Shown one piece after another: positions 1 to 64,000 of a stretch of DNA of 64,000 nucleotides. This DNA is from Hoeflea prorocentri (GTDB lineage: Bacteria; Pseudomonadota; Alphaproteobacteria; Rhizobiales; Rhizobiaceae), in assembly GCF_027944115.1 (NCBI RefSeq), contig NZ_JAPJZI010000001.1, positions 1,550,001-1,614,000 on the forward strand, in the 5' to 3' direction. The notes beneath the pieces were generated by a model that did not search any database, had not been told where the DNA came from, and worked only from the letters and a program-made list of their open reading frames with translations. How positions within the stretch are numbered: the stretch's first letter is position 1; each line of letters starts with the position of its first letter. The position numbers were made by a program, and so were the translations under genes.

Positions 1-597
1 GATTGCATCCGCGAGCGCCTTGTATTTGGCCTTCTGGCCGCTTTGCAGATCGTTTGCGCCCGTCTGAAACAGCGCTGAAGAATAGGTCATGCTCGGGTCG
101 AGCCATTTTTCATAGAAGGCATTGCCGAGATCGTAATGGGCGGAAATGTTCTTCCTGGCCTGCGACTTTGTATTTGACCGGAACAGGTGCCGCAGCTTTT
201 CAATGATGCTCGCAATGCCTTGCGCGCCGCTTGCAACATGATTTCCGATGTCGGTATTGACCAGGAAAAGCTCCAGGAAGGTCGGGATGTCCGGGCTTTC
301 CCAGTCACCATCCATATAGCTTTCCGCAACGCCGATCGTCCCACGGCGGAACGCGCTATAGGGCAGGTTCCAGTTGTTGAGGGTGATTTCGGCGCGGGGT
401 CCCGACTCCTGTCCCTCAATGCGGATATGCCTGCCGTCGGGCAAGTTCATGTCCAGGGCGCCGCGCCTCAGCTCGGAAATCGCCCGCAAGGCCAGTTGAG
501 CCTTGAAGGGAAGGCCCCTGGAGATATCACCGACATTGTCTGCCGATACGATTTCTACTGCGTTTTTCACGCCTTCATTTTTGTCCGTGATGTTCAT
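1..597 (-). CDS. Cyclopropane-fatty-acyl-phospholipid synthase family protein (N-terminal 199 aa, runs off the left edge)
   Basis: The first 199 codons of a minus-strand gene are open from an ATG at 597 to the window edge. The protein has the layout of the Cfa/CMAS family: a non-catalytic N-terminal region followed by HYDLGNAFYEKWLD (residues 154-167) and SMTYSSALF, the segment that opens the SAM-dependent methyltransferase domain. Family members transfer a methylene group from SAM to unsaturated acyl chains of membrane phospholipids. The catalytic SAM-binding loop lies outside the window, so activity and exact family (Cfa versus a related lipid methyltransferase) cannot be judged. Plus-strand open frames over this interval are antisense shadows. 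Confidence 0.85.
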   Translation of the reverse strand, partial: MNITDKNEGVKNAVEIVSADNVGDISRGLPFKAQLALRAISELRRGALDMNLPDGRHIRIEGQESGPRAEITLNNWNLPYSAFRRGTIGVAESYMDGDWESPDIPTFLELFLVNTDIGNHVASGAQGIASIIEKLRHLFRSNTKSQARKNISAHYDLGNAFYEKWLDPSMTYSSALFQTGANDLQSGQKAKYKALADAI

Positions 598-855
598 TCG
601 AGTGCCTCCGGTGCGCCTCCAGACGATCCCGCTATGAATAATCGTTACAGACGGAACAATCATTCGTACGGAGCAGGCGCTACATCCACCCATATTGTTC
701 ATCCACCGGCACAGTTATGCAAGTGTGAAGAAACTTCAAGAGCTTAAGAAAACTGTGAGCAGTGGAATTAGCCGGTTATCTTTCGCGCCGGAACCGGAAT
801 TTCGGCATTGAACCCGGCATATGCGGGCCGGATTCAATGCTGTGTGACGCCAGGC

Positions 856-1038
856 TCAACTGACATGTGGCGGGCGCATTTCATGAATGGCCGCTCGAAC
901 ACGCCGCCAGTTTTCCGCGTCTTCGACTTTGCCCTTCGCATCCAGGTCAATCGCTTTTTGCGCTGCTTCGGCTTCTGCACGGTCACCATGTGCGTCCAGA
1001 AGTTGACGGGCATGTTCGACAATCTTGGTGGCTTTCAT
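856..1038 (-). CDS. Conserved small protein, 60 aa, unknown function
   Basis: A short charged helical protein starting MKATKIVEHARQLLDAHG and ending in IRAAIHEMRPPHVS-like sequence (RVRAAIHEMRPPHVS). I recognise the pattern (alanine/glutamate-rich helix followed by a WR..RAAI segment) as a small protein recurring in Rhizobiales, without known function. The start at 1038 is chosen because a GGAGGAG ribosome-binding site sits 5 nt upstream; two further ATGs lie upstream (1041 and 1074) but are placed less well. No signal peptide or membrane segment. It has no evident operon partner. Confidence 0.65.
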   Translation of the reverse strand: MKATKIVEHARQLLDAHGDRAEAEAAQKAIDLDAKGKVEDAENWRRVRAAIHEMRPPHVS

Positions 1039-1388
1039 CATCTCCTCCATTGCTGGATAGGTATCATGTTCCAACCGGAGCCGCAGATCTTGACGCAGGT
1101 CAATCTGTTGGTCATTGCCGCACCCTCATGGCGCGCGTGCCGGAAACAAACACGCCACTTGCGACCATAGGTCCGCTTCTCAGGCCTACTACCATTAGTT
1201 TAGGGCAGTGTTCGCACCGCCGCCACTAAGCATATAGCTGGCGGCATGCTCAAACGCCTCCTTTGCCGGCCGCGAACTCATCAGGATTCATGTGTTGAGC
1301 GGCGGGCTGTGATGTGGGATGACGTCATTGGCGCTAACTTGCGGAAACAGCGATTCAATGACGCAACAAAGGATACTGGAGAACGCCT
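1039..1388. other. Intergenic stretch, no gene seen
   Basis: About 350 bp between the 60-aa gene and the PepSY-like gene. Open frames here are short, mutually overlapping and lack ribosome-binding sites. No tRNA fold or clear terminator was seen. It should contain the promoters of both flanking divergent genes. Confidence 0.4.
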
Positions 1389-1823
1389 TTGAAAAGGATA
1401 TCGAGCACATTTGCGCTGCTGGTTCTGTCGACGCAGATCGCTTGGGCCGACCGACCTGTGACTGCTGAGGAGCATGCAAGGATCAATTCGGTGATTGCCG
1501 CCTTCGGCTGCTTTGCAACCGATATCGAGTTCGATGATGACGACAATCGATATGAGATTGACGACGCGGATTGTGGTGGCCGGGAGCGCTACGACATGGA
1601 GTTGAACACGTCATTTGAGATTGTTGACGGCGAGCGCCCGGTAACGCCGCTGGAAAGGCAATTGATCGACGCGGCGCTGGAGAAACTGGGCTGTAGCGGC
1701 GGGACCGCCGAGTTCGAATTTGACGACAAATATTTCGAGATTGAAGATGTAAGATGCGATGGCGGGCGCTATGAGGTGAAGTTGACCCAGGATTTCGACT
1801 TCATCCAGAAATCGCCGGACTAG
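1389..1823 (+). CDS. Secreted PepSY-like protein with internal duplication, 144 aa
   Basis: An N-terminal signal peptide (residues 1-20, cleavage after AWA) precedes two homologous ~60-residue units. Unit 1 starts RPVTAEEHARI and unit 2 starts RPVTPLERQLI; each has one early Cys, an acidic strand (EFDDDDNRYEIDD and EFDDKYFEIED), a second Cys with a glycine pair, and ends in a D-F-x-x-I motif. This resembles small periplasmic PepSY-domain proteins, which are associated with calcium binding and peptidase inhibition; function here is inferred only. ATG with GGAGAAC upstream. Degenerate copies of its C-terminal end recur at about 490-bp intervals downstream, interleaved with two minus-strand precursor-like genes. 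Confidence 0.7.
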   Translation: MKRISSTFALLVLSTQIAWADRPVTAEEHARINSVIAAFGCFATDIEFDDDDNRYEIDDADCGGRERYDMELNTSFEIVDGERPVTPLERQLIDAALEKLGCSGGTAEFEFDDKYFEIEDVRCDGGRYEVKLTQDFDFIQKSPD

Positions 1824-1933
1824 CCATTGGCTTTGCCATGATCAACAGCAACAGCGCGGCTACCCGGACGTGGCCGCGACCAATTTGTACGTTCGATATG
1901 AGGCGCCGATTTCCGGCTGAGTGCGCGTAGCCG

Positions 1934-2056
1934 CTAGGTGTTGCCCGGAGGCGTAAACGGAATGAACTTTGGCGCTCCGGACACTGTCAGCTTGGCTGTT
2001 ACCTGGCTGAGTTTCGCACGTTCAGTAACGCGCGGCTTTTCATAAGTTTTTTTCAC
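1934..2056 (-). CDS. Putative RiPP-type precursor peptide, copy 1 (40 aa)
   Basis: A GTG-initiated 40-codon gene encodes a peptide beginning VKKTYEKPRVTERAKLSQVT and ending TPPGNT. It matches the short MKKxYEKPxLxKRxxLSxVTA peptides that I know as 'putative RiPP precursors' in Rhizobiales. Y-x-x-P followed by L and T is also the leader pattern read by RRE domains in lasso systems. The paralogue at 2421-2549 conserves the leader half and diverges in the C-terminal half, as leader and core regions do. The terminator-like hairpin downstream (about 1870-1895) has lost its T-run. No maturation enzyme lies nearby. Its short length kept it out of ordinary gene calls. Confidence 0.6.
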   Translation of the reverse strand: MKKTYEKPRVTERAKLSQVTAKLTVSGAPKFIPFTPPGNT

Positions 2057-2100
2057 GACTGTATCCCATCTGTTATGATATTTTTTAAACCAATACTTTC

Positions 2101-2313
2101 TTGGTACTTTCCGGTCAATGCTTCAGAATTTGTATCACTGAAGTTATCCCAAGAACCGTAGCGTTTGATATTGAACAGATGGTGGTCGACGGCCCATCAT
2201 TTCTGAAAACCCGAAACGCCTACCTGGTATACGATGACCTGGGTTGCAGCGGCAAACGCTGCGCGGTGCAATCGGTCCCGGACTTCGGCCTCATCCGGAA
2301 ATCGCTGGGCTAG
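2101..2313 (+). pseudogene. Relic of the PepSY-like gene, second repeat unit
   Basis: The last ~30 codons (DDLGCSGKRCAVQSVPDFGLIRKSLG region) align with the end of the intact gene: acidic pair, Cys, Gly, Arg, then D-F-x-x-I-x-K-S and a TAG stop in the same sequence context. The N-terminal half, including the signal peptide, is not recognisable and there is no ribosome-binding site at the first start codon. It is best read as a decayed copy rather than an expressed gene. Confidence 0.5.
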
Positions 2314-2333
2314 CCCTCGGCACCCATTAGGCG

Positions 2334-2366
2334 AAAAAAGTCGCGGCCACCCGGAAGTGACCGCGA
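2334..2366 (-). terminator. Rho-independent terminator of RiPP-like precursor copy 2
   Basis: On the minus strand a GC-rich hairpin (TCGCGGTCAC paired with GTGGCCGCGA around a TTCCGG loop, 2341-2366) is followed by a run of six T (2334-2339). It lies 55 bp beyond the stop of the 42-aa precursor gene. A homologous hairpin without T-run follows copy 1. Confidence 0.75.
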
Positions 2367-2420
2367 TTGATTCAGAAGTTTGATAAAAGGCGCCGGTTTT
2401 AGACTAGGCGCGGATTGCAG

Positions 2421-2549
2421 CTAGCTGACTTCTTCAATCAGCGGAGGTATTGCAATCTTCCGCACACCAGACGCTGGCGCCACCAGGGCTGTCACCCGGC
2501 TGAGTTTTGAATTTGCAGTAACCTGCGGCTTCTCATAAGCTTTTTTCAC
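2421..2549 (-). CDS. Putative RiPP-type precursor peptide, copy 2 (42 aa)
   Basis: A GTG-initiated gene encodes a peptide beginning VKKAYEKPQVTANSKLSRVT and ending PPLIEEVS. The first 20 residues share K-K-x-Y-E-K-P-x-V-T and K-L-S-x-V-T-A with copy 1, while the C-terminal half differs (rich in A, V, I and P). Nucleotide similarity to copy 1 extends upstream of the start (a conserved block containing CAGATGGG) and downstream into the terminator, so it is a duplicated transcription unit. This copy keeps an intact terminator. The class of modification, if any, cannot be told: neither putative core starts with Gly followed by an acidic residue at 7-9, so it is not a standard lasso core. Confidence 0.6.
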   Translation of the reverse strand: MKKAYEKPQVTANSKLSRVTALVAPASGVRKIAIPPLIEEVS

Positions 2550-2688
2550 AGTACACCCCATCTGTTGCTTGAGCCTTACGACGGATACTTTTCCAGTATT
2601 TGTTAGTCAACAGCCTATTGTTATTTGGGCGAAAGATGTCACAAGAATAACACACTTGGTTGCTGAAACATGCAACGCGTGGCGGGCC

Positions 2689-2804
2689 ACAATTCTGAAA
2701 ACTCGAAATGGACACGCCGTGCTCGCCGATAGGGACCCTGCGGCAAGTGCTAAGAGGTGGAGCGGATCCACGATCCCGGTCTCATCCGAAAACGAACCGG
2801 ATTG
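2689..2804 (+). pseudogene. Relic of the PepSY-like gene, third repeat unit
   Basis: The stretch from TTCTGAAAAC to the TTGA near 2804 aligns by nucleotide with the second-unit relic (for example CTCATCCGAAAACG against CTCATCCGGAAATCG), but the matching residues (PGLIRKRTG) are split over different frames. It is a frame-broken remnant lying just before tRNA-Asn. Confidence 0.45.
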
Positions 2805-2829
2805 AACGTGTTGTGTTGTGAGAAAAAAG

Positions 2830-2904
2830 TGGCTCCCCGGGCCGGATTCGAACCAGCGACCAATTGATTAACAGTCAACTGCTCTACCACTGAGCTACCG
2901 GGGA
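2830..2904 (-). tRNA. tRNA-Asn (anticodon GTT)
   Basis: Read on the minus strand, the 75-nt gene folds as a complete cloverleaf: acceptor TCCCCGG pairs with CCGGGGA, D-arm GCTCAGTGGTAGAGC, anticodon loop with GTT (ACTGTTAATC), T-arm GGTTCGAATCC, and encoded CCA. All four arms are intact. Confidence 0.97.
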
Positions 2905-3063
2905 ACGGGCCATGATGTGGCGTGGGACGGCGTATAGAAAAGAAATACGCCCTTGCCAAGCCATTTCACAAAAAAAATCTTCTGCCTTGCGCATTCGCCT
3001 GCTCGTGGCCAAATGTGCCTGTGCGCCGCGACGTCCATGCGGTCAGCCAGGATTGGGAGAATG

Positions 3064-3339
3064 ATGGCGGATAGCGGTTCGGATCGCCATTCGGTAAACG
3101 GTTCAGCGGGCAAGGTTCTTCGCATCGGCCCATACCGTATTCGCATGCCAGAAAGCCGGCTGCTGCGGATCGGGCTTGGTTGTCTCCTGATATTCTGCGG
3201 TATACTCGGCTTCTTGCCCGTTCTCGGCTTCTGGATGATCCCGCTTGGCCTGCTGGTGCTGTCGCATGATCTTCCAGCCGTGCGCCGTTGGCGTCGGCGT
3301 CTGGCCGTCAAATGGGGGCAGAGGAAGAGAAAACGGTGA
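3064..3339 (+). CDS. Small membrane protein, PGPGW-like, 91 aa
   Basis: After a ~28-residue polar N-terminus there are two short hydrophobic segments (about residues 33-48 and 51-64, GLGCLLIFCGILGF and FWMIPLGLLVL) followed by a strongly basic tail (RRWRRRLAVKWGQRKRKR). This hairpin-plus-basic-tail layout is that of the PGPGW transmembrane family, whose members have a central helix break of the P-G-P-G-W type; here the break reads FLPVLGFW, so the assignment is loose. The ATG at 3064 is preferred over 3061 because GGGAGA lies 4 nt upstream. Function unknown. The macrodomain gene follows 43 bp downstream on the same strand. Confidence 0.65.
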   Translation: MADSGSDRHSVNGSAGKVLRIGPYRIRMPESRLLRIGLGCLLIFCGILGFLPVLGFWMIPLGLLVLSHDLPAVRRWRRRLAVKWGQRKRKR

Positions 3340-3382
3340 CAGGCTGCCCTGATTGCCAACGCTTCCGGGGATCAAGGCATTC

Positions 3383-3898
3383 ATGGAACTGACACCGGTC
3401 AGAACGGATATTACCAAACTCAAGGTCGATGCGGTGGTCAATGCCGCAAACCCGTCTCTTATGGGAGGTGGTGGCGTCGATGGGGCGATCCACCGCGCCG
3501 GTGGGCCGGATATCCTTGCTGAATGCGGGGCGATTATCGACCGGATCGGGCGTTGTGAACCGGGGCAGGCTGTTATCACACATGCCGGACGTCTTCCGGC
3601 CCGTTTTGTCATTCACACGGTCGGTCCGGTGTGGCGTGGAGGTGGCGAGGGGGAAGAGCACGTGCTGGCGTGCTGTTATCAAGCAAGTTTGCAGCTGTGC
3701 TTCGAAAACGGCCTGCGCTCCGTGGCGTTTCCCAATATCAGCACCGGCATTTACGGTTACCCAAAACAGGCCGCTGCGAAAACGGCAATCGAGACAATCA
3801 AAGCGGCCGCCGTCTGCGATCAGATGGAGGCGATTTTCCTGTGCTGTTTTGACTGGGAGAACTTCCAAATCTATCAGGAATTACTTCGGGTTGAGTGA
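3383..3898 (+). CDS. Macrodomain protein, O-acetyl-ADP-ribose deacetylase type (171 aa)
   Basis: A single macrodomain covers the whole protein. Visible signatures are VDAVVNAANPSLMGGGGVDG (residues 15-34), with the substrate-binding NAAN and GGGGVDGAIH, AVITHAGRLPARFVIHTVGP, and PNISTGIYGYP, the second ADP-ribose loop. This is the YmdB/MacroD-type arrangement; such enzymes hydrolyse O-acetyl-ADP-ribose and remove mono-ADP-ribose from acidic residues. The start at 3383 is chosen over an upstream in-frame ATG (3353) because homologues begin right at this strand (MELTPVRTDIT) and GGGGATCAAGG precedes it. It may be cotranscribed with the small membrane gene upstream. Confidence 0.92.
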   Translation: MELTPVRTDITKLKVDAVVNAANPSLMGGGGVDGAIHRAGGPDILAECGAIIDRIGRCEPGQAVITHAGRLPARFVIHTVGPVWRGGGEGEEHVLACCYQASLQLCFENGLRSVAFPNISTGIYGYPKQAAAKTAIETIKAAAVCDQMEAIFLCCFDWENFQIYQELLRVE

Positions 3899-4084
3899 GC
3901 AAATACATAGCGTGAAGCGGCTGTGTGTCGGCGACTGCGAATGACACAGCGGCAACCGATAGCTGCCGGTTACGTTTCGGCAACCTAAAGCTTTTTGAAT
4001 CTGCGGATTTGCAGCAATGCCCTCTTGCGCATCCGTGGTTTTCATTCTAAGTGCGGGCGTCGGTTGAACAGACCGGCCTTGCGA

Positions 4085-4158
4085 GGCCTCGTGGCGGAAT
4101 GGTTACGCAGAGGACTGCAAATCCTTCTATCCCGGTTCGATTCCGGGCGAGGCCTCCA
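4085..4158 (+). tRNA. tRNA-Cys (anticodon GCA)
   Basis: A 74-nt cloverleaf: acceptor GGCCTCG with CGAGGCC, anticodon arm AGGACTGCAAATCCT containing GCA, T-arm CCCGGTTCGATTCCGGG, discriminator T and encoded CCA. No flanking direct repeat of its 3' end was seen in the window. Confidence 0.96.
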
Positions 4159-4386
4159 GCAAATCTCATTTTTCATAGTTCTTACAATCGCATAGCGCGT
4201 AACGCGCCGTGGCGGGGCTTTCTCGAGTTACAGGCCCATGGCCCGATCGGACCCGGGCTGTGCCGAGTGGCGATAAACACTTGTAATTCGGCCGCGAATA
4301 TTTCTTGAACGGGTCATATGCTTGCCTGCGGCAGGGGGTTGGCGTACAAATATTTCTCTCAGCGTTTTGCAAAGTCGGGAATCCAA

Positions 4387-5340
4387 ATGGACCGTGCAGC
4401 ATTCTATGCGGCGCTGCGGCGTCGGTCGAGTGGCGTCTTTGGAACATCGCTTTCCCAACCGCAAGTTGACGGTATGGAGGGGATTATGGACGCCTTCGTC
4501 ACCCACGGAGACGGCCGCCCCAAGACGCTGGCCTATGCTCTTGCCACGGCCTACCATGAAACAGGCCGCCAGATGATGCCGGTGCGCGAGGGATTTGCAA
4601 AAACCGACGCGCAGGCGCGCCAGCGGGTCAACCGCCTTGCTGCCCAGCGCGGACCGAATTCTGCCGTCGCCAAATATGCCAAGCCTCAACCGCCCCACGG
4701 TCACGTCTATTATGGTCGCGGTCAGGTGCAACTCACCTGGAAAAAGAACTACGAGACGTCCAGTGCGGATGCCGGCATCGACCTCGTTCGCTTTCCGGAC
4801 AAGGTCCTTGATCCGGTGATCGGGGCGAGGATCCTTGTTCGCGGACTTCTGGACGGCCGGTGGAACGGTCATGGCCATGGTATTGCGCATTATCTGCCAG
4901 ACAGCGGCACCGATGATCTGCGCAACGCGCGCCGGACAGTCAATATCACAGATAAATGGCAGCAGATCGCCGACTATTACCGGTCCTTCCTCGGAGCGAT
5001 AGAGACGGCGGGTGGCGTGCCGACCACGGTGGTGTCTGAGGATGTCGATACGCCCACGGACACGCCAGGTGCTGAGGTGGGTTCGCCGGAAACGGAAGAG
5101 ACGATCGAAACGGATACTGCCGCCGATGGTGGTGCAACGCCCCTGGACGGGCCGTCGGCGGGCCATGATGAGCCTGACGCGCCGGATGTGGCAGACGCGC
5201 CCGTCATCGCGGAAGACCCGGTCATCCCGGATGCCCCGGTTGTTCCGGAGGTAGCTGATGTTGCTCCCGAGCCTCCTAAAACCGGGCTCGGAGCGCTTTG
5301 GGACAATGTTGTCGGCTTCTTCACCGGCCGGAGCCGATGA
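4387..5340 (+). CDS. GH19-like peptidoglycan or chitin hydrolase with acidic proline-rich C-terminus (317 aa)
   Basis: The N-terminal ~210 residues have the lysozyme-like glycoside hydrolase 19 fold signature: AYALATAYHETG (residues 49-60, with the expected catalytic Glu in YHET) and HVYYGRGQVQLTW (106-118). Phage endolysins and chitinases share this fold. The remaining ~110 residues are low-complexity, rich in E, D, T, P and V, ending in a short GLGALWDNVVGFFTG segment that could be an amphipathic or membrane-associated helix. No signal peptide. ATG at 4387 has GGGA upstream and starts exactly at the domain; the in-frame start at 4318 would add 23 unlikely residues. A domesticated phage lysin is possible but no other phage genes adjoin it. 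Confidence 0.75.
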   Translation: MDRAAFYAALRRRSSGVFGTSLSQPQVDGMEGIMDAFVTHGDGRPKTLAYALATAYHETGRQMMPVREGFAKTDAQARQRVNRLAAQRGPNSAVAKYAKPQPPHGHVYYGRGQVQLTWKKNYETSSADAGIDLVRFPDKVLDPVIGARILVRGLLDGRWNGHGHGIAHYLPDSGTDDLRNARRTVNITDKWQQIADYYRSFLGAIETAGGVPTTVVSEDVDTPTDTPGAEVGSPETEETIETDTAADGGATPLDGPSAGHDEPDAPDVADAPVIAEDPVIPDAPVVPEVADVAPEPPKTGLGALWDNVVGFFTGRSR

Positions 5341-5450
5341 GCCTTGCGTTGGTGCAGTCTCAAGACCGAAAAACCTGCTCCCGAAAACGTGATTTCCGGG
5401 CCGTCGCCTGACCATTGCGGCACCGGTTTGGCGTATCCATATCTCTTTCA

Positions 5451-5565
5451 GTTGCCCCGCCTTAGGGCGGCGGAGGGGATAGCGCTCTCCTTGCGAACCC
5501 CGACCGTAACTCGACCCGCGCAGCGCCGGATGTCACCGCGTTTGCAGGCGCTCAGGCGGGGCAAC
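5451..5565. repeat. 115-bp segment with perfect 12-bp inverted terminal repeats
   Basis: GTTGCCCCGCCT at 5451-5462 is the exact reverse complement of AGGCGGGGCAAC at 5554-5565. The interior is GC-rich and has further short self-complementary blocks. It could be a small repeat element or the base of a structured RNA. No target-site duplication is obvious. Confidence 0.4.
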
Positions 5566-5601
5566 AAATCTTTCTTTCCTGCATATCGTGACAATGCCAA
5601 A

Positions 5602-5630
5602 TTGACGGCCATATTGATTGCTGTTGATAT
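5602..5630 (+). promoter_or_regulatory. Candidate promoter for crtYIB
   Basis: TTGACG (5602-5607), a 17-bp spacer, then TGATAT (5625-5630). The -35 is good and the spacing ideal, the -10 is weak. It lies about 120 bp before the crtY coding start. Confidence 0.35.
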
Positions 5631-5749
5631 GCTTCGGTTGAGTGCGTAAGGGGTAGCAGCTGGTCGGCTCGCTGCAGCCCGCGTGGCGCAGGACCGTCTG
5701 GCATGGCGTCTCAAACGACGACCTGAAGAACAATAAAAGGATTGCGGCA

Positions 5750-6952
5750 CTGGCAGCTTCCGAAACCGATCGCACGGCGAAAGCGGATGTCATCCTGGCG
5801 GGCGGCGGCCTTGCCGGCTGTATCGTGGCGCTGCGTTTGGCCGAATGCGGGATGAGGATCCTGATTGTCGAAGCCTCAGAGCGTATATGCGGCAATCACA
5901 CCTGGTCGTTTCACAAGACCGATATATCACCGCTTGACTATGAGCGGCTGAGGCCAGCCATCGGTTACGAGTGGTCCGGGCAGCAGGTCATCTTTCCCGA
6001 ATTCAAACGAAAACTGTCCACGCCCTATGCCAGCCTGACGTCGGAGCGTCTGCGCGACACGGTCTATGCGGCAGACGGCATTGAGGTTCTTGAAAACACA
6101 CGGATCGAGCAGATTGCCGAAGATGGTGTCGTCCTGTCCGATGGTTCGCAGATTTCCGCAGCGTGTGTGATCGACAGCCGGGGTTTTGCGCCGTCCGAAG
6201 GCCTCAAGCTTGGCTATCAGAAATTTGTCGGTATCGAACTGGAGCTTGGCAAGGCGCATGGCGAGGATGTTCCGACGATCATGGATGCCTCGGTGGATCA
6301 ACTCGACGGCTACCGGTTCTTCTACGTGCTGCCCCTGTCAGACACGCGCCTGCTTATCGAGGATACGCGATACAGCGATAGCGCCGGTCTGGATTTTGAT
6401 GCGCTGCATTCCGATGTTCTTGCCTATGCGGCGAACCGCGGTTGGGTCGTGAAAAGATCAATTCGTACTGAAAAGGGTGTTCTGCCCATCACACTGGCCC
6501 ATGATGCCGAACTGTTCTGGGGCGGCTTTGCGGACCACCTTGCCCCAATCGGTCTTCGTGCGGCACTCTTTCACCCAACGACGGGATACAGCCTGCCGAT
6601 GGCGGTTGAGACGGCGAACATTGTTGCCGGGCTGAAAGCGCCGCTGACGACGGCTGCCGCGCGCCAGGCAGTTTTTGTCCACGCGCAGAAACGTATCGCG
6701 GATCAGGCCTTTTATCGCTTCCTCAACCGTATGCTTTTTCAGGCCGCTGTTCCGTCTCTGCGTTATCGCGTTCTGCAACGGTTTTACCGATTGCCTCAAT
6801 TGCTGATCGAACGCTTTTATGCCGGTCGCATCAGGCGGTCGGACAAACTGAGAATTCTGATCGGAAAACCGCCCGTACCGATCCAAAGGGCGGTCGGTTG
6901 CGTAAGTGAGGCAAGGGCATTGGCAAAGGAGCGGCAGGTGGTGAATGGGTAG
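5750..6952 (+). CDS. crtY: Lycopene beta-cyclase CrtY (non-canonical start, about 400 aa)
   Basis: CrtY converts lycopene to beta-carotene at the membrane, using a bound flavin. The frame shows the dinucleotide-binding strand DVILAGGGLAGCIVALRLAE, GNHTWSFH, YRFFYVLPLSDTRLLIEDT (equivalent of the FLEET motif) and a C-terminal HPTTGYSLP. The first ATG/GTG/TTG in frame is the GTG at 5825, which lies inside the nucleotide-binding motif and would destroy it. The frame is open back to a TAG at 5654, with no ATG, GTG or TTG in between. I place the start at CTG 5750, which has AAAAGGA 8 nt upstream; ATT 5741 is the alternative. A sequencing frameshift is also possible. It overlaps crtI by 8 bp. Confidence 0.85.
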   Translation: MAASETDRTAKADVILAGGGLAGCIVALRLAECGMRILIVEASERICGNHTWSFHKTDISPLDYERLRPAIGYEWSGQQVIFPEFKRKLSTPYASLTSERLRDTVYAADGIEVLENTRIEQIAEDGVVLSDGSQISAACVIDSRGFAPSEGLKLGYQKFVGIELELGKAHGEDVPTIMDASVDQLDGYRFFYVLPLSDTRLLIEDTRYSDSAGLDFDALHSDVLAYAANRGWVVKRSIRTEKGVLPITLAHDAELFWGGFADHLAPIGLRAALFHPTTGYSLPMAVETANIVAGLKAPLTTAAARQAVFVHAQKRIADQAFYRFLNRMLFQAAVPSLRYRVLQRFYRLPQLLIERFYAGRIRRSDKLRILIGKPPVPIQRAVGCVSEARALAKERQVVNG

Positions 6953-8450
6953 CGGCAGGACGGCGGCAGTCATCGGTTCAGGTTTCGGAGGATTGGCTCT
7001 GGCCATCCGTCTGCAAAGCGCCGGCATATCGACAACACTCTACGAGAAGCGCGACCGTCCCGGCGGACGGGCCTATGTCTATGAAGATGAAGGCTTCGTG
7101 TTCGATGCCGGGCCGACGGTGATCACCGATCCCGCATCCTTGCGCGAGCTTTGGGAGTTGTCCGGGCGCAACATGGATGACTACGTTACCCTGCTGCCGG
7201 TCGATCCGTTCTATCAGTTGTGCTGGGAGGACGGCTACCGGTTCGACTATGTTAACGACCAGGAACGGCTGGATGCGCAGATAAGCCAGAAATCTCCGCA
7301 AGATGTGGATGGCTACCGGCGCTTCCTTGAGTATTCCAACGATGTTTACCGGGAAGGTTATGAGAAGCTTGGCGCGGTGCCTTTTTTGAGTTTCTGGAAC
7401 ATGGTGAAGGTCGCACCCCAGCTTATCCGTCTGGAGAGCCATCGCAGCGTCTATTCAAAAGTGTCGGCCTTCATAAAGGACGAGCAGCTTCGGCAGGCGT
7501 TTTCGTTCCACTCACTGCTGGTTGGCGGCAATCCGTTCGATACATCGTCGATCTATACGCTTATTCACGCGCTGGAGCGGCGCGGCGGCGTCTGGTTCGC
7601 CAAGGGCGGGACCGGCTCACTGGTTCGTGGCATGGTCAGGCTTTTTGAGGATCTCGGCGGAACGGTCCATCTGAGTACCCCTGTCGACCGGGTCGAAACG
7701 GAAAACGGACGTGCAAGGGCGGTTATCGCCCAGGGCAAACGCACCGCGTTCGACATGGTGGCCTGCAATGCCGACGTCGTGCATCTGTATGAGCACCTCC
7801 TGCGTGACGACGCCCATGGCAAAGGCCAGGCAAACGCCCTGAAAAAGAAGCGCTTTTCCATGTCGCTCTTTGTCATTTACTTTGGATTGAAGGGCAAGCG
7901 GCCGGACCTGAAACACCACATGGTCCTGTTCGGACCGCGATATCGCGAGCTGATCAACGATATCTTCAAGGCGGACCAGCTTGCCGATGATTTTTCACTT
8001 TATCTGCATTGCCCATCGGTGACGGACGATACGATGGCGCCAGAGGGCGATAGTGCCTATTACGTGCTGTCGCCGGTGCCGCATCTGGGAACGGCCGACA
8101 TAGACTGGGAACAGGAAGCGCCGCGCTATCGCGACCGCATTCTGGATTATCTTGAAGAGCGGTATATTCCGAACCTGAAGCGTGATCTTGTGACGTGTCG
8201 GACATTCTCGCCCTTTGATTTTCGCGATGAGCTTAACTCGCATCTGGGCTCGGCCTTTTCCGTTGAACCGCTTCTGACCCAGAGTGCATGGTTCCGGCCG
8301 CATAACCGCGATTCAAAGATAGAAAATCTCTACCTGGTTGGAGCAGGAACGCATCCGGGTGCGGGTATCCCCGGCGTGGTGGGCTCAGCAAAGGCGACAG
8401 CCGGGCTCATGATCTCCGAGGCGGATTTGGACATTGCAGACGCCTCATGA
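6945..8450 (+). CDS. crtI: Phytoene desaturase CrtI (501 aa)
   Basis: CrtI is the bacterial flavoprotein that introduces four double bases' worth of desaturation, taking phytoene to lycopene. The N-terminus has the FAD-binding motif AVIGSGFGGLALAIRLQSAG followed by the E-x4-RPGGRAY segment; the C-terminus carries the CrtI signature NLYLVGAGTHPGAGIPGV and GSAKATAGLM. Length is normal for the family (490-510 aa). ATG at 6945 overlaps the end of crtY and its own stop overlaps the crtB start (ATGA at 8447), so the three genes form a translationally coupled unit. Confidence 0.96.
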   Translation: MGSGRTAAVIGSGFGGLALAIRLQSAGISTTLYEKRDRPGGRAYVYEDEGFVFDAGPTVITDPASLRELWELSGRNMDDYVTLLPVDPFYQLCWEDGYRFDYVNDQERLDAQISQKSPQDVDGYRRFLEYSNDVYREGYEKLGAVPFLSFWNMVKVAPQLIRLESHRSVYSKVSAFIKDEQLRQAFSFHSLLVGGNPFDTSSIYTLIHALERRGGVWFAKGGTGSLVRGMVRLFEDLGGTVHLSTPVDRVETENGRARAVIAQGKRTAFDMVACNADVVHLYEHLLRDDAHGKGQANALKKKRFSMSLFVIYFGLKGKRPDLKHHMVLFGPRYRELINDIFKADQLADDFSLYLHCPSVTDDTMAPEGDSAYYVLSPVPHLGTADIDWEQEAPRYRDRILDYLEERYIPNLKRDLVTCRTFSPFDFRDELNSHLGSAFSVEPLLTQSAWFRPHNRDSKIENLYLVGAGTHPGAGIPGVVGSAKATAGLMISEADLDIADAS

Positions 8451-9406
8451 GCGCCTCGATGGAAAGCAACGCCGCCACGGACACTGTTTTACGCGTCAGC
8501 GAAGAGATGATCGCCGCGGGGTCCAAAAGCTTCGCTGCGGCCTCGCGGCTCTTTGACCCTGAAACGCGTGCCGATGCGGTCATGCTTTATGCGTGGTGCC
8601 GCCATGCGGACGATGTGATTGACGGGCAGACACTTGGTCATGGGATGACTGCCGATCATCGTGCGGGTCAGCAGGCGCGGCTTGATGAGCTTCGCGATAT
8701 GACGCAGGCCGCTTTAGCCGGTCAAAAAACGGACGATCCTGTTTTTGAAGCGTTGCGGCAGGTGATTGCGCGCAACGATATCCCGCACCGTCATCCTTTG
8801 GAGCTGCTGAAAGGCTTCGAGATGGATGTGAATGAACGTATCTATCAAACCGAAGCCGACATGCTGGATTACTGCTATCACGTTGCGGGCGTGGTCGGTG
8901 TCATGATGGCGATGATCATGGGTGCGCGCGAACAAAGCGTGCTGGACCGGGCCTCCGATCTCGGACTTGCCTTTCAACAGACCAACATTGCGCGTGACGT
9001 GATCGACGATGCGCGGGCAGGGCGGACCTATCTGCCAGCCGAGTGGCTGACGGAGGTCGGCATCGTGCAAGTCGATGCGGATGATCCGGATCAATGGCCG
9101 AAGCTGCACCGGCTCGCGCTGCGCCTGTTGGACGGTGCCGAACCATATTATGAGTCCGCCTATTGGGGGCTTGCAGCGCTGCCGTTTCGTTCCGCCTGGG
9201 CGGTGGCCGCCGCGCGGCGTGTCTACCGTGAAATCGGCAGGGTATTGCGGGCCGGCGGTCCGGAGGCGTGGAAAAATCGCGTTTCCACGTCGAAACAGCG
9301 CAAGATCATTCTGCTGGCCCTTGCGCTTGGCGACGTGATCGCGACGCGCTTCAAGGGTGCTGCATCCGGTGCTGAAAGGGTTGGTTTTTATCAAAGACCG
9401 CTTTAG
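8447..9406 (+). CDS. crtB: Phytoene synthase CrtB (319 aa)
   Basis: CrtB condenses two geranylgeranyl diphosphates head to head into phytoene. Both aspartate-rich motifs are present: DDVID at residues 55-59 and DVIDD at 184-188, the latter followed by AGRTYLP, as in trans-isoprenyl synthases. Also visible are SKSFAAASRLF and YCYHVAGVVG. The ATG overlaps the crtI stop by the ATGA arrangement. The last 4 bp overlap the convergent crtZ stop. Confidence 0.95.
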   Translation: MSASMESNAATDTVLRVSEEMIAAGSKSFAAASRLFDPETRADAVMLYAWCRHADDVIDGQTLGHGMTADHRAGQQARLDELRDMTQAALAGQKTDDPVFEALRQVIARNDIPHRHPLELLKGFEMDVNERIYQTEADMLDYCYHVAGVVGVMMAMIMGAREQSVLDRASDLGLAFQQTNIARDVIDDARAGRTYLPAEWLTEVGIVQVDADDPDQWPKLHRLALRLLDGAEPYYESAYWGLAALPFRSAWAVAAARRVYREIGRVLRAGGPEAWKNRVSTSKQRKIILLALALGDVIATRFKGAASGAERVGFYQRPL

Positions 9407-9918
9407 CGATCGTCCAGCGTGGCGGTATTGTCGTAGAGTTCCAGATCCAGCGCCTTCCTGTTCTCGCGCAGTTCTTCCTTCAGACTGTCCAGGCTCGGCG
9501 CCCACAAAAACCCGAAGGATACGCAGCCTTCCTTGCCCTTGACCGCATGGTGCAGGCGATGAGCCTGGTAAAGACGTTTGAAATAGCCTTTTTTGGGAAC
9601 GTAGCGGAACGGCCAGCGATGATGGACCAACCCGTCATGGGCGATGAAATAAAGCGCGCCGTAGCATGTTATTCCCACGGCGAGCCACCAGATGACCCAA
9701 TAGGTTGTCCCGATCCAGAACAACGCTATCGCCACGCAAGCAAAGACGGCAGCGTAGAGGTCGTTCTTCTCGAAAGCGTCATCGTGCGGCTCATGGTGGG
9801 AACGGTGCCAGCCCCATCCCCATCCATGCATGACATATTTGTGCGCCCACCAGGCAAACAGCTCCATCAACGCAATGGTGCCGACGACTATGGCTGCAGC
9901 GATCAGAAAGTTGCTCAT
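9403..9918 (-). CDS. crtZ: Beta-carotene hydroxylase CrtZ (171 aa)
   Basis: CrtZ is a membrane di-iron hydroxylase that makes zeaxanthin from beta-carotene via cryptoxanthin. All four histidine clusters are present: HKYVMH (26-31), HRSHH (38-42), HDGLVHH (94-100) and HRLHH (120-124). Hydrophobic segments lie at about 4-22, 55-72 and 76-93. The gene is convergent with crtB, with a 4-bp overlap of coding ends. It lies 105 bp downstream of the ABC permease gene on the same strand and may be read through from crtE. Confidence 0.95.
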   Translation of the reverse strand: MSNFLIAAAIVVGTIALMELFAWWAHKYVMHGWGWGWHRSHHEPHDDAFEKNDLYAAVFACVAIALFWIGTTYWVIWWLAVGITCYGALYFIAHDGLVHHRWPFRYVPKKGYFKRLYQAHRLHHAVKGKEGCVSFGFLWAPSLDSLKEELRENRKALDLELYDNTATLDDR

Positions 9919-10023
9919 GGTTCCTTCACATCCTGTGTGGTGTGCCCGCCGGCGGTCTCACTATAGCGCAATGTAGTGGAGCCCGGCAGTGCGGCAATCG
10001 GACCGCACCGGCTTTTAATTCCC

Positions 10024-11232
10024 TTATCCGATTTTCAACCGGTAGCGCGACAGGGCCAGGGCCGCGGCAAGGCCCAAAAGGGCGGCGACGGCCAGCGGCC
10101 AGAACGACGGTAGCAAAGCCGTCAAAGGTGCACCGCGCCATAGTGCGCCCTGATAGGCTTCGATCGCCCAGGCGTTCGGCGTGAACCATCCAAGGTCCTG
10201 CAACCAAGGTGGCATCATGAAACGCGGCACCATCGAGCCGCCCACAGCAGAGGCGACGAGGACGAGGAAACTCGAGATGGTATTGGCCTGTTGCCGCGAG
10301 ACGCAGGCCGACGCCATAGCCAACGCAAGGCCCGCTGCCGCGGCGGCTGCCAGCACCGTTGTAAAAGCCCACGGCACAAAACTTCCCGGAACATTGACGC
10401 CATAGGCCAGCCACGCGACGAGAAAAATCAGGCTGACTTGCAGGATGCCCTGTATCGACAGGAACAGGAACTTTGCCAGCACAATGACGTCCGTACCTGC
10501 CGGTCCGACTGCAACCCGGTCGATAATGCCGGAACTGCGCTCCTCGATTAAGGTTGCCGCGCCTTGCATGGCTGAAAACAGCAAAAACATGATGGCTACA
10601 GCGCCTGCGTAGTAGCTCACGGTCACGCCGCCGGATCGCCCGGTCAGTGTTTCGATGGAAACGAGTGAAGTGCCGGCGTCACGATCCTTATCTTCGCCCT
10701 CTTCCATGGCAGACAGTCCTGCATCAAGCCGCGCACGCTGTTCCGCCGAAAGGCCGCCGGCAAGTTCTTCGACAGCCGGGAGTGACCGCTGCATGGCGAC
10801 AGCGGGCAGGTTGCGGGCAATCAGCCGCTGAACCTGGCCTGCAAGGATCGGGCCGGTCATCGAACGGCCGGCGTCTGCCACAACCAGTATCGGCGCTTCG
10901 TCGCTTTCCCCCAGCAGGTCGCCACGGACGACCAGTCCGACATCGGCATCACCGGAGAGAACGGCGGCGCGAACAGCCGCCTCGCTTTCGAATGCCGTTT
11001 CATGCAGGCGCAGCGTCGGTTCTTCACGGAGTGCTTCTTCAAGCGTTTGCGATTGCTGCGAGCCGACCGCATTGAACAGCGCGACCTTCAAACGCATTTC
11101 GTCGCCGCTGGTGCCGGAAAAAATTGCGGCGAAAATCACAAAAATCAACGGCGGCAGGAGGAAAGCCATTGCGAACGCGCCACGATCACGCACCAACCCC
11201 AGAACCATGACCTTCAAAATTGCTCCGGTCAT
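10024..11232 (-). CDS. ABC-2 type transporter permease (402 aa)
   Basis: One N-terminal membrane helix (about 19-38) is followed by a ~175-residue extracytoplasmic domain and then five or six helices from about 218 to the end, which is the ABC2_membrane_3 layout of exporters. GMVPRFMMPP-like sequence (GSMVPRFMMPPWLQ) and TPNAWAIEAYQG are typical of this group. Its ATG overlaps the stop of the ATPase gene by 4 bp, so the two subunits are coupled. It sits between crtE and crtZ on the same strand, which suggests a role linked to carotenoids or the envelope; the substrate is not known. Confidence 0.85.
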   Translation of the reverse strand: MTGAILKVMVLGLVRDRGAFAMAFLLPPLIFVIFAAIFSGTSGDEMRLKVALFNAVGSQQSQTLEEALREEPTLRLHETAFESEAAVRAAVLSGDADVGLVVRGDLLGESDEAPILVVADAGRSMTGPILAGQVQRLIARNLPAVAMQRSLPAVEELAGGLSAEQRARLDAGLSAMEEGEDKDRDAGTSLVSIETLTGRSGGVTVSYYAGAVAIMFLLFSAMQGAATLIEERSSGIIDRVAVGPAGTDVIVLAKFLFLSIQGILQVSLIFLVAWLAYGVNVPGSFVPWAFTTVLAAAAAAGLALAMASACVSRQQANTISSFLVLVASAVGGSMVPRFMMPPWLQDLGWFTPNAWAIEAYQGALWRGAPLTALLPSFWPLAVAALLGLAAALALSRYRLKIG

Positions 11233-12218
11233 GGGCTCTTTCTCTTGCGGGCGAGCTTCAGGAACAGCGTATCAAGACCCGGTTCGCGAAACCGTATTTC
11301 CTTGATGTGCAGATCGGTCTGGTGCAGTGCGCGTGTGAGTGCCGCCTGTTTTTGCGCCGATGCGTCGATCATCCGGCTCCATTCCAGGCCGGATGGATGT
11401 TCCTGGAAGCCGATGCGTCGAAGCATGACACGGGTGTCTTTTGAGGCGTGCTCGAAAAGATCGACCAGCAAGACGCGGTTGTCGCCGAACGCCTTTTTCA
11501 ATAGGTCATCCGGCCGACCCGACGGTGATATCGTGCCCCTGCGAAGGAAACCGACACGTTCGCAAAGTGACTGGGCCTGATCGAGATCGTGGGTGGCCAG
11601 TAGTACGGCCAGGCCGGACCGCCCGAGATCGCGGATGACCTCATGCAGGGCATTGCGGGCGTCGACATCCACGCCGACCGTGGGTTCATCGAGTATGAGC
11701 AGGGACGGGCGATGAAGCAGTGCCGCGGCGATGTTGGCGCGTCTTTTCCATCCGCCCGACAAGGTGTGGATATAGCTGTCCGCCCGCTCGTCAAGGCGTG
11801 TCGCCTTCATGGCAAAACGCAGGGCGTCCCGGCATGATTTGCGGGACAGACCCGACAATTGGCCGAAGGCCATGAGATTTTCCCGGGCGGTCAAGTGCGG
11901 ATAAAGGGCAATCTCCTGCGGAACCAGGCCGATGCGGCGCAGCGCAGCGCGTTTGCTGTTTTTTTGTCCTGCAATGCGTATCTGCCCGCTGGCCGGGCCG
12001 ATACGGCCGCAAATGGTGCGCACAAGCGTTGTCTTTCCGGCCCCGTTCGGTCCCAGCAGGCCGAAGATCTCACCGGGCCGGATTGCCAGGTTGAGACCAT
12101 TGAGAACCCGGGTCTGACCGTACTGCACAGATAGACCCTCGACCTGGAGAGCCGCAACATCACTCGAGGCTGATCGTGGCGTGCGGGCACGCTCATGCGC
12201 TAAGTCGGTCAAGGTCAT
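11229..12218 (-). CDS. ABC transporter ATP-binding protein, exporter type (329 aa)
   Basis: Walker A GPNGAGKTT (56-64), Q-loop VPQE, signature LSGGWKRR (153-160), Walker B LLILDEP (173-179) and the switch His in ATHD are all intact. The order and the ~80-residue C-terminal extension after the nucleotide-binding domain are typical of the CcmA/DrrA-like ATPases paired with ABC-2 permeases. The gene begins 12 bp after the stop of crtE and overlaps the permease start by 4 bp, so crtE, ATPase and permease form one operon. The variable W in the signature (LSGGWKRR) is common in this subfamily. Confidence 0.9.
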   Translation of the reverse strand: MTLTDLAHERARTPRSASSDVAALQVEGLSVQYGQTRVLNGLNLAIRPGEIFGLLGPNGAGKTTLVRTICGRIGPASGQIRIAGQKNSKRAALRRIGLVPQEIALYPHLTARENLMAFGQLSGLSRKSCRDALRFAMKATRLDERADSYIHTLSGGWKRRANIAAALLHRPSLLILDEPTVGVDVDARNALHEVIRDLGRSGLAVLLATHDLDQAQSLCERVGFLRRGTISPSGRPDDLLKKAFGDNRVLLVDLFEHASKDTRVMLRRIGFQEHPSGLEWSRMIDASAQKQAALTRALHQTDLHIKEIRFREPGLDTLFLKLARKRKSP

Positions 12219-12230
12219 ATCGACTGCAGC

Positions 12231-13151
12231 TTATATTTTGGAACCGAAGATGCTGTCCACCAGCCCTGCCAAACCTATTCGGTCAAGGCCGGCGCCGGCA
12301 AGGGCGTTTTCCGCATCCTCGAGATGTTCCTCACATGAACGCCTTGCGGCCTCGGGACCGGACAGGGAGACCAGGGTCGGCATGCCGACATCCTTGCCTA
12401 CATCCTTGCCTATTTTATCGGGATCTGCGGACTGGTCGATCAGATCATCGGCTGTCTGAAAGGCAAGGCCAACCGATTTTGCGAAACCTTTCAGTGCCTT
12501 GACCCCGGTCTCGTCGAGCCCTGCCGCTATCGCGCCGATATGCGCGGAGGCAACAAACAGCACACCCGTTTTCAGCCAGTTGAGGTCCTCAATCGGCGGA
12601 GCGCGCCGGAATTCGCTTCTTTGGTGGAGGTCGATTTCCTGGCCGGCGATCATGCCGTTTGAGCCAATAGCGTTGCTCAGTACCTTGAGGGCAGCGGTTT
12701 TGCTCTCATCTGCCGCATCTGTGTTTTCGGCTATGATGCCGTAGGCGCGATTCAAAAGCCCGATCGCCGCAAGTATCGCGGTTGCTTCGCCAAACTTCTT
12801 GTGGGTGGCCGATTGGCCGCGCCGCATATTCGCATCATCCATGCAGGGGAGATCATCAAGTACCAAGGAGGCGGTGTGGACGCATTCGATCGCGCAGCCC
12901 GCGTCCAACGCAAATGATCGTCCTTTGCCCTTTGCCGCCTCGCTTATCAGAACGCTGAGGATGGGCCTGATTCGCTTGCCCGAGCCAAGGGTGGCGAAAC
13001 GCATTGCTTCATGCAGCTTAACGGGATGCGTGTCGGCCGGGGGGAGGAGCTGGTCGAGACGCTCGTTGACCTCGTCTTTGAGCCGGGCGACATGCCTGTC
13101 GGCGTGAAGCGGGTTTGTCGCTCTGTTGAGCGTTTGTGCGAATGTACTGAT
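12231..13151 (-). CDS. crtE: Geranylgeranyl diphosphate synthase CrtE (non-canonical ATC start, about 306 aa)
   Basis: CrtE elongates FPP (or DMAPP) with IPP to the C20 precursor used by CrtB. Visible are LHEAMRFATLGSGKRIRP (residues 46-63), the first aspartate-rich motif DDLPCMD (99-105) and the second, DDLID (235-239). The first ATG in frame (13004) would start inside the conserved L-H-E-A-M-R block. Upstream of it the frame is open for 49 codons of good coding sequence (S-T-F-A-Q-T-L-N-R-A, ...) back to an ATC at 13151, with GGAGGGG 7 nt before it; no ATG, GTG or TTG occurs before the TAA further upstream. ATC initiation is therefore the simplest reading. Confidence 0.88.
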   Translation of the reverse strand: MSTFAQTLNRATNPLHADRHVARLKDEVNERLDQLLPPADTHPVKLHEAMRFATLGSGKRIRPILSVLISEAAKGKGRSFALDAGCAIECVHTASLVLDDLPCMDDANMRRGQSATHKKFGEATAILAAIGLLNRAYGIIAENTDAADESKTAALKVLSNAIGSNGMIAGQEIDLHQRSEFRRAPPIEDLNWLKTGVLFVASAHIGAIAAGLDETGVKALKGFAKSVGLAFQTADDLIDQSADPDKIGKDVGKDVGMPTLVSLSGPEAARRSCEEHLEDAENALAGAGLDRIGLAGLVDSIFGSKI

Positions 13152-13249
13152 GTTAGTACCCCTCCATTATGGCGAACGGCTTTTTTCCGTATTCTCTTTT
13201 TTTACAGGTTGGACGATCAACCCGTGCTGCGGCAAGCTGAAAATTCCAC

Positions 13250-13281
13250 TTGACCGATAAACAAATTTTTCCACCTACTAT
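13250..13281 (+). promoter_or_regulatory. Candidate promoter in the crtE-fni divergent region
   Basis: TTGACC (13250-13255) and TACTAT (13276-13281) stand in promoter-like order toward fni, but the 20-bp spacer is longer than usual, so the call is weak. The 218-bp divergent region also holds the palindrome GTACT-N6-AGTAC (13144-13159) over the crtE start. Confidence 0.25.
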
Positions 13282-13369
13282 GTGGCCACATGATGCTGTC
13301 ACGGTCGATCCCGTGTTTGGGGCATAAAACAGGGGGCTTTATGAATCCGGTGCGGGGACTTTGGTCCAA

Positions 13370-14395
13370 ATGCTGACAAGCCGAAAAGATGAACACCTTT
13401 CGGTCGTTCTTGGGCAGCGGCACAAAAAGTCCGGCAAGACGACCGGGTTCGAGGCCATTGATTTCGTTCACTGCGCGCTTCCCGAGATGAAGTTAGACGA
13501 CGTCGATGTTAGTACGACGTTTTTGGGCAAACGGATCAGTGCTCCTTTGCTTGTCAGTTCGATGACGGGTGGTCCCAAGCGCGCCGCGTCGATCAATGAG
13601 AACCTTGCGCGCGCCTGCGAAGATCTCCGGTTGCCGTTTGCGGTCGGTTCGCAAAGGATTGCGATAGAGGAAAGCGAATATGGTGGACTGGGCCGCAGCT
13701 TGAGGACGCTTGCGCCCTCTGTGCCCATTCTTGGAAATTTCGGCGCCGCCCAGCTCAATTTGGGTTTTGGTCTCGATGAGGCGCGCAAGGCGGTCGAGAT
13801 GATCGATGCGGATGCGGTTTATATCCACCTCAATCCGTTGCAGGAAGCGGTGCAACCGGAAGGGGATCGGGATTGGTCGGGACTTTTTGACAAGATCGTA
13901 GCTCTCTCCGATGCATTGCCGGTGCCAGTTGCGATCAAGGAAGTCGGCTCGGGAATTTCCGCCACGCTTGCAAAGCGGTTTGTCGGGGCCGGCATCACGA
14001 TCATAGATGTTGCCGGCGCGGGCGGAACCAACTGGGCGGCCGTGGAAGCCGCTCGCATGAAGGACCCGCAGCGGGCGGCCCTGGCCAATGCCTTTTCCGA
14101 TTGGGGTATCCCCACCGCACTGGCCGTGGCCGACATTCGTGATGCCTGTCCGGATGCCACAGTTATTTCTTCCGGCGGGATTCGGTCCGGGATCGATGTG
14201 GCGAAGTCAATAAGAGTTGGAGCAAATCTTGCCGGGCAGGCTGCGGGACTTCTCCAGGCCGCCAATACATCGGCCGACTCACTTGTCGATCACTTCACCA
14301 ATGTGATCGATGAGCTGCGCATCTGTTGTTTTTGTACCGGATCTCAAGACCTGGAAGCGCTCCGCAGTGCAGAGATCAGGCGCGTGTTGGGGTGA
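13370..14395 (+). CDS. fni: Isopentenyl-diphosphate delta-isomerase, type 2 (341 aa)
   Basis: Type 2 IDI interconverts IPP and DMAPP with FMN and NAD(P)H, supplying the allylic starter for CrtE. The N-terminal SRKDEHL, the SSMTGG loop, VGSQRIA, HLNPLQEAVQPEGD (substrate-binding), K-E-V-G-S-G-I and the FMN-phosphate loop SSGGIRSG are all present. ATG at 13370 is preferred; a TTG at 13361 is in frame but close to the ribosome-binding site. It is divergent from crtE and completes the local precursor supply for carotenoids. Confidence 0.94.
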   Translation: MLTSRKDEHLSVVLGQRHKKSGKTTGFEAIDFVHCALPEMKLDDVDVSTTFLGKRISAPLLVSSMTGGPKRAASINENLARACEDLRLPFAVGSQRIAIEESEYGGLGRSLRTLAPSVPILGNFGAAQLNLGFGLDEARKAVEMIDADAVYIHLNPLQEAVQPEGDRDWSGLFDKIVALSDALPVPVAIKEVGSGISATLAKRFVGAGITIIDVAGAGGTNWAAVEAARMKDPQRAALANAFSDWGIPTALAVADIRDACPDATVISSGGIRSGIDVAKSIRVGANLAGQAAGLLQAANTSADSLVDHFTNVIDELRICCFCTGSQDLEALRSAEIRRVLG

Positions 14396-14509
14396 TCATG
14401 GCCAACGCCCGCTCAATACTCCCCGCGCAAATTGGATGCATGCAGTTTGTTCGCTTGAATAGTGCGTCGGCCCGCATTAAGAGCAGGGCAGAAAAACCGG
14501 AGAGACCGC

Positions 14510-15184
14510 ATGACAATCGATTTTGACGTTGCGCGCACCAGAATGGTGGACAATCAGATCCGGACAACAGATGTCACTTCGCACGCCGTGCTGTCAGCAT
14601 TCCTGTCCGTTGCCAGAGAGAAGTTCGTTTCGGGGAACATGCGCGCACTTGCCTATATCGACGACGATATTCGACTTTCATCGGGTGAGGATGGTGTCCC
14701 CGACCGTTATCTGATGGAGCCGTCTCCGCTGGCTAAAATGATCCAGTTGGCAGAAGTGCGTGAAGGCGACGTTGTTTTGGAGATCGGCTGCGGGACGGGC
14801 TATGTCTCGGCCCTGCTTTCACAGCTTGCCGATTCCGTTGTTGCGCTTGAATCTGATCCGGCCCTTGCGGAAACCGCCGTTCAGACCCTGTCGGAGCTGG
14901 GCTATGACAATGTGGCGGTTGTAACCGGAAAGCTGCCGGAAGGGTACAAACCGGAAGCGCCCTATGATGTCATTTTTATTGCCGGAGCCGTTGAAGAACT
15001 GCCAAGCGCGTTGTTCGATCAGCTTCGCGATGGCGGGCGCCTGGTGGTCGTGGAAGGCCATGGCAACGCATCCAAGGCAAATCTTTATGTGCGCGAGGGC
15101 GGCCATACATCAGCCAGGCGGGGCTTCAACACGTCGGTTAAACCGTTGCCGGGCTTTGAGAAAAAACCGGAGTTTCAGTTCTGA
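14510..15184 (+). CDS. Protein-L-isoaspartate O-methyltransferase family (224 aa)
   Basis: The SAM-binding motif VVLEIGCGTGYVSALLSQL and DVIFIAGAVEELP are clear. The N-terminal segment ARTRMVDNQIRTTDVTSHAV is the Rhizobiales version that precedes tolC; such proteins are annotated as protein-L-isoaspartate methyltransferases, which repair isomerised aspartates, though this branch lacks some residues of classical Pcm and may act on other substrates. GGAGA lies 8 nt before the ATG. A second family member lies at 38298-38951. The tolC-popZ-valS genes follow on the same strand. Confidence 0.85.
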   Translation: MTIDFDVARTRMVDNQIRTTDVTSHAVLSAFLSVAREKFVSGNMRALAYIDDDIRLSSGEDGVPDRYLMEPSPLAKMIQLAEVREGDVVLEIGCGTGYVSALLSQLADSVVALESDPALAETAVQTLSELGYDNVAVVTGKLPEGYKPEAPYDVIFIAGAVEELPSALFDQLRDGGRLVVVEGHGNASKANLYVREGGHTSARRGFNTSVKPLPGFEKKPEFQF

Positions 15185-15350
15185 CCGGGTGGTCAGGCAC
15201 TGTTGTTAATGGGTAACACAGCAAACGATACTCGGCACTTGAGCGCAGGAGCTGATGGACAATGGTGAAATCTTAATACCATCGTGTACAATCGTTTAAC
15301 GTGGCTTTGCAGCTGAATCCACCGGGCGGCCTGTTGAGGGGATTTCGAAC

Positions 15351-16706
15351 TTGTCCAGATTGCGTCAGAAGTTGTTTGTTTCCGCGGCATTGGCTGCTGC
15401 ATCGATTATGATCTCCGCTCCGGTTTCCGCCGAAACCATACTCGGAGCCATGGCAAAGGCTTATGAAAACAATCCCGATCTGAACGCAGCCCGCGCCGGT
15501 TTGCGCGCGACGGATGAAGGCGTTGCCATCGCCAAGTCAGGGTACAGGCCGAAGGTGACTGGAACGGCCAAGGTTTCGGCCAATCGAACCGATGTCGGCG
15601 GTGCACCGATCACCAGAAATACAATCGACAGCTCGGTTGGTGTGACCTTTACACAGTCTCTTTTCGATGGCTTTCAGACCAGGAACAATGTGCGCGCCGC
15701 CGAAGCGAATGTGTTTGGCGGACGTCAGGACCTGCTGAACACGGAGATGTCGATCCTTCTGTCGGCAGCCCAGATTTATGCAAATGTGGTGCGCGATGCG
15801 CAGATTGTGCGTGTTCGCAGGCAGAATCTGGAGTTCCTGCGAGAGCAGCGCAATGCGGCTCAGGCGCGGTTTGATGTGGGTGAGGGGACCCGCACAGATA
15901 TCGCACTGGCTCAGGCGCAGCTTGAGTCTGCCCGTGCGTCGCTGTTGTCGGCGCAGGCCCAGTATAAATCCAGCGTGGCCGTCTATGTTCAGATCGTTGG
16001 CATCGCTCCTAAGAATCTCAAACGTCCCAGCCCGACACGCAAAGCCATGCCCGGCTCCTCATCTGCCGCAGTGCAGATTGGCTTGCGGGATCATCCGAGT
16101 ATTTTGAGCGCACAATACACCGTCGATGCGGCCGCCTTCTCGGTCAAGGCGGCGGAGGGAACCTTGCTTCCCAGCGTCACTTTGAAAGGATCGGTCAATC
16201 ATGCGGACGGCGGAACAACGACAAGTTCTGTCGGCGCTGATCTCAGCGTGCCGATCTATCAGGGCGGCTCGGCGTCGGCGTCCGTACGTCAGGCCAAGGA
16301 GACGCTCGGACAAGCGCGCATTCTTGTCGATTCGGCCCGCCGCGAAGTTCAACAGAATATTGTAACCGACTGGGCGCAGCTTGAAGCCTCGAAAGCATCG
16401 ATCGCCGCCAACCAGGCACAGGTGCAGGCCGCGCAACTGGCGTTGAAGGGTGTTGTCGAAGAACGCAAAGTCGGCCAGAGCACGACGCTGGATGTGCTTG
16501 AAACCCAGTCCAATGTTCTGTCCGCCCAGGAGAGCCTTGCCCAGTCTCAACGGGATGCGGTGGTTGCCAGTTACAGTCTTCTGAGTTCCATGGGCCGCTT
16601 GACCGTGGCGCGTCTGGGCCTGCGAGTGGCGAAGTACCAGCCGGCCAAGCATTATGATGCGGTGAAAGACAAGTGGTTCGGATTGCGCACCGTGGACGGG
16701 CGTTAA
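15351..16706 (+). CDS. tolC: TolC family outer membrane efflux protein (451 aa)
   Basis: A signal peptide ending at VSA (about residue 27) precedes two related repeats of long amphipathic helices and short strands, the OEP (outer membrane efflux protein) layout: TLLGAMAKAYENNPDL-like opening (TILGAMAKAYENNPDL), VGEGTRTDIALAQAQLESA and VGQSTTLDVLETQSNVLSAQ, the paired helix ends. TolC trimers form the outer channel of type I secretion and RND or MFS efflux. The start is TTG with GAGGGG 9 nt upstream. Length is usual for rhizobial TolC. Confidence 0.93.
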   Translation: MSRLRQKLFVSAALAAASIMISAPVSAETILGAMAKAYENNPDLNAARAGLRATDEGVAIAKSGYRPKVTGTAKVSANRTDVGGAPITRNTIDSSVGVTFTQSLFDGFQTRNNVRAAEANVFGGRQDLLNTEMSILLSAAQIYANVVRDAQIVRVRRQNLEFLREQRNAAQARFDVGEGTRTDIALAQAQLESARASLLSAQAQYKSSVAVYVQIVGIAPKNLKRPSPTRKAMPGSSSAAVQIGLRDHPSILSAQYTVDAAAFSVKAAEGTLLPSVTLKGSVNHADGGTTTSSVGADLSVPIYQGGSASASVRQAKETLGQARILVDSARREVQQNIVTDWAQLEASKASIAANQAQVQAAQLALKGVVEERKVGQSTTLDVLETQSNVLSAQESLAQSQRDAVVASYSLLSSMGRLTVARLGLRVAKYQPAKHYDAVKDKWFGLRTVDGR

Positions 16707-16863
16707 AACCAGCCTGAATCGCTTTTCATTATCTGTGCACCGGACGGGCAATTCCTGCGCCTGGGATTCTCATTCTCATATCAATAGCCTACACTTGGGT
16801 TGTGATTCGGGTTAACCGCCTTGCGGCACGCGGGTCCTGATGCGGCAATTTTCGAGGGACGGT

Positions 16864-17670
16864 ATGGCACAGGCGAATGTGGCAAGTGAGCCGAGTATGG
16901 AAGAAATTCTTGCTTCCATCCGGAAAATTATCGAGAGCAATGACGATGCGGAAGGTGATGGTGCCGAGGGTTTCCCGCCTGCAGACGACGCACCGGCGCC
17001 CCTGACTGCAAAGTCCGAAGAAGAGCTGGCGGCAAAGGGTTCAAAGGCGGATGATTTCAAGCGGTCATCTCCATCGGCAGATTCACCACTCGGTTCCTCC
17101 AATCCGCCCAAGCCTGTCATGCCGCTTGGAAAGGAAGCTGGCCCGGGTGTGCAGCGCGAGACGTTTGCGCCGCGTGGCCTTCCGGGTGATCCGGCACGCA
17201 CCAAGCCACCCGCGACGCCAATGTCTGCACCCAAGCAACCAGTCTCACTGGCGCAACTGGCAGCAGAAGCCGATAGCGGACTATCGCCCCGGTCGGAGCA
17301 AGGAAGCCGGCCCGGCGATGCGGTGACCGAGAGTGAACAGAAACCGGTTGTTCTGAATGGCCCCGGACGTTCAGACGAGAGGTCTGCGCCGAAGGAGGAG
17401 ACCATGGCACCACAAGGTCAGTCTGAAAGCAGTCTGTTGGACACGCCCGCGAAAGCTCCGGCTCTGATCTCCCCGCAGGCAGGTGCGAAAGTGGCAGCAT
17501 CTTTTGACAATCTCAACGATGCGCTGGTGAACGGTCCCAGCCGGTCTTTCGATGAAATCGCCGAGGACATGCTGCGGCCGATGCTGCAGCAGTGGCTTGA
17601 CGATAATCTGCCGACACTTGTGGAACGTCTGGTCAGGGAAGAAATAGAACGCGTGGCCCGCGGCCGGTAA
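16864..17670 (+). CDS. popZ: PopZ-like polar organising protein, DUF2497 (268 aa)
   Basis: The N-terminal helix EPSMEEILASIRKIIESND (8-26) and the C-terminal block beginning SFDEIAEDMLRPMLQQWLDD (about 226-245), ending in VREEIERVARGR, are the two conserved parts of DUF2497/PopZ; between them lies an acidic, proline-rich linker of about 190 residues. PopZ polymerises at the cell pole and anchors chromosome and cell-cycle factors in alphaproteobacteria. ATG 16864 has GAGGGA upstream and starts at the conserved helix. It lies between tolC and valS, as in related genomes. Confidence 0.9.
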   Translation: MAQANVASEPSMEEILASIRKIIESNDDAEGDGAEGFPPADDAPAPLTAKSEEELAAKGSKADDFKRSSPSADSPLGSSNPPKPVMPLGKEAGPGVQRETFAPRGLPGDPARTKPPATPMSAPKQPVSLAQLAAEADSGLSPRSEQGSRPGDAVTESEQKPVVLNGPGRSDERSAPKEETMAPQGQSESSLLDTPAKAPALISPQAGAKVAASFDNLNDALVNGPSRSFDEIAEDMLRPMLQQWLDDNLPTLVERLVREEIERVARGR

Positions 17671-17795
17671 ACTCCCGATACGGATACAGCATTGAAAATC
17701 CGCGCGGCTTCCGGGTCGTGCGGCGATTTGGCTTGAACGGCTCCCTGAGGGAAGGTACACCGCACTGCGATATTCCCAGACAGATGACCGGTCAC

Positions 17796-20570
17796 ATGCT
17801 TGAAAAAAACTACAATGCCGCTCAAAGCGAGCCGAAGATAGCCCAAAAGTGGGAAGAAGCCGGTGCCTTCAAGGCAGGTGCCGGGGCGAAAGACGATGCC
17901 GATTCCTATTGCATCGTGATCCCTCCGCCCAACGTGACCGGTTCGCTTCATATGGGGCACGCGCTGAACAATACCTTGCAGGATATCCTGGTGCGTTTTG
18001 AACGCATGCGCGGCAAGGACGTTCTGTGGCAGCCTGGAATGGACCATGCCGGCATCGCAACCCAGATGGTTGTCGAGCGTCAACTCATGGAGAGGCAGGA
18101 ACACCGGCGTACCCTTGGCCGGGAAAAGTTCATCGAACGGGTCTGGGAGTGGAAGGACGAGTCGGGCGGCGCCATCTTCAACCAGCTCCGCCGTCTTGGC
18201 GCATCCTGCGACTGGTCACGTGAACGCTTCACGATGGATGACGGGCTTTCAAAAGCTGTTCTTGAGGTTTTTGTCACGCTCTACAAGGAGGGCCTGATCT
18301 ACAAGGACAAGAGGCTCGTCAACTGGGACCCGAAGCTGAACACCGCCATATCAGATCTTGAGGTCGAGCAGGTCGATACCAAGGGGCATTTGTGGCATTT
18401 CCGGTATCCTCTGGAGGATGGCGTCACTTACGAGCATCCTGTTGAATTTGATGATGATGGCAAGCCGACAGCCTGGGAGACGCGACCCTATCTCGTTGTT
18501 GCCACCACGAGGCCGGAAACCATGCTTGGCGACACCGGTGTTGCCGTCCACCCCGACGACGAACGTTACAAATCGATCGTCGGAAAACATGTGGTTTTGC
18601 CTCTGGTTGGTCGCCGCATGCCGATTGTCGCGGACGAATATCCTGATCCCGAAGCTGGAACGGGCGCCGTCAAGATGACGCCGGCTCATGATTTCAACGA
18701 TTTCGACGTCGGCAAAAGGGCGGGGCTTCGCGCGGTCAATATCATGACGCGCGACGGGCATATCACCCTGAAGGGCAATGAAGATTTTCTTGAAGGTTTG
18801 CCGCAGAGCGACGAGCTGGCGCAGACCCTTGAAGCCTATGACGGCGTGGAGCGGTTCGCAGTCCGCAAGAAGATCGTCGAGCGTATGGAAGAGCTCGGCC
18901 TTCTGGAGAAGGTTGAGGCGCACAAGCACATGGTGCCGCATGGGGACCGTGGCGGCGTGCCGATCGAGCCTTACCTGACGGACCAGTGGTACGTGAATGC
19001 CGAAGTCCTGGCCGCGCCGGCCATTGCTTCGGTTCGCGAGGGCCGAACCGCCTTTGTACCGAAGAACTGGGAAAAGACCTATTTCGAGTGGATGGAAAAC
19101 ATCCAGCCCTGGTGTATCTCCCGGCAATTGTGGTGGGGGCACCAGATTCCGGCCTGGTACGGCCCCGACGGCACGGTCTTTGTAGAGCGTACCGAGGATG
19201 AAGCTCTGGCCGAAGCCCACAAGTATTACGGAAAGAGCGTTGAGTTGACCCGCGACGAGGATGTCCTCGATACGTGGTTTTCATCGGCCCTGTGGCCGTT
19301 TTCAACGCTCGGCTGGCCTGAACAAACGCCTGAACTCAAACATTATTATCAGACCGATGTGCTGGTGACCGGTTTCGATATCATCTTCTTCTGGGTTGCC
19401 CGGATGATGATGATGGGCCTTCATTTCATGAAGGACGACAGCGGCACGCCGCTTGAACCGTTTCACACCGTTTATGTCCATGCGCTTGTCCGCGATAAGA
19501 ACGGCGCAAAGATGTCCAAATCCAAGGGCAATGTTATCGATCCGTTGGAACTGATGGATGAATACGGCGCAGACGCGCTGCGCTTTACCCTGGCCATCAT
19601 GGCGGCTCAGGGACGCGACGTGAAACTGGATACGCAAAGGGTCGCCGGTTACCGGAATTTCGGAACAAAATTGTGGAACGCGGCCCGGTTTGCCGAGATG
19701 AACGGCGTTGCGCGCAAGGAAGGGTTCGATCCTTCAAGCGTCGAACTGACCATTAACCAATGGATACTGACCGAGCTTTCCCGCACCATAGAGGACGTTA
19801 CTTCAGGGATCGAGAGTTTTCGCTTTAACGAGGCGGCGGCGGCAGCCTACCGGTTTGTGTGGAACCAGTTCTGCGACTGGTACCTGGAGTTGCTCAAGCC
19901 GGTTTTCAGCGGCGAAAACGAGCATCAGAAGAAGGAGGCGCAAGCCTGTGGCGCCTATGTTCTGGATGAGGTCTACAAATTGCTTCATCCCTTCATGCCC
20001 TTCATGACCGAAGAACTGTGGGATCAGACCCCCGGTCGCAAGGGTCTGCTGTGTCATGAACGGTGGCCTGCCGCCGGTTACCGGAACGAAGAGGCTGCCG
20101 AGGAGATCAACTGGCTGGTTGATGTGATTTCTGAGCTCCGCTCCGTGCGCTCTGAAATGAATGTGCCGCCTTCCGCCGTTTCCCCGCTTGTTGTTGTGGG
20201 TGCGCGGGACAAAACGCCGATGCGCCTTCTGCGTCACGATCCGGCCATCAAGCGGCTCGCCCGTGTTGACGATGTGATTCTCGAACAAAATCCGCCGAAG
20301 GGGAGCGCGCAGATTGTCGTTGGCGAGGCGACCTATTGCCTGCCGCTGGGAACGCTGATCGATATCGATGTTGAAAAGGCACGGCTGCAAAAGGCGCTCG
20401 CAAAGGTCTCGGACGACAAGGCGAAGGTTGCCAAGAAACTTCAGAACGAGAAGTTTGTGGCAAATGCCCGTCCAGATGTCGTCGAGGCGGAGAGGGGACG
20501 GTTGCGCGATCTTGAAAGACAGCACGAAAAACTGTCATCGGCTTTGGCCAACATCACAGAGGCTGGCTGA
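17796..20570 (+). CDS. valS: Valyl-tRNA synthetase (924 aa)
   Basis: ValS charges tRNA-Val and edits mischarged threonine. Class I signatures are intact: PPPNVTGSLHMGHAL (HIGH motif HMGH at 52-55) and KMSKSKGN (about 572-579). The editing domain (TTRPETMLGDTGVAVHP) and a C-terminal coiled coil with alternating K and E from about 860 are present. The start at 17796 (MLEKNYNAAQ) fits homologues; an in-frame ATG at 17784 would add four residues. Neither has a strong ribosome-binding site. Confidence 0.97.
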   Translation: MLEKNYNAAQSEPKIAQKWEEAGAFKAGAGAKDDADSYCIVIPPPNVTGSLHMGHALNNTLQDILVRFERMRGKDVLWQPGMDHAGIATQMVVERQLMERQEHRRTLGREKFIERVWEWKDESGGAIFNQLRRLGASCDWSRERFTMDDGLSKAVLEVFVTLYKEGLIYKDKRLVNWDPKLNTAISDLEVEQVDTKGHLWHFRYPLEDGVTYEHPVEFDDDGKPTAWETRPYLVVATTRPETMLGDTGVAVHPDDERYKSIVGKHVVLPLVGRRMPIVADEYPDPEAGTGAVKMTPAHDFNDFDVGKRAGLRAVNIMTRDGHITLKGNEDFLEGLPQSDELAQTLEAYDGVERFAVRKKIVERMEELGLLEKVEAHKHMVPHGDRGGVPIEPYLTDQWYVNAEVLAAPAIASVREGRTAFVPKNWEKTYFEWMENIQPWCISRQLWWGHQIPAWYGPDGTVFVERTEDEALAEAHKYYGKSVELTRDEDVLDTWFSSALWPFSTLGWPEQTPELKHYYQTDVLVTGFDIIFFWVARMMMMGLHFMKDDSGTPLEPFHTVYVHALVRDKNGAKMSKSKGNVIDPLELMDEYGADALRFTLAIMAAQGRDVKLDTQRVAGYRNFGTKLWNAARFAEMNGVARKEGFDPSSVELTINQWILTELSRTIEDVTSGIESFRFNEAAAAAYRFVWNQFCDWYLELLKPVFSGENEHQKKEAQACGAYVLDEVYKLLHPFMPFMTEELWDQTPGRKGLLCHERWPAAGYRNEEAAEEINWLVDVISELRSVRSEMNVPPSAVSPLVVVGARDKTPMRLLRHDPAIKRLARVDDVILEQNPPKGSAQIVVGEATYCLPLGTLIDIDVEKARLQKALAKVSDDKAKVAKKLQNEKFVANARPDVVEAERGRLRDLERQHEKLSSALANITEAG

Positions 20571-20813
20571 CTGCAATTCAGGCCGGTCATTACACGTTTT
20601 GTGTGGCCGGCTTGCCCGCACCTTTACTTTTTGATCCAGAATCACCACGTGACTCCTCTATGTGACGAATTGGCAACACTTTTTTGTCAAAGGTTTGCTA
20701 TGACCGCTGGAACGAGCGGTGGTCAATTTGCCGCCACAAACCGGTTGCATCCGTCGTGTAGCTAAAGTGTGCCCGGTTTATGCGAATACACGTTTTGCAT
20801 ACTGAGGAATTTT

Positions 20814-22538
20814 ATGGACGCCAAATCGATTGACAAATCTAAGCTCCCCAGCCGCTATACAACGGTAGGGCCGGCGCGTGCGCCGCACCGCTCATATCTT
20901 TACGCGATGGGGCTGTCGTCCAAGGAAATTGCGCAGCCATTGGTCGGCGTCGCCAGTTGCTGGAACGAGGCTGCACCGTGCAACATTGCGCTGATGCGCC
21001 AGGCGCAGGTCGTCAAGAAGGGCGTGGCTGCTGCAAACGGTACGCCACGCGAGTTCTGCACCATCACCGTGACCGACGGCATCGCGATGGGTCACCAGGG
21101 CATGAAATCGTCGCTGGTTTCCCGCGATGTCATCGCAGATTCTGTTGAACTTACAATGCGCGGCCACTGTTACGACGCCATCGTCGGTCTGGCTGGTTGC
21201 GACAAGTCCCTGCCGGGCATGATGATGTCGATGGTGCGGCTGAACGTGCCGTCCATCTTTATCTATGGCGGGTCGATCCTGCCGGGCAATTTCCGCGGCC
21301 GCGAGATTACGGTGCAGGATGTTTTTGAAGCCGTCGGTCAGCATTCCGTCGGCGATATGTCGGACGAGGATCTTGCTGAGATCGAGCAGGTTGCCTGTCC
21401 GTCAGCCGGATCCTGCGGCGCGCAGTTCACGGCGAACACGATGGCAACGGTCGCCGAAGCAATCGGACTGGCTCTGCCTTATTCGTGCGGTGCGCCGGCT
21501 CCCTATGAGATTCGTGACCGGTTCTGTTATGCATCCGGTGAAAAAATCATGGAGTTGATTGCGAAAAATATACGCCCGCGCGACATCGTTACACGCGAGG
21601 CGTTGGAAAATGCCGCTGCTGTTGTCGCCGCCTCGGGTGGCTCGACCAATGCGGCTCTCCATCTTCCGGCGATTGCCCATGAATGCGGCATTGAATTCGA
21701 TCTGTTCGACGTGGCGGAAATTTTCCGCAAGACACCTTACATCGCGGATCTGAAGCCCGGCGGCAGATATGTCGCAAAGGACATGTTCGAGGCAGGCGGC
21801 ATTCCGCTCTTGATGAAGACACTGCTCGACCATGGATATCTGCACGGTGATTGTATGACGGTGACCGGCCGCACAATTGCCGAAAACATGGAATATGTAG
21901 AATGGAACGATAAGCAGGATGTCGTTCGCGCGGCAAACGACCCGATTACCGAAACGGGTGGTGTTGTCGGGCTGAAAGGCAATCTTGCTCCCGAAGGCGC
22001 GATTGTGAAAGTAGCTGGAATGGCCAATCAGGTGTTTTCCGGACCGGCGCGTTGTTTTGATTCTGAGGAAGAATGTTTCGAGGCCGTCACCAACCGAGAC
22101 TACAAGGAAGGTGAGGTGCTGGTCATTCGATATGAGGGTCCGAAGGGTGGGCCCGGAATGCGTGAAATGCTCGCAACGACCGCGGCGCTTTATGGCCAGG
22201 GCGTTGGCGACAAAGTCGCGCTTATCACCGATGGCAGGTTTTCGGGCGCTACCCGTGGATTCTGTATCGGACATGTGGGGCCGGAGGCTGCCGTTGGCGG
22301 GCCAATCGGTCTACTCAAGGATGGCGATATCATCGATATCAACGCCGTCGAGGGCACGATCGATGTGCGCCTGAGTGATGAGGAGCTGGCCAAAAGGCGC
22401 GAGGGCTGGCAGCCGCGTGAAACGGATTACACATCCGGTGTATTGTGGAAATACGCTCAAACTGTCGGAACGGCACGCGAGGGCGCTGTGACACATCCGG
22501 GTGGAGCAAAAGAAAAACAGTGTTATGCAGATATCTAG
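20814..22538 (+). CDS. ilvD: Dihydroxy-acid dehydratase, IlvD/Edd family (574 aa)
   Basis: This Fe-S dehydratase catalyses the third common step of isoleucine and valine synthesis. Visible are [16 protein letters not shown] with a cluster cysteine, [17 protein letters not shown] with further cysteines, and SDGRFSG-type sequence ([18 protein letters not shown]) near the C-terminus. At 574 residues it is the shorter DHAD form found in rhizobia; related sugar-acid dehydratases have similar length, so a role in pentonate breakdown cannot be fully excluded. ATG at 20814 follows GAGGA. The stop overlaps the exoR start region by 14 bp. Confidence 0.88.
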
Positions 22539-23322
22539 TTTGACTGCCGGGCGTGTCTTTGCCTGCATGATGGTCCTGACTTTCGGCTTTGCCGGAAGCG
22601 CCATGGCGTTCGATCCGGATGCGGGCGTTAACGAAAAGTCCGGCCCGCTTGTTTTGTTCAAGTTCGGCTTTTCTGCCTACAAGAAGGGCAAGAAGGACGA
22701 TGCCGTCGAGGCATACAGGCACGCAGCCGAGCAAGGCCACCCGGGTGCGCGCTGGGCGCTTGCAAACATGTATGCAGCCGGTGACGGTGTTGTCGAGAAT
22801 GACTACGAGGCGTTCAAGATCTATGACCGGATTGCGCGTGAGGGTGTCGAGCCCGGTTCCAGCGAAACGGGTTACTTCGTCAACGCGCTTGTTTCGCTAG
22901 CAAGTTATTACCGCAGAGGAATTCCGGACAGTCCGGTCAAAGCCGATCCGGCTCAGGCGCGTCAGCTTTATTTTCAGGCGGCCTCCGCATTCGGCATTCC
23001 CGAAGCGCAGTTCCAGCTCGGCCGCATGATGTTGCTGGGAGAAGGCGGCAACTCAAATTTGCGGCAGGCAAAGAAATGGCTGAACCGTGCACGCCAGTCG
23101 GGCCATCCGGGTGCATCGGCCTTGTTCGGCGACGCCATCTTCCAGGAAGGTCACACCGTTCGCGGTCTTGCCTATATGACCGTGGCGCTTGAGCGGGCTC
23201 CAGCTGCCGACCGCGGCTGGATCCGGGACATGCAGGAGCAGGCCTTCTCGGTCGCAGAAGAGGCCGATCGCAGGACGGCGATTGCGCTTGCCGAGGATAT
23301 GCTCACAAAGGGCAAGAACTAA
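22525..23322 (+). CDS. exoR: ExoR, periplasmic Sel1-repeat regulator (265 aa)
   Basis: A signal peptide (residues 1-28, ending GSAMA) is followed by Sel1-type repeats: [46 protein letters not shown] and [21 protein letters not shown]. Length and the run [21 protein letters not shown] match rhizobial ExoR, which binds the ChvG/ExoS sensor in the periplasm and holds back exopolysaccharide synthesis. ATG 22525 puts the hydrophobic core at the right place; GTG 22501 is in frame. The coding start lies within the end of ilvD, so the two may be coupled. Confidence 0.85.
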
Positions 23323-23358
23323 TCTCAACAACACCGGCGGATTTCAGCCGTTGCCAAA

Positions 23359-23688
23359 TCAGCTTAACGGTTTGTCGGGCATCGGTGACCAGTTGACGAC
23401 GCTCGGGCAGCCCTCCTGCAAACGTTTCCAGGACGTGTTGTTGAGGACCCGTTCGCAACGCGCCAGAAACTCTTTGCCCGAGGCGGCTTTGATGCAGTGG
23501 AGCTTGCCCAGCTCGATGCGTTCGCCATTGGCAACGCAATTGCAATCTGTGCCGTCGCCCGCTGATGCCGGCACGGCAGTCAAAAAAACCGAAGCAACAA
23601 TCCCGGCGCAGGCAGCGGCCAACAGATAACGCTTGTGTGCGAGGCCTTCACGGCTGTCCGCCGACCCTATGTGGTTCTGCATAGCCAT
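23359..23688 (-). CDS. Small secreted cysteine-containing protein (109 aa), unknown function
   Basis: A hydrophobic signal segment (LLAAACAGIVASVFLTAVPASA, about residues 22-43) precedes a ~65-residue mature part with four cysteines (CNCVANGERIELGKLHC and RCERVL... plus EGC). Even cysteine number suggests periplasmic disulfides. I do not recognise a named family. It converges on exoR with a 36-bp gap. The start could also be the ATG at 23682. Confidence 0.7.
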   Translation of the reverse strand: MAMQNHIGSADSREGLAHKRYLLAAACAGIVASVFLTAVPASAGDGTDCNCVANGERIELGKLHCIKAASGKEFLARCERVLNNTSWKRLQEGCPSVVNWSPMPDKPLS

Positions 23689-23780
23689 GGCTCATGATGC
23701 ACCCGAACACGGCCTTCCGCAAGCCGGGCACGCGTCGGTAAGGCGTTTTACAAGTCTGGTGTTGGGCGGTTTGTCGGGTT

Positions 23781-24584
23781 CTAGGCCGGCTGGAAACCCA
23801 AATTCGCGACAACGGGCACATGGTCTGACGGTTTTTCCCAACCACGCACGTGTTTTTCGATGTCAGCCGATGTCAGCCGATCCGCAGCTTCGGGCGACAA
23901 AAGGAGATGGTCGATGCGAATGCCGTTATTCTTGGGCCAGGCACCGGCCTGGTAATCCCAGAATGTGTAGACCTTGTCCGCATCTGTTGTGTTGCGGATC
24001 GTATCGGTAAATCCGAGATTTTCCAGCCTTCGGAACGCGGACCGTGTTTCGTCACGGAAGAGGGCGTCACCTTCCCACACCGACGGATCATGGCAGTCGA
24101 AGGGTTGCGGAATGACATTGTAGTCTCCGGCAAGCACCAGTGGTTCTTCAAGCGCCAGACGACCGGCCGCCCACTTTTCGAGCCGATTCATCCAGTCGAG
24201 CTTATAGGGGAACTTTTGCGTATCCACCGGATTGCCGTTGGGCAGGTAGAGCGAGACGACCCGCAAGACGCCGCCATCGACAGAAAACACACCCTCAATG
24301 AAACGGGCCTGTTCGTCTGCCTCATCGGATGGCGACAGGAGTGGCAGGCCCCGGTTGATCTCGTCAGGTTTCTGCTTGGACAAAAGGGCGACGCCGTTAA
24401 AACCCTTTTGCCCGTGGGTTTCGACATGATAACCGAGCGCTTCGATTTCCAGTCGCGGAAAATTCTCATCGACGGATTTGATTTCCTGAAGACAGGCGAT
24501 ATCCGGTTGGCTCTCGGAGAGCCAGCTGACGAGGTTATCAAGGCGCGCCTTGATCCCGTTGATGTTCCAACTGGTAATCTTCAT
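23781..24584 (-). CDS. xthA: Exodeoxyribonuclease III (267 aa)
   Basis: An AP endonuclease/3'-5' exonuclease of the EEP fold used in base-excision repair. Motifs: SWNINGIKARL (4-14), ACLQEIK with the metal-binding Glu, GDYNVIPQPFD, and RIDHLLLS with the Asp-His pair near the C-terminus (GWEKPSDHVPV). Length is standard. It lies 10 bp downstream of erpA on the same strand and is likely cotranscribed. Confidence 0.94.
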   Translation of the reverse strand: MKITSWNINGIKARLDNLVSWLSESQPDIACLQEIKSVDENFPRLEIEALGYHVETHGQKGFNGVALLSKQKPDEINRGLPLLSPSDEADEQARFIEGVFSVDGGVLRVVSLYLPNGNPVDTQKFPYKLDWMNRLEKWAAGRLALEEPLVLAGDYNVIPQPFDCHDPSVWEGDALFRDETRSAFRRLENLGFTDTIRNTTDADKVYTFWDYQAGAWPKNNGIRIDHLLLSPEAADRLTSADIEKHVRGWEKPSDHVPVVANLGFQPA

Positions 24585-24594
24585 GGCGGGTCCG

Positions 24595-24927
24595 TCAGAT
24601 CGTGAAGCTTGTCCCGCAACCGCATGATGCGACGGCGTTCGGATTGTTGATCTGAAAGGACTGACCCATCAGGTTATCGACAAAATCGATTTCAGAACCA
24701 CCCATATAAACAAGCGAAAGCGAATCGATCAGAACGCGCGCATCGCCCTTTTCAAGCACCAAATCGTCGTCGCCCGCCTGGTCGGCAAGGTCGAACTTGT
24801 AGGAGAACCCGGAACAGCCACCGCCCTCGACGGAGACGCGAAGTGCCGACTTTCCATCTTCTGAAGCCAGTATTTGAGCGATCCGGCTTGCTGCCGCATC
24901 GGACAGCCTTACCTCATTTTTTTCCAT
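24595..24927 (-). CDS. erpA: A-type iron-sulfur cluster carrier, ErpA-like (110 aa)
   Basis: HesB/IscA family protein with the three conserved cysteines: C38 in GGGCSGFSY and C102, C104 in SCGCGTSF. Such carriers pass Fe-S clusters from SUF/ISC scaffolds to target enzymes. The family members ErpA, IscA and SufA are hard to separate by sequence; ErpA is the usual stand-alone copy. It is divergent from dgt with a 106-bp shared region. Confidence 0.88.
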   Translation of the reverse strand: MEKNEVRLSDAAASRIAQILASEDGKSALRVSVEGGGCSGFSYKFDLADQAGDDDLVLEKGDARVLIDSLSLVYMGGSEIDFVDNLMGQSFQINNPNAVASCGCGTSFTI

Positions 24928-25033
24928 CTTTTCACCTTCTGGCCGGGTTCAAGGCCCGGAGAGATTGTGATTGAACACGATTACCCTATAGGTATGAATA
25001 ACAACATGCCGCGTCAACGGGGAAGGCGGATCT

Positions 25034-26248
25034 ATGGCATTGGACGAGGGTGCGCTCGGTTTCGGAACCGGTGCACGCGCAGCATGGGCAAGTGATCCGA
25101 ACCAGAGCAGAGGGCGGCTCTTTGCGGAGGATTCGAGCCGGACGCGTTCCGAATTTCAACGCGACCGGGACCGTATCATTCACACAACCGCGTTTCGCCG
25201 ACTGAAGCACAAAACCCAGGTCTTCGTTGCCCATGAGGGCGATCATTTTCGTACGCGCCTGACCCACACGATCGAAGTGGCGCAGATCGCCCGTGCGCTG
25301 GCGCGTGCATTGAAGCTGGACGAGGATCTGGCGGAGGGCGTGGCTCTTGTGCACGATTTCGGCCATACGCCGTTCGGCCACACCGGGGAAGATGCGCTTG
25401 ATGAACTGCTGCAGGACCACGGTGGCTTCGACCACAATGCCCAGTCCCTGCGTGTCGTGACCCAGCTTGAGCGCCGTTATGCCGATTTCGACGGACTGAA
25501 CCTGACATGGGAGAGCCTTGAGGGGCTTGTCAAACACAACGGGCCGCTGACGGACCGGGCGGGCAAAGGTCTCAATGGCCCTGTGCCGCAGCCGATACTG
25601 GACTATTGCTCAAGCCAGGATCTTCAGCTTTCGACATTCGCGAGCCTTGAGGCGCAGGTCGCTGCAATTGCCGACGACATCGCCTATAATACGCACGATA
25701 TCGACGACGGGCTGCGCAGCGGCCTGTTGAAACTCGATATGCTGGAGGATGTGCCTTTCCTCAACGATCTTCTGGCTGATGCTCGCGGCAGATATCAGGA
25801 CCTTGAGGAAAGCCGGATGATCCATGAAGTCATGCGCCGGCAGATCACCCTCATGGTTGAAGATGTCATAACCGTTGCCCAGGGCAATATTGCCGAGTTG
25901 AAGCCGCAAAATGCGGATGATGTTCGCGCTGCTGACCGGTCCTTCGCGCAGTTTTCGCCCGCACTACGGAACGCCGACCGGACCATCAAATCGTTCCTTT
26001 ACGCCAATCTTTACCGGCATGCGGATGTCATGCGCGTGCGCGAACAGGCCGCAAGCATCGTGCGCGATCTGTTCAATGCCTATGTGGCCGACCCCGCGTT
26101 GATGGGAGGCGTCTGGACCGAGGGGGTCACCCGATTCGATGAGGGCGGGATCGCGCGCCGTGTTGCGGACTATCTTGCGGGCATGACCGATAATTTCGCC
26201 ATCCGTCAGCATCGCGCCTTGTTTGACCAGACACCGGATTTGCGTTAG
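25034..26248 (+). CDS. dgt: dGTPase-like HD-domain deoxyribonucleotide triphosphohydrolase (404 aa)
   Basis: HD-domain enzyme of the Dgt type 2 branch that hydrolyses dNTPs to deoxynucleosides and triphosphate. The metal-binding residues are visible in [29 protein letters not shown] and [14 protein letters not shown]-terminal [21 protein letters not shown] and [14 protein letters not shown] are family hallmarks. ATG 25034 follows GGGGAAGG. argS begins 69 bp downstream on the same strand. Confidence 0.92.
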
Positions 26249-26317
26249 TCAGCGGCAACTTCCGCAGGCCGGGATATCACCTATATCCCCGCTGCTGTCT
26301 TTCCCGGGCGAACAAAG

Positions 26318-28078
26318 ATGAATCTTTTCAAAGACTTTGAAGGTCGAGTTTTAGTTGCACTTGAATCACTGGAACGGATTCGCGCGCAGAGTGATGCTGT
26401 TAACCTGCAGCGTGTGGCCGTAGAGCCGCCCCGTGATCCGAGCCACGGTGATGTGGCAACCAACGCAGCCATGGTGCTCGCCAAGTCTCTCGGCACCAAT
26501 CCACGCGAGCTTGCGGCGGAGATTTCCGGCGTCCTGGAACGTGACGAGGACATTGAAAGCATCAGCGTTGCCGGGCCGGGCTTCATCAATATGAAGCTTT
26601 CGCCGGCCTATTGGCAGCGCACCTTGTCGGCTATCATTGCAGCCGGGGACGAATACGGCCGCAGCGATATCGGCGCCGGCGCCAAGATCAATGTGGAGTA
26701 TGTATCGGCCAATCCTACCGGGCCGATGCATGTCGGACACTGCCGCGGTGCAGTCGTCGGTGACACGCTGGCTAATCTGCTGTCATTTGTCGGTTACGAC
26801 GTGACAAAGGAATATTACATCAACGATGCCGGTTCCCAGATAGACACTCTGGCGCGCTCTGTTTTCCTGCGTTACCGGGAAGCGCTGGGCGATGATATTG
26901 GCGAGATTCCTTCAGGTCTTTATCCCGGAGACTATCTCGTTCCTCTGGGCAGGGAACTTGCGGAAGAATTCGGCTCAAAGCTGCGCGGCATGACCGAGGA
27001 CGAGTGGCTGCCGCTCGTCAAGGACCGGGCGATCGATGCGATGATGAAGATCATCCGGGGAGATCTTGTTGCGCTCAATGTTGAGCACGAAGTGTTCTAT
27101 TCCGAGCGCCAGCTGCATGCCAATGGGGCCAAGGCAATCCGTGAAGCCATCAATGAACTGACCTTTAAGGGCCACGTCTACAAGGGCAAGCTGCCGCCGC
27201 CGAAGGGCCAGCGCCCGGAAGATTGGGAAGATCGCGAGCAGACGCTTTTCAAGTCGACTGATGTCGGCGACGATATTGACCGGCCGCTCATCAAGTCAGA
27301 TGGCTCTTACACCTATTTTGCCGCTGACGTGGCCTATTTCCATGACAAGTTCGAACGCGGCTTTGAGGAAATGATCTATGTGCTGGGCGCCGATCATGGC
27401 GGCTATGTCAAACGGATGGAGGCCGTGGCGAAGGCAGTGTCCGACGGTGAGGCGAAATTGACCGCGCTTTTGTGTCAGTTGGTCAAGCTCTACCGCGACG
27501 GCGAACCGGTCCGGATGTCGAAGCGGTCGGGAGACTTCGTGACGCTGCGCGATGTGGTCGACGAGGTGGGGCGTGATTCGGTCCGATTCATGATGCTTTA
27601 CCGCAAAAACTCCGAACCGCTGGATTTCGATTTTGCCAAAGTGACGGAACAATCGAAGGACAATCCGGTGTTCTATGTGCAGTACGCCCATGCGCGCTGT
27701 CACTCCATTTTTCGCCAAGCTGCGGAGGTTTTTCCGCAGGTTGACCTTGAAGCGGCAGACCTTTCTTCGGCTGTGGACAATCTGATTTCTGACGCGTTCG
27801 AAATTCAGCTGGTTGCAAAACTTGCGGAATTCCCCAGGATCGTGGAAAGTGCTGCAGCAACTCACGAACCGCATAAGATCGTGTTTTATCTGTATGATGT
27901 GGCAAGTGCGTTCCATGCACACTGGAACAGGGGGAAGGAAAAGCCGGAACTGCGGTTTGTAAACGAGACGAAACCAAAATTGAGCATGGCCAGATTGGGG
28001 CTGGTTAGGGCTGTCGCTACGGTGCTCAAATCGGGGCTTACGATAACCGGTACGAATGCCCCGGCGGAGATGCGTTGA
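26318..28078 (+). CDS. argS: Arginyl-tRNA synthetase (586 aa)
   Basis: Class Ia synthetase for tRNA-Arg. The HIGH-like motif is in [17 protein letters not shown]; the second loop reads [13 protein letters not shown], the ArgS variant of KMSKS. The N-terminal Add-1 domain and a C-terminal anticodon-binding DALR domain ([14 protein letters not shown]) are present. Length is normal. The SPOR-domain gene follows 63 bp downstream, an order common in Rhizobiales. Confidence 0.96.
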
Positions 28079-28141
28079 GCGTCACCTTTTGCCCACAATG
28101 TACTGGCATTAAGCTACGCTCAATGTGCACGAGTGGACGGA

Positions 28142-30532
28142 ATGGCCGACAACCGAATTTCTGAAACGCGCCAGCCGGCGGAGGCGGATCGCAAAGATGA
28201 CGATCCCCTTGCCGAATTGGCGCGTATCGTGGGATTTGATGACGAGGGAAGAAACGCTGCGGACAGCAGCGATGACGGGCATGCAGACTCGGGGTTCGAC
28301 CTTGAGGCGGAGTTGATGCGCGAACTCGAAATCGATGTGGCGAGCGAAGACCAGGCAACGCCTGATACGCAGGTACCTGATGCGCCGTTTGAGCAGGTGC
28401 AGGAGGAAATCCAGACGACCAGCTCCAAGCGCGCAAACGACATGGTCATGCCTATGCAGCCGGAACCGGAGACCGGACAAGTGTCTGAGAAAGCGGGTGC
28501 ATGGCCGCATGCGACGTCTGGTGGCGCCACAACACAGATGACCAGTCTTGAGGCGGAATTGCAGGCTGCATTTTCTGCTCTTGAAGGCGATGCACGCAAG
28601 CCCGAACCGGTTCCCGTACAGGAGCCGGTGGTCGAGCCTGAACCGGTTGCCGTACCGCTCGAACCGGAACAGCCTGTCGCCGCAGCTGCGCCTGAAGCCG
28701 TGCGTATGCCGCAGGCGTCGACCGATTCGCTGGAGACGATTTCCGAGAGCGATGATCTCAAGCAAGCCTATGATCGCCTGCAACGCGATCTCGAAGCGAC
28801 AAAGACGGATGAGCCCGTCGATGAAGGCGGTAGCCTGACGGATATGCTTCTGGCCGAAATGGCGGAGGTTGAAGCGCAAGCATCAGAGGCGGTTGCAGAT
28901 GTTCCCGACATGCCTTTCGATCCTGCGGACATTGCCGAGACAGATGCCACGCCGGAAGCCATGTCAGACTTTGCGGTACCCGATTACGACGATGGAGCGG
29001 ATGTCGTGCAGGACCCGAATGAGGGCAATTTCGGGCTGCCTTTGGAAGACGAACTCGACATGCTGTCCGGGCCCGAACCGGTAACTGCCGCGTCCGCCAA
29101 CCGGCAAACCGCGCAGAGCTATGAGGATACCTCGCAGCTGCACGACAATGTCGACCTGGAGCCGGCGGCTCTGGACGGATTTGATGATGACTACGACACC
29201 GGCAACCTTTCTGCTGTAAATAATGGCTACGATGATCCCGAATTGGGCGGTTATGACGACGGTTATGACCCGGACGAATTCCCGGGCGACGACGACTTTT
29301 CCGTTGATGACCTCGCGGCTCCGGAATACCAGGAAGCCGGTGAAGAGCAGGGCGGTCGGCGCGGAATGGTGGCTGCTATCGTCGTTCTGGTGATCGCGGT
29401 CGTCGGAGGCGGCGGTTTCTACTGGTGGAATTCCAGCCTTGGCAGCACCGGCGGGTCGGGCGAGCCACCCGTCATCTCGGCTGATAATGACCCGGTAAAG
29501 GTCAAGCCCGAAGATCCGGGCGGCAAAACCGTGCCGAATCAAGACCTTGCCGTCTACGACAGAGTTGCTGGAAACGAAACATCGGGAGCAGCCGAGCAGA
29601 GTCTGGTGACGACCACGGAAGAGCCGGTTGATGTGGTTCAGCGGACACTGGACCCGGAGACATTGCCTCTCGAAGGACGCGCGACGACGCAAGAGCCATC
29701 CGTTAAAGTCGAGGAGAGGCTGACGGCGAGCGAATCGCTCGATCCGGATCCCACAGCTGCCGACGGTAGCGCAGCAGGCGTTGCGCCGCGTAAGGTGCGG
29801 ACGCTGATTGTCAGGCCTGACGGCACGATCGTTGCACGTGAAGCGCCGGAGCCTGCGGAGCAAACGGCGACTGTGTCCACACAGACAGTCCCTTCGGTAT
29901 CTCCTGCCACATCTTCTGATGCGAGTGCACAGTCCGCCAATTCACAGAGTGCCGGCGGACAACAGACAGCCTCAACCCAGACGCAAACACCCGCGACGGC
30001 GACAAGTTCGGTTGGCACGTCGTCAGCGCCTGCCAATGAAGTCGCTGCCCTGCCGCCGATCGACGACAATCTGCGCGATTCCGGTGCGTTGCCGTTGCCA
30101 TCGGGTAAGCCGGCGGTGGAACAGGCTTCGCCAGCCACTGGCGCTACGCAAACCCAAGCAGCGACAGCGACAGGCACGCAGTCCGGTGCGCCGGTCCCGG
30201 CCACCCGGCCGTCGGAGCAGCCTGTAACCATCGTTGAGGCTGTGACCGAACGGGGAAATCTGGCTGGAAGTCCACCGGCTGCAAATCCAGGTGGTTATAT
30301 GATGCAGATTTCCTCGCAGCCGTCCGAGGCGGCTGCGCGCGCATCCTATGAGAACCTGTCGCAGCGCTATGCATCGATTATCGGTGGACGGGGCGTTGAT
30401 TTTCAGCGGGCCGACATACCGAACCGCGGTGTGTTTTATCGCGTGCGCATCCCGGCGGGGTCGAAGGACGATGCAAACAACCTGTGTTCGCGTTACAAAG
30501 CCGCAGGCGGTAGCTGTTTCGTCGCACGTTAG
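28142..30532 (+). CDS. SPOR-domain inner membrane protein (796 aa)
   Basis: A ~400-residue acidic, low-complexity cytoplasmic region is followed by one membrane helix (GMVAAIVVLVIAVVGGGGFY, about 408-427), a long periplasmic linker rich in S, T, A, Q and P, and a C-terminal SPOR domain (about 717-796, starting GGYMMQISSQPSE and ending GGSCFVAR). SPOR domains bind denuded glycan strands at division sites, so a role in cell division or envelope growth is inferred. The ATG at 28142 is preferred over GTG 28133. nagZ follows, another peptidoglycan gene. Confidence 0.88.
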   Translation: MADNRISETRQPAEADRKDDDPLAELARIVGFDDEGRNAADSSDDGHADSGFDLEAELMRELEIDVASEDQATPDTQVPDAPFEQVQEEIQTTSSKRANDMVMPMQPEPETGQVSEKAGAWPHATSGGATTQMTSLEAELQAAFSALEGDARKPEPVPVQEPVVEPEPVAVPLEPEQPVAAAAPEAVRMPQASTDSLETISESDDLKQAYDRLQRDLEATKTDEPVDEGGSLTDMLLAEMAEVEAQASEAVADVPDMPFDPADIAETDATPEAMSDFAVPDYDDGADVVQDPNEGNFGLPLEDELDMLSGPEPVTAASANRQTAQSYEDTSQLHDNVDLEPAALDGFDDDYDTGNLSAVNNGYDDPELGGYDDGYDPDEFPGDDDFSVDDLAAPEYQEAGEEQGGRRGMVAAIVVLVIAVVGGGGFYWWNSSLGSTGGSGEPPVISADNDPVKVKPEDPGGKTVPNQDLAVYDRVAGNETSGAAEQSLVTTTEEPVDVVQRTLDPETLPLEGRATTQEPSVKVEERLTASESLDPDPTAADGSAAGVAPRKVRTLIVRPDGTIVAREAPEPAEQTATVSTQTVPSVSPATSSDASAQSANSQSAGGQQTASTQTQTPATATSSVGTSSAPANEVAALPPIDDNLRDSGALPLPSGKPAVEQASPATGATQTQAATATGTQSGAPVPATRPSEQPVTIVEAVTERGNLAGSPPAANPGGYMMQISSQPSEAAARASYENLSQRYASIIGGRGVDFQRADIPNRGVFYRVRIPAGSKDDANNLCSRYKAAGGSCFVAR

Positions 30533-30618
30533 AGGTGCGGCGAGCCCGGGTTTTTACTCGCAAACCAGCAATGAAATAGCGGGCTGTGCTTTGCGCTGCG
30601 GCGGTGTATGATTCGTCC

Positions 30619-31647
30619 ATGGCCGAATCAAAAGCGATGATCCTTGGATGCGGCGGATTAACGCTTACGGATGAAGAAAGGTCCTTCTTCAGGGCGGAAC
30701 GCCCTTGGGGCTTCATCCTGTTCGCTCGCAACATCCACGAAAGACAACAGGTCATCGACCTGGTGGCGTCGATGCGCGAGTGCGTGGGGCGTACCGATGC
30801 GCCGGTTCTTATTGATCAGGAGGGTGGACGCGTTCAGCGGATAAAGCCGCCACTTGTCCCGGACTATCCGCCTGCCTCGGCAATCGGAGATGTCTACCGA
30901 TCCAGTGAGGCTGATGGATTGCGCGCCGCCTGGCTGATGGGCCGGCTGCATGCGCATGATCTTTCGGGATTTGGTATCAATGTTGATTGTCTGCCTGTTC
31001 TCGACGTGCCAATGGATGGCGGTCATGACGTGATCGGAAACCGGGCTTTTTGCAAAGAGCCCGAGGCAGTCGCAGCCCTGGGGCGTCAGGCAATGGACGG
31101 TCTGACCGCAGGCGGTGTGCTTCCCGTCATAAAGCATATGCCCGGACACGGACGGGCAACGGTCGACAGCCATCTTCACATGCCCGTCGTCGATGCGGAA
31201 CCGGAGGACCTTGAGACTAGCGATTTCGTTCCGTTTAAGAAGCTGGCGGATGCACCGATGGCCATGACGGCCCATGTGATGTTTTCCAAAATCGATCCCG
31301 ATCGCCCGTCAACCTCGTCACCGGTCATCATCGAGGACGTCATTCGTAAAAAAATAGGTTTTAACGGGCTGCTGATGTCAGATGACCTGTCCATGAAGGC
31401 ACTTTCTGGGGATTTTGCTTCCAAGACCGATGCAATATTCGGGGCCGGATGCGATGTAGTGCTTCACTGTAACGGTGTGATGGAAGAGATGGTGGAGGTC
31501 AGCGCCCACAGTCCGGACCTTGATGGTGCATCAGCACGAAGGGCACAACACGTCCTTTCGCTTTTCGGTGCGGGAGAGAAAGCTGACGAAGAAGCATTGC
31601 GGGCTGAGTTTGCCGGCATCATGGGTAAGAAGAGCCCTCTGGTTTGA
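30619..31647 (+). CDS. nagZ: Beta-N-acetylhexosaminidase NagZ (342 aa)
   Basis: GH3 enzyme of cytoplasmic peptidoglycan recycling, cutting GlcNAc from anhydro-muropeptides. The signature KHMPGHGRATVDSHLHMP carries the His of the NagZ acid/base dyad, and LLMSDDLSMKALSG carries the catalytic nucleophile Asp. IDQEGGRVQRIKPP binds substrate. ATG 30619 fits homologues; an in-frame TTG at 30586 would add 11 residues. scpA starts 12 bp downstream, forming nagZ-scpA-scpB. Confidence 0.94.
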   Translation: MAESKAMILGCGGLTLTDEERSFFRAERPWGFILFARNIHERQQVIDLVASMRECVGRTDAPVLIDQEGGRVQRIKPPLVPDYPPASAIGDVYRSSEADGLRAAWLMGRLHAHDLSGFGINVDCLPVLDVPMDGGHDVIGNRAFCKEPEAVAALGRQAMDGLTAGGVLPVIKHMPGHGRATVDSHLHMPVVDAEPEDLETSDFVPFKKLADAPMAMTAHVMFSKIDPDRPSTSSPVIIEDVIRKKIGFNGLLMSDDLSMKALSGDFASKTDAIFGAGCDVVLHCNGVMEEMVEVSAHSPDLDGASARRAQHVLSLFGAGEKADEEALRAEFAGIMGKKSPLV

Positions 31648-31659
31648 GGACCTGATATT

Positions 31660-32520
31660 ATGGCGAATGCGTTACGCGAGCAGCAGAAACCGCAGGGGTC
31701 GAAAGCCCCGATGGACAAGCTGTGGGAAAATGCTGCGGGCACGGAACGCGGGCTCAGCGAACCGGCTCTGGTAATTGATATTGATGGCTTTGAAGGGCCG
31801 CTTGATCTGCTGCTGCACCTTGCACGCACCCAGAAAGTCGATCTGGCGCGGATTTCGGTGCTTTCTCTTGCCGAACAATATCTGACCTTTATCGACAGCG
31901 CGCGACGTTTGAGGCTGGAGCTTGCAGCGGACTATCTGGTGATGGCGGCATGGCTGGCCTTCCTGAAATCAAAGCTGCTCATTCCGCAAAAGGCGGATGG
32001 AGACGAGCCGACCGGCGAAGAGATGGCGGCGCAGCTGGCATTTCGTCTCAAGCGGCTTGAAGCGATGCGCGATGCGGCGACGCGGCTCGTCAACCGCAAC
32101 CGGGTTGGCCGGGATGTGTTTGTGCGCGGAGATCCGGAACCGGTGGTTATCCAGCGCACGTCGGAATTCGAGGCCACGCTTTATGATCTACTGAATGCCT
32201 ATTCCGGACTGCGCCAGCGCCAGTCGGTGACCCAGGTCACGATATCCAAGCGCCGTGTCTGGTCGCTGGGCGATGCGCGGGTGATCCTGCAACGCATGAT
32301 CGGCGAGTTGCATGAATGGACGGCGCTCGATCACTTTCTCGTCAGATATCTGTCCGATCCGGAAGAACGGGCAACGGCTATTGCCAGTTCTTTTGCCGCC
32401 TCTCTGGAAATGGTGCGCGAGGGACGTCTTGAGATGCGGCAGGACGTACCGTTCGCACCGATTTACCTCCGGCGCGGTCAGGACGCGGACAAAAAGGACA
32501 ATAAAGAGGAGACGGCCTAG
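31660..32520 (+). CDS. scpA: Segregation and condensation protein A (286 aa)
   Basis: The kleisin subunit of the Smc-ScpAB complex, which compacts and separates chromosomes. Visible are DGFEGPLDLLLHLARTQKVDL, the N-terminal helical domain that contacts the Smc neck, LAADYLVMAAWLAFLKSKLL, and the C-terminal winged helix. An extra ~35-residue N-terminal stretch precedes the domain. The stop is directly followed by the scpB ATG. Confidence 0.93.
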   Translation: MANALREQQKPQGSKAPMDKLWENAAGTERGLSEPALVIDIDGFEGPLDLLLHLARTQKVDLARISVLSLAEQYLTFIDSARRLRLELAADYLVMAAWLAFLKSKLLIPQKADGDEPTGEEMAAQLAFRLKRLEAMRDAATRLVNRNRVGRDVFVRGDPEPVVIQRTSEFEATLYDLLNAYSGLRQRQSVTQVTISKRRVWSLGDARVILQRMIGELHEWTALDHFLVRYLSDPEERATAIASSFAASLEMVREGRLEMRQDVPFAPIYLRRGQDADKKDNKEETA

Positions 32521-33264
32521 ATGGCGGAAGGAACGCAGGCCAATGTGGTGCCGTTCGACAAGGATGCGACTGTGACACCGGCTGGCGAAGACGGTGACGA
32601 CGCGGTAAGGCGCGCACTGCTGGAGGCTGAACGGATCGCTGAAGCGCTGGTCTTTGCTTCAGCCGAGCCGGTGCCGGAAAGCGTGATCGCCGAAAAGTTG
32701 CCGGAAGGCACCGACGTCCGTTCCGTCATGAAGCGCCTTGCAGCGTTTTACAGTCTGCGTGGTGTCAATCTGCTGCGCGTGGACAACAATTGGGCGTTCC
32801 GCACAGCGGCGGACCTTTCCTTTCTCATTCACCGCGATCAGGTCGACGTGCGCAAATTGTCGCGGGCCGCGCTCGAGGTATTGGCGATTATCGCCTACCA
32901 TCAACCTGTCACACGCGCCGAGATCGAAGAAATCAGGGGGGTTGCGACATCGCGTGGCACGCTGGATGTTCTGCTCGAATCCGGCTGGATCAGAATGCGC
33001 GGCCGCCGCAAGACTCCCGGACGGCCGGTGACCTATGGAACAACGCTGGATTTCCTGGACCATTTCGGGCTGGAGGAACTGCGCGATCTTCCAGGTGTCG
33101 AGGAACTGAAAGGAGCAGGGCTTCTTTCTTCGCGCATTCCGTCGAACTTCCAGGTTCCCGTTCCGCCGGCCAATGACGACCTTCTTGAGGACGAAGACCC
33201 GATCACACAGGCTGATCTTGAGGAGCTCGGCCTCTTGACACCGATGGGTGAAGAAGACGACTAG
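32521..33264 (+). CDS. scpB: Segregation and condensation protein B (247 aa)
   Basis: Partner of ScpA. Two winged-helix domains are visible; landmarks are AERIAEALVFASAEPVPES, SRAALEVLAIIAYHQPVTRAEI and GRPVTYGTTLDFLDHFGL, the typical ScpB middle. The acidic C-terminal tail (about 215-247) is common. Its ATG abuts the scpA stop, so the pair is coupled. Confidence 0.94.
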   Translation: MAEGTQANVVPFDKDATVTPAGEDGDDAVRRALLEAERIAEALVFASAEPVPESVIAEKLPEGTDVRSVMKRLAAFYSLRGVNLLRVDNNWAFRTAADLSFLIHRDQVDVRKLSRAALEVLAIIAYHQPVTRAEIEEIRGVATSRGTLDVLLESGWIRMRGRRKTPGRPVTYGTTLDFLDHFGLEELRDLPGVEELKGAGLLSSRIPSNFQVPVPPANDDLLEDEDPITQADLEELGLLTPMGEEDD

Positions 33265-33296
33265 TAGCGGAGTTTGATCCACACTGAAGGCGTTCC

Positions 33297-34388
33297 TTGA
33301 CTCTAGCCTCCGCACAGTCCCGTCCTCAGCCGAGCGCTGGCGTGACCATCGCCGCCGAGTTGGCGTTTGACGGCATCCGGCACGATTATCACGGCCAGTT
33401 CACGGTGGACGGTGTTTCGTTGCATGCGGAGCCGGGTGAGTTGCTGTGTTTGCTGGGGCCATCGGGGTCCGGGAAAACGACACTGCTTCGTCTTGCGGCG
33501 GGACTTGAGCTTCCGCGGGAAGGGCGCATCCTGCTGAATGGGCAGGAGATGTCGGGACCTGGTGTCTTCGTTCCGCCGGAGCGTCGTGGCGTCGGTATGA
33601 TGTTTCAGGACTTCGCGTTGTTTCCGCATATGAGCGTTTTTGAGAATGTGCGCTTCGGATTGAACGCGCTGTCGGAAGCGGAATCCAAAAAGGAAGCGAT
33701 GGCAGCACTCGAACGGGTTGGGCTTGCGCAATATGCCGAGCAGTACCCGCATGCGCTGTCCGGCGGCGAACAACAGCGGGTCGCCCTTGCGCGGGCGCTT
33801 GCGCCACGGCCGTCGGTCCTTTTGATGGATGAGCCGTTTTCCGGTCTGGATTCGCGCCTCAAGGACACCGTTCGCGACGAGACCCTCGCCATTTTGCGCG
33901 AAACCCGTGCGACCGCTCTCATGGTGACGCATGATGCCGAAGAGGCCATGCGGATGGCTGACCGGATTGCCCTTCTCAATGAAGGCCGTTTGGTTCAGAT
34001 CGGCACGGCGGAAGATCTGTATTACCGGCCCGTCGATCTTTTTGCCGCCGCGTTCTTCTCTGAGCTCAACGTGTTTCATGCAACGGTTTCGGATGGCAGG
34101 GTTTCGACGCCGCTTGGCAACTTCGGTGCAGGAGATGCGCGGAACGGCGCCCGAGTTGCCGTTGCGATCCGGCTGCCGAGTGTGGAGGTGCGCGAAGATG
34201 AGGGAGATATTCCGGCCCGCATCGTGTTCCGCCGTTTTCTCGGTGTTGTCGAGCAATTGGGACTTGCTATCCCCGGTACCGAACAGGTTGTTCAGTCAAG
34301 AATAAGGGCAGGCTTGCTCAAGTCGGGATTGCGTGAGGTGATGCTTTGCGTTAACGACCGTGACATAATGGTGTTTGAAAGTGGTTAG
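33297..34388 (+). CDS. ABC transporter ATP-binding protein, Fe(III)/polyamine type, without adjacent permease (363 aa)
   Basis: Walker A GPSGSGKTT, signature LSGGEQQR, Walker B LLMDEPFSGLD and the switch His (VTHDAEEAM) are intact, and the C-terminal ~120 residues form the TOBE-like regulatory region of FbpC/PotA-type importers. No permease or binding protein is nearby; tatABC follows 42 bp downstream. The start is TTG 33297 with GAAGG upstream. The substrate cannot be inferred from this orphan placement. Confidence 0.85.
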   Translation: MTLASAQSRPQPSAGVTIAAELAFDGIRHDYHGQFTVDGVSLHAEPGELLCLLGPSGSGKTTLLRLAAGLELPREGRILLNGQEMSGPGVFVPPERRGVGMMFQDFALFPHMSVFENVRFGLNALSEAESKKEAMAALERVGLAQYAEQYPHALSGGEQQRVALARALAPRPSVLLMDEPFSGLDSRLKDTVRDETLAILRETRATALMVTHDAEEAMRMADRIALLNEGRLVQIGTAEDLYYRPVDLFAAAFFSELNVFHATVSDGRVSTPLGNFGAGDARNGARVAVAIRLPSVEVREDEGDIPARIVFRRFLGVVEQLGLAIPGTEQVVQSRIRAGLLKSGLREVMLCVNDRDIMVFESG

Positions 34389-34430
34389 AAACAACCTAAA
34401 TCAGACATATATCCTCAGGGAGACACAGTA

Positions 34431-34631
34431 ATGGGTAGTTTTAGCATTTGGCACTGGCTGATCGTTTTGGTCGTTGTGCTTTTGCTGTTTGGTCGGGGCA
34501 AGATACCCGAGCTAATGGGTGACGTCGCCAAAGGCATCAAGAATTTCCGCAAGGGAATGGGTGAAGAAGAGCCTACGGATACGGCAAAGACAGTTGAGCA
34601 CAAGGCAGACGAGAAGACCGAAAAGAGCTGA
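34431..34631 (+). CDS. tatA: Twin-arginine translocase subunit TatA (66 aa)
   Basis: One N-terminal membrane helix ([15 protein letters not shown], 7-21), the F-G-R-G-K hinge and an amphipathic helix [19 protein letters not shown], then a charged tail. TatA oligomers form the transport path for folded proteins. GGGAG lies 10 nt before the ATG. First gene of tatABC. Confidence 0.95.
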
Positions 34632-34706
34632 TCGGCTTTCGCGCCGAACAATCTGTTTTCTTAATATGCATTGTGACCGCAGTTCACGCTGCGGGGAGTG
34701 GCATCT

Positions 34707-35333
34707 ATGTTGGATTTAGGCTGGCCCGAACTGCTGCTTGTCGCGATGGTGTTGATCATTGTCGTCGGGCCAAAAGACCTGCCGGCAATGCTGCGCACTT
34801 TCGGGCGCACGACCCGCAAGTTGCGTTCCATGGCGGGCGAGTTCCGCAGCCAGTTCGATGAAGCGTTGAAGGAAGCTGAGCTCGACGACGTCAAGGATGT
34901 CTTGAATGAAGCCAAGGGCCTCAATCCGAAAAGCATTCTGAAGGACGTCGTTGACCCGATCAGGGATGCCGGAAACGAGATCAAGGCCGATCTCGACAAG
35001 GCCATGAAGGATCCGGTTGAATCGAGCAGTGGTCCGGCGTCGGCGTCGACTGGAAAGACTTCAACGACTACGAAGCCAGCGGCGAAAAAACCGGCTGCTG
35101 CGGCACAGGCCAAAACTTCGCAATCGCAGACCGCCTCAAAGAAGAAACCGGCAGCACGAAAAACAACTGCCCGCCAACCGGCAACGAAAGCCAACGGTGC
35201 CGCCAAAGCGCAATCAGCGACCAAAAAACCGACGGCAAAGAAGCCGGCGGCAGAAAAGGCCACAGCTAAAACGAGTACTCGTAAGCCCCGGGCCAGCGCC
35301 AAATCTGCCAAGAGCAGCGGGGATGCCGCGTGA
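34707..35333 (+). CDS. tatB: Twin-arginine translocase subunit TatB (208 aa)
   Basis: MLDLGWPELLLVAMVLIIVV followed by GPKDLPAMLRTFGRTTRKLR is the TatB helix-hinge-amphipathic pattern; TatB with TatC binds signal peptides. The last ~85 residues are a K/A/T/P-rich tail resembling histone H1, longer than in E. coli TatB but usual in rhizobia. ATG 34707 is chosen over GTG 34698 because GGGGAG lies 8 nt upstream. The stop overlaps the tatC start (GTGA). Confidence 0.93.
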   Translation: MLDLGWPELLLVAMVLIIVVGPKDLPAMLRTFGRTTRKLRSMAGEFRSQFDEALKEAELDDVKDVLNEAKGLNPKSILKDVVDPIRDAGNEIKADLDKAMKDPVESSSGPASASTGKTSTTTKPAAKKPAAAAQAKTSQSQTASKKKPAARKTTARQPATKANGAAKAQSATKKPTAKKPAAEKATAKTSTRKPRASAKSAKSSGDAA

Positions 35334-36160
35334 CCACTGAGGAACTTGAAGACACTGCTCAGCCGCTGATGGCTCATCTGATTGAGCTGCGCCAACGCCT
35401 GCTCTGGGCGGTGGGTGCGTTTTTTGTTGCGTTTCTGGTTTGCTTTTTCTTTGCCAAGCAGTTGTTCAATCTGCTTGTCATTCCGTTTTCGTGGGCTGTC
35501 GAATGGGCGGGCCTTGAAGACCGGCAAATCGAATTGATCTACACCGCGCCTCAGGAATTCTTTTTCACGCAGATCAAAATTGCGATGTTCGGCGGCCTGA
35601 TCATCGCGTTCCCGATGATCGCGGCGCAGATCTACAAGTTTGTGGCTCCGGGTCTCTACAAGAATGAACGGTCGGCTTTCATGCCGTTCCTGATCGCCTC
35701 GCCGATCCTGTTTCTGATTGGCGGTGCGCTGGTCTATTTGTTCTTTACGCCCATGGTACTCTGGTTCTTCCTTGCCATGGAGCAGCCCGCCGGTGGCGGA
35801 CAGGTGGCGATCGAGCTACTTCCGAAGGTCTCTGAATATCTCGATCTGATCATGACGCTGATTTTCGCCTTCGGGCTGGTGTTCCAGCTTCCCGTGGTCA
35901 CGACGCTGCTTGCCAGGGTCGGGCTGGTAACGGCCGACGGTCTGGCCTCGAAACGTAAATATGCGATTGTTGCGGCCTTCGTCGCCGCGGCCATCCTGAC
36001 ACCGCCTGATCCCGCCAGCCAGATCGGCCTTGCGCTTCCTACGATCCTTCTCTACGAGATTGCCATCTATGCAGCCCGACTCATTGAGCGGCGGCGTGCT
36101 GATGCCGTGTCTCAGGACGAGGAAGAGGACTCCTCCACAGAGGAAAAGGCGTCGTCGTAG
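35330..36160 (+). CDS. tatC: Twin-arginine translocase subunit TatC (276 aa)
   Basis: Six membrane helices and the TatC signatures are present: PLMAHLIELRQRLLWA near the N-terminus, the FxxFF-type loop APQEFFFTQIKIA, and FALGL-like FAFGLVFQLPVV. The start is GTG overlapping the tatB stop by 4 bp. The C-terminal 30 residues are acidic (QDEEEDSSTEEK). serS follows 78 bp downstream. Confidence 0.95.
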   Translation: MTTEELEDTAQPLMAHLIELRQRLLWAVGAFFVAFLVCFFFAKQLFNLLVIPFSWAVEWAGLEDRQIELIYTAPQEFFFTQIKIAMFGGLIIAFPMIAAQIYKFVAPGLYKNERSAFMPFLIASPILFLIGGALVYLFFTPMVLWFFLAMEQPAGGGQVAIELLPKVSEYLDLIMTLIFAFGLVFQLPVVTTLLARVGLVTADGLASKRKYAIVAAFVAAAILTPPDPASQIGLALPTILLYEIAIYAARLIERRRADAVSQDEEEDSSTEEKASS

Positions 36161-36238
36161 ACACCTGCTTCCCAGGATTGGGTTCCCGGGTTTATAGCCG
36201 GGACCGCATATGTTTTTAACTCGCTTCGGGCAAAGACC

Positions 36239-37522
36239 ATGCTTGATATCAAATGGATACGTGAAAATGCTGCGGCTCTGGACGCCGCTCTCGCAAAACG
36301 TGATGCGGCGGCAGTCTCGGCCGAGATCATCCGAATTGACGAAGAGCGTCGTGAACGCGTTCAAAAACTGCAGGACATGCAGTCACGGCGCAATGCTGCA
36401 TCAAAGGAGATCGGCGCCGCGATGGGGCGCAAGGATCAGGAGACCGCCGACAGGCTGAAGGCGGAGGTTGCGGAACTGAAATCGGCATTGCAGAGCGCTG
36501 AAGAAGAGGTCCGGGCGCTCGATTCACGCCTGGAAGTGGCGCTGTCCACCATTCCCAACATGCCTTTGGACGACGTGCCGGAAGGTGCGGATGAAGACGA
36601 CAATGTGGAAGTTCGCAAGGTCGGCACAAAACCGGGTTGGAACCACAAGGCGATAGAACATTTCGAAATCGGTGAAGCGCTTGGGCAGATGGATTTCGAA
36701 TTGGCGTCGCGGATTGCCGGCAGCCGTTTCGTGGTTCTGCGCGGTCAGCTCGCCAGGCTTGAGCGGGCGCTTGGCCAGTTTATGCTCGACATGCATACCG
36801 GCGAGCACGGCTATACGGAAGTTCAGCCGCCTCTGCTGGTTCGCGATGAAGCGGTCTTCGGCACCGGGCAATTGCCTAAATTTGCCGAAGACCTGTTTCA
36901 CACGACGGATGGCCGCTGGCTCATTCCAACTGCCGAGGTGTCGCTGACCAATCTGGTTCGCGAAGAAATATTCGATCACGATCGCCTGCCGTTGCGCTTT
37001 ACCGCGTTGACGCCCTGTTTCAGATCGGAAGCCGGATCGGCCGGGCGGGATACGCGCGGCATGCTGCGCCAGCACCAGTTCAACAAGGTGGAACTGGTTT
37101 CCATAACCGATCCGGAAAGCTCGCTCGACGAGCTTGAGCGTATGACGTCCTGCGCGGAAGAGGTGCTGAAACGTCTGGGGCTACACTATCGCGTGGTGGT
37201 CCTGTGTACCGGGGATATGGGCTTTGGCGCACGCAAGACCTATGACATCGAGGCCTGGCTGCCCGGGCAGGACACTTACCGCGAAATCTCGTCCTGTTCG
37301 GTGTGCGGGGATTTCCAGGCGCGCCGGATGAACGCGCGCTTCCGCAGATCCGGCGAGAAGGGCGTGCAGTTTGTGCATACGCTGAACGGTTCCGGCGTTG
37401 CCGTCGGACGGGCGCTGATCGCTATTATGGAGAATTATCTCAACGAAGACGGCTCGGTGAGCGTTCCGGATGCGTTGCTGCCCTATATGGGCGGCATAAC
37501 GCGCATCGAACGCGCTGACTGA
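36239..37522 (+). CDS. serS: Seryl-tRNA synthetase (427 aa)
   Basis: The N-terminal long antiparallel coiled coil (about 30-100) and class II motifs are present: motif 2 in [18 protein letters not shown] and motif 3 in [18 protein letters not shown]. Also charges tRNA-Sec where that exists. Length is normal. surE follows 23 bp downstream, the tatABC-serS-surE-pcm order found across rhizobia. Confidence 0.97.
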
Positions 37523-37545
37523 TTGGATGTGAAAGTTACGGCGCC

Positions 37546-38301
37546 ATGCGGATATTGCTGACCAATGATGATGGAGTACATGCCGAGGGACTGGCCGTTC
37601 TCGAACGTGTCGCAAGGCAGTTCTCCGACGACATCTGGGTTGTCGCGCCGGAAACGGATCAAAGCGGTCTGGCGCATTCGCTGACGCTTTCGGAACCCTT
37701 GAGGCTGAGGCAGATTTCTGATCGGCATTTTGCCCTTAGGGGCACGCCGACCGATTGTGTCATTATGGGCGTGCGCGACCTTATGGAAAGCCCGCCGGAC
37801 TTGATCCTTTCGGGCGTGAATGCCGGTGTCAATATTGCCGACGGCATCACCTATTCGGGGACCGTTGCAGGCGCCATTGAAGGAACGCTGCTTGGAATTC
37901 GCTCGATCGCGCTCAGTCAGGCCTACCGCTGGTCGGAGGGGCGGGTGGTGCCCTGGGAAACAAGCGAGGCGGCGGCACCGGAGCTGCTTGCCAAACTGAT
38001 CGGTATCGATTTGCCGGCAGGTACGTTCCTGAATGTGAATTTTCCCTATTGTGCGCCAGACGATATCGACGGCACCGTTGTGACGGCCCAGGGCAAACTC
38101 GTCCATGGCATCGATCTTGACCGGCGTGAGGACGCACGTGGCTTTCCCTATTACTGGCTGCGCTTTTCGCACAACACGACCGAGCATGTGCCGGGAACAG
38201 ATCTTGCCGCGATAATGGAAAACAGGACGTCTGTTACGCCGCTCAAACTCGATCTGACCGATTACGAAGTCCAGCAGCGCATCGTGGAGGCGCTGGATTG
38301 A
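37546..38301 (+). CDS. surE: 5'/3'-nucleotidase SurE (251 aa)
   Basis: SurE is a metal-dependent nucleoside monophosphate phosphatase of stationary-phase survival. [15 protein letters not shown] has the Asp-Asp metal site; [21 protein letters not shown] and [23 protein letters not shown] complete the active site. The stop overlaps the TTG start of pcm by 4 bp, as in E. coli surE-pcm. Confidence 0.95.
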
Positions 38302-38951
38302 GAAGCAATCTGAGCGAGAAGGAAGGGTTTGCAGCACTGGTTCTCAGGCTGAGAGCCGATGGCGTGTCCGACAAGCAGATGCTGTTGGCTGTTGAGCAGA
38401 CGCCGCGGAGCCTGTTTGCACCTCCGGCCTTTGTGGATCAGGCTTACGCGCCCCGTACCATCCCGATTGAATGCGGCGAGTCCATGGAAGGCGCCGATCT
38501 TGCGCTGAAGATGCTTCACCTGCTTGAGCTTGAACCCGGGCAACGGGTGCTCGAAGTGGGCACCGGCTCAGGCTTTACCGCGGCGGTGATCTCGAGGATT
38601 GTCGAACGCGTTGTGACGATTGACCGTTACCGAACGCTTTCCAAGCTTGCCGCGCAGCGCTTTTCCCATCTTGGTTTTTCAAACATTGTCGTCGAGACCC
38701 GTGACGGGCAGGAGCGGTCTGCCCAGGAGGGGACCTTTGACAGGATCCTGGTCACGGCGGCTTTTGAAGAAATGCCGCGCACCTTTGCCGAGCGACTGGT
38801 GTCGGGCGGTAAGCTCATAGCCGCGATCGGTTCGCCAGATCAGCCGCAGATGCTGGTCAAGCTGACCAAAATCGGCAGCCGCTTTGAACGGGAAGATTTG
38901 TTCCCTGTCCGGTTTCAGCCATTGTTGCCCGGTTGCGCCGCAGTTCTGTGA
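38298..38951 (+). CDS. pcm: Protein-L-isoaspartate O-methyltransferase (217 aa)
   Basis: Classical Pcm that methylates isoaspartyl residues so they can be repaired. Motif [17 protein letters not shown], the pre-motif region [12 protein letters not shown]-like ([21 protein letters not shown]) and [14 protein letters not shown] are visible. The TTG start overlaps the surE stop. Next gene is the LysM/LytM lipoprotein, so this is the conserved surE-pcm-nlpD order. Confidence 0.93.
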
Positions 38952-39108
38952 CGGTGCCTTCAAGCGCCGACGTTGCGGTGCTTTGCCGACGTGGAACTGC
39001 CGTCGATGCGGTGTTTACATGCCGTTGAAATTTTTGCTTTTTGCTTAACCCGACAGTAACCTTAACACTGTTAGATACGCCCCATATGTTTTGCGTAAAT
39101 GGGTTCGT

Positions 39109-40833
39109 ATGATGCGTATCAGAATACCCGCCGTTTCTTCACGTGCCGCCAGCAAGCTGATCGGTGCGGTCTGCCTGGCAAGCCTTGCCGCCGGCTGCAG
39201 TTCCGAGGTAACGCGCTTTCAGGACGGTCTTTTCACGGGGACGGTTCCTGAGCCTCTCGGCCGGGGTGCGCCGTCGCGTCCGGCATCCCAGCAACAGCCC
39301 GACACATCCGCTCTCAATCAGCCTTATCCAGGTGACATGAGCGCCAATTCATCGGCCTATGACACGACGCATACCGGGTCGGTTCCACGGTCGGGCCCAG
39401 CCTTGGCGCGGCCTTCCCAGCCGTCATCGCAGCAGGCGCCGGTCTATGTTCAGCAGGCGGCAGTCGAGCGCAAGCCGCTCCGGCAGGCGCCTCCCGTTCA
39501 GCCTCGCGTCCGCGACATTGCGCTTTCACCTGTTCCGGTTGTGACTGAGCGGACCGTGGATGTGCCGGTCAAGAATATCCCGACACCCTATCCGGCTCCC
39601 ACGCAGACTGCCGCTCTTGGCGCGTCAGCAAGCGTTCCGGTTGATCCGATCATTACCGGCGGTACTCCGTCAAGCACTGCGGCCCGCAAGGCGGAAGCCG
39701 CTTCCAGCAATGTTGTCGGCGGTTGGTCCACAACAGGTGGTACACGCGTCAAAATCGCGCCGGGAGAGACGATTTACAATCTGTCCCGCCGTTACGGTGT
39801 GCCGGCGCGCGAGATCATGAAAGCCAACAATATCGCCGACCCGTCGAAGGTTGCGGCTGGCGAGGTCGTTGTTATCCCGACCTACGTTTATTCGCGTACG
39901 GCTCCCATTTCGGCTCCGGACAACAATCCGAAGACACGTGCTGCGCGCGCCACCACGGGCTATCAGGGTGAGGCCCGTCCGGACAAGGTGCCGGTACCGG
40001 TGCCTGCGCCCGTTCGTCAGGCGGCCGTCCTGCCCACGGCGCCGTCGGTGCGCGAGCCTGTCAGGCAAAATGATGCAAGTCAGACGGCCGTAAGCCAGGG
40101 CACTGCAGCTGAGAAAAAACCCAAGCCTGCGGGCTCCAATGCTGCCGCGGCAAAAGGTACATACACCGTCAAGGCAGGTGATTCACTCAGTGCGATTGCA
40201 TCGCGCACCGGTATGTCCGTGTCAGCGTTGAAGACTGCAAACGGCCTGAGCGATTCCAAGATCCGCATCGGACAGGTCCTTCGCGTTCCGCAATCGGCAA
40301 CCGGCGTTGATTCTGTTCAGACCGCAAGTGTTGCCAGCAAGCCGGAAAAAAGGCCGGCATCGGCTGCCAGCGTCTCGACCTATGCCGTGGAAACCAAAAA
40401 AGCCGACAAGGTAAGCACTGTGGCTGCCGTCAAGGCGGATGCTCCGAAGGCCACCGGCATCGACAAATTGCGCTGGCCGGCCCGTGGTCAGGTCGTTGGC
40501 GCCTATGGGGCCGTCGACAATGGCAATAGAAATGACGGGATTGATATCTCGCTGCCGAAGGGAACGCCGGTCAAAGCGGCGGAGAACGGTGTCGTTATCT
40601 ATGCCGGGACCGGCCTGAAGGAGTACGGCAAGACGGTTCTGGTGCGTCATGCCAATGGCCTGGTCAGCGTTTACGGCCATGCCAGTGAATTAATCGTCGA
40701 ACGCGGTGATAGCGTCAGCCGTGGCCAGGTTGTCGCCCTTTCGGGAATGAGCGGACAGGCCAAGGCTCCAAAGCTGCACTTCGAGATACGGAAAGACGCC
40801 AAACCCGTCGATCCGATGACTTATCTCGAGTAG
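39109..40833 (+). CDS. LysM and LytM(M23)-domain lipoprotein, NlpD/DipM-like (574 aa)
   Basis: A lipoprotein signal with lipobox LAAGC (Cys30) is followed by a P/S-rich linker, LysM 1 (about 213-258, VKIAPGETIYNLSRRYGV), LysM 2 (about 351-395, YTVKAGDSLSAIASRTGM) and a C-terminal LytM domain (about 467-564). The metal site is degenerate: NDGIDIS has Asn where active M23 enzymes have the first His ligand, and KLHFEIR has Lys where they have the catalytic His. This matches NlpD/DipM-type activators of cell-wall amidases rather than a peptidase. It follows surE-pcm as nlpD does in enterobacteria. Confidence 0.88.
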   Translation: MMRIRIPAVSSRAASKLIGAVCLASLAAGCSSEVTRFQDGLFTGTVPEPLGRGAPSRPASQQQPDTSALNQPYPGDMSANSSAYDTTHTGSVPRSGPALARPSQPSSQQAPVYVQQAAVERKPLRQAPPVQPRVRDIALSPVPVVTERTVDVPVKNIPTPYPAPTQTAALGASASVPVDPIITGGTPSSTAARKAEAASSNVVGGWSTTGGTRVKIAPGETIYNLSRRYGVPAREIMKANNIADPSKVAAGEVVVIPTYVYSRTAPISAPDNNPKTRAARATTGYQGEARPDKVPVPVPAPVRQAAVLPTAPSVREPVRQNDASQTAVSQGTAAEKKPKPAGSNAAAAKGTYTVKAGDSLSAIASRTGMSVSALKTANGLSDSKIRIGQVLRVPQSATGVDSVQTASVASKPEKRPASAASVSTYAVETKKADKVSTVAAVKADAPKATGIDKLRWPARGQVVGAYGAVDNGNRNDGIDISLPKGTPVKAAENGVVIYAGTGLKEYGKTVLVRHANGLVSVYGHASELIVERGDSVSRGQVVALSGMSGQAKAPKLHFEIRKDAKPVDPMTYLE

Positions 40834-40860
40834 GGACGCTCCAGTCTCAAGCAGGAAAAG

Positions 40861-40899
40861 CCGGGTCCGCACGTTCCCTTGCGGGCCCGGTTTTATTTT
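40861..40899. terminator. Terminator between the LytM lipoprotein and the AAA ATPase gene
   Basis: CCGGGTCCGCA and TGCGGGCCCGG form a GC-rich stem over a short loop (40861-40890), followed by TTTTATTTT. It closes the surE-pcm-lipoprotein operon and lies 8 bp before the end of the convergent gene. Confidence 0.85.
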
Positions 40900-40906
40900 G
40901 TCCGGA

Positions 40907-41794
40907 TCAATCCCGGATTTCGTCGAAGCGCCTTCCCAGGCGTCCGGCGAGGTCCTGTGTGAATTGCCAGGCGACGCGGCCAGAGCGCGCTCCACGTGTT
41001 GTGGCCCATTCAAGCGCTTCGGCGCGCAGGGTCTCGTCGTCTACGTCGAGACCATAGTGTTTTGCATAGCCGTCGACCATTTCCAGATATTCGTCCTGGC
41101 TGCATTTGTGGAAGCCGAGCCAAAGTCCAAACCGGTCGGACAGAGACACCTTTTCTTCCACCGCTTCGGAGGGGTTGATCGCGGTTGAGCGCTCGTTCTC
41201 CATCATGTCGCGCGGCATGAGGTGGCGGCGATTGGATGTGGCATAGAAGACGACATTTTCCGCCCGGCCTTCCAGCCCGCCCTCAAGCGCGGCCTTGAGC
41301 GATTTGTAGGTGGTATCGTCATGGTCGAAGGACAGATCGTCGCAGAAGAGGATAAACCGTTCCGGCAGGCCGCGCACGAGAGCCATGAGCTGTGGCAGGC
41401 TGTCTATATCCTCGCGGTGAATTTCCACCAGCTTGAGCGCCGATGATGCATTGGCCGTTTGCGCGACAATGGCGGCATGTGTCGCCTTGACCAGTGAGGA
41501 CTTGCCCATGCCGCGCGCGCCCCAAAGCAGCACATTGTTGGCTGGCAGGCCCTCGGCGAAACGCTGCGTGTTGTCGTGAAGAATATCGCGCACACGGTCG
41601 ACCCCGCGGATGAGGCCGATATCGATGCGGTTGGGGCTGGTCACCGGCTGCAGATGGCTGGTTGCCGGGTCCCAGATAAAGCAGTCAGCCGCCGTCAGAT
41701 CCGTTTTGACGGGGTGCGGGCCTGACAGCGCCTCCACCGCCGTTGTAAGCCTTTGGATTTCTTCAAGCAGTTTTTGAAGCGTCGCCTTGCTCAC
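40907..41794 (-). CDS. AAA ATPase, DUF815 family (295 aa)
   Basis: A single P-loop ATPase domain: LLWGARGMGKSSLVKATHA (Walker A), ILFCDDLSFD (Walker B) and FYATSNRRHLMPRDMMEN (sensor 1 and arginine region). The segment L-I-R-G-V-D-R-V-R-D-I-L-H-D-N-T and L-P-A-N-N before the P-loop identify DUF815, whose cellular role is not established. GTG 41794 with AAAGGGA upstream is chosen; the longer open frame has no coding character. Confidence 0.88.
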   Translation of the reverse strand: MSKATLQKLLEEIQRLTTAVEALSGPHPVKTDLTAADCFIWDPATSHLQPVTSPNRIDIGLIRGVDRVRDILHDNTQRFAEGLPANNVLLWGARGMGKSSLVKATHAAIVAQTANASSALKLVEIHREDIDSLPQLMALVRGLPERFILFCDDLSFDHDDTTYKSLKAALEGGLEGRAENVVFYATSNRRHLMPRDMMENERSTAINPSEAVEEKVSLSDRFGLWLGFHKCSQDEYLEMVDGYAKHYGLDVDDETLRAEALEWATTRGARSGRVAWQFTQDLAGRLGRRFDEIRD

Positions 41795-41978
41795 GGCAGT
41801 TCCCTTTTCCGGCCAAATCCGTCTGTGCGGTAGCATGATGATGCGCAGACGAAAAGGGCAGGCCGGTTGCGCGGGCAGTTGCAATAGTGCCCGCGACACT
41901 ATATCTGGCACAGCAAAGGGCCGGTAATAGCGGTCTTCATGTGAGCTGGGTAAACCTTGCCTAAGAGGAGCTAATTAA

Positions 41979-42320
41979 ATGTTTGTAACACCGGCATATG
42001 CGCAAGCTGCTGGCGGAGGCGGCGGCGACCTACTTGTGTCGATCATGCCGTTTATCCTGATTTTTGTTATTATGTATTTCCTGATCATCCGGCCGCAGCG
42101 CCAGCAGATGAAAAAGCGTCAGGAAATGCTTTCAAATGTTCGTCGCGGCGACCAGGTCGTTACAGGCGGCGGCATTACCGGCAAGGTTACCAAGGTGGTC
42201 GACGATACGGAAGTTGAAGTCGAGATCGCCGAGGGGCTGAAAGTGCGGGTCGTGCGCTCCATGCTGGCTGACGTGAAAGTGAAGGGCGAGCCCGTCAAAG
42301 AAACGGCGCAAAGCAAGTAG
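41979..42320 (+). CDS. yajC: Preprotein translocase subunit YajC (113 aa)
   Basis: A glycine-rich N-terminus is followed by one membrane helix (LLVSIMPFILIFVIMYFLIIRPQ, about 18-40) and the conserved RPQRQQMKKRQEML and RRGDQVVTGGGITGKV cytoplasmic part. YajC binds SecDF. AGAGGAG lies 7 nt upstream of the ATG. secDF follows 78 bp downstream. Confidence 0.96.
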   Translation: MFVTPAYAQAAGGGGGDLLVSIMPFILIFVIMYFLIIRPQRQQMKKRQEMLSNVRRGDQVVTGGGITGKVTKVVDDTEVEVEIAEGLKVRVVRSMLADVKVKGEPVKETAQSK

Positions 42321-42398
42321 ACTACTCAAATGGCGGGTTTATTTCCGCCACTTGGCTGAGTTACGCCTGAACCGATTGCCCGACGAACCGAGAATAAT

Positions 42399-44975
42399 AT
42401 GCTGTATTTTTCCCGCTGGAAAACCACTCTGATCTGGCTCGCTATTTTGGCCAGTGTCGTCTTTGCTGCGCCAAACCTTCTGTCACAGCAACAACTGGCG
42501 GCCTTGCCGGACTGGATGCCGAAAAAGCAGCTTACGCTCGGCCTCGACCTGCAGGGTGGCTCGCATATTCTTTTGCGTGTCGAACGCGAGGATATCGAGA
42601 AAGAACGGCTTGAAACCGTCGTTGACGATATGCGTCGGTTGTTGCGTGAAGAGGGGATCGGTTACACGGGCCTGTCCGGCAACGGTCTTGTCGCACAGGT
42701 TCGGATCCGTGATTCTGCAAATATCGAACGGGCCAAGGATGCGCTTTCGGAGCTGACGCAGTTAGTGAATGCCGGTCTGCTCGGCGGAGGCGCGTTGCGC
42801 GAAGCGGAGCTTGACGAGCCGCAACCGGGGCTGTTGCGCATTACGTTGACCGAGGAAGGTATCAACCACCGCATTTCATCGGCCGTATCACAATCGATCG
42901 AGGTGGTGCGGCGACGGGTCGATGAACTCGGCACCACGGAACCGGTTATCCAGCGTCAGGGCACGGACCGTATTCTCGTCCAGGTGCCGGGATTTGACGA
43001 TCCACAACGCCTCAAGGATATTTTGAACCAGACGGCGAAACTGACATTCCATCTGGTCGACCGTTCCATGCCCGCCGAAGAGGCGCTCAGGGGACGTCCC
43101 CCCGTTTCTTCGGAAATCGTCTATTCCAATGATGATCCACCCATTCCGTTTCTGCTTCAGCGGCGACCGCTTCTTTCGGGTGACAATCTGGTCGATGCGC
43201 AGGCCGGGTTCGATCAGCGGACCAATGAACCGATCGTTACGTTCCGCTTCGACACGGCCGGTGCTCAACGCTTCGGCCAGATAACCCAGCAGAATGTTGG
43301 CTATCCCTTTGCGATCGTTCTCGACGAGGCGGTGATCACGGCTCCGGTTATCAACGAACCGATATTGGGTGGCACGGGCCAGATATCCGGCAACTTCACG
43401 GTTGAATCGGCGAACGATCTGGCTGTGCTTTTGCGGGCGGGTGCGTTGCCTGCGACACTGACGGTGATCGAGGAGCGGACTGTCGGGCCTGGCCTTGGCG
43501 CTGACTCGATCGCCGCGGGCGAAATTGCCGGGATCATCGGCGCCATTCTGGTTGTTACTTTTATCTTCGCAGCCTACGGGTTCCTGGGGTTGATCGCCAA
43601 CCTGGCGCTGATCTTCAACGTCACGATGATCATCGCATTGCTGACCCTTATCGGTGCAACACTGACGCTGCCGGGTATTGCGGGCATTGTTTTGACTGTT
43701 GGTATGGCGGTCGACTCGAACGTTCTGATCTATGAGCGTATCCGCGAGGAACGACGGGGAGGGCGATCGCTCATTCAGGCCATTGATGCCGGTTTCCAAC
43801 GGGCGTTCGCAACCATCCTCGACGCCAACATCACCACGCTCATCGCGGCTGTGATCCTGTTCTATCTCGGTTCCGGTCCGGTTCGCGGCTTTGCCGTGAC
43901 GCTGGCCATCGGTATTGTCACGACGGTTTTCACCGCCTTTACGGTGACACGCTGGATGATTGCCGAGTGGGTTCGCCGCAGCAGGCCTAAGGCGCTGCCG
44001 AGGGGATTGCTCGCCGAACTGTTCGGCAATGCGCATTACAAATTCATGTGGCTGCGCAAATTCACCTTCATGTTCAGCGCCGCTGCCGCACTTGCGTCGC
44101 TGGTTCTGTTTGCCACGGTCGGTATGAATTACGGTATCGATTTCAAGGGCGGCTCTGTCATTGAGGTCCAATCGAAATCCGGGCCGGCTGACGTGTCGGA
44201 TATTCGCTCGCGCTTGTCCGATCTCAATCTGGGCGATGTCCAGGTGCAGGAATTCGGTTCGCCGGAAGAGGTGCTGATCCGCGTTCAGGCTCAAGGTGGC
44301 GGTGAGAACGCGGAACAGACGGTTATTACCAAGGTGCGCGGAGATCTGGAGGACGACTATACGATCCGAAGGGTTGAGGTGGTCGGTCCTACCGTGTCGG
44401 GTGAACTGGCACAGGCCGGCACGATTGCCGTGCTGACGTCGCTCTTTGCCATATTGATCTATATCTGGTTCCGGTTTGAGTGGCAGTTTGCACTTGGCGC
44501 GATCATAGCGACGGTCAACGACGTGATCCTGACGATCGGTATGTTTGTGATAACGGGCGTTGAGTTCAACCTGTCGAGTATCGCGGCGGTGCTGACGATT
44601 GTCGGCTATTCGCTCAACGATACGGTGGTGGTCTATGACCGTGTGCGCGAGAATCTGCGACGATACAAGAAGATGCCGTTGCCCGATCTTCTCGATCTTT
44701 CGGTCAACCAGATGCTGTCACGTACCGTTCTGACGTCGGTGACGACCCTTCTGGCCTTGCTTTCGCTGTTTATATTCGGTGGAGAGGTGATCCGGTCGTT
44801 TACCTTCGCGATGATCTTCGGTGTCATCATCGGCACCTATTCGTCCACCTTCATTGCCGCGCCGGTTCTGATCCTGTTCAAGTTGCGGGGTGAGAACTTC
44901 CAGGCGGGCATGGGCAAGGACGAAGAGCAGCAGCAGGGCGAGGAAAGCAAGGGACCTGCGCCCGGGACGGCCTAG
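42399..44975 (+). CDS. secDF: Fused SecD-SecF protein translocase (858 aa)
   Basis: SecD and SecF are joined in one chain, usual in rhizobia. SecD part: GLDLQGGSHILL near residue 48, a large periplasmic P1 domain, and GMAVDSNVLIYERIREE. SecF part starts near residue 545: YGIDFKGGSVIEVQ, and GYSLNDTVVVYDRVREN. Each half has six membrane helices. The protein uses the proton gradient to complete Sec export. The C-terminal tail is acidic and Q-rich. The next gene starts 3 bp after the stop. Confidence 0.97.
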   Translation: MLYFSRWKTTLIWLAILASVVFAAPNLLSQQQLAALPDWMPKKQLTLGLDLQGGSHILLRVEREDIEKERLETVVDDMRRLLREEGIGYTGLSGNGLVAQVRIRDSANIERAKDALSELTQLVNAGLLGGGALREAELDEPQPGLLRITLTEEGINHRISSAVSQSIEVVRRRVDELGTTEPVIQRQGTDRILVQVPGFDDPQRLKDILNQTAKLTFHLVDRSMPAEEALRGRPPVSSEIVYSNDDPPIPFLLQRRPLLSGDNLVDAQAGFDQRTNEPIVTFRFDTAGAQRFGQITQQNVGYPFAIVLDEAVITAPVINEPILGGTGQISGNFTVESANDLAVLLRAGALPATLTVIEERTVGPGLGADSIAAGEIAGIIGAILVVTFIFAAYGFLGLIANLALIFNVTMIIALLTLIGATLTLPGIAGIVLTVGMAVDSNVLIYERIREERRGGRSLIQAIDAGFQRAFATILDANITTLIAAVILFYLGSGPVRGFAVTLAIGIVTTVFTAFTVTRWMIAEWVRRSRPKALPRGLLAELFGNAHYKFMWLRKFTFMFSAAAALASLVLFATVGMNYGIDFKGGSVIEVQSKSGPADVSDIRSRLSDLNLGDVQVQEFGSPEEVLIRVQAQGGGENAEQTVITKVRGDLEDDYTIRRVEVVGPTVSGELAQAGTIAVLTSLFAILIYIWFRFEWQFALGAIIATVNDVILTIGMFVITGVEFNLSSIAAVLTIVGYSLNDTVVVYDRVRENLRRYKKMPLPDLLDLSVNQMLSRTVLTSVTTLLALLSLFIFGGEVIRSFTFAMIFGVIIGTYSSTFIAAPVLILFKLRGENFQAGMGKDEEQQQGEESKGPAPGTA

Positions 44976-44978
44976 GCG

Positions 44979-45365
44979 ATGGGCAGAGGCATAGAGATTC
45001 GCGATGCGCATTTCCCTGGCCGGGCGCCCATCGATGCCTATGGCGATGGCGGTTTCCGATTCGCCGACATGTCCCACCGTGGTTCTCTCCTGTGCCTGCC
45101 CTCCGGTATCCATGGCTGGGATGTAACGGAAGAAAGCACGCTCGATGTGGCGCTCTTCAAGCGGGTTCTCGATGAAGCCCGCGACATTGAAGTGCTTCTT
45201 GTCGGCACTGGCCAGGATATCCGGCGGTTGCCTCCTGAGTTGAAAATCAGGCTTCGCGATGCGCGGATCATATCCGACCCGATGAGCACCGGTGCTGCCG
45301 TACGAACCTATAATGTCATGCTTGCCGAATCGCGGGCCGTTGCTGCCGCGCTCATCGCCGTGTGA
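44979..45365 (+). CDS. Mth938-like domain protein (128 aa)
   Basis: A DUF498/Mth938 (NDUFAF3-like) fold protein: GGFRFADMSHRGSLLCLPSG, VLLVGTGQDIRRLPPEL and MSTGAAVRTYNVMLAESRAVAAALIAV. The mitochondrial relative NDUFAF3 assists complex I assembly, and the next gene encodes a relative of NDUFAF6, another complex I assembly factor. The pairing behind secDF is common in alphaproteobacteria. Coupling of both to complex I in bacteria is inference. Confidence 0.85.
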   Translation: MGRGIEIRDAHFPGRAPIDAYGDGGFRFADMSHRGSLLCLPSGIHGWDVTEESTLDVALFKRVLDEARDIEVLLVGTGQDIRRLPPELKIRLRDARIISDPMSTGAAVRTYNVMLAESRAVAAALIAV

Positions 45366-45380
45366 CGCGGCGAGGGACCC

Positions 45381-46238
45381 GTGTCGGACGAACAGGCCAT
45401 TCTGAACGATCCCTGCCTCTCAGTGCTGAGGGCAGGGGACCGCGACCGTTATCTGTGCGCTCTTCTTGCCCCTGAAAACAAGCGCGGCGCGATCAGCGCC
45501 CTTTATGCCTTCAACCTTGAACTTGCGCGGGTGCGGGAAAACATTTCCGAGCCGATGATGGGAGAGGTGCGCCTTCAATGGTGGCACGATCTTATCAGCG
45601 GAGAGGCCCATGGCAATGCGGCTGCGAACCCGATTGCGGCATCGCTGATGTCGGCTATCGAGAGTCATGAACTGCCCAAAGTGCCATTCCTGAATATGAT
45701 CAAGGCCCGCCAGTTCGATCTTTACGATGACCCCATGCCGGATCGTACGGCCTTTGAGGGGTATGCCGGAGAAACCGCCTCAGCGCTGTTGCAGCTTTGC
45801 GTGAATGTGCTCAATCCGGATGCTGCGCGGCATTCGGCAGATGCAGCCGGTCATGCTGGCGTTGCGCAGTTGGTGGCGGGCACTTTGCTGATGTTGCCCA
45901 TTCACCGTTCGCGCGGGCAGCTCTATGTTCCGGGCGACCTTCTGCGGGCGACTGGGCTTGATCGAGACGCATTTCTTGCCGGCAAAAATACGGACACGAT
46001 CGCGCAGGCGGTTTCGGCATTTGTCTCCTTGGGCCGCGAACATTTGGCTGAGGCTCGCCGACGGTATGCTGGCCTTCCGGCAGAATGCATCACTGCTTTC
46101 CTGCCTGTTGCGACAGCCGAGCAGGTTTTTGACGGTGCCGACCGAGCGGGCGCTAGGTTGTTGACCGCGCCGCTGAAGATCCCGCAATGGCGGCGGCAGT
46201 GGCGCTTCTGGCGCGCGTCGATGAGGACGCGCTTCTAG
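45381..46238 (+). CDS. Squalene/phytoene synthase-family protein, NDUFAF6-like (285 aa)
   Basis: The chain has the trans-isoprenyl synthase fold (KRGAISALYAFNLELARVRE, LQWWHDLISG, FLNMIKARQFDLYDD, GVAQLVAGTLLMLPIH) but lacks both aspartate-rich DxxxD catalytic motifs found in CrtB at 8447-9406. It therefore is unlikely to make phytoene and resembles NDUFAF6, a complex I assembly factor of this superfamily. GTG start 15 bp after the Mth938-like gene, forming yajC-secDF-Mth938-NDUFAF6-like. Confidence 0.82.
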   Translation: MSDEQAILNDPCLSVLRAGDRDRYLCALLAPENKRGAISALYAFNLELARVRENISEPMMGEVRLQWWHDLISGEAHGNAAANPIAASLMSAIESHELPKVPFLNMIKARQFDLYDDPMPDRTAFEGYAGETASALLQLCVNVLNPDAARHSADAAGHAGVAQLVAGTLLMLPIHRSRGQLYVPGDLLRATGLDRDAFLAGKNTDTIAQAVSAFVSLGREHLAEARRRYAGLPAECITAFLPVATAEQVFDGADRAGARLLTAPLKIPQWRRQWRFWRASMRTRF

Positions 46239-46299
46239 CCAGATTGTTATTGCGCGCGCGAGGGCGCATAATCGCAGGCATCCGATTGGAGACAAACCG

Positions 46300-46773
46300 A
46301 TGCATCTTCCGGGCGGGTCCTGGCCGCTTGTGGCCATCATTGTTGTTGGTGTCGGCATTCTGTTCTATTTGCGCTGGCGGCGCCTTGCCGAGGAAGCAAA
46401 TAGAAGCGATGACGATACGGGGGCGGTGATACTGGCTTTTTCCAGGGCCTATCCGGATATTGCCGTGCGTGACGTCATCACCACCAGCGACGGCCACAGT
46501 TCTTTCCTGCGTCTGGCCGACGGCCGGGTCGGATTTGTCGAGCATGCCTCGCTTCATATGGCTGCGCGCTTGCTGGAACCAAGGACGTTGGAGGTCGGCG
46601 ATCCCAGCGGCGAACAGATTATCAACGTCAAGTTCCCCGGCGAGGCCGGCAGTGACGGTCATTTCGAGTTTTCGAACGCTACTGAGGCGGCGGAGGTTTC
46701 GCTCTGGCTTTGCGGAGGTTTCCTCACAGCGGCCTCGCTCGCAGAATCCGAAGGCGTGTCAGATCGCCAGTGA
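46300..46773 (+). CDS. Conserved membrane-anchored hypothetical protein (157 aa)
   Basis: One N-terminal membrane helix (WPLVAIIVVGVGILFYLRW, 8-26) and a ~120-residue soluble domain with AFSRAYPDIAVRDVITTSDG and SSFLRLADGRVGFVEHASLH. I do not recognise a named family; similar small proteins occur in Rhizobiales. Its end overlaps the convergent crotonase gene by 15 bp. Confidence 0.75.
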   Translation: MHLPGGSWPLVAIIVVGVGILFYLRWRRLAEEANRSDDDTGAVILAFSRAYPDIAVRDVITTSDGHSSFLRLADGRVGFVEHASLHMAARLLEPRTLEVGDPSGEQIINVKFPGEAGSDGHFEFSNATEAAEVSLWLCGGFLTAASLAESEGVSDRQ

Positions 46774-47604
46774 TCCTTCACCAAGCAGATTGGCAAAGAC
46801 GGCTTGCTTCTTTGCCATCGATGCCTGAACGGCCTTGGTGAGGTCTTCAGGACGCAGCATGCCGGCATTCCAGGTTGCCATATAGTCCAGGCCATCATCG
46901 ACGGCGTGGTCGCGGCTGTAGAGGAGGTTGCGTTTGACCCCGGCGATCGCCAGCGGTGATTTTGTGCTGATATCACGGGCCATTTCCATGGCAGCCGCAA
47001 TCAGTCCCTCGCGGTCGTCGGCAAGGCCGCTGATAAGGCCGAAGGCTTGCGCTTCTTCTGCGCTGAAGCGGCGCCCGGTGTAAGCAAGTTCCGCGGCGAT
47101 TGCCGGGGAGATCAGTTTCGGCAGTCGCTGCAGCGTGCCGACATCGGCAGTCATGCCGATATTGATTTCCTCAATGGAAAAATAGGCGTCACGGGTGGCA
47201 AGCCGGATATCGCAGGCCGATATCATGTCGATACCGCCGCCGATGCAAGCGCCGTGGATTGCTGCGATGACCGGAAACCGTACTTTCTCGATCGCTGAAA
47301 ATGTGCCTTGAAGCTGCAGGATCTTTTCGCGTAATGCATAAGCGGCGCGTCCAGGCTCTTCAGAAAAGAGTGCTGCAATGGACGCAAAGGCCGCCAGATC
47401 CATCCCGCCGGTAAAATGTTTTCCCTCGCCGGTCAGCACCACGGCGCGAACGGTTTCATCACTGTCGAGGATTTGCAGAAGCCGTGGCAGTTCGGTCCAG
47501 AAGTCCGGTGTCATGCCGTTTGCCTTTTCCGGACGGTTCATCGAAAGCCTGACGACCGGGCCCTGCCGATCGACGTTGAAGAAGGATGATTCGAGTTCGC
47601 TCAC
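46759..47604 (-). CDS. Enoyl-CoA hydratase/isomerase family, dienoyl-CoA isomerase-like (281 aa)
   Basis: Crotonase fold with oxyanion-hole segments HFTGGMDLAAFAS and AAIHGACIGGGIDMISACDIRLA. The stretch INIGMTADVGTLQRLPK, with Asp in the active-site position, is characteristic of ECH1-type delta(3,5)-delta(2,4)-dienoyl-CoA isomerases used for odd-position double bonds in fatty-acid breakdown. Substrate remains inferred. trmFO lies 9 bp upstream on the same strand. Confidence 0.86.
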   Translation of the reverse strand: MSELESSFFNVDRQGPVVRLSMNRPEKANGMTPDFWTELPRLLQILDSDETVRAVVLTGEGKHFTGGMDLAAFASIAALFSEEPGRAAYALREKILQLQGTFSAIEKVRFPVIAAIHGACIGGGIDMISACDIRLATRDAYFSIEEINIGMTADVGTLQRLPKLISPAIAAELAYTGRRFSAEEAQAFGLISGLADDREGLIAAAMEMARDISTKSPLAIAGVKRNLLYSRDHAVDDGLDYMATWNAGMLRPEDLTKAVQASMAKKQAVFANLLGEGSLAI

Positions 47605-47613
47605 GGATGTCTC

Positions 47614-49032
47614 CTATTCAGCGGCGGCTATTTTGCCTGCAAGGCCCAGCCACTGCCGGCAGTCGGAAAGAGCCCGAGCGGCGATGGTGCGTTTCTTCAC
47701 GATGGCCTTGTCCTTGCCCCTGAAGCGCTTGACGCCTTCGGGCTTGACGATTTCCACCGGCGGGAAGAGGCCGAAATTCACATTCATAGGCTGGAATGAG
47801 CGCTTTCCGGGTTCGTCATCGGACGACAGATGTCCTCCCGTGATATGGCCGAGCAGTGCGCCGAATGCAGTCGTTACCGGAGGCAGGGACGGTTCCCCGC
47901 CCAACAGCTCGATTGCGGCAAACCGGCCGGTCAAAAGGCCAATCGCCGCTGATTCCACATAGCCTTCGCAGCCGGTTATCTGCCCGGCGAAGCGGAGTCC
48001 CTGCCGGGTCTTCAGTTGAAGAGACGAATCAAGCAGTTGAGGCGAGTTGATATAGGTGTTGCGGTGCAGACCGCCCAGACGCGCAAATTCCGCGTTTTCC
48101 AGACCCGGTATCATCTGGAATATGTCTTTTTGCGCGCCGTATTTCAGCTTGGTCTGGAAACCGACCATATTGTAGAGCGTTCCGAGCGCATTGTCCTGAC
48201 GCAGCTGCACGACGGCGTAGGGTTTGATGTCGGGCGCATGTGCGTTTGTCAGCCCCATGGGCTTCATCGGTCCGTGGCGCAGTGTTTCCCGTCCGCGCTC
48301 GGCCATGATCTCGATGGGGAGGCAGCCATCGAAATAGGGCGTGCCCTCCCATTCCTTGAATTCCGTTTTCTCACCGCAGAGCAGCGCGTCGATGAAGCCG
48401 TTATATTGCGCCTCATCCATGGGGCAATTGATATAGTCCTTGCCGGTTCCTCCGGGGCCGACCTTGTCATAACGCGACTGGAACCAGCAGGTATCCAGAT
48501 CAATACTGTCGAAATGGATGATGGGTGCGATGGCGTCAAAAAAAGCCAGAGACTGTTCGCCGGTCTCCCGCCTGATGGCGTCGGCCAGTGACGGGGCAGT
48601 GAGTGGTCCGGTTGCTATAATGCTGCGTTCCCAGTCCTGCGGCGGCAATCCAGTTACTTCACCGCGCTCTATCGATATCAGGGGATGCTGCTGAAGCGAT
48701 TCGGTCACGGCATCGGAAAAACCGTCCCGGTCGACCGCGAGGGCACTGCCTGCCGGAACCTGATGGCGGTCCGCACTCGCCATGATCAACGATCCGGCCA
48801 TGCGCATTTCTTCATGCAGGACGCCGACGGCATTTTGCTGATGATCATCTGAGCGGAACGAGTTGGAGCAGACGAGTTCGGCGAGCCCGTCGGTCTTGTG
48901 GGCGTCTGTCCCGCGCCCGGGCCGCATCTCATGCAAAATCACCGGCACGCCCATTTGTGCGGCCTGCCAGGCGGCTTCAGAACCGGCGAGACCGCCGCCA
49001 ACGATATGCAATGGTTTTTCGGTCTTTTTCAT
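47614..49032 (-). CDS. trmFO: tRNA (m5U54) methyltransferase, folate/FAD-dependent, TrmFO (472 aa)
   Basis: TrmFO makes ribothymidine at position 54 of the T-loop using methylene-tetrahydrofolate. [19 protein letters not shown] (FAD binding, 8-26), [27 protein letters not shown], and [20 protein letters not shown] near the C-terminus (with the conserved G-C-E-G-Y) are diagnostic. ATG 49032 starts right before the FAD motif; the longer open frame upstream is not supported. Confidence 0.96.
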
Positions 49033-49191
49033 GCGCGCCGTTCTAGCACTTTGAATATCATCATCCAATATCGGCTGCGCATTCAATAGGCACGGCAATG
49101 GCCCATACAATTCGGGCGCCGGACCGGTCATGCGCTCGAGGGATGCGCTTGTTCCGGTCGGCGCCCGTTTTCGGGAACCATGTCAGATGGC

Positions 49192-49338
49192 TCAGTAGTT
49201 GGCGGCTTTGCGCGCGTAAGCGTCAATGGCGTGACGGTCAACGCCGATATCCTGCAGAACCGTGTCGGGCAGGTCATTGAGTTGGGTAACGGTACGGCGG
49301 TATTTGCGCCAGTTCTGGTAATCTTTGAGGATGCTCAT
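49192..49338 (-). CDS. DUF1127 small protein (48 aa)
   Basis: A short basic protein, MSILKDYQNWRKYRRTVTQL then LPDTVLQDIGVDRHAIDAYA, with the DUF1127 pattern (aromatic/basic helix, then L-x-D-I-G-V/I-x-R). Such proteins act in RNA-related and stress or phosphate responses in alphaproteobacteria. AAGGAGAAAG precedes the ATG. Unlike the two DUF1127 units upstream, no CTCCTCCC hairpins follow it. Confidence 0.85.
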   Translation of the reverse strand: MSILKDYQNWRKYRRTVTQLNDLPDTVLQDIGVDRHAIDAYARKAANY

Positions 49339-49504
49339 TTCTTTCTCCTTCCTCGGCCTGTGTTGTGAGCCTTATTTAGTGATTTTGTCGCCCGCAGTTA
49401 GATGGTTTTTGTCAAACCAGCTATGCAATGAGTGCAGTTCGAAACAGTGATTATGGCCGCTTTTTCAGAGCCTTGACGCAATCAGATCATGGCATGGCGC
49501 AAAT

Positions 49505-49634
49505 AGAAAACGCCCACCGGGAAGTGCCGGCGGGCGTTTCTATAAGAGGCTGACGGACTTATGGGAGGAGGAGAAGCCGTCAGCCAATTTCCGGGTCAAG
49601 GGAGGAGGTTTGACCCGGTAACTGCAATGGGTGC
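49505..49634 (-). ncRNA. CcsR/cuckoo-type sRNA block A (two anti-SD hairpins plus terminator)
   Basis: Directly downstream of the intact DUF1127 gene, the minus-strand RNA would form hairpin 1 (49591-49618, stem CCGGGTCAA/TTGACCCGG) with CCTCCTCCC in the loop, hairpin 2 (49548-49585, stem GGCTGACGG/CCGTCAGCC) with CTCCTCCTCCC in the loop, then a terminator hairpin. Repeated hairpins with exposed CTCCTCCC behind a DUF1127 (CcaF1-like) gene are the hallmark of CcsR/cuckoo RNAs, known in Rhodobacter to be processed from the mRNA 3' end and to act in stress and C1 metabolism. Confidence 0.8.
49507..49539 (-). terminator. Terminator of cuckoo RNA block A
   Basis: Minus strand: AAACGCCCGCCGG and CCGGTGGGCGTTT pair around ACTT and are followed by TCTATTT. 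Near-palindromic, so it might also stop plus-strand transcription. Confidence 0.8.
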
Positions 49635-49775
49635 CTATTTGCGGCGAGCAACAAACGGGATGTCGCCGCGGGCGATACCGATGTCGTTCAGTTCGCGGTC
49701 GGACATTTTGTACAGTTCGTTGCAGGTGTTGCGATAAGCACGCCAGTTTGCGAATGACTGTTTGAAAGAAACCAT
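49635..49775 (-). CDS. DUF1127 small protein, CcaF1-like (46 aa)
   Basis: MVSFKQSFANWRAYRNTCNE then LYKMSDRELNDIGIARGDIP and VARRK, a canonical DUF1127 protein. AAGGAGA lies upstream of the ATG at 49775. A promoter-like block lies about 60 bp upstream and is repeated before the next module. The sRNA hairpins follow immediately, so the gene is probably the 5' part of a dual mRNA/sRNA transcript. Confidence 0.9.
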   Translation of the reverse strand: MVSFKQSFANWRAYRNTCNELYKMSDRELNDIGIARGDIPFVARRK

Positions 49776-49835
49776 TTTTTTCTCCTTCATTGAGTGGGGG
49801 ACGGTGTTGTGCACCGCACGTTGTCTGTTGAACTC

Positions 49836-49864
49836 AATATAGGAACGATCTTCCGATTTGTGCA
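49836..49864 (-). promoter_or_regulatory. Shared promoter-like block, module A
   Basis: Minus strand reads TGCACAAAT, 12 bp, CCTATATT. The same two blocks with the same 12-bp gap occur before module B (50263-50291), while the 12 bp between differ. CCTATATT resembles RpoH-type -10 elements of alphaproteobacteria; which sigma factor reads it is inference. Confidence 0.55.
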
Positions 49865-49932
49865 GTGCAATATACGCAAAATTGCTATGCGTTTTTGCAG
49901 GCATTGCATGTTTGTTGGGCAATTGCACAAAT

Positions 49933-50069
49933 AAAAAACGCTCGCTGGGGGAGGAGATCCAGCGAGCGTCTTTTTACGCGACTGACAGCTGGGAGGAGGA
50001 GTGCTGCCAGTCATATCGCAGGGACATTGGGAGGAGGAGTATGTCCCGGCGAATTCCTATATTCTTTTT
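49933..50069 (-). ncRNA. CcsR/cuckoo-type sRNA block B (three anti-SD hairpins, the last acting as terminator)
   Basis: Minus strand: hairpin 1 (50021-50047, GGGACAT/ATGTCCC) with CTCCTCCTCCC in the loop; hairpin 2 (49980-50012, GACTGGCAGC/GCTGTCAGTC) with the same loop motif; hairpin 3 (49938-49969, ACGCTCGCTGG/CCAGCGAGCGT) with CTCCTCCC in its loop and TTTTTTAT after it. Hairpin 3 thus joins terminator and regulatory loop. It lies directly behind a frameshifted DUF1127 gene. Confidence 0.78.
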
Positions 50070-50238
50070 TTACAACGCTCTAAGAGATATATGTTCAATC
50101 TCTGTGCGTTCAACTCCGAGGTCGGCAAGTTTACGATCACCTAAGTCAAAAAGGTATTTCGTATCTGCTCTGTTCAGTGCTGCCCTTGATATGTAATTAT
50201 CAAAACCGCAGCTTCAATCCCTCGATTTGTCGCACCAT
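50070..50238 (-). pseudogene. DUF1127 gene with an apparent frameshift
   Basis: From ATG 50238 the frame reads MVRQIEGLKLRF and hits TGA. Skipping one T in the TTTT run near 50200 gives the continuation DNYISRAALNRADTKYLFDL then GDRKLADLGVERTEIEHISL and RAL before TAA, which fits DUF1127 (L-x-D-L-G-V-x-R). No start codon is available in the downstream frame. Either the peptide is dead, the base call is wrong, or frameshifting occurs. Upstream promoter block and downstream RNA hairpins are intact. Confidence 0.6.
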
Positions 50239-50262
50239 CGTTTGCGTTGTCCACTTGGTCAA

Positions 50263-50291
50263 AATATAGGATGGGAAGTTGAATTTGTGCA
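50263..50291 (-). promoter_or_regulatory. Shared promoter-like block, module B
   Basis: Minus strand TGCACAAAT, 12 bp, CCTATATT, the same pair of blocks as in module A. Similarity continues a little further upstream (GCAATATA and GCTATGCGT on the plus strand in both). Confidence 0.5.
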
Positions 50292-50472
50292 GCGCAATAT
50301 AGTCATAGGAGCTATGCGTAAAACGCAAGGCTCGCCATGCGTAAAGAAGAGAACACTATCTTGGGTTCGCCCCTTTCGCCGCTGTCGATTTCGTTGCGTT
50401 CTGGATGCAAGTCGACGTCAGGCGATTGCGAAACCCTTGTGATCTGCAAATGTCGACCGGCCGCAGGCCATG

Positions 50473-50742
50473 TCAATCCGTAGCGCCGGGGTCAGCGCCT
50501 TCTTCACGACGCCCGGTACCGTTTGCCTGTTGTGTCATGGCGGGTCCGGAAGGTTTGCCGAATGCATATTTGAGCATTGAAACGATCAGAAACGAGATTG
50601 CGGTACAGAGAAGGAATACAATGAAAACGGCGCCGATATTCAATGGATGAAGCCAATAGACGAGAAGAAAGGTCAAAAGAACGCCGAGTGCGACGGCGCT
50701 TGGCGATATTGACAACAGGGTCTTTGCCCAACCTGCTCCCAT
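50473..50742 (-). CDS. Small two-helix membrane protein (89 aa), unknown function
   Basis: Two membrane helices (AVALGVLLTFLLVYWL and IGAVFIVFLLCTAISFLIVSML) with short polar ends; the C-terminus is rich in G, R, E and Q. No named family recognised. The GGGGG 6 nt upstream favours ATG 50742; ATG 50748, which overlaps the upstream stop as ATGA, is the alternative. It is coupled to the secreted-protein gene upstream. Confidence 0.65.
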   Translation of the reverse strand: MGAGWAKTLLSISPSAVALGVLLTFLLVYWLHPLNIGAVFIVFLLCTAISFLIVSMLKYAFGKPSGPAMTQQANGTGRREEGADPGATD

Positions 50743-50744
50743 AG

Positions 50745-51596
50745 TCATCCCCCTATTGTTATGACATTTCCGAACATCTGGCCGTAACGGTTGATAATAG
50801 CCTGGATTTTTACCCGAAGTTTGCTCACGGTCAGTCCGTTCTCCCATTGGTCGGACTGAATGTCGTTGACCCATACCTGGAAATGGCTGAGCGCGCTGTC
50901 GTAGTCGTCGACTTGCGACAGGTCCCAGAACAGCATCACCGTTTTATCGCTGCCAATCATTTCGGTGGGTGACCAGGCAATAAGAAAAGGTCCACGACCA
51001 AAGGATTTGTTCAGCTTCTTCCTGGCGGCCTGAATGGCGGTTTGGCCTAGTGACTGATTGTAGTTCCTGACGGCAGCCTCGCACTGCAGCTTCTCATCCA
51101 TCTTGTGGATCGAATTTGCCACATCGTCGGTGATAATCGGCCATACCGTAACAAGTTGGGAAACGGGTGGCACACCCTCTGGCGGCAGTGGCAACGCCTT
51201 CAAATAAGCCCTGCAGATAGCGGTGTGCCGTTCGACTGTTTCAGTAGAGGCGGTAGAGCTGAATGCGATGATCCCGTAGGCCGCATAATTTGCTGGCGGG
51301 TACTGGTTCGGGCCGGCAAAGATTCGTGTCGCTATGCGGCTTGATCCCAATGCCTGATTGAGCGTGGGGCTAGGCGTTCCAGGTGACGGTGAGGGCACCG
51401 CCGGTGCTGAGCCCCCGTCTGTCGGTGCAACCCCGATATCTATGCCGCCATCGACGAATTGGCCAATATCATTTAGCCGGTTCATCCACTTTTCTTCATC
51501 GAACAGGCCGCTGAATCCGAAAGTCTCGGCCCCCGCGTTTGTAGCAGGAGAAATGGAAAGCGATACGACAATCGATATGAAAAATAGCCGAAGCAT
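50745..51596 (-). CDS. Secreted hypothetical protein (283 aa)
   Basis: A signal peptide (FFISIVVSLSISPATNAGA, about 4-22) precedes a proline/serine linker (about 60-80) and a ~200-residue mature domain with two cysteines (AICRAYL and LQCEAAV). GPNQYPPANYAAYGIIAF and FLIAWSPTEMIGSDKTVMLFWDLS stand out as likely conserved strands. I do not recognise the family. It overlaps the small membrane gene, and the pair forms its own unit between the DUF1127 cluster and the tRNA-Leu insertion. Confidence 0.65.
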   Translation of the reverse strand: MLRLFFISIVVSLSISPATNAGAETFGFSGLFDEEKWMNRLNDIGQFVDGGIDIGVAPTDGGSAPAVPSPSPGTPSPTLNQALGSSRIATRIFAGPNQYPPANYAAYGIIAFSSTASTETVERHTAICRAYLKALPLPPEGVPPVSQLVTVWPIITDDVANSIHKMDEKLQCEAAVRNYNQSLGQTAIQAARKKLNKSFGRGPFLIAWSPTEMIGSDKTVMLFWDLSQVDDYDSALSHFQVWVNDIQSDQWENGLTVSKLRVKIQAIINRYGQMFGNVITIGG

Positions 51597-51799
51597 CCCT
51601 GCCACCACCCAAGATGTTAATTAGTATATCACAACTTATGTGGGTATTGAATACTTTGTAAACAGCCTAGGCGTGGAGCCGAATCAAGAGTTGGCGGCGG
51701 TGTTTTCCTGCTCCGTGCAACACGTGTGATGGTCCAAGGCAATTGGAAACCTGGTTGCGTCAACCAGACGGTTATGCTGCGCGCATCAAACAACGTGGC

Positions 51800-51845
51800 T
51801 TGACCGCCATATTACGACTGTGGCACAGGACAGGCTCCTTCTGAA
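51800..51845 (+). promoter_or_regulatory. Promoter region of the interrupted tRNA-Leu
   Basis: CTTGACC with -35 TTGACC at 51800-51805, 17 bp, then GCACAG, 46 bp before the tRNA 5' end. The intact tRNA-Leu inside the insertion has the same arrangement (TTGACC at 52037-52042, 17 bp, GCAAAG, 45 bp before its 5' end), so both copies had working promoters of common descent. Confidence 0.5.
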
Positions 51846-51890
51846 GCGGGCGTGGCGGAATTGGCAGACGCACCAGATTTAGGTTCTGGC
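51846..51890 (+). pseudogene. 5' half of an interrupted tRNA-Leu (anticodon TAG)
   Basis: Acceptor strand GCGGGCG, D-arm TGGCGGAATTGGCAGACGC and the whole anticodon arm CCAGATTTAGGTTCTGG (TAG in a 7-nt loop) are present, then the tRNA sequence stops and unrelated DNA begins. The matching 3' half is at 52919-52973: its CGCCCGC pairs exactly with this acceptor, unlike the acceptor of the intact copy (GCGGGTG), which shows that the two halves were once one gene. Confidence 0.88.
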
Positions 51891-51963
51891 ACCAGATATT
51901 TTCTCTGGCGCAGCTAAATTTCGGCATCCTATTGATTCCGTATTTTATCTCGCAATTTCAATA

Positions 51964-51992
51964 TCTTCGTTAGCGGGAAGTCTTCGTTAGCG
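51964..51992 (+). repeat. Direct repeat TCTTCGTTAGCG x2 near the left end of the element
   Basis: TCTTCGTTAGCG at 51964-51975 and again at 51981-51992, 17 bp apart, about 75-100 bp inside the left junction. Candidate arm-type integrase sites. Confidence 0.5.
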
Positions 51993-52081
51993 TTGTGACT
52001 CTCGTTTGACGCGAGCCTATTGCTGATACACGTACTTGACCCACATCACACTGATATGGCAAAGCCCGCACTTCTATACGT

Positions 52082-52166
52082 GCGGGTGTGGCGGAATTGG
52101 TAGACGCACCTGGTTTAGGTCCAGACGCCGAGAGGCGTGGGGGTTCGAGTCCCTCCACCCGCACCA
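52082..52166 (+). tRNA. tRNA-Leu (anticodon TAG), intact, inside the insertion
   Basis: An 85-nt class II tRNA: acceptor GCGGGTG with CACCCGC, D-arm, anticodon loop TTTAGGT (TAG), long variable arm GCCGAGAGGC, T-arm GGGGGTTCGAGTCCCTC and encoded CCA. It differs from the interrupted copy at compensated positions, so it is a separate allele and not a repair of it. Confidence 0.96.
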
Positions 52167-52178
52167 GATTTATATTTA

Positions 52179-52739
52179 TTAGTCACCGATACGCGGGTGA
52201 CCGTTGTACGTGCCATCGATAGTCAACTCAAAGTCCACACCCCGATGTTCCATCAATGTGGCTGCTTCGCTGCCAGATAGAGGCAAAGTGATCGTAGCCA
52301 ACCGAGTGGGTCTCCTTCGCCCCACGATGCTGACCATTATGTCTATTTCATACTTACCGGCCTCAAACTGAAAATCTTCCCGCAACTTTGACTGCAGAAA
52401 ATGATGGTTCGCGGTAAGTCCATCTGGCCCGATGTAGAGGCCACTGCCACGGGAAAAGTCTCCGGATTCACCGTAACCCCAAACCTCAAACATCCATTGT
52501 TGGTTGTTCCGGCGAACTCGTGCATACATTGCCTCAATGAACTGGCCACGCTTAGATGTACTGTACAGCAACGTCCGCAAGTGTATTTTGGGACAAGCCC
52601 AGGGCACAAAGTCGTATCCGAAATAAACATGTGTCGGAGTTGTCATTGCCAGCCTACCACGGTGCAGAAATACAAACCAAAATGTGCCGATCGAGACAAC
52701 AAGCGATAAAACTGAAATAGGTAGGGCGACGAAATCCAT
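52179..52739 (-). CDS. Membrane-anchored hypothetical protein, cargo of the tRNA-Leu insertion (186 aa)
   Basis: One N-terminal membrane helix (VALPISVLSLVVSIGTFWFVFL, 4-25) is followed by a ~155-residue soluble domain rich in beta-strand pattern (TPTHVYFGYDFVPWACPK, YEIDIMVSIVGRRR, ATITLPLSG), likely cytoplasmic given the R-rich segment after the helix (HRGRL). No catalytic motif or family recognised. It is convergent with the intact tRNA-Leu, its stop lying 13 bp beyond the tRNA end. ATG 52739 is chosen because it starts at the helix; upstream open sequence has no coding character. Base composition is visibly more AT-rich than the backbone. Confidence 0.65.
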   Translation of the reverse strand: MDFVALPISVLSLVVSIGTFWFVFLHRGRLAMTTPTHVYFGYDFVPWACPKIHLRTLLYSTSKRGQFIEAMYARVRRNNQQWMFEVWGYGESGDFSRGSGLYIGPDGLTANHHFLQSKLREDFQFEAGKYEIDIMVSIVGRRRPTRLATITLPLSGSEAATLMEHRGVDFELTIDGTYNGHPRIGD

Positions 52740-52830
52740 AGGTACTGCTAGCAACCACGACGCAGTTGCACAACAGTCGGTTGAGGTCAGCTGTGCTGCC
52801 ACGCTAAGCCACATAAAATCGAAAACTACC

Positions 52831-52869
52831 GTGACAAATCTGTGCCAAGTTGTGCCATGTGTGACAACT
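52831..52869 (+). repeat. Four phased 10-bp repeats (GTGACA/TGTGCCA) near the right end of the element
   Basis: GTGACAAATC, TGTGCCAAGT, TGTGCCATGT and GTGACAACTT start at 52831, 52841, 52851 and 52861: exactly one helical turn apart, about 50 bp inside the right junction. The phasing suggests a row of protein-binding sites on one face of the DNA. Confidence 0.5.
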
Positions 52870-52918
52870 TCTAGGGATTTTGTCTCAATTTTTCATACTG
52901 TTAATCGATGCGGCAATT

Positions 52919-52973
52919 GATTTAGGTTCTGGCGCCGCAAGGCGTGGGGGTTCAAGTCCCTCCGCCCGCACCA
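52919..52973 (+). pseudogene. 3' half of the interrupted tRNA-Leu
   Basis: Starts with the 15-bp repeat, then variable arm GCCGCAAGGC, T-arm GGGGGTTCAAGTCCCTC, acceptor CGCCCGC, discriminator and CCA. Joined to 51846-51890 at the repeat it rebuilds a complete tRNA-Leu(UAG) with all arms paired. Confidence 0.88.
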
Positions 52974-52998
52974 AGTTCAATCCAAGGCAACAGTGTCG

Positions 52999-54189
52999 CT
53001 AGGCGGTACCGGCCTTGTTTGTCGTTTCGGCCTTGTTTTCCGGCTCCCGGATGAAATCCGCCCCGAAGCTCATCAAGAGCCTGACGAACTGGGTTCTGGT
53101 TGAACAATGCGTCTTCGACAGGATTGATTTGACCTGCGCGTTCACCGTTGCCACGGCCCGGCCCCTGCGTTCGGCGATCTGGGCGTTGGTCAAACCTTCC
53201 GCGATTGACTCTGCCAGATCGAGTTCCGCGTTGGTCAGGCGATAGGCGAGTTTGAGGGGCGATGTGTGGCAATGCACCGGCATGCTGGTGTCGGTGCTAT
53301 AGAGAATGCATCCATCGAAGACCCCTGCGCCAAGGTCTTCGGATTTGTAGAGTGGCGATATCTCGATGCACAGGTAGGACTTGTTATCCGTCGATATGGC
53401 CTCCTTGCGCGGACGGGCGCCGAACTTCCCGTGATTGACGGCATCGGCCTTTAAGGCTTCCAGCCGCATCTGATCACCGTCCCTTAGAAGCATCAATTCT
53501 CCGCGCAGGGATGTGCGGAAGACCTTGTAGGTATCCAGCTGACGGGAAAACTCCTCATTGGCAACAACAACACGGCCCTTGCCATCGAGTACGCACACGC
53601 CGATTTTCAAGCGGTCCATCGCTGCGAGCATGCTTTGATGCTCGAGCGCAAGCTGTCTGGCCGGCCGACCAAGGTCGAGCGCCTTTGCGATGTGCGGAAG
53701 AAGTTCATTCAGATAGGCGCTCTCTGCAGCCGTGATGCCCTTCCGATCCGACCGGAATTGTACGGAGAACCTTGAGACATTCGGGTTGTCCTTGTTGAGC
53801 AGCGCTGCCGCACGGTGCAAGATGCCGAACTGCATGACGTGGCGTACGTTTTTGCGGGCCCTGAACTCCTCGAGGTCTTCGTACAGGACGCTGTCGGACA
53901 CGATATCCACTGCGTCATGGGCGAGGCTCTGCTTGCGGAATATCTCGTGATCCGCCAATTCCGACACGCGGTGTTGCCGGATATAGTCTTCGAGGGCCGC
54001 GGGTTCGTACCAGGAGGACATATGCGGTGTCGCAAGGCCGGTTTCGCCAAGCTCGAAGACCAGGCAACCGCGTGCATTGAGCCGATCGGTTATCTCGTCG
54101 AGCACCGGTTGCCAGTTCCGCTGATCGGCAATGGTGTCGTAGATCCTGAGTATGATCTCCCTTTTGTCGTGTTCCATCGATTTTGTCAT
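52999..54189 (-). CDS. LuxR-type transcriptional regulator (396 aa)
   Basis: The C-terminal ~55 residues form a LuxR/GerE helix-turn-helix: YRLTNAELDLAESIAEGLTN then AQIAERRGRAVATVNAQVKS. The first ~180 residues and a middle PAS-like part (IGVCVLDGKGRVVVANEEF) are sensory in form but carry no autoinducer-binding signature that I can see. It is divergent from a cytochrome P450 across 182 bp, so regulation of that gene is plausible but inferred. The start could be ATG 54177 (MEHDKREI). Confidence 0.82.
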   Translation of the reverse strand: MTKSMEHDKREIILRIYDTIADQRNWQPVLDEITDRLNARGCLVFELGETGLATPHMSSWYEPAALEDYIRQHRVSELADHEIFRKQSLAHDAVDIVSDSVLYEDLEEFRARKNVRHVMQFGILHRAAALLNKDNPNVSRFSVQFRSDRKGITAAESAYLNELLPHIAKALDLGRPARQLALEHQSMLAAMDRLKIGVCVLDGKGRVVVANEEFSRQLDTYKVFRTSLRGELMLLRDGDQMRLEALKADAVNHGKFGARPRKEAISTDNKSYLCIEISPLYKSEDLGAGVFDGCILYSTDTSMPVHCHTSPLKLAYRLTNAELDLAESIAEGLTNAQIAERRGRAVATVNAQVKSILSKTHCSTRTQFVRLLMSFGADFIREPENKAETTNKAGTA

Positions 54190-54371
54190 GTCGACCGCGG
54201 GCCAAATCCAGCATCAGTTTCGTGAACACAACATCCTCGTTAAACGGCTTCATTTTTCAATAGAATTTTCAACCGAAAGTGAAATTCGCAGATCGCACGC
54301 TTGACGGTATCAAAACTGTCGTATTCGTTTCGCTCGCGGCGACGTGATCGCCGTGAGCAAGGAAGGGCTTC

Positions 54372-55565
54372 ATGCAGTTTGATCTCACACGGCCGAGTGC
54401 GGACTTTATCCGCGATCCGTATCCGACCTACCGCTATCTTCGGGAGCAGGAACCGATTTGCCGGCAGGCGGACGGATCGATCATCCTGTCGCGCTATGCG
54501 GATCTGGAGATGGTGTACCGCGATACGGCGCGCTTCATTTCGGACAAGAAGAAGGTTTTTGCGCCGAAGTTCGGCGCTGAAACGCCGCTTTACGAGCATC
54601 ATACGACGTCGCTTGTCTTTAATGATCCGCCGCTTCACACGCGTGTCAGGCAGGTGATGGTCGGCGCGATGAACCCGCGCGCACTCAAACATATGGAACC
54701 GGGCCTCATTACGTTGGTCGACGATCTGATCGAGCAGATGGCACAGGCGGCCGATGTTGAGATCATTCGGGATTTCGCTGGTGCCATTCCCATTGAGGTG
54801 ATCGGCAATCTGCTTGATCTGCCGCGTGCCGCGCGTGAGCCGCTTCGCGACTGGTCCCTCGCCATTTTGGGTGCATTGGAACCAGTGTTGACACCGCAGC
54901 AACATGAAGAGGGCAATCGGGCTGTTTCGGATTTTGTCGACCTCTTGCGCACGATCATTACCGAGCGGCGGGCACGGCCGGGTGATCCGGACGTTGACGT
55001 TCTGACCCGGCTGATCCAATCGGATACGGACGGGGGACTGAGCGAGGTCGAGCTCTATCAGAACTGTATCTTCATTTTGAATGCCGGCCATGAAACGACA
55101 ACCAACCTGATCGGCAATGCGCTGGGGCTTCTTGATCAGGACCGGGACGCAAGGCGGCAGCTGATCGCAAATCCCGACCTGATCGCTACCGCAGTCGATG
55201 AATTCCTGCGGCTGGAAAGCCCCAATCAATTTGGCAACCGTCTTGCCGCGGATGACATATTCATAGGCGGTGAAGCCGTCTCGGCCGGGACGGACCTGCA
55301 TCTATGCATCGGCGCGGCCAATCGCGATCCCGACCAGTTTGAGGAACCGGATCGCATGGTCCTTGACCGGCGGCCCAACCGGCATCTCGCCTTTGCAAGC
55401 GGTGCCCATACCTGCGTCGGCCTGTCGCTCGCACGCATGGAAGGGCGTATCGCTGTTGGCCGGTTTCTTCAGCGCTTTCCCGATTATCAATTGACCGAGG
55501 GCGGCGAGCGCAGTGGCCGGATCCGTTTCCGCGGCTACAGCCGTCTTCCGGCAGTGCTGCAATAG
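54372..55565 (+). CDS. Cytochrome P450 (397 aa)
   Basis: A soluble bacterial P450. The oxygen-binding I-helix reads AGHETT, the K-helix E-x-x-R is in VDEFLRLES, and the haem loop FASGAHTCVG (341-350) has the axial Cys at 348. Length and N-terminal DPYPTYRYLREQEP match class I CYPs served by ferredoxin. No ferredoxin or reductase gene is adjacent. The substrate cannot be predicted; a LuxR-type regulator is divergent. Confidence 0.94.
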   Translation: MQFDLTRPSADFIRDPYPTYRYLREQEPICRQADGSIILSRYADLEMVYRDTARFISDKKKVFAPKFGAETPLYEHHTTSLVFNDPPLHTRVRQVMVGAMNPRALKHMEPGLITLVDDLIEQMAQAADVEIIRDFAGAIPIEVIGNLLDLPRAAREPLRDWSLAILGALEPVLTPQQHEEGNRAVSDFVDLLRTIITERRARPGDPDVDVLTRLIQSDTDGGLSEVELYQNCIFILNAGHETTTNLIGNALGLLDQDRDARRQLIANPDLIATAVDEFLRLESPNQFGNRLAADDIFIGGEAVSAGTDLHLCIGAANRDPDQFEEPDRMVLDRRPNRHLAFASGAHTCVGLSLARMEGRIAVGRFLQRFPDYQLTEGGERSGRIRFRGYSRLPAVLQ

Positions 55566-55893
55566 TGCCTGATGTGTTAGACTGTCAGGTGTGATGATTG
55601 CCGGCCCAATTTACGTGCCAAGGCCTGCTATTGCGCGGTTTTGCATTGCGGGCTTGCAACCAATTTGCTATTGCGCGGCGAACGCCCGTTGGCGGCAACC
55701 GTTTTCAGTGCGCCCGAACCATAAGGTTTTGTGGCCGCGAGGCGGAAAAAGTCAATAAAACCAATGGTGCAGCGCCGAATACGCCCCGGCAAATGCGCCG
55801 CGACATATCGCTGCCGTACTCGGCAGGCAAATGGGCATCGCGATGACCGGTGAAATTATCGGTTGCGGCGACCAGGAAATTGAAGGTTTGAAC
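55566..55893. other. Intergenic stretch before tig
   Basis: About 330 bp without a credible gene. It contains a direct repeat TGCTATTGCGCGG (55627-55639 and 55668-55680) and a weak CCTGA/TCAGG hairpin just after the P450 stop. It should hold the tig promoter. Confidence 0.4.
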
Positions 55894-57381
55894 ATGCAGG
55901 TTACAGAAACGCTGTCGGAAGGTCTGAAGCGGGAAATCAAAATCGTCGTCCCGGCCAAGGACATGGAAACGCGGATGAACGAACGACTTATCGATGCCAA
56001 AGACAAGGTTCGTCTCAATGGCTTCCGCCCCGGCAAGGTTCCGCTTGCTCATATGCGCAAGGTCTACGGCAAATCGATCATGGCCGAGCTTGTCAATGAG
56101 ATGATCAATGAGAAGCCAACGGAGATCCTTTCCGAACGCGGCGAGAAATCTGCCACCCGCCCGCAGATTTCCATGACGGAAGACGAAGCCGAGGCCAATG
56201 AAATTCTCGATGCCAAGGCTGATTTCGAATTTTCAATGTCCTACGAGGTCATTCCGCAGTTTGAGGTTGGCGATGTTTCAAAGCTGAAGCTCGAGCGCCA
56301 GGTTGTCGACATTGCCGAGGACGAGGTTGAGGAGCAGGTCAAACGCGTTGCGGAAAGCGCGCGCACCTATGAAACCAAATCCGGCAAGGCGGCTGACGGT
56401 GACCGTGTGACCATGGACTATGTCGGCAAGGTCGATGGCGAACCCTTTGAAGGCGGCGCTGACAATGACGCAAATCTCGTCCTCGGTTCAGGCACGTTCA
56501 TCCCCGGCTTTGAAGACCAGCTCGTCGGCGTCAAGGCAGGCGATGAGAAGACCATCAAGGTAACCTTCCCTGAAGACTATCAGGCCGCGCATCTTGCAGG
56601 AAAGGAAGCGACCTTTGACGTGACCGTCAAGGAAGTGGCTGCTGCTGGCGAACTGGTGATTGACGACGAACTCGCCAAGACGCTTGGCCTTGAATCGGCC
56701 GAAAGGCTTCGCGAAGTCGTGCGCGAACAGATTGAAGGTCAATATGGCCAGTTTACGCGCCAGAAGATCAAGCGGCAGATTCTCGATGCGTTGGACGAAG
56801 AGTATCAGTTTGAGACGCCGGAAGGTCTGAGAGACGTTGAGTTCAACAATATCTGGGGCCAGATTTCAGCAGACCTGGAACAGTCGGGCAAGACCTTCGA
56901 AGACGAGGATACGACCGAAGAAGAAGCGCGCGAGGATTACGGCAAGCTCGCCGAACGGCGTGTGCGCCTCGGTCTTGTCCTGTCCCAGATCGGAGAAAGT
57001 GCCGAGATCCAGGTAACGGACGAAGAAATGCAGCGCGCCGTTTACGATCAGGTGCGCCAGTATCCCGGTCAGGAACAGCAGGTGATGGAATACTTCCAGA
57101 AGACGCCTGATGCCGTTGCGCAGCTTCGTGCCCCGATCTTTGAAGAAAAGGTGATTGATCACATCATTGCTTCGGCCGATGTCACCGACAAGACGGTGAG
57201 CAAGGAAGAGTTGATGGCCGAGGACGACGAAGACGCCAAGGCTGAGGCAAAGCCGGCAAAGAAGAAAGCCGCGCCGAAGAAGAAGGCCGCGGCCAGCAAA
57301 ACCACGGAAGAAAAGAAGGCCCCGGCCAAAAAAGCGCCGGCAAAGAAAAAGGTACCTGCTAAGAAGGCGGACGCTGAGTAA
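55894..57381 (+). CDS. tig: Trigger factor (495 aa)
   Basis: Ribosome-bound chaperone and prolyl isomerase. The ribosome-binding loop lies in [17 protein letters not shown] (about 44-60), followed by the FKBP-type PPIase ([20 protein letters not shown]) and the helical C-domain. The last ~55 residues are a K/A/P-rich tail, common in rhizobial trigger factors. ATG 55894 ([15 protein letters not shown]) fits all homologues. Confidence 0.96.
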
Positions 57382-57400
57382 GCCGTATCAAGAACATTTG

Positions 57401-57431
57401 AAAAAGGCCGCACCCGATGCGGCCTTTTTTT
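57401..57431. terminator. Terminator after tig
   Basis: AAAAAGGCCGCA and TGCGGCCTTTTTTT form a strong stem with a CCCGA loop and T-run. It can serve the convergent radC as well (AAAAAAAGGCC on the other strand). Confidence 0.9.
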
Positions 57432-57442
57432 GTGCGTCAAAC

Positions 57443-58132
57443 TCAGATGAGTGAAAGGCCCTTCAGACTGGCGTGACCGGCGCGTCCGATGATGATGTGA
57501 TCGTGGACGGCGACGCCCAGCGGCGTGGCTGCTTCGATGATCCGGTGGGTCATCTCCACATCGGCGCGCGATGGTGTCGGATCGCCAGAGGGGTGATTGT
57601 GTACCAGAATGATGGCCGTCGCCGAGAGTTCAAGTGCGCGGCGAACGACTTCACGCGGATAGACGGGCGTATGGTCGACGGTCCCGCTCTGCTGAACTTC
57701 GTCGGCAATCAGGCGGTTTTTCTTGTCCAGGAACAGAAGACGGAATTGTTCGCGGCGTTCATGCGCCATGACGGCGTTGCAATAGTCGATCACGGCTGAC
57801 CAGGAAGACAGAAGCGGGCTGTCAATCAGGTCGCTCTGCAGCATGCGCTGCTGCAGGGCGGCAATGGCTTTCAGATCCGTCGCCACTTGCTCGCCAATGC
57901 CGGGGACTTCGCACAAAAGATTTTCCGGCGCGCCCATAATGGCGGAGATGGAGCCGAATTTTTCCAGCAGCGCCTTGGCGACAGGTTTGGTGTCGCGGCG
58001 CGGTATCAGTCTGAAAAGAACGAGTTCAAGCAGTTCGTAATCGGCGAGCGCGGCGGCACCAGCCGTCTGAAACCGTTGTCTCAACCGTTCGCGGTGACCT
58101 TTGTGTCGGGCGCTGTCTGAAGCCTCGGGCAA
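57443..58132 (-). CDS. radC: RadC family JAB/MPN-domain protein (229 aa)
   Basis: N-terminal helix-hairpin-helix ([19 protein letters not shown], 72-90) and a C-terminal JAB1/MPN domain with the metal motif [14 protein letters not shown] (178-191). The family is named for a repair phenotype in E. coli later traced elsewhere; its true substrate is unknown. map lies 27 bp upstream on the same strand. Confidence 0.93.
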
Positions 58133-58159
58133 GGGGCTCTCCTGTTAGACAGGTATCTC

Positions 58160-58987
58160 TTAAAGGTCGAGGCCGGGTGTGAAGAGACCCGCGGGCGAAA
58201 GGGTGAAGATTTCGCAGCCATCTGCGGTTACGCCGACGGAATGCTCATATTGAGCGGTCAGTGAGCGGTCGCGGGTTACGGCCGTCCAGCCGTCGGACAG
58301 CACCTTCACATGCGGTTTGCCCAGATTGATCATCGGTTCAATCGTAAAAATCATGCCTTCGCGCAGCTCGACGCCCTCATGGGCGCGACCGTAGTGAAGA
58401 ATGTTCGGCACATCGTGAAAAAGCTGGCCAAGACCATGGCCACAAAAATCGCGCACGACCGAGCAGCGTTCCGCTTCCGCATAGCGCTGGATGGCCTCAC
58501 CGATTGCGCCGGTTCGGGCGCCGGGCCTGACTGCAGCAATGCCGCGCATCAGTGATTCATGCGTGACTTCCATCAGCCTTTGGGCTGCGCGCTTGATCGT
58601 TCCAACCGGATACATACGGCTTGAGTCGCCATGCCAGCCGTCGAGCACATAGGTTACGTCAATATTGACGATATCGCCTTCGCGCAGCGGTTTTGCGCTC
58701 GGGAAGCCGTGGCAGACCACATGGTTGATAGAGGTGCAGCAGGAATTGGTATAGCCGCGATAATTGAGCGTCGCCGGCACTGCTCCATGGTCCATGCCGA
58801 ATTCGAACACGAATTTGTCGATTGCCGCCGTGGTGACGCCAGGTACGACCATTGCCACCAGTTCATCAAGGCAGCGTGCTGTCAACTGGCCGGCCTTGTG
58901 CATTCCGGCAAAACCTTCCGGCCCGTGCAGCTTGACCTGCCCATTGTTTTTCATTGGCGCGGCGATGGCGTCGATATAGCTAACCAA
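58160..58987 (-). CDS. map: Methionine aminopeptidase, type I (275 aa)
   Basis: Removes the initiator Met from nascent proteins. The five metal ligands are in place: NIDVTYVLDGWHGDSSRMY (two Asp), GHGLGQLFHDVP (His), FTIEPMI (Glu) and QYEHSVGV region (Glu), with the substrate His in VVCHGFP. The start is TTG 58987, with AGGAAAG 6 nt upstream. It follows sfsA by 9 bp. Confidence 0.95.
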   Translation of the reverse strand: MVSYIDAIAAPMKNNGQVKLHGPEGFAGMHKAGQLTARCLDELVAMVVPGVTTAAIDKFVFEFGMDHGAVPATLNYRGYTNSCCTSINHVVCHGFPSAKPLREGDIVNIDVTYVLDGWHGDSSRMYPVGTIKRAAQRLMEVTHESLMRGIAAVRPGARTGAIGEAIQRYAEAERCSVVRDFCGHGLGQLFHDVPNILHYGRAHEGVELREGMIFTIEPMINLGKPHVKVLSDGWTAVTRDRSLTAQYEHSVGVTADGCEIFTLSPAGLFTPGLDL

Positions 58988-58996
58988 TTTCTTTCC

Positions 58997-59707
58997 TCAC
59001 AAACCCGGTTCATCAACGGGAATCAGCCGGTCGAAGCGTATCTCCTGCGGAGTGATTTGGCATCGCATTGCCAGCGCTTCAACCCCGCGGGCTATTGCGC
59101 GGTCGAAGGCCTTGCCATAATTGCTATCGAGATCGCGGCAGATTTTCAATCTCTCGCAGTCCGCCCGCTGCACCAGATAAACCATGACGGCCCGGTTTCC
59201 GGCATCGACCATATCACCCAGTTCGTCAAGGTGTTTGGCTCCGCGCTTCGTCGCACTATCGGGAAATTCGGCAAGACCGGCGGTACGAATAAAGTGCACG
59301 TTCTTGACCTCAACATAGGCCGGCGGGCGTTCGGGGTCCTGCAGGAGAATATCGATCCGCGAGTTTTTGCCGTACCTCTGCTCGCGTTTCATTTCCGCGT
59401 AACCGTTCAGCGGATCGACGGCGCCGGTGGATAGCGCTTCCTCGACAATCTTGTTGGGCAGGCCCGTATTTATCCCCACCGTCGTTCCGTCGGCCTCAAC
59501 CAGCTCAAGCGCGTGTTTGTATTTACGCGTCGGGCTGTCATGCAGAGACATCCAGATACGTGACCCGGGGTTCGTCAGCCCGAGCATGGAGCCGGTATTG
59601 GGGCAGGAGCCGGTGATCTTTTCACCTGAATCCAGTTCGGCATCGAAAAGGAAACGTTTGTAACGCTTTATGAGCGTTGCAGGAACAAGGGGGCTATTGA
59701 AAAACAT
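58997..59707 (-). CDS. sfsA: SfsA family protein (236 aa)
   Basis: SfsA proteins (sugar fermentation stimulation) bind DNA non-specifically or act as nucleases; role uncertain. Family landmarks: [51 protein letters not shown] (PD-(D/E)xK-like core with E-x-K) and [16 protein letters not shown]. First gene of sfsA-map-radC. Confidence 0.94.
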
Positions 59708-59767
59708 GGCTCGTCATAAAGGATGCGGGGCAGGCATGGAACCTGTCCGACATCGATTCATGCCGTG

Positions 59768-60550
59768 TCATTCAAGGTTTTTCGCCAATCTGCCTATATA
59801 TGCTCCGAAGGCGTCACATTCGCTGCGCCAGTGGTCGAAATGCCCGTCCATGCGCAGGGCATCGGTAGCCTCGCGTCCGACAAGACGCACCGCGCGGTCT
59901 GCATCGGCCATATCGTCGAGGACCTCTGCCACCATCTCAAGAACGGACCCATCTGCTTCAATACCGTATGACCGGCAGAACAGCTTAAGGCGCCGGCTGC
60001 CGTTCTCCACGTCATCCAATGCATGCGACCTCAGATCGCCTGCACCAAACGCCAGGGGTGCCGACCAGTAGGCGGCATAGGCGATGTCGCGCATACGCGG
60101 GCCGGGACCGGCAAGATCGAAATCGATCATTGCGACAGGCATGTCACCGTTGAATATGAGATTGTACGGGGCAAAATCATTGTGACAGATGACCTCGTGG
60201 CGCGCTGTATCCGGATACTCGGCGGTCCAATGGCAGTCGGCGTTGCAAAAATCTGAGGTCGCTTCGTGATAATCCCGCAACAGATCTGCGGTGGCGATAA
60301 GCGCCAAGTCGTTTGCCCAGATACTGGGCGGAAGCTCGGTTTCGCCTTCGATAAAGGTGAGAATCTCCCGGTTATGGCCGTCGATGCCCAAAAAACGCGG
60401 GCAAGCGGAGAAACCGCTGAGCTCCAGATGCTGCAGAAGCTTATGGATCGTCGGGCTGGCGGGTGTCATCGCCCGACGGACCGTATCACCCACTTTGACA
60501 ACACATCGGTTGGTGTTGCCGCCGGTCATCGGGATTTCTGAATTGTTCAT
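59768..60550 (-). CDS. Phosphotransferase family protein, aminoglycoside/choline kinase fold (260 aa)
   Basis: Kinase-like fold with catalytic loop CHNDFAPYNLIF and metal-binding MIDFDLAGPGPRMRDIAYA. The family (APH) phosphorylates small hydroxyl substrates such as choline, homoserine or aminoglycosides; nothing here selects one, and chromosomal location argues against a resistance role. No operon partner within 50 bp. Confidence 0.85.
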   Translation of the reverse strand: MNNSEIPMTGGNTNRCVVKVGDTVRRAMTPASPTIHKLLQHLELSGFSACPRFLGIDGHNREILTFIEGETELPPSIWANDLALIATADLLRDYHEATSDFCNADCHWTAEYPDTARHEVICHNDFAPYNLIFNGDMPVAMIDFDLAGPGPRMRDIAYAAYWSAPLAFGAGDLRSHALDDVENGSRRLKLFCRSYGIEADGSVLEMVAEVLDDMADADRAVRLVGREATDALRMDGHFDHWRSECDAFGAYIGRLAKNLE

Positions 60551-60603
60551 TGAGCCTTCCGCATCAAGGCTGATGTGCCATTAACCCAGTTTTTCCAGAG
60601 CTC

Positions 60604-62541
60604 CTAGACGCGTGCGCGGACGAAACTGCCGGGGGCATCTTCAATCGAATTGAGCTTGCCGCCTCCAGGTTCGCGCGCTTCGACCTCGCTCTTGTCCTGT
60701 TTTCTTATCCAGGCATCCCAGTGTGGCCACCAGGAACCAGGATACTCCTTGGCCTTTGCCGTCCAGTTGTCGAATTCACCGACGGGTTTTCCGCCGGTCC
60801 AGTACTGGTATTTCTTTTTCTCAGGCGGATTGACGACACCCGCTATATGGCCGGAACCCGCCATCACGTAAGTCACCTTGCCGCCGAATGATTTGCAGCC
60901 GATGAACACCGATTTGGCCGGGGCGATATGATCTTCCCGTGCTGCAAGATTGTAGACCGGTATGGTCACGTCCTTCAGCGAAATCTTCTTGCCGGCAAGT
61001 TCCATGCGGTCGTTGGACAGATTGTTTTCCAGATAGCAGTTGCGCAGATAGTAGGAATGGTTGGCGGCCGGCATGCGCGTTGCGTCGGAGTTCCAGTACA
61101 ACAAATCGAAGGGCAGGGGCTCCTTGCCCCTCAGATAGTTGTTGACGACATAAGGCCAGATGAGCTCGGAAGCGCGCAACATGTTGAACGCCGTCGCCAT
61201 CTTGGAACCATCCAGATAACCGTGCTCTTTCATGGTTTCTTCAATGAAGTCGATGTTCTCGGCATCGGCGAAGACCATCAGGTCGCCGGCATGAACGAAA
61301 TCGACCTGGGTGGTAAAGAAGGTGGCGGTCGCAATCCGGTTGTCGCCTTCCTGGGCAAGCAAAGCGAGCGTGGCCGCAAGCAATGTGCCGCCGACGCAGT
61401 ATCCGATGGCGTTGATCTGCGTTTCACCGGTCACCTTCTCGATTGTGTCAGTGGCGAAGCAGATGCCTTCCCTAGCATAGGCTTCCCAATCCTTTTTGGC
61501 ATGGCGTTCATCCGGGTTGATCCAGGAGATGACAAAAACGCTGTGACCCTGATCAACGGCCCACTTGATGAACGATTTCTGCGGATTAAGGTCGAGAATA
61601 TAGAATTTGTTGATCCATGGCGGGCAAATGAGAAGCGGCCGCTTCAGCACTTTCTCGGTCGTGGGCGCGTATTGAATCACCTGACAGATGTCGCTTTGAG
61701 CGATTACCTTGCCGGGCGTCATAGCCAGGTTTTCGCCGACTGCAAATTTGCTGTAGTCGGACTGGCGCAACTTCAGATCGCCACGCCCCGCCTTGATGTC
61801 TTCGGCCAGCATACGCATGCCGCGCACCAGGTTTTCGCCGCTTTCGGCGACGGTTTCCTTGTAGACCTCGGGATTTGTCAGGACGAAATTGGTCGGCGAA
61901 AGGGCGCTGGTGATCTGCTTGACATAGAACTGTGCCTTGTGACGCGTGTGCGGATCGAGCCCGTCGGCATCTTTGACGAGCTTGTCAGCCCAATCGGCAG
62001 TGACCCAGTAGGCCTGGCGCAGAAAACTGAAAAAGGCATTGTCCTGCCAGTCTTCGTCGGAAAAGCGACGATCGGCCAAATGGTCTGCCGCCGGGTCTTC
62101 GGTTTCTTCTCCGGACACTTTGCGGATCGAATTCGACCAAATGTTAAAATAGCTCGTCAGCAGATGGGTCTGCGCCTCGACTGCACGTTTTGGGTCTGAA
62201 AGCCAATATTCCGACAGCTTTGAAAAGGTTTTGACCATGTCCGTTGCGGGGCCGGCGACACTGTCCTTCTTTTCGCCTGCCTCGCGCGGCGAAACCCATG
62301 CGGACGCTGCTTTGCCAAGCTCCTCAACGACGTGGGCCATATTTCTCGCCATGGCTTCCGGGTCTTTGACGATAAAGGGCTCAATGGCCGCAAGATTTGC
62401 TGCTTCGCTCTCGCCGGTTTTCTGATCGGCGGTCTGTCTGGTGGTCTTTGTCTTTTTTGGCGCGGCAGGCTTGGCTGTTCGCTTCCTGGTGCCGCCGTTG
62501 CTTGAATGTCCGCCCTGTTTGCGGGTCTTCTTTTCTGCCAC
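60604..62541 (-). CDS. phaC: Class I poly(3-hydroxyalkanoate) synthase PhaC (645 aa)
   Basis: Polymerises hydroxyacyl-CoA into storage granules. The lipase-like box GYCVGG (380-385) has the nucleophile Cys382; AREDHIAP holds the Asp and GSGHIAGV the His of the triad. GTG 62541 has an AGGAGGA site 5 nt upstream, better than ATG 62565. The first ~45 residues are a lysine/arginine/alanine-rich extension (KKTRKQGG..., KRTAKPAAPKKTK) that is unusual and resembles DNA-binding tails. No phaAB or phasin nearby. Confidence 0.94.
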   Translation of the reverse strand: MAEKKTRKQGGHSSNGGTRKRTAKPAAPKKTKTTRQTADQKTGESEAANLAAIEPFIVKDPEAMARNMAHVVEELGKAASAWVSPREAGEKKDSVAGPATDMVKTFSKLSEYWLSDPKRAVEAQTHLLTSYFNIWSNSIRKVSGEETEDPAADHLADRRFSDEDWQDNAFFSFLRQAYWVTADWADKLVKDADGLDPHTRHKAQFYVKQITSALSPTNFVLTNPEVYKETVAESGENLVRGMRMLAEDIKAGRGDLKLRQSDYSKFAVGENLAMTPGKVIAQSDICQVIQYAPTTEKVLKRPLLICPPWINKFYILDLNPQKSFIKWAVDQGHSVFVISWINPDERHAKKDWEAYAREGICFATDTIEKVTGETQINAIGYCVGGTLLAATLALLAQEGDNRIATATFFTTQVDFVHAGDLMVFADAENIDFIEETMKEHGYLDGSKMATAFNMLRASELIWPYVVNNYLRGKEPLPFDLLYWNSDATRMPAANHSYYLRNCYLENNLSNDRMELAGKKISLKDVTIPVYNLAAREDHIAPAKSVFIGCKSFGGKVTYVMAGSGHIAGVVNPPEKKKYQYWTGGKPVGEFDNWTAKAKEYPGSWWPHWDAWIRKQDKSEVEAREPGGGKLNSIEDAPGSFVRARV

Positions 62542-62668
62542 AGGTTCCTCCTGCCACCGGCCCATTTAGTATGGCCGCTTTGTCGGCCACTTTATTGTGC
62601 AATTGGTACAATAATATTATTACACAGAAATTGCTTCAGAATGGTGTACTTTAGACAAAGGCGGGATC

Positions 62669-63127
62669 ATGCAAGGGCGCAAAATGCCTCAAGGTAAATT
62701 CCGGATATCAGTTTGTGTTGCGGCGCTTGTGCCGGTCATGGGTCTTGCGGCCTGTGTTTCCCCGTCGCTGGAAGATGCCGCGCCGCGGCCTGAGCAAGGG
62801 GCCGGCATTGCGGATACGGGGGCAGACGGACAGGCGGCGGCCGGATCCAACGCTGCCTCACAGTCCGGGCAGGTCCGGGACAACAGCTTTGTTGACGAAG
62901 GCGCCACCCGCAATGAAAAATTCCCGACCTTCGAGGTGATGCCCCAAGGGGCAACCGCGCAGCTCAGTGAAGAAGAAAAACGTGCGATTCTGGCGGAAAT
63001 GAAAGCGATCCGGTCAGCGCGCGGAGGTGGCGGATCATCCGCTGCAACGCAGCAGCGTTATGATGAGCTGAAGACGATTGCCAACACACATGGTCTCGAG
63101 GCCAAGCAGGAAATCCAGGACCAATAA
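62669..63127 (+). CDS. Putative lipoprotein (152 aa), unknown function
   Basis: Signal with lipobox GLAAC (Cys at about 29) then a low-complexity Q/G/A-rich stretch and a charged helical end (SEEEKRAILAEMKAIRSARG, ATQQRYDELKTIANTHGLEA). AAGGCGGG precedes ATG 62669; ATG 62684 is also possible. Divergent from phaC; followed by a terminator. Confidence 0.75.
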   Translation: MQGRKMPQGKFRISVCVAALVPVMGLAACVSPSLEDAAPRPEQGAGIADTGADGQAAAGSNAASQSGQVRDNSFVDEGATRNEKFPTFEVMPQGATAQLSEEEKRAILAEMKAIRSARGGGGSSAATQQRYDELKTIANTHGLEAKQEIQDQ

Positions 63128-63147
63128 GCCCGATACCGGGCTTTCTG
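63126..63147 (+). terminator. Terminator after the lipoprotein gene
   Basis: AAGCCCG and CGGGCTTT form a stem with a short ATAC loop, followed by a mixed T-rich run (TTTCTGTTGCATTTT). Moderate strength. Confidence 0.55.
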
Positions 63148-63213
63148 TTGCATTTTATGCCATAATGAACGCATAAGCCGGCTTGTCACCGCCTGGAAAC
63201 AACCGAGGTCGAT

Positions 63214-64000
63214 ATGCAAGAATTCCACAAAGTCCGCCGTCTGCCACCTTACGTCTTTGAGCAGGTCAACCGCTTGAAGGCGAGTGCGCGAGCGGCCGGA
63301 GCGGATATTGTCGACCTGGGTATGGGCAATCCTGATTTGCCAACCCCGCAGTCGATTGTCGACAAGCTGTGCGAGGTGGTGCAGGATCCGCGCACTCACC
63401 GCTATTCGACCTCGAAGGGCATACCGGGACTTCGCAAAGCGCAGGCGCGTTATTACGAGCGTCGTTTCGGGGTCAAGCTCGATCCGGAAACACAGATCGT
63501 CGCAACACTCGGGTCGAAAGAGGGATTTGCCAATATGGCGCAGGCCATCACCGCGCCCGGCGATGTCATTTTGTGCCCCAATCCAACCTATCCGATCCAT
63601 GCGTTCGGTTTCATTATGTCCGGCGGCGTCATCCGTTCCATGACGGTCGAGCCGGATGACAGCTTCTTTTATTCGCTCGAACGTGCCGTTCGGCACTCCA
63701 TTCCGAAGCCGCTGGCACTGATCCTGAACTATCCATCCAATCCGACGGCGCATCTTGCGGATCTGGATTTTTACAAGGATGTGGTCGCATTCGCCCGTCG
63801 GCACGACATCATCATCCTGTCCGATCTGGCCTATGCTGAGGTCTATTACGGCGATGCGCCGCCACCATCCGTGTTGGAGGTCCCTGGCGCTGTCGACGTA
63901 GCCGTCGAGTTCACCTCCATGTCCAAGACATTCTCCATGCCGGGCTGGCGCATGGGATTTGCCGTCGGTAACGAGCGCCTCATCGCTGCGCTTTCGCGGG
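63214..64000 (+). CDS. PLP-dependent class I/II aminotransferase (N-terminal 262 aa, runs off the right edge)
   Basis: Fold type I aminotransferase: DIVDLGMGNPDLPTPQSIV, the PLP-phosphate loop LGSKEGFANM, LNYPSNPTA with the cofactor Asn, SDLAYAEVYY with the cofactor Asp-x-x-Tyr, and SMSKTFSMPGWRMGF with the Schiff-base Lys. It resembles alanine/aspartate aminotransferases of the AlaC/AlaT group that precede homoserine dehydrogenase in rhizobia; the gene is cut at the window end, so specificity is open. Confidence 0.92.
   Translation, partial: MQEFHKVRRLPPYVFEQVNRLKASARAAGADIVDLGMGNPDLPTPQSIVDKLCEVVQDPRTHRYSTSKGIPGLRKAQARYYERRFGVKLDPETQIVATLGSKEGFANMAQAITAPGDVILCPNPTYPIHAFGFIMSGGVIRSMTVEPDDSFFYSLERAVRHSIPKPLALILNYPSNPTAHLADLDFYKDVVAFARRHDIIILSDLAYAEVYYGDAPPPSVLEVPGAVDVAVEFTSMSKTFSMPGWRMGFAVGNERLIAALSR

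What the first reader, a model, noticed from the sequence alone, without database searches (positions are those of the whole stretch)
51846..52973. Insertion that breaks a tRNA-Leu(UAG) gene and carries a replacement tRNA-Leu(UAG)
One tRNA-Leu(UAG) is split in its anticodon arm. Its halves (51846-51890 and 52919-52973) pair with each other in the acceptor (GCGGGCG with CGCCCGC), and each side of the break has the same 15-bp sequence GATTTAGGTTCTGGC. Between them lie an intact but distinct tRNA-Leu(UAG) with the same promoter layout as the broken gene, and one ORF. Integration in anticodon loops normally restores the host tRNA through a partial copy in attP; here the restored function comes from a whole extra gene. 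That suggests a compact element with built-in rescue of the tRNA it destroys.
Basis: partly seen in the sequence, partly recalled or inferred. Interest (0 to 1): 0.8.

Follow-up and report, generated by a model that had tools for sequence, protein, structure and literature searches.

The report
Vestigial phage-like insert with rescue tRNA
A mobile element cut a leucine tRNA gene of a rhizobium-like bacterium, brought its own replacement copy, and survives only as a one-kilobase remnant that seems to hold the cell's sole working copy; the trick itself is already known from temperate phages.

Summary
A tRNA-Leu(UAG), 'A', is split in its anticodon loop by a 1,043-bp insert with a perfect 15-bp direct repeat. 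The insert carries a different intact tRNA-Leu(UAG), 'B', the only intact UAG copy found in this genome, one orphan ORF and, 50 bp inside the right end, four tandem GTG(A/C)CA sites. Such clusters lie by the att sites of phages Lo5R7ANS, RHEph01 and TRX32-1, beside Pasto's tRNA-Leu, and in a same-family element at tRNA-Cys, but in 0 of 30 other tRNA-Leu(UAG) loci. A tyrosine integrase of this group probably placed the insert, and B rescues the destroyed gene. This is published as tRNA-dependent lysogeny (PMC10865867); rhizobial phages do it at a tRNA-Leu with the same core (PMC8631192) and in S. meliloti tRNA-Leu(UAG) (PMC11476347). So the principle is not new. Unusual is the near-minimal, integrase-less state. 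Deleted prophage (favoured) or compact passenger element stays open.

The parts
51876..52918 (.). Inserted unit (1,043 bp, counting one copy of the 15-bp repeat)
   Evidence: Absent from the uninterrupted tRNA of G006 and G007
51846..51890 (+). 5' half of the host tRNA-Leu(UAG) 'A', ending in the left repeat (attL side)
   Evidence: 45/45 identical to the intact gene of G006
51876..51890 (+). Left copy of the 15-bp core GATTTAGGTTCTGGC
51889..51911 (+). Imperfect second copy of the anticodon arm directly inside the left end; 18/23 matches, the five mismatches all inside the 7-nt loop; role unknown
   Evidence: B's own anticodon arm also scores 18/23; the best match elsewhere in the 64-kb window is 16/23
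51800..51827 (+). Promoter-like motif TTGACC-N13-TGTGGCACA of gene A
52036..52063 (+). Promoter-like motif TTGACC-N13-TATGGCAAA of gene B
52082..52166 (+). Intact rescue tRNA-Leu(UAG) 'B'; its anticodon stem lacks the integration core
   Evidence: ARAGORN; 85/85 identical to the native gene of G001, G003 and G005, 84/85 to that of G004
52179..52814 (-). Cargo ORF, 211 codons from the first ATG, probably 186 aa from 52739; modelled as one helix (likely transmembrane, my reading) plus a beta-rich domain; no family
52831..52869 (+). Cluster of four GTG(A/C)CA sites, proposed arm-type sites of the lost integrase
   Evidence: 4 observed in the right 104 bp, 0 of 2000 shuffles reach 4; densest cluster of the window; similar clusters in related phages
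52919..52933 (+). Right copy of the 15-bp core
52919..52973 (+). 3' half of the host tRNA-Leu(UAG) 'A' (attR side)
   Evidence: 55/55 identical to the intact gene of G006

Best explanation
The insert is what is left of an integrative element, most likely a temperate phage or close relative, of the tRNA-dependent-lysogeny type. A tyrosine integrase recombined a 15-bp core in attP with the anticodon loop of the host's only tRNA-Leu(UAG), in the trmFO-tig interval. The core was too short to rebuild the tRNA, so the host gene was destroyed. The element carried a complete tRNA-Leu(UAG) whose anticodon stem differs from the core; it therefore replaced the lost function and could not itself serve as a target. 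The integrase and nearly all other genes were then lost, probably by one internal deletion, leaving attL, the essential tRNA, one cargo gene, the arm sites and attR. Shown: insertion, empty site, 15-bp repeats, B as the only intact UAG copy found, a GTG(A/C)CA cluster like those of related phages. Inferred: integrase in the past, arm-site function, expression of B, essentiality, order of events, phage nature.
For: Empty site 85/85 in G006, 84/85 in G007, also seen in named records L276 and L275. The other tRNA genes hit in G000 are Leu CAG, CAA and GAG. The core TTTAGGT is shared with the attP-like sites of Lo5R7ANS (CAGATTTAGGTTCC), RHEph01 and TRX32-1 (CAGATTTAGGTT) and RHEph21 (TAGATTTAGGTT); Lo5R7ANS, RHEph01 and RHEph21 carry a whole tRNA-Leu(UAG) with a core-less stem, and TRX32-1 has a tRNA-Leu annotated at the same place. 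Clusters of at least 3 GTG(A/C)CA within 45 bp lie by the att sites of Lo5R7ANS, RHEph01 and TRX32-1, beside the tRNA-Leu of Pasto, by a G260 element at tRNA-Cys, and in the window, but in 0 of 30 other tRNA-Leu(UAG) loci from 28 genomes. The same trmFO-tRNA-tig locus holds a T7-like prophage in G206. Papers: PMC8631192, PMC10865867, PMC11476347.
Against: No integrase or recognisable phage gene is left in the insert. The ORF family was found in no phage record. RHEph21 and the G206 stretch have no such cluster, and the window's left end has none. The position of B (191 bp inside the left core) matches neither Lo5R7ANS nor the Paadamvirus layout. The halves show no mutation against G006, so if most of the element was lost, it was lost fast. 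B is also the native form in other congeners, so it need not have come from a phage.
Confidence: 0.8

Rival explanations
1. A compact, non-autonomous element of about 1 kb (attP with arm sites, rescue tRNA, one cargo gene) that was integrated recently by an integrase supplied in trans, not a deleted prophage.
For: Both halves and both repeats are perfect, so the insertion looks recent while no trace of a larger element remains; proposed arm sites, rescue gene and cargo are all present.
Against: No second copy with the same cargo: the ORF occurs in 5 of 394 family genomes counting this one, and no tRNA gene was found in the stretches fetched around the other four. One large deletion would leave the same picture. 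Arm-like sites are present at one end only.
Confidence: 0.2
2. The insertion was not site-specific: a transposon with a 15-bp target duplication, or illegitimate recombination.
For: No integrase in the insert.
Against: The repeat search gave one inverted pair (72%), with one arm outside the insert, so no terminal inverted repeats; the break is exactly in an anticodon loop used as attB by known phages (cores) and by the G206 prophage at the same locus; GTG(A/C)CA cluster.
Confidence: 0.04
3. A and B are an old tandem pair of tRNA genes and A decayed by rearrangement, without any mobile element.
For: B stands at the native locus in G001, G003, G004 and G005; the gene trees leave open which form is older.
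Against: Joined halves 85/85 equal to an intact gene with a 15-bp duplication; each of the six congener stretches L067-L072 holds one tRNA-Leu gene only; B lies inside A, not beside it.
Confidence: 0.02

Closest known systems
tRNA-dependent lysogeny (Guerrero-Bustamante and Hatfull 2024, PMC10865867; abstract, passages and Discussion seen)
   Same: [quoted passage not shown] putative arm sites flank attP
   Different: There the prophages are whole phages of Actinobacteria; here only about 1 kb without integrase is left, in a Rhizobiaceae genome
vB_RleA_TRX32-1 / RHEph01 (Paadamvirus) prophages of Rhizobium (PMC8631192; passages seen)
   Same: 12-bp core CAGATTTAGGTT in a host tRNA-Leu, and a whole phage tRNA-Leu without that core
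   Different: Phage tRNA lies about 1.1 kb from attP on the other strand with the integrase between (RHEph01); here B is co-oriented, 191 bp from the left core, and no integrase remains
Lo5R7ANS-like prophages of S. meliloti AK21 and RU11/001 in tRNA-Leu(UAG) (PMC11476347; passages and section 2.3 seen) and phage vB_MloP_Lo5R7ANS (KM199771)
   Same: Same isoacceptor broken, replacement gene on board; one of the phage's two GTG(A/C)CA clusters has almost the window's spacing (12,10,8 against 11,10,9)
   Different: Phage genome of 45.7 kb; its tRNA lies between arm cluster and core
Canonical tRNA-targeting islands (Islander, PMC4383910; passages seen)
   Same: Anticodon-centred crossover in a tRNA gene
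   Different: There attP carries the missing part of the tRNA; Islander also rejects candidates without integrase or under 2 kb, so this element would be missed

Membership tests
tRNA-dependent lysogeny element | Integration in an essential (single-copy) host tRNA gene | tested here: met
   Split gene and empty site; B is the only intact Leu(UAG) found in G000 by BLAST. Essentiality itself not tested
tRNA-dependent lysogeny element | Short common core that does not rebuild the tRNA | tested here: met
   15 bp; neither junction gives a tRNA by ARAGORN
tRNA-dependent lysogeny element | Same-isotype tRNA on the element | tested here: met
   B, 52082-52166
tRNA-dependent lysogeny element | Tyrosine integrase encoded by the element | tested here: not met
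   None of the 7 PF00589 places of the genome lies in the window
tRNA-dependent lysogeny element | Arm-type integrase sites flanking attP | tested here: inconclusive
   Four candidate sites at the right end, none at the left; binding not tested
tRNA-dependent lysogeny element | tRNA needed for lysogeny (genetic test) | not testable with these tools
   Needs a bench test
Canonical tRNA island (half-tRNA in attP) | Junction rebuilds the host tRNA | tested here: not met
T7-like (Autographiviridae) prophage | Single-subunit RNA polymerase and phage genes | tested here: not met
   The 1,043-bp insert has no room for the polymerase, and its main ORF has no Pfam family and no convincing PHROGs family; only att features resemble such phages

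The most novel reading that the evidence does not exclude
The insert is a minimal mobile cassette in its own right: attP with arm sites, a rescue tRNA that is immune to re-integration, and one cargo gene, moved by integrases of resident phages in trans. Such an element would destroy an essential gene, replace it at once and make the host depend on it.
Probability: 0.18. Interest if true: 0.65.

Novelty: new member of a known kind. Interest (0 to 1): 0.36.

Why it matters
It shows what tRNA-dependent lysogeny can leave behind. Once the element decays, the imported tRNA is the host's only copy and cannot be lost, so a host tRNA gene has in effect been replaced by a version without the phage's target. 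Remnants of this kind are short and lack integrases, so the Islander filters would reject them (PMC4383910). The case also adds another Rhizobiaceae lineage to a mechanism whose authors asked how common it is outside the actinobacteriophages.

Tried and rejected
Searched the insert ORF in viral contigs, genome contigs, phages, Pfam, PHROGs, NCBIfam and PADLOC: nothing convincing (best PADLOC E 0.0016, for one homologue only). It has relatives in 4 other of 394 family genomes and 11 plasmid records, one of which covers at least 80% of it; no tRNA lies in the stretches fetched around the four genome copies. Its predicted fold (mean pLDDT 76) has no PDB match at E 0.001 or less by the call's own count.

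Idea that B at the native locus of G001, G003, G004 and G005 is itself a domesticated phage tRNA: not supported. No A halves were found within the 20-kb loci and no arm cluster within 1.5 kb of those genes. The tRNA-tig linkage is old in the order, so B may simply be the native form there. Gene trees differ on where G000 sits (tig with G007, support 0.98; trmFO unresolved; G006 is not in the tig tree).

Source of the element in the own genome: seven PF00589 places, none in the window; the core-plus-RCC pattern occurs in G000 only at the two ends. L098 and L120 (3' half) and L107 (5' half, in frame with an integrase-like end by my reading) look like canonical half-tRNA attP sites. The Lo5R7ANS integrase gave 2 loci in viral contigs, one the phage itself, the other (L330) with no tRNA and no core in the stretch held.

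Plasmid and phage blastn with the split gene and insert: in the rows shown at most 19% of the query is covered, as expected from tRNA genes alone; most records were not listed. G322 has a related integrase but no tRNA-Leu core in the 30 kb read. Of the 8 other genomes with the three-site pattern only G260 was followed up; the reversed control pattern matched in 2 of 297.

Full report
What is there. The window is C1:1550001-1614000 of a 5.04-Mb genome in two contigs. A tRNA-Leu(UAG), called A here, is split at 51890/52919. Its halves share GATTTAGGTTCTGGC, and ARAGORN recognises only the gene inside the insert, called B, at 52082-52166. Joined with one repeat copy, A is 85 nt and equals the uninterrupted gene of G006 at all 85 positions and that of G007 at 84. 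In the congener stretches read the tRNA lies in the interval between trmFO/DUF1127 genes and tig, as far as each stretch or contig reaches; in G006 the LuxR and P450 genes follow it as in the window, in G007 the P450 gene. The insert is therefore a 1,043-bp insertion into one gene. The window was not compared with other strains of its own species; the searches gave none.

What B is. B differs from A at 11 of 85 positions. It is identical to the native tRNA of G001, G003 and G005, one change from that of G004, and identical over the 52 nt that remain at a contig end in G002. Within three mismatches it occurs in 5 of 394 family genomes, all of this genus; G002 is not counted there because its copy is cut. 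B is the only intact Leu(UAG) gene among the BLAST hits in the genome; three further hits are Leu CAG, CAA and GAG. Upstream of both A and B stands TTGACC-N13-T(A/G)TGGCA at -46, its only two occurrences in the window. The same layout precedes A in G007, and nearly the same (N12, at -45) B in G001, but not A in G006 or B in G003, G004 and G005. So B probably came with its promoter from a congener. A general sigma-70 scan gives no promoter for either gene.

How it got there. The broken stretch is an anticodon arm, and the same core is the attachment site of known rhizobial phages. RHEph01 and TRX32-1 carry CAGATTTAGGTT, RHEph21 TAGATTTAGGTT, and Lo5R7ANS CAGATTTAGGTTCC. ARAGORN finds a whole tRNA-Leu(UAG) in RHEph01, RHEph21 and Lo5R7ANS, with the stem CTTGG-TTTAGGT-CCAAG in place of the core; TRX32-1 has a tRNA-Leu annotated at the corresponding place. 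B likewise has CCTGG-TTTAGGT-CCAGA. In this family the same trmFO-tRNA-tig locus is occupied in G206 by a T7-like prophage (RNA polymerase 38-40% identical to those of RHEph01 and Lo5R7ANS; integrase 36% to Lo5R7ANS, 30% to RHEph01). There the rescue is the canonical one: host 5' half plus phage 3' half give an intact gene, and the displaced host 3' half stands before tig.

Arm sites. The right end of the insert holds GTGACAAAT-CT-GTGCCAAGT-T-GTGCCATGT-GTGACAACT at 52831-52869. In the right 104 bp there are 4 such sites, against a shuffle mean of 0.17 and 0 of 2000 shuffles reaching 4; it is the densest cluster of the 64-kb window. Lo5R7ANS has two clusters of four, one on each side of its attP core; RHEph01 and TRX32-1 have clusters of three at the end of the integrase gene; Pasto, whose attP I did not locate and whose tRNA-Leu reads UAA by my reading of the sequence, has four beside that tRNA. 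RHEph21 and the G206 stretch have none. A search of 297 family genomes with a three-site pattern gave 9 genomes, the reversed control 2; only G260 of the 8 others was followed up. It has a cluster of four between a related integrase and a tRNA-Cys. Of 30 other tRNA-Leu(UAG) loci (28 genomes; G006 and G007 counted twice) none has a cluster within 1.5 kb. I take these as arm-type sites of the lost integrase; the motif was found by eye in the window and the phages and then counted, so it is partly post hoc, while G260 and the 30 loci are independent checks. That they bind integrase is inference.

What is left and what is not. The insert has one reading frame of note, 211 codons; the three homologues aligned start at about its Met 26. 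It is a rare accessory gene: besides this genome, 4 of 394 family genomes and 11 plasmid records, among them Rhizobium and Yersinia ruckeri; no phage record. The model shows one N-terminal helix plus a beta-rich domain. No integrase gene remains. Directly inside the left end lies an imperfect second copy of the anticodon arm that differs only in the loop (18 of 23; B's own arm also 18; next best in the window 16). I cannot explain it.

Mechanism and status. Most likely a temperate phage or relative integrated by its own tyrosine integrase, destroyed A and supplied B; an internal deletion then removed nearly everything else. B cannot then be lost, and it has no core. The perfect state of both halves argues for a recent insertion, so a compact passenger element integrated in trans is the main rival.

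Known kind. Guerrero-Bustamante and Hatfull (PMC10865867; abstract, passages and Discussion seen) define tRNA-dependent lysogeny by a short core, no rebuilt tRNA and a phage tRNA of the same isotype, and show genetically that the tRNA is needed. PMC8631192 (passages) reports a whole replacement tRNA-Leu in Rhizobium prophages integrated at a 12-bp motif in a host tRNA-Leu. PMC11476347 (passages and section 2.3) reports Lo5R7ANS-like prophages that inactivate tRNA-Leu(UAG) in two S. meliloti strains and replace it. PMC12429752 (passages) recalls that case. The window therefore is a vestigial new member. I found no report of an integrase-less remnant of this size in paper searches, of which I read mostly listings; that is weak evidence of absence.

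Noticed in passing
L068 (G003), L069 (G004): The native tRNA-Leu(UAG) is inverted relative to the neighbouring trmFO/DUF1127 and tig genes compared with G001, G005, G006, G007 and the window, and three other genes (amidohydrolase-like, solute-binding-like and LysR-like by my reading) lie between it and tig.
   Followed up: partly
L261/L259 (G206:C1:881584-909430): T7-like prophage at the same tRNA-Leu(UAG), rescued the canonical way by a phage-supplied 3' half that differs strongly from the host one.
   Followed up: partly
L273:18000-19200 (G260:C9): Related integrase with a four-site GTG(A/C)CA cluster beside a tRNA-Cys gene; apparently another integrative element of the same integrase group.
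   Followed up: partly
window 51889-51911: Second anticodon-arm-like sequence with only the loop changed, directly inside the left end of the insert. B's 3' end also reads GCACCAGATTTA, which is shared with A's anticodon arm.
   Followed up: partly
window 50473-51608: Two reading frames (133 and 287 aa) between the DUF1127 gene and the tRNA with no tblastn match in the congener stretches read and no Pfam family above its cut-off; possibly a further accessory insertion.
   Followed up: no
L107 (viral contig): A 5' half of tRNA-Leu(UAG) that by my reading is in frame with the end of an integrase-like gene, so an attP that would supply the 5' rather than the 3' half.
   Followed up: no
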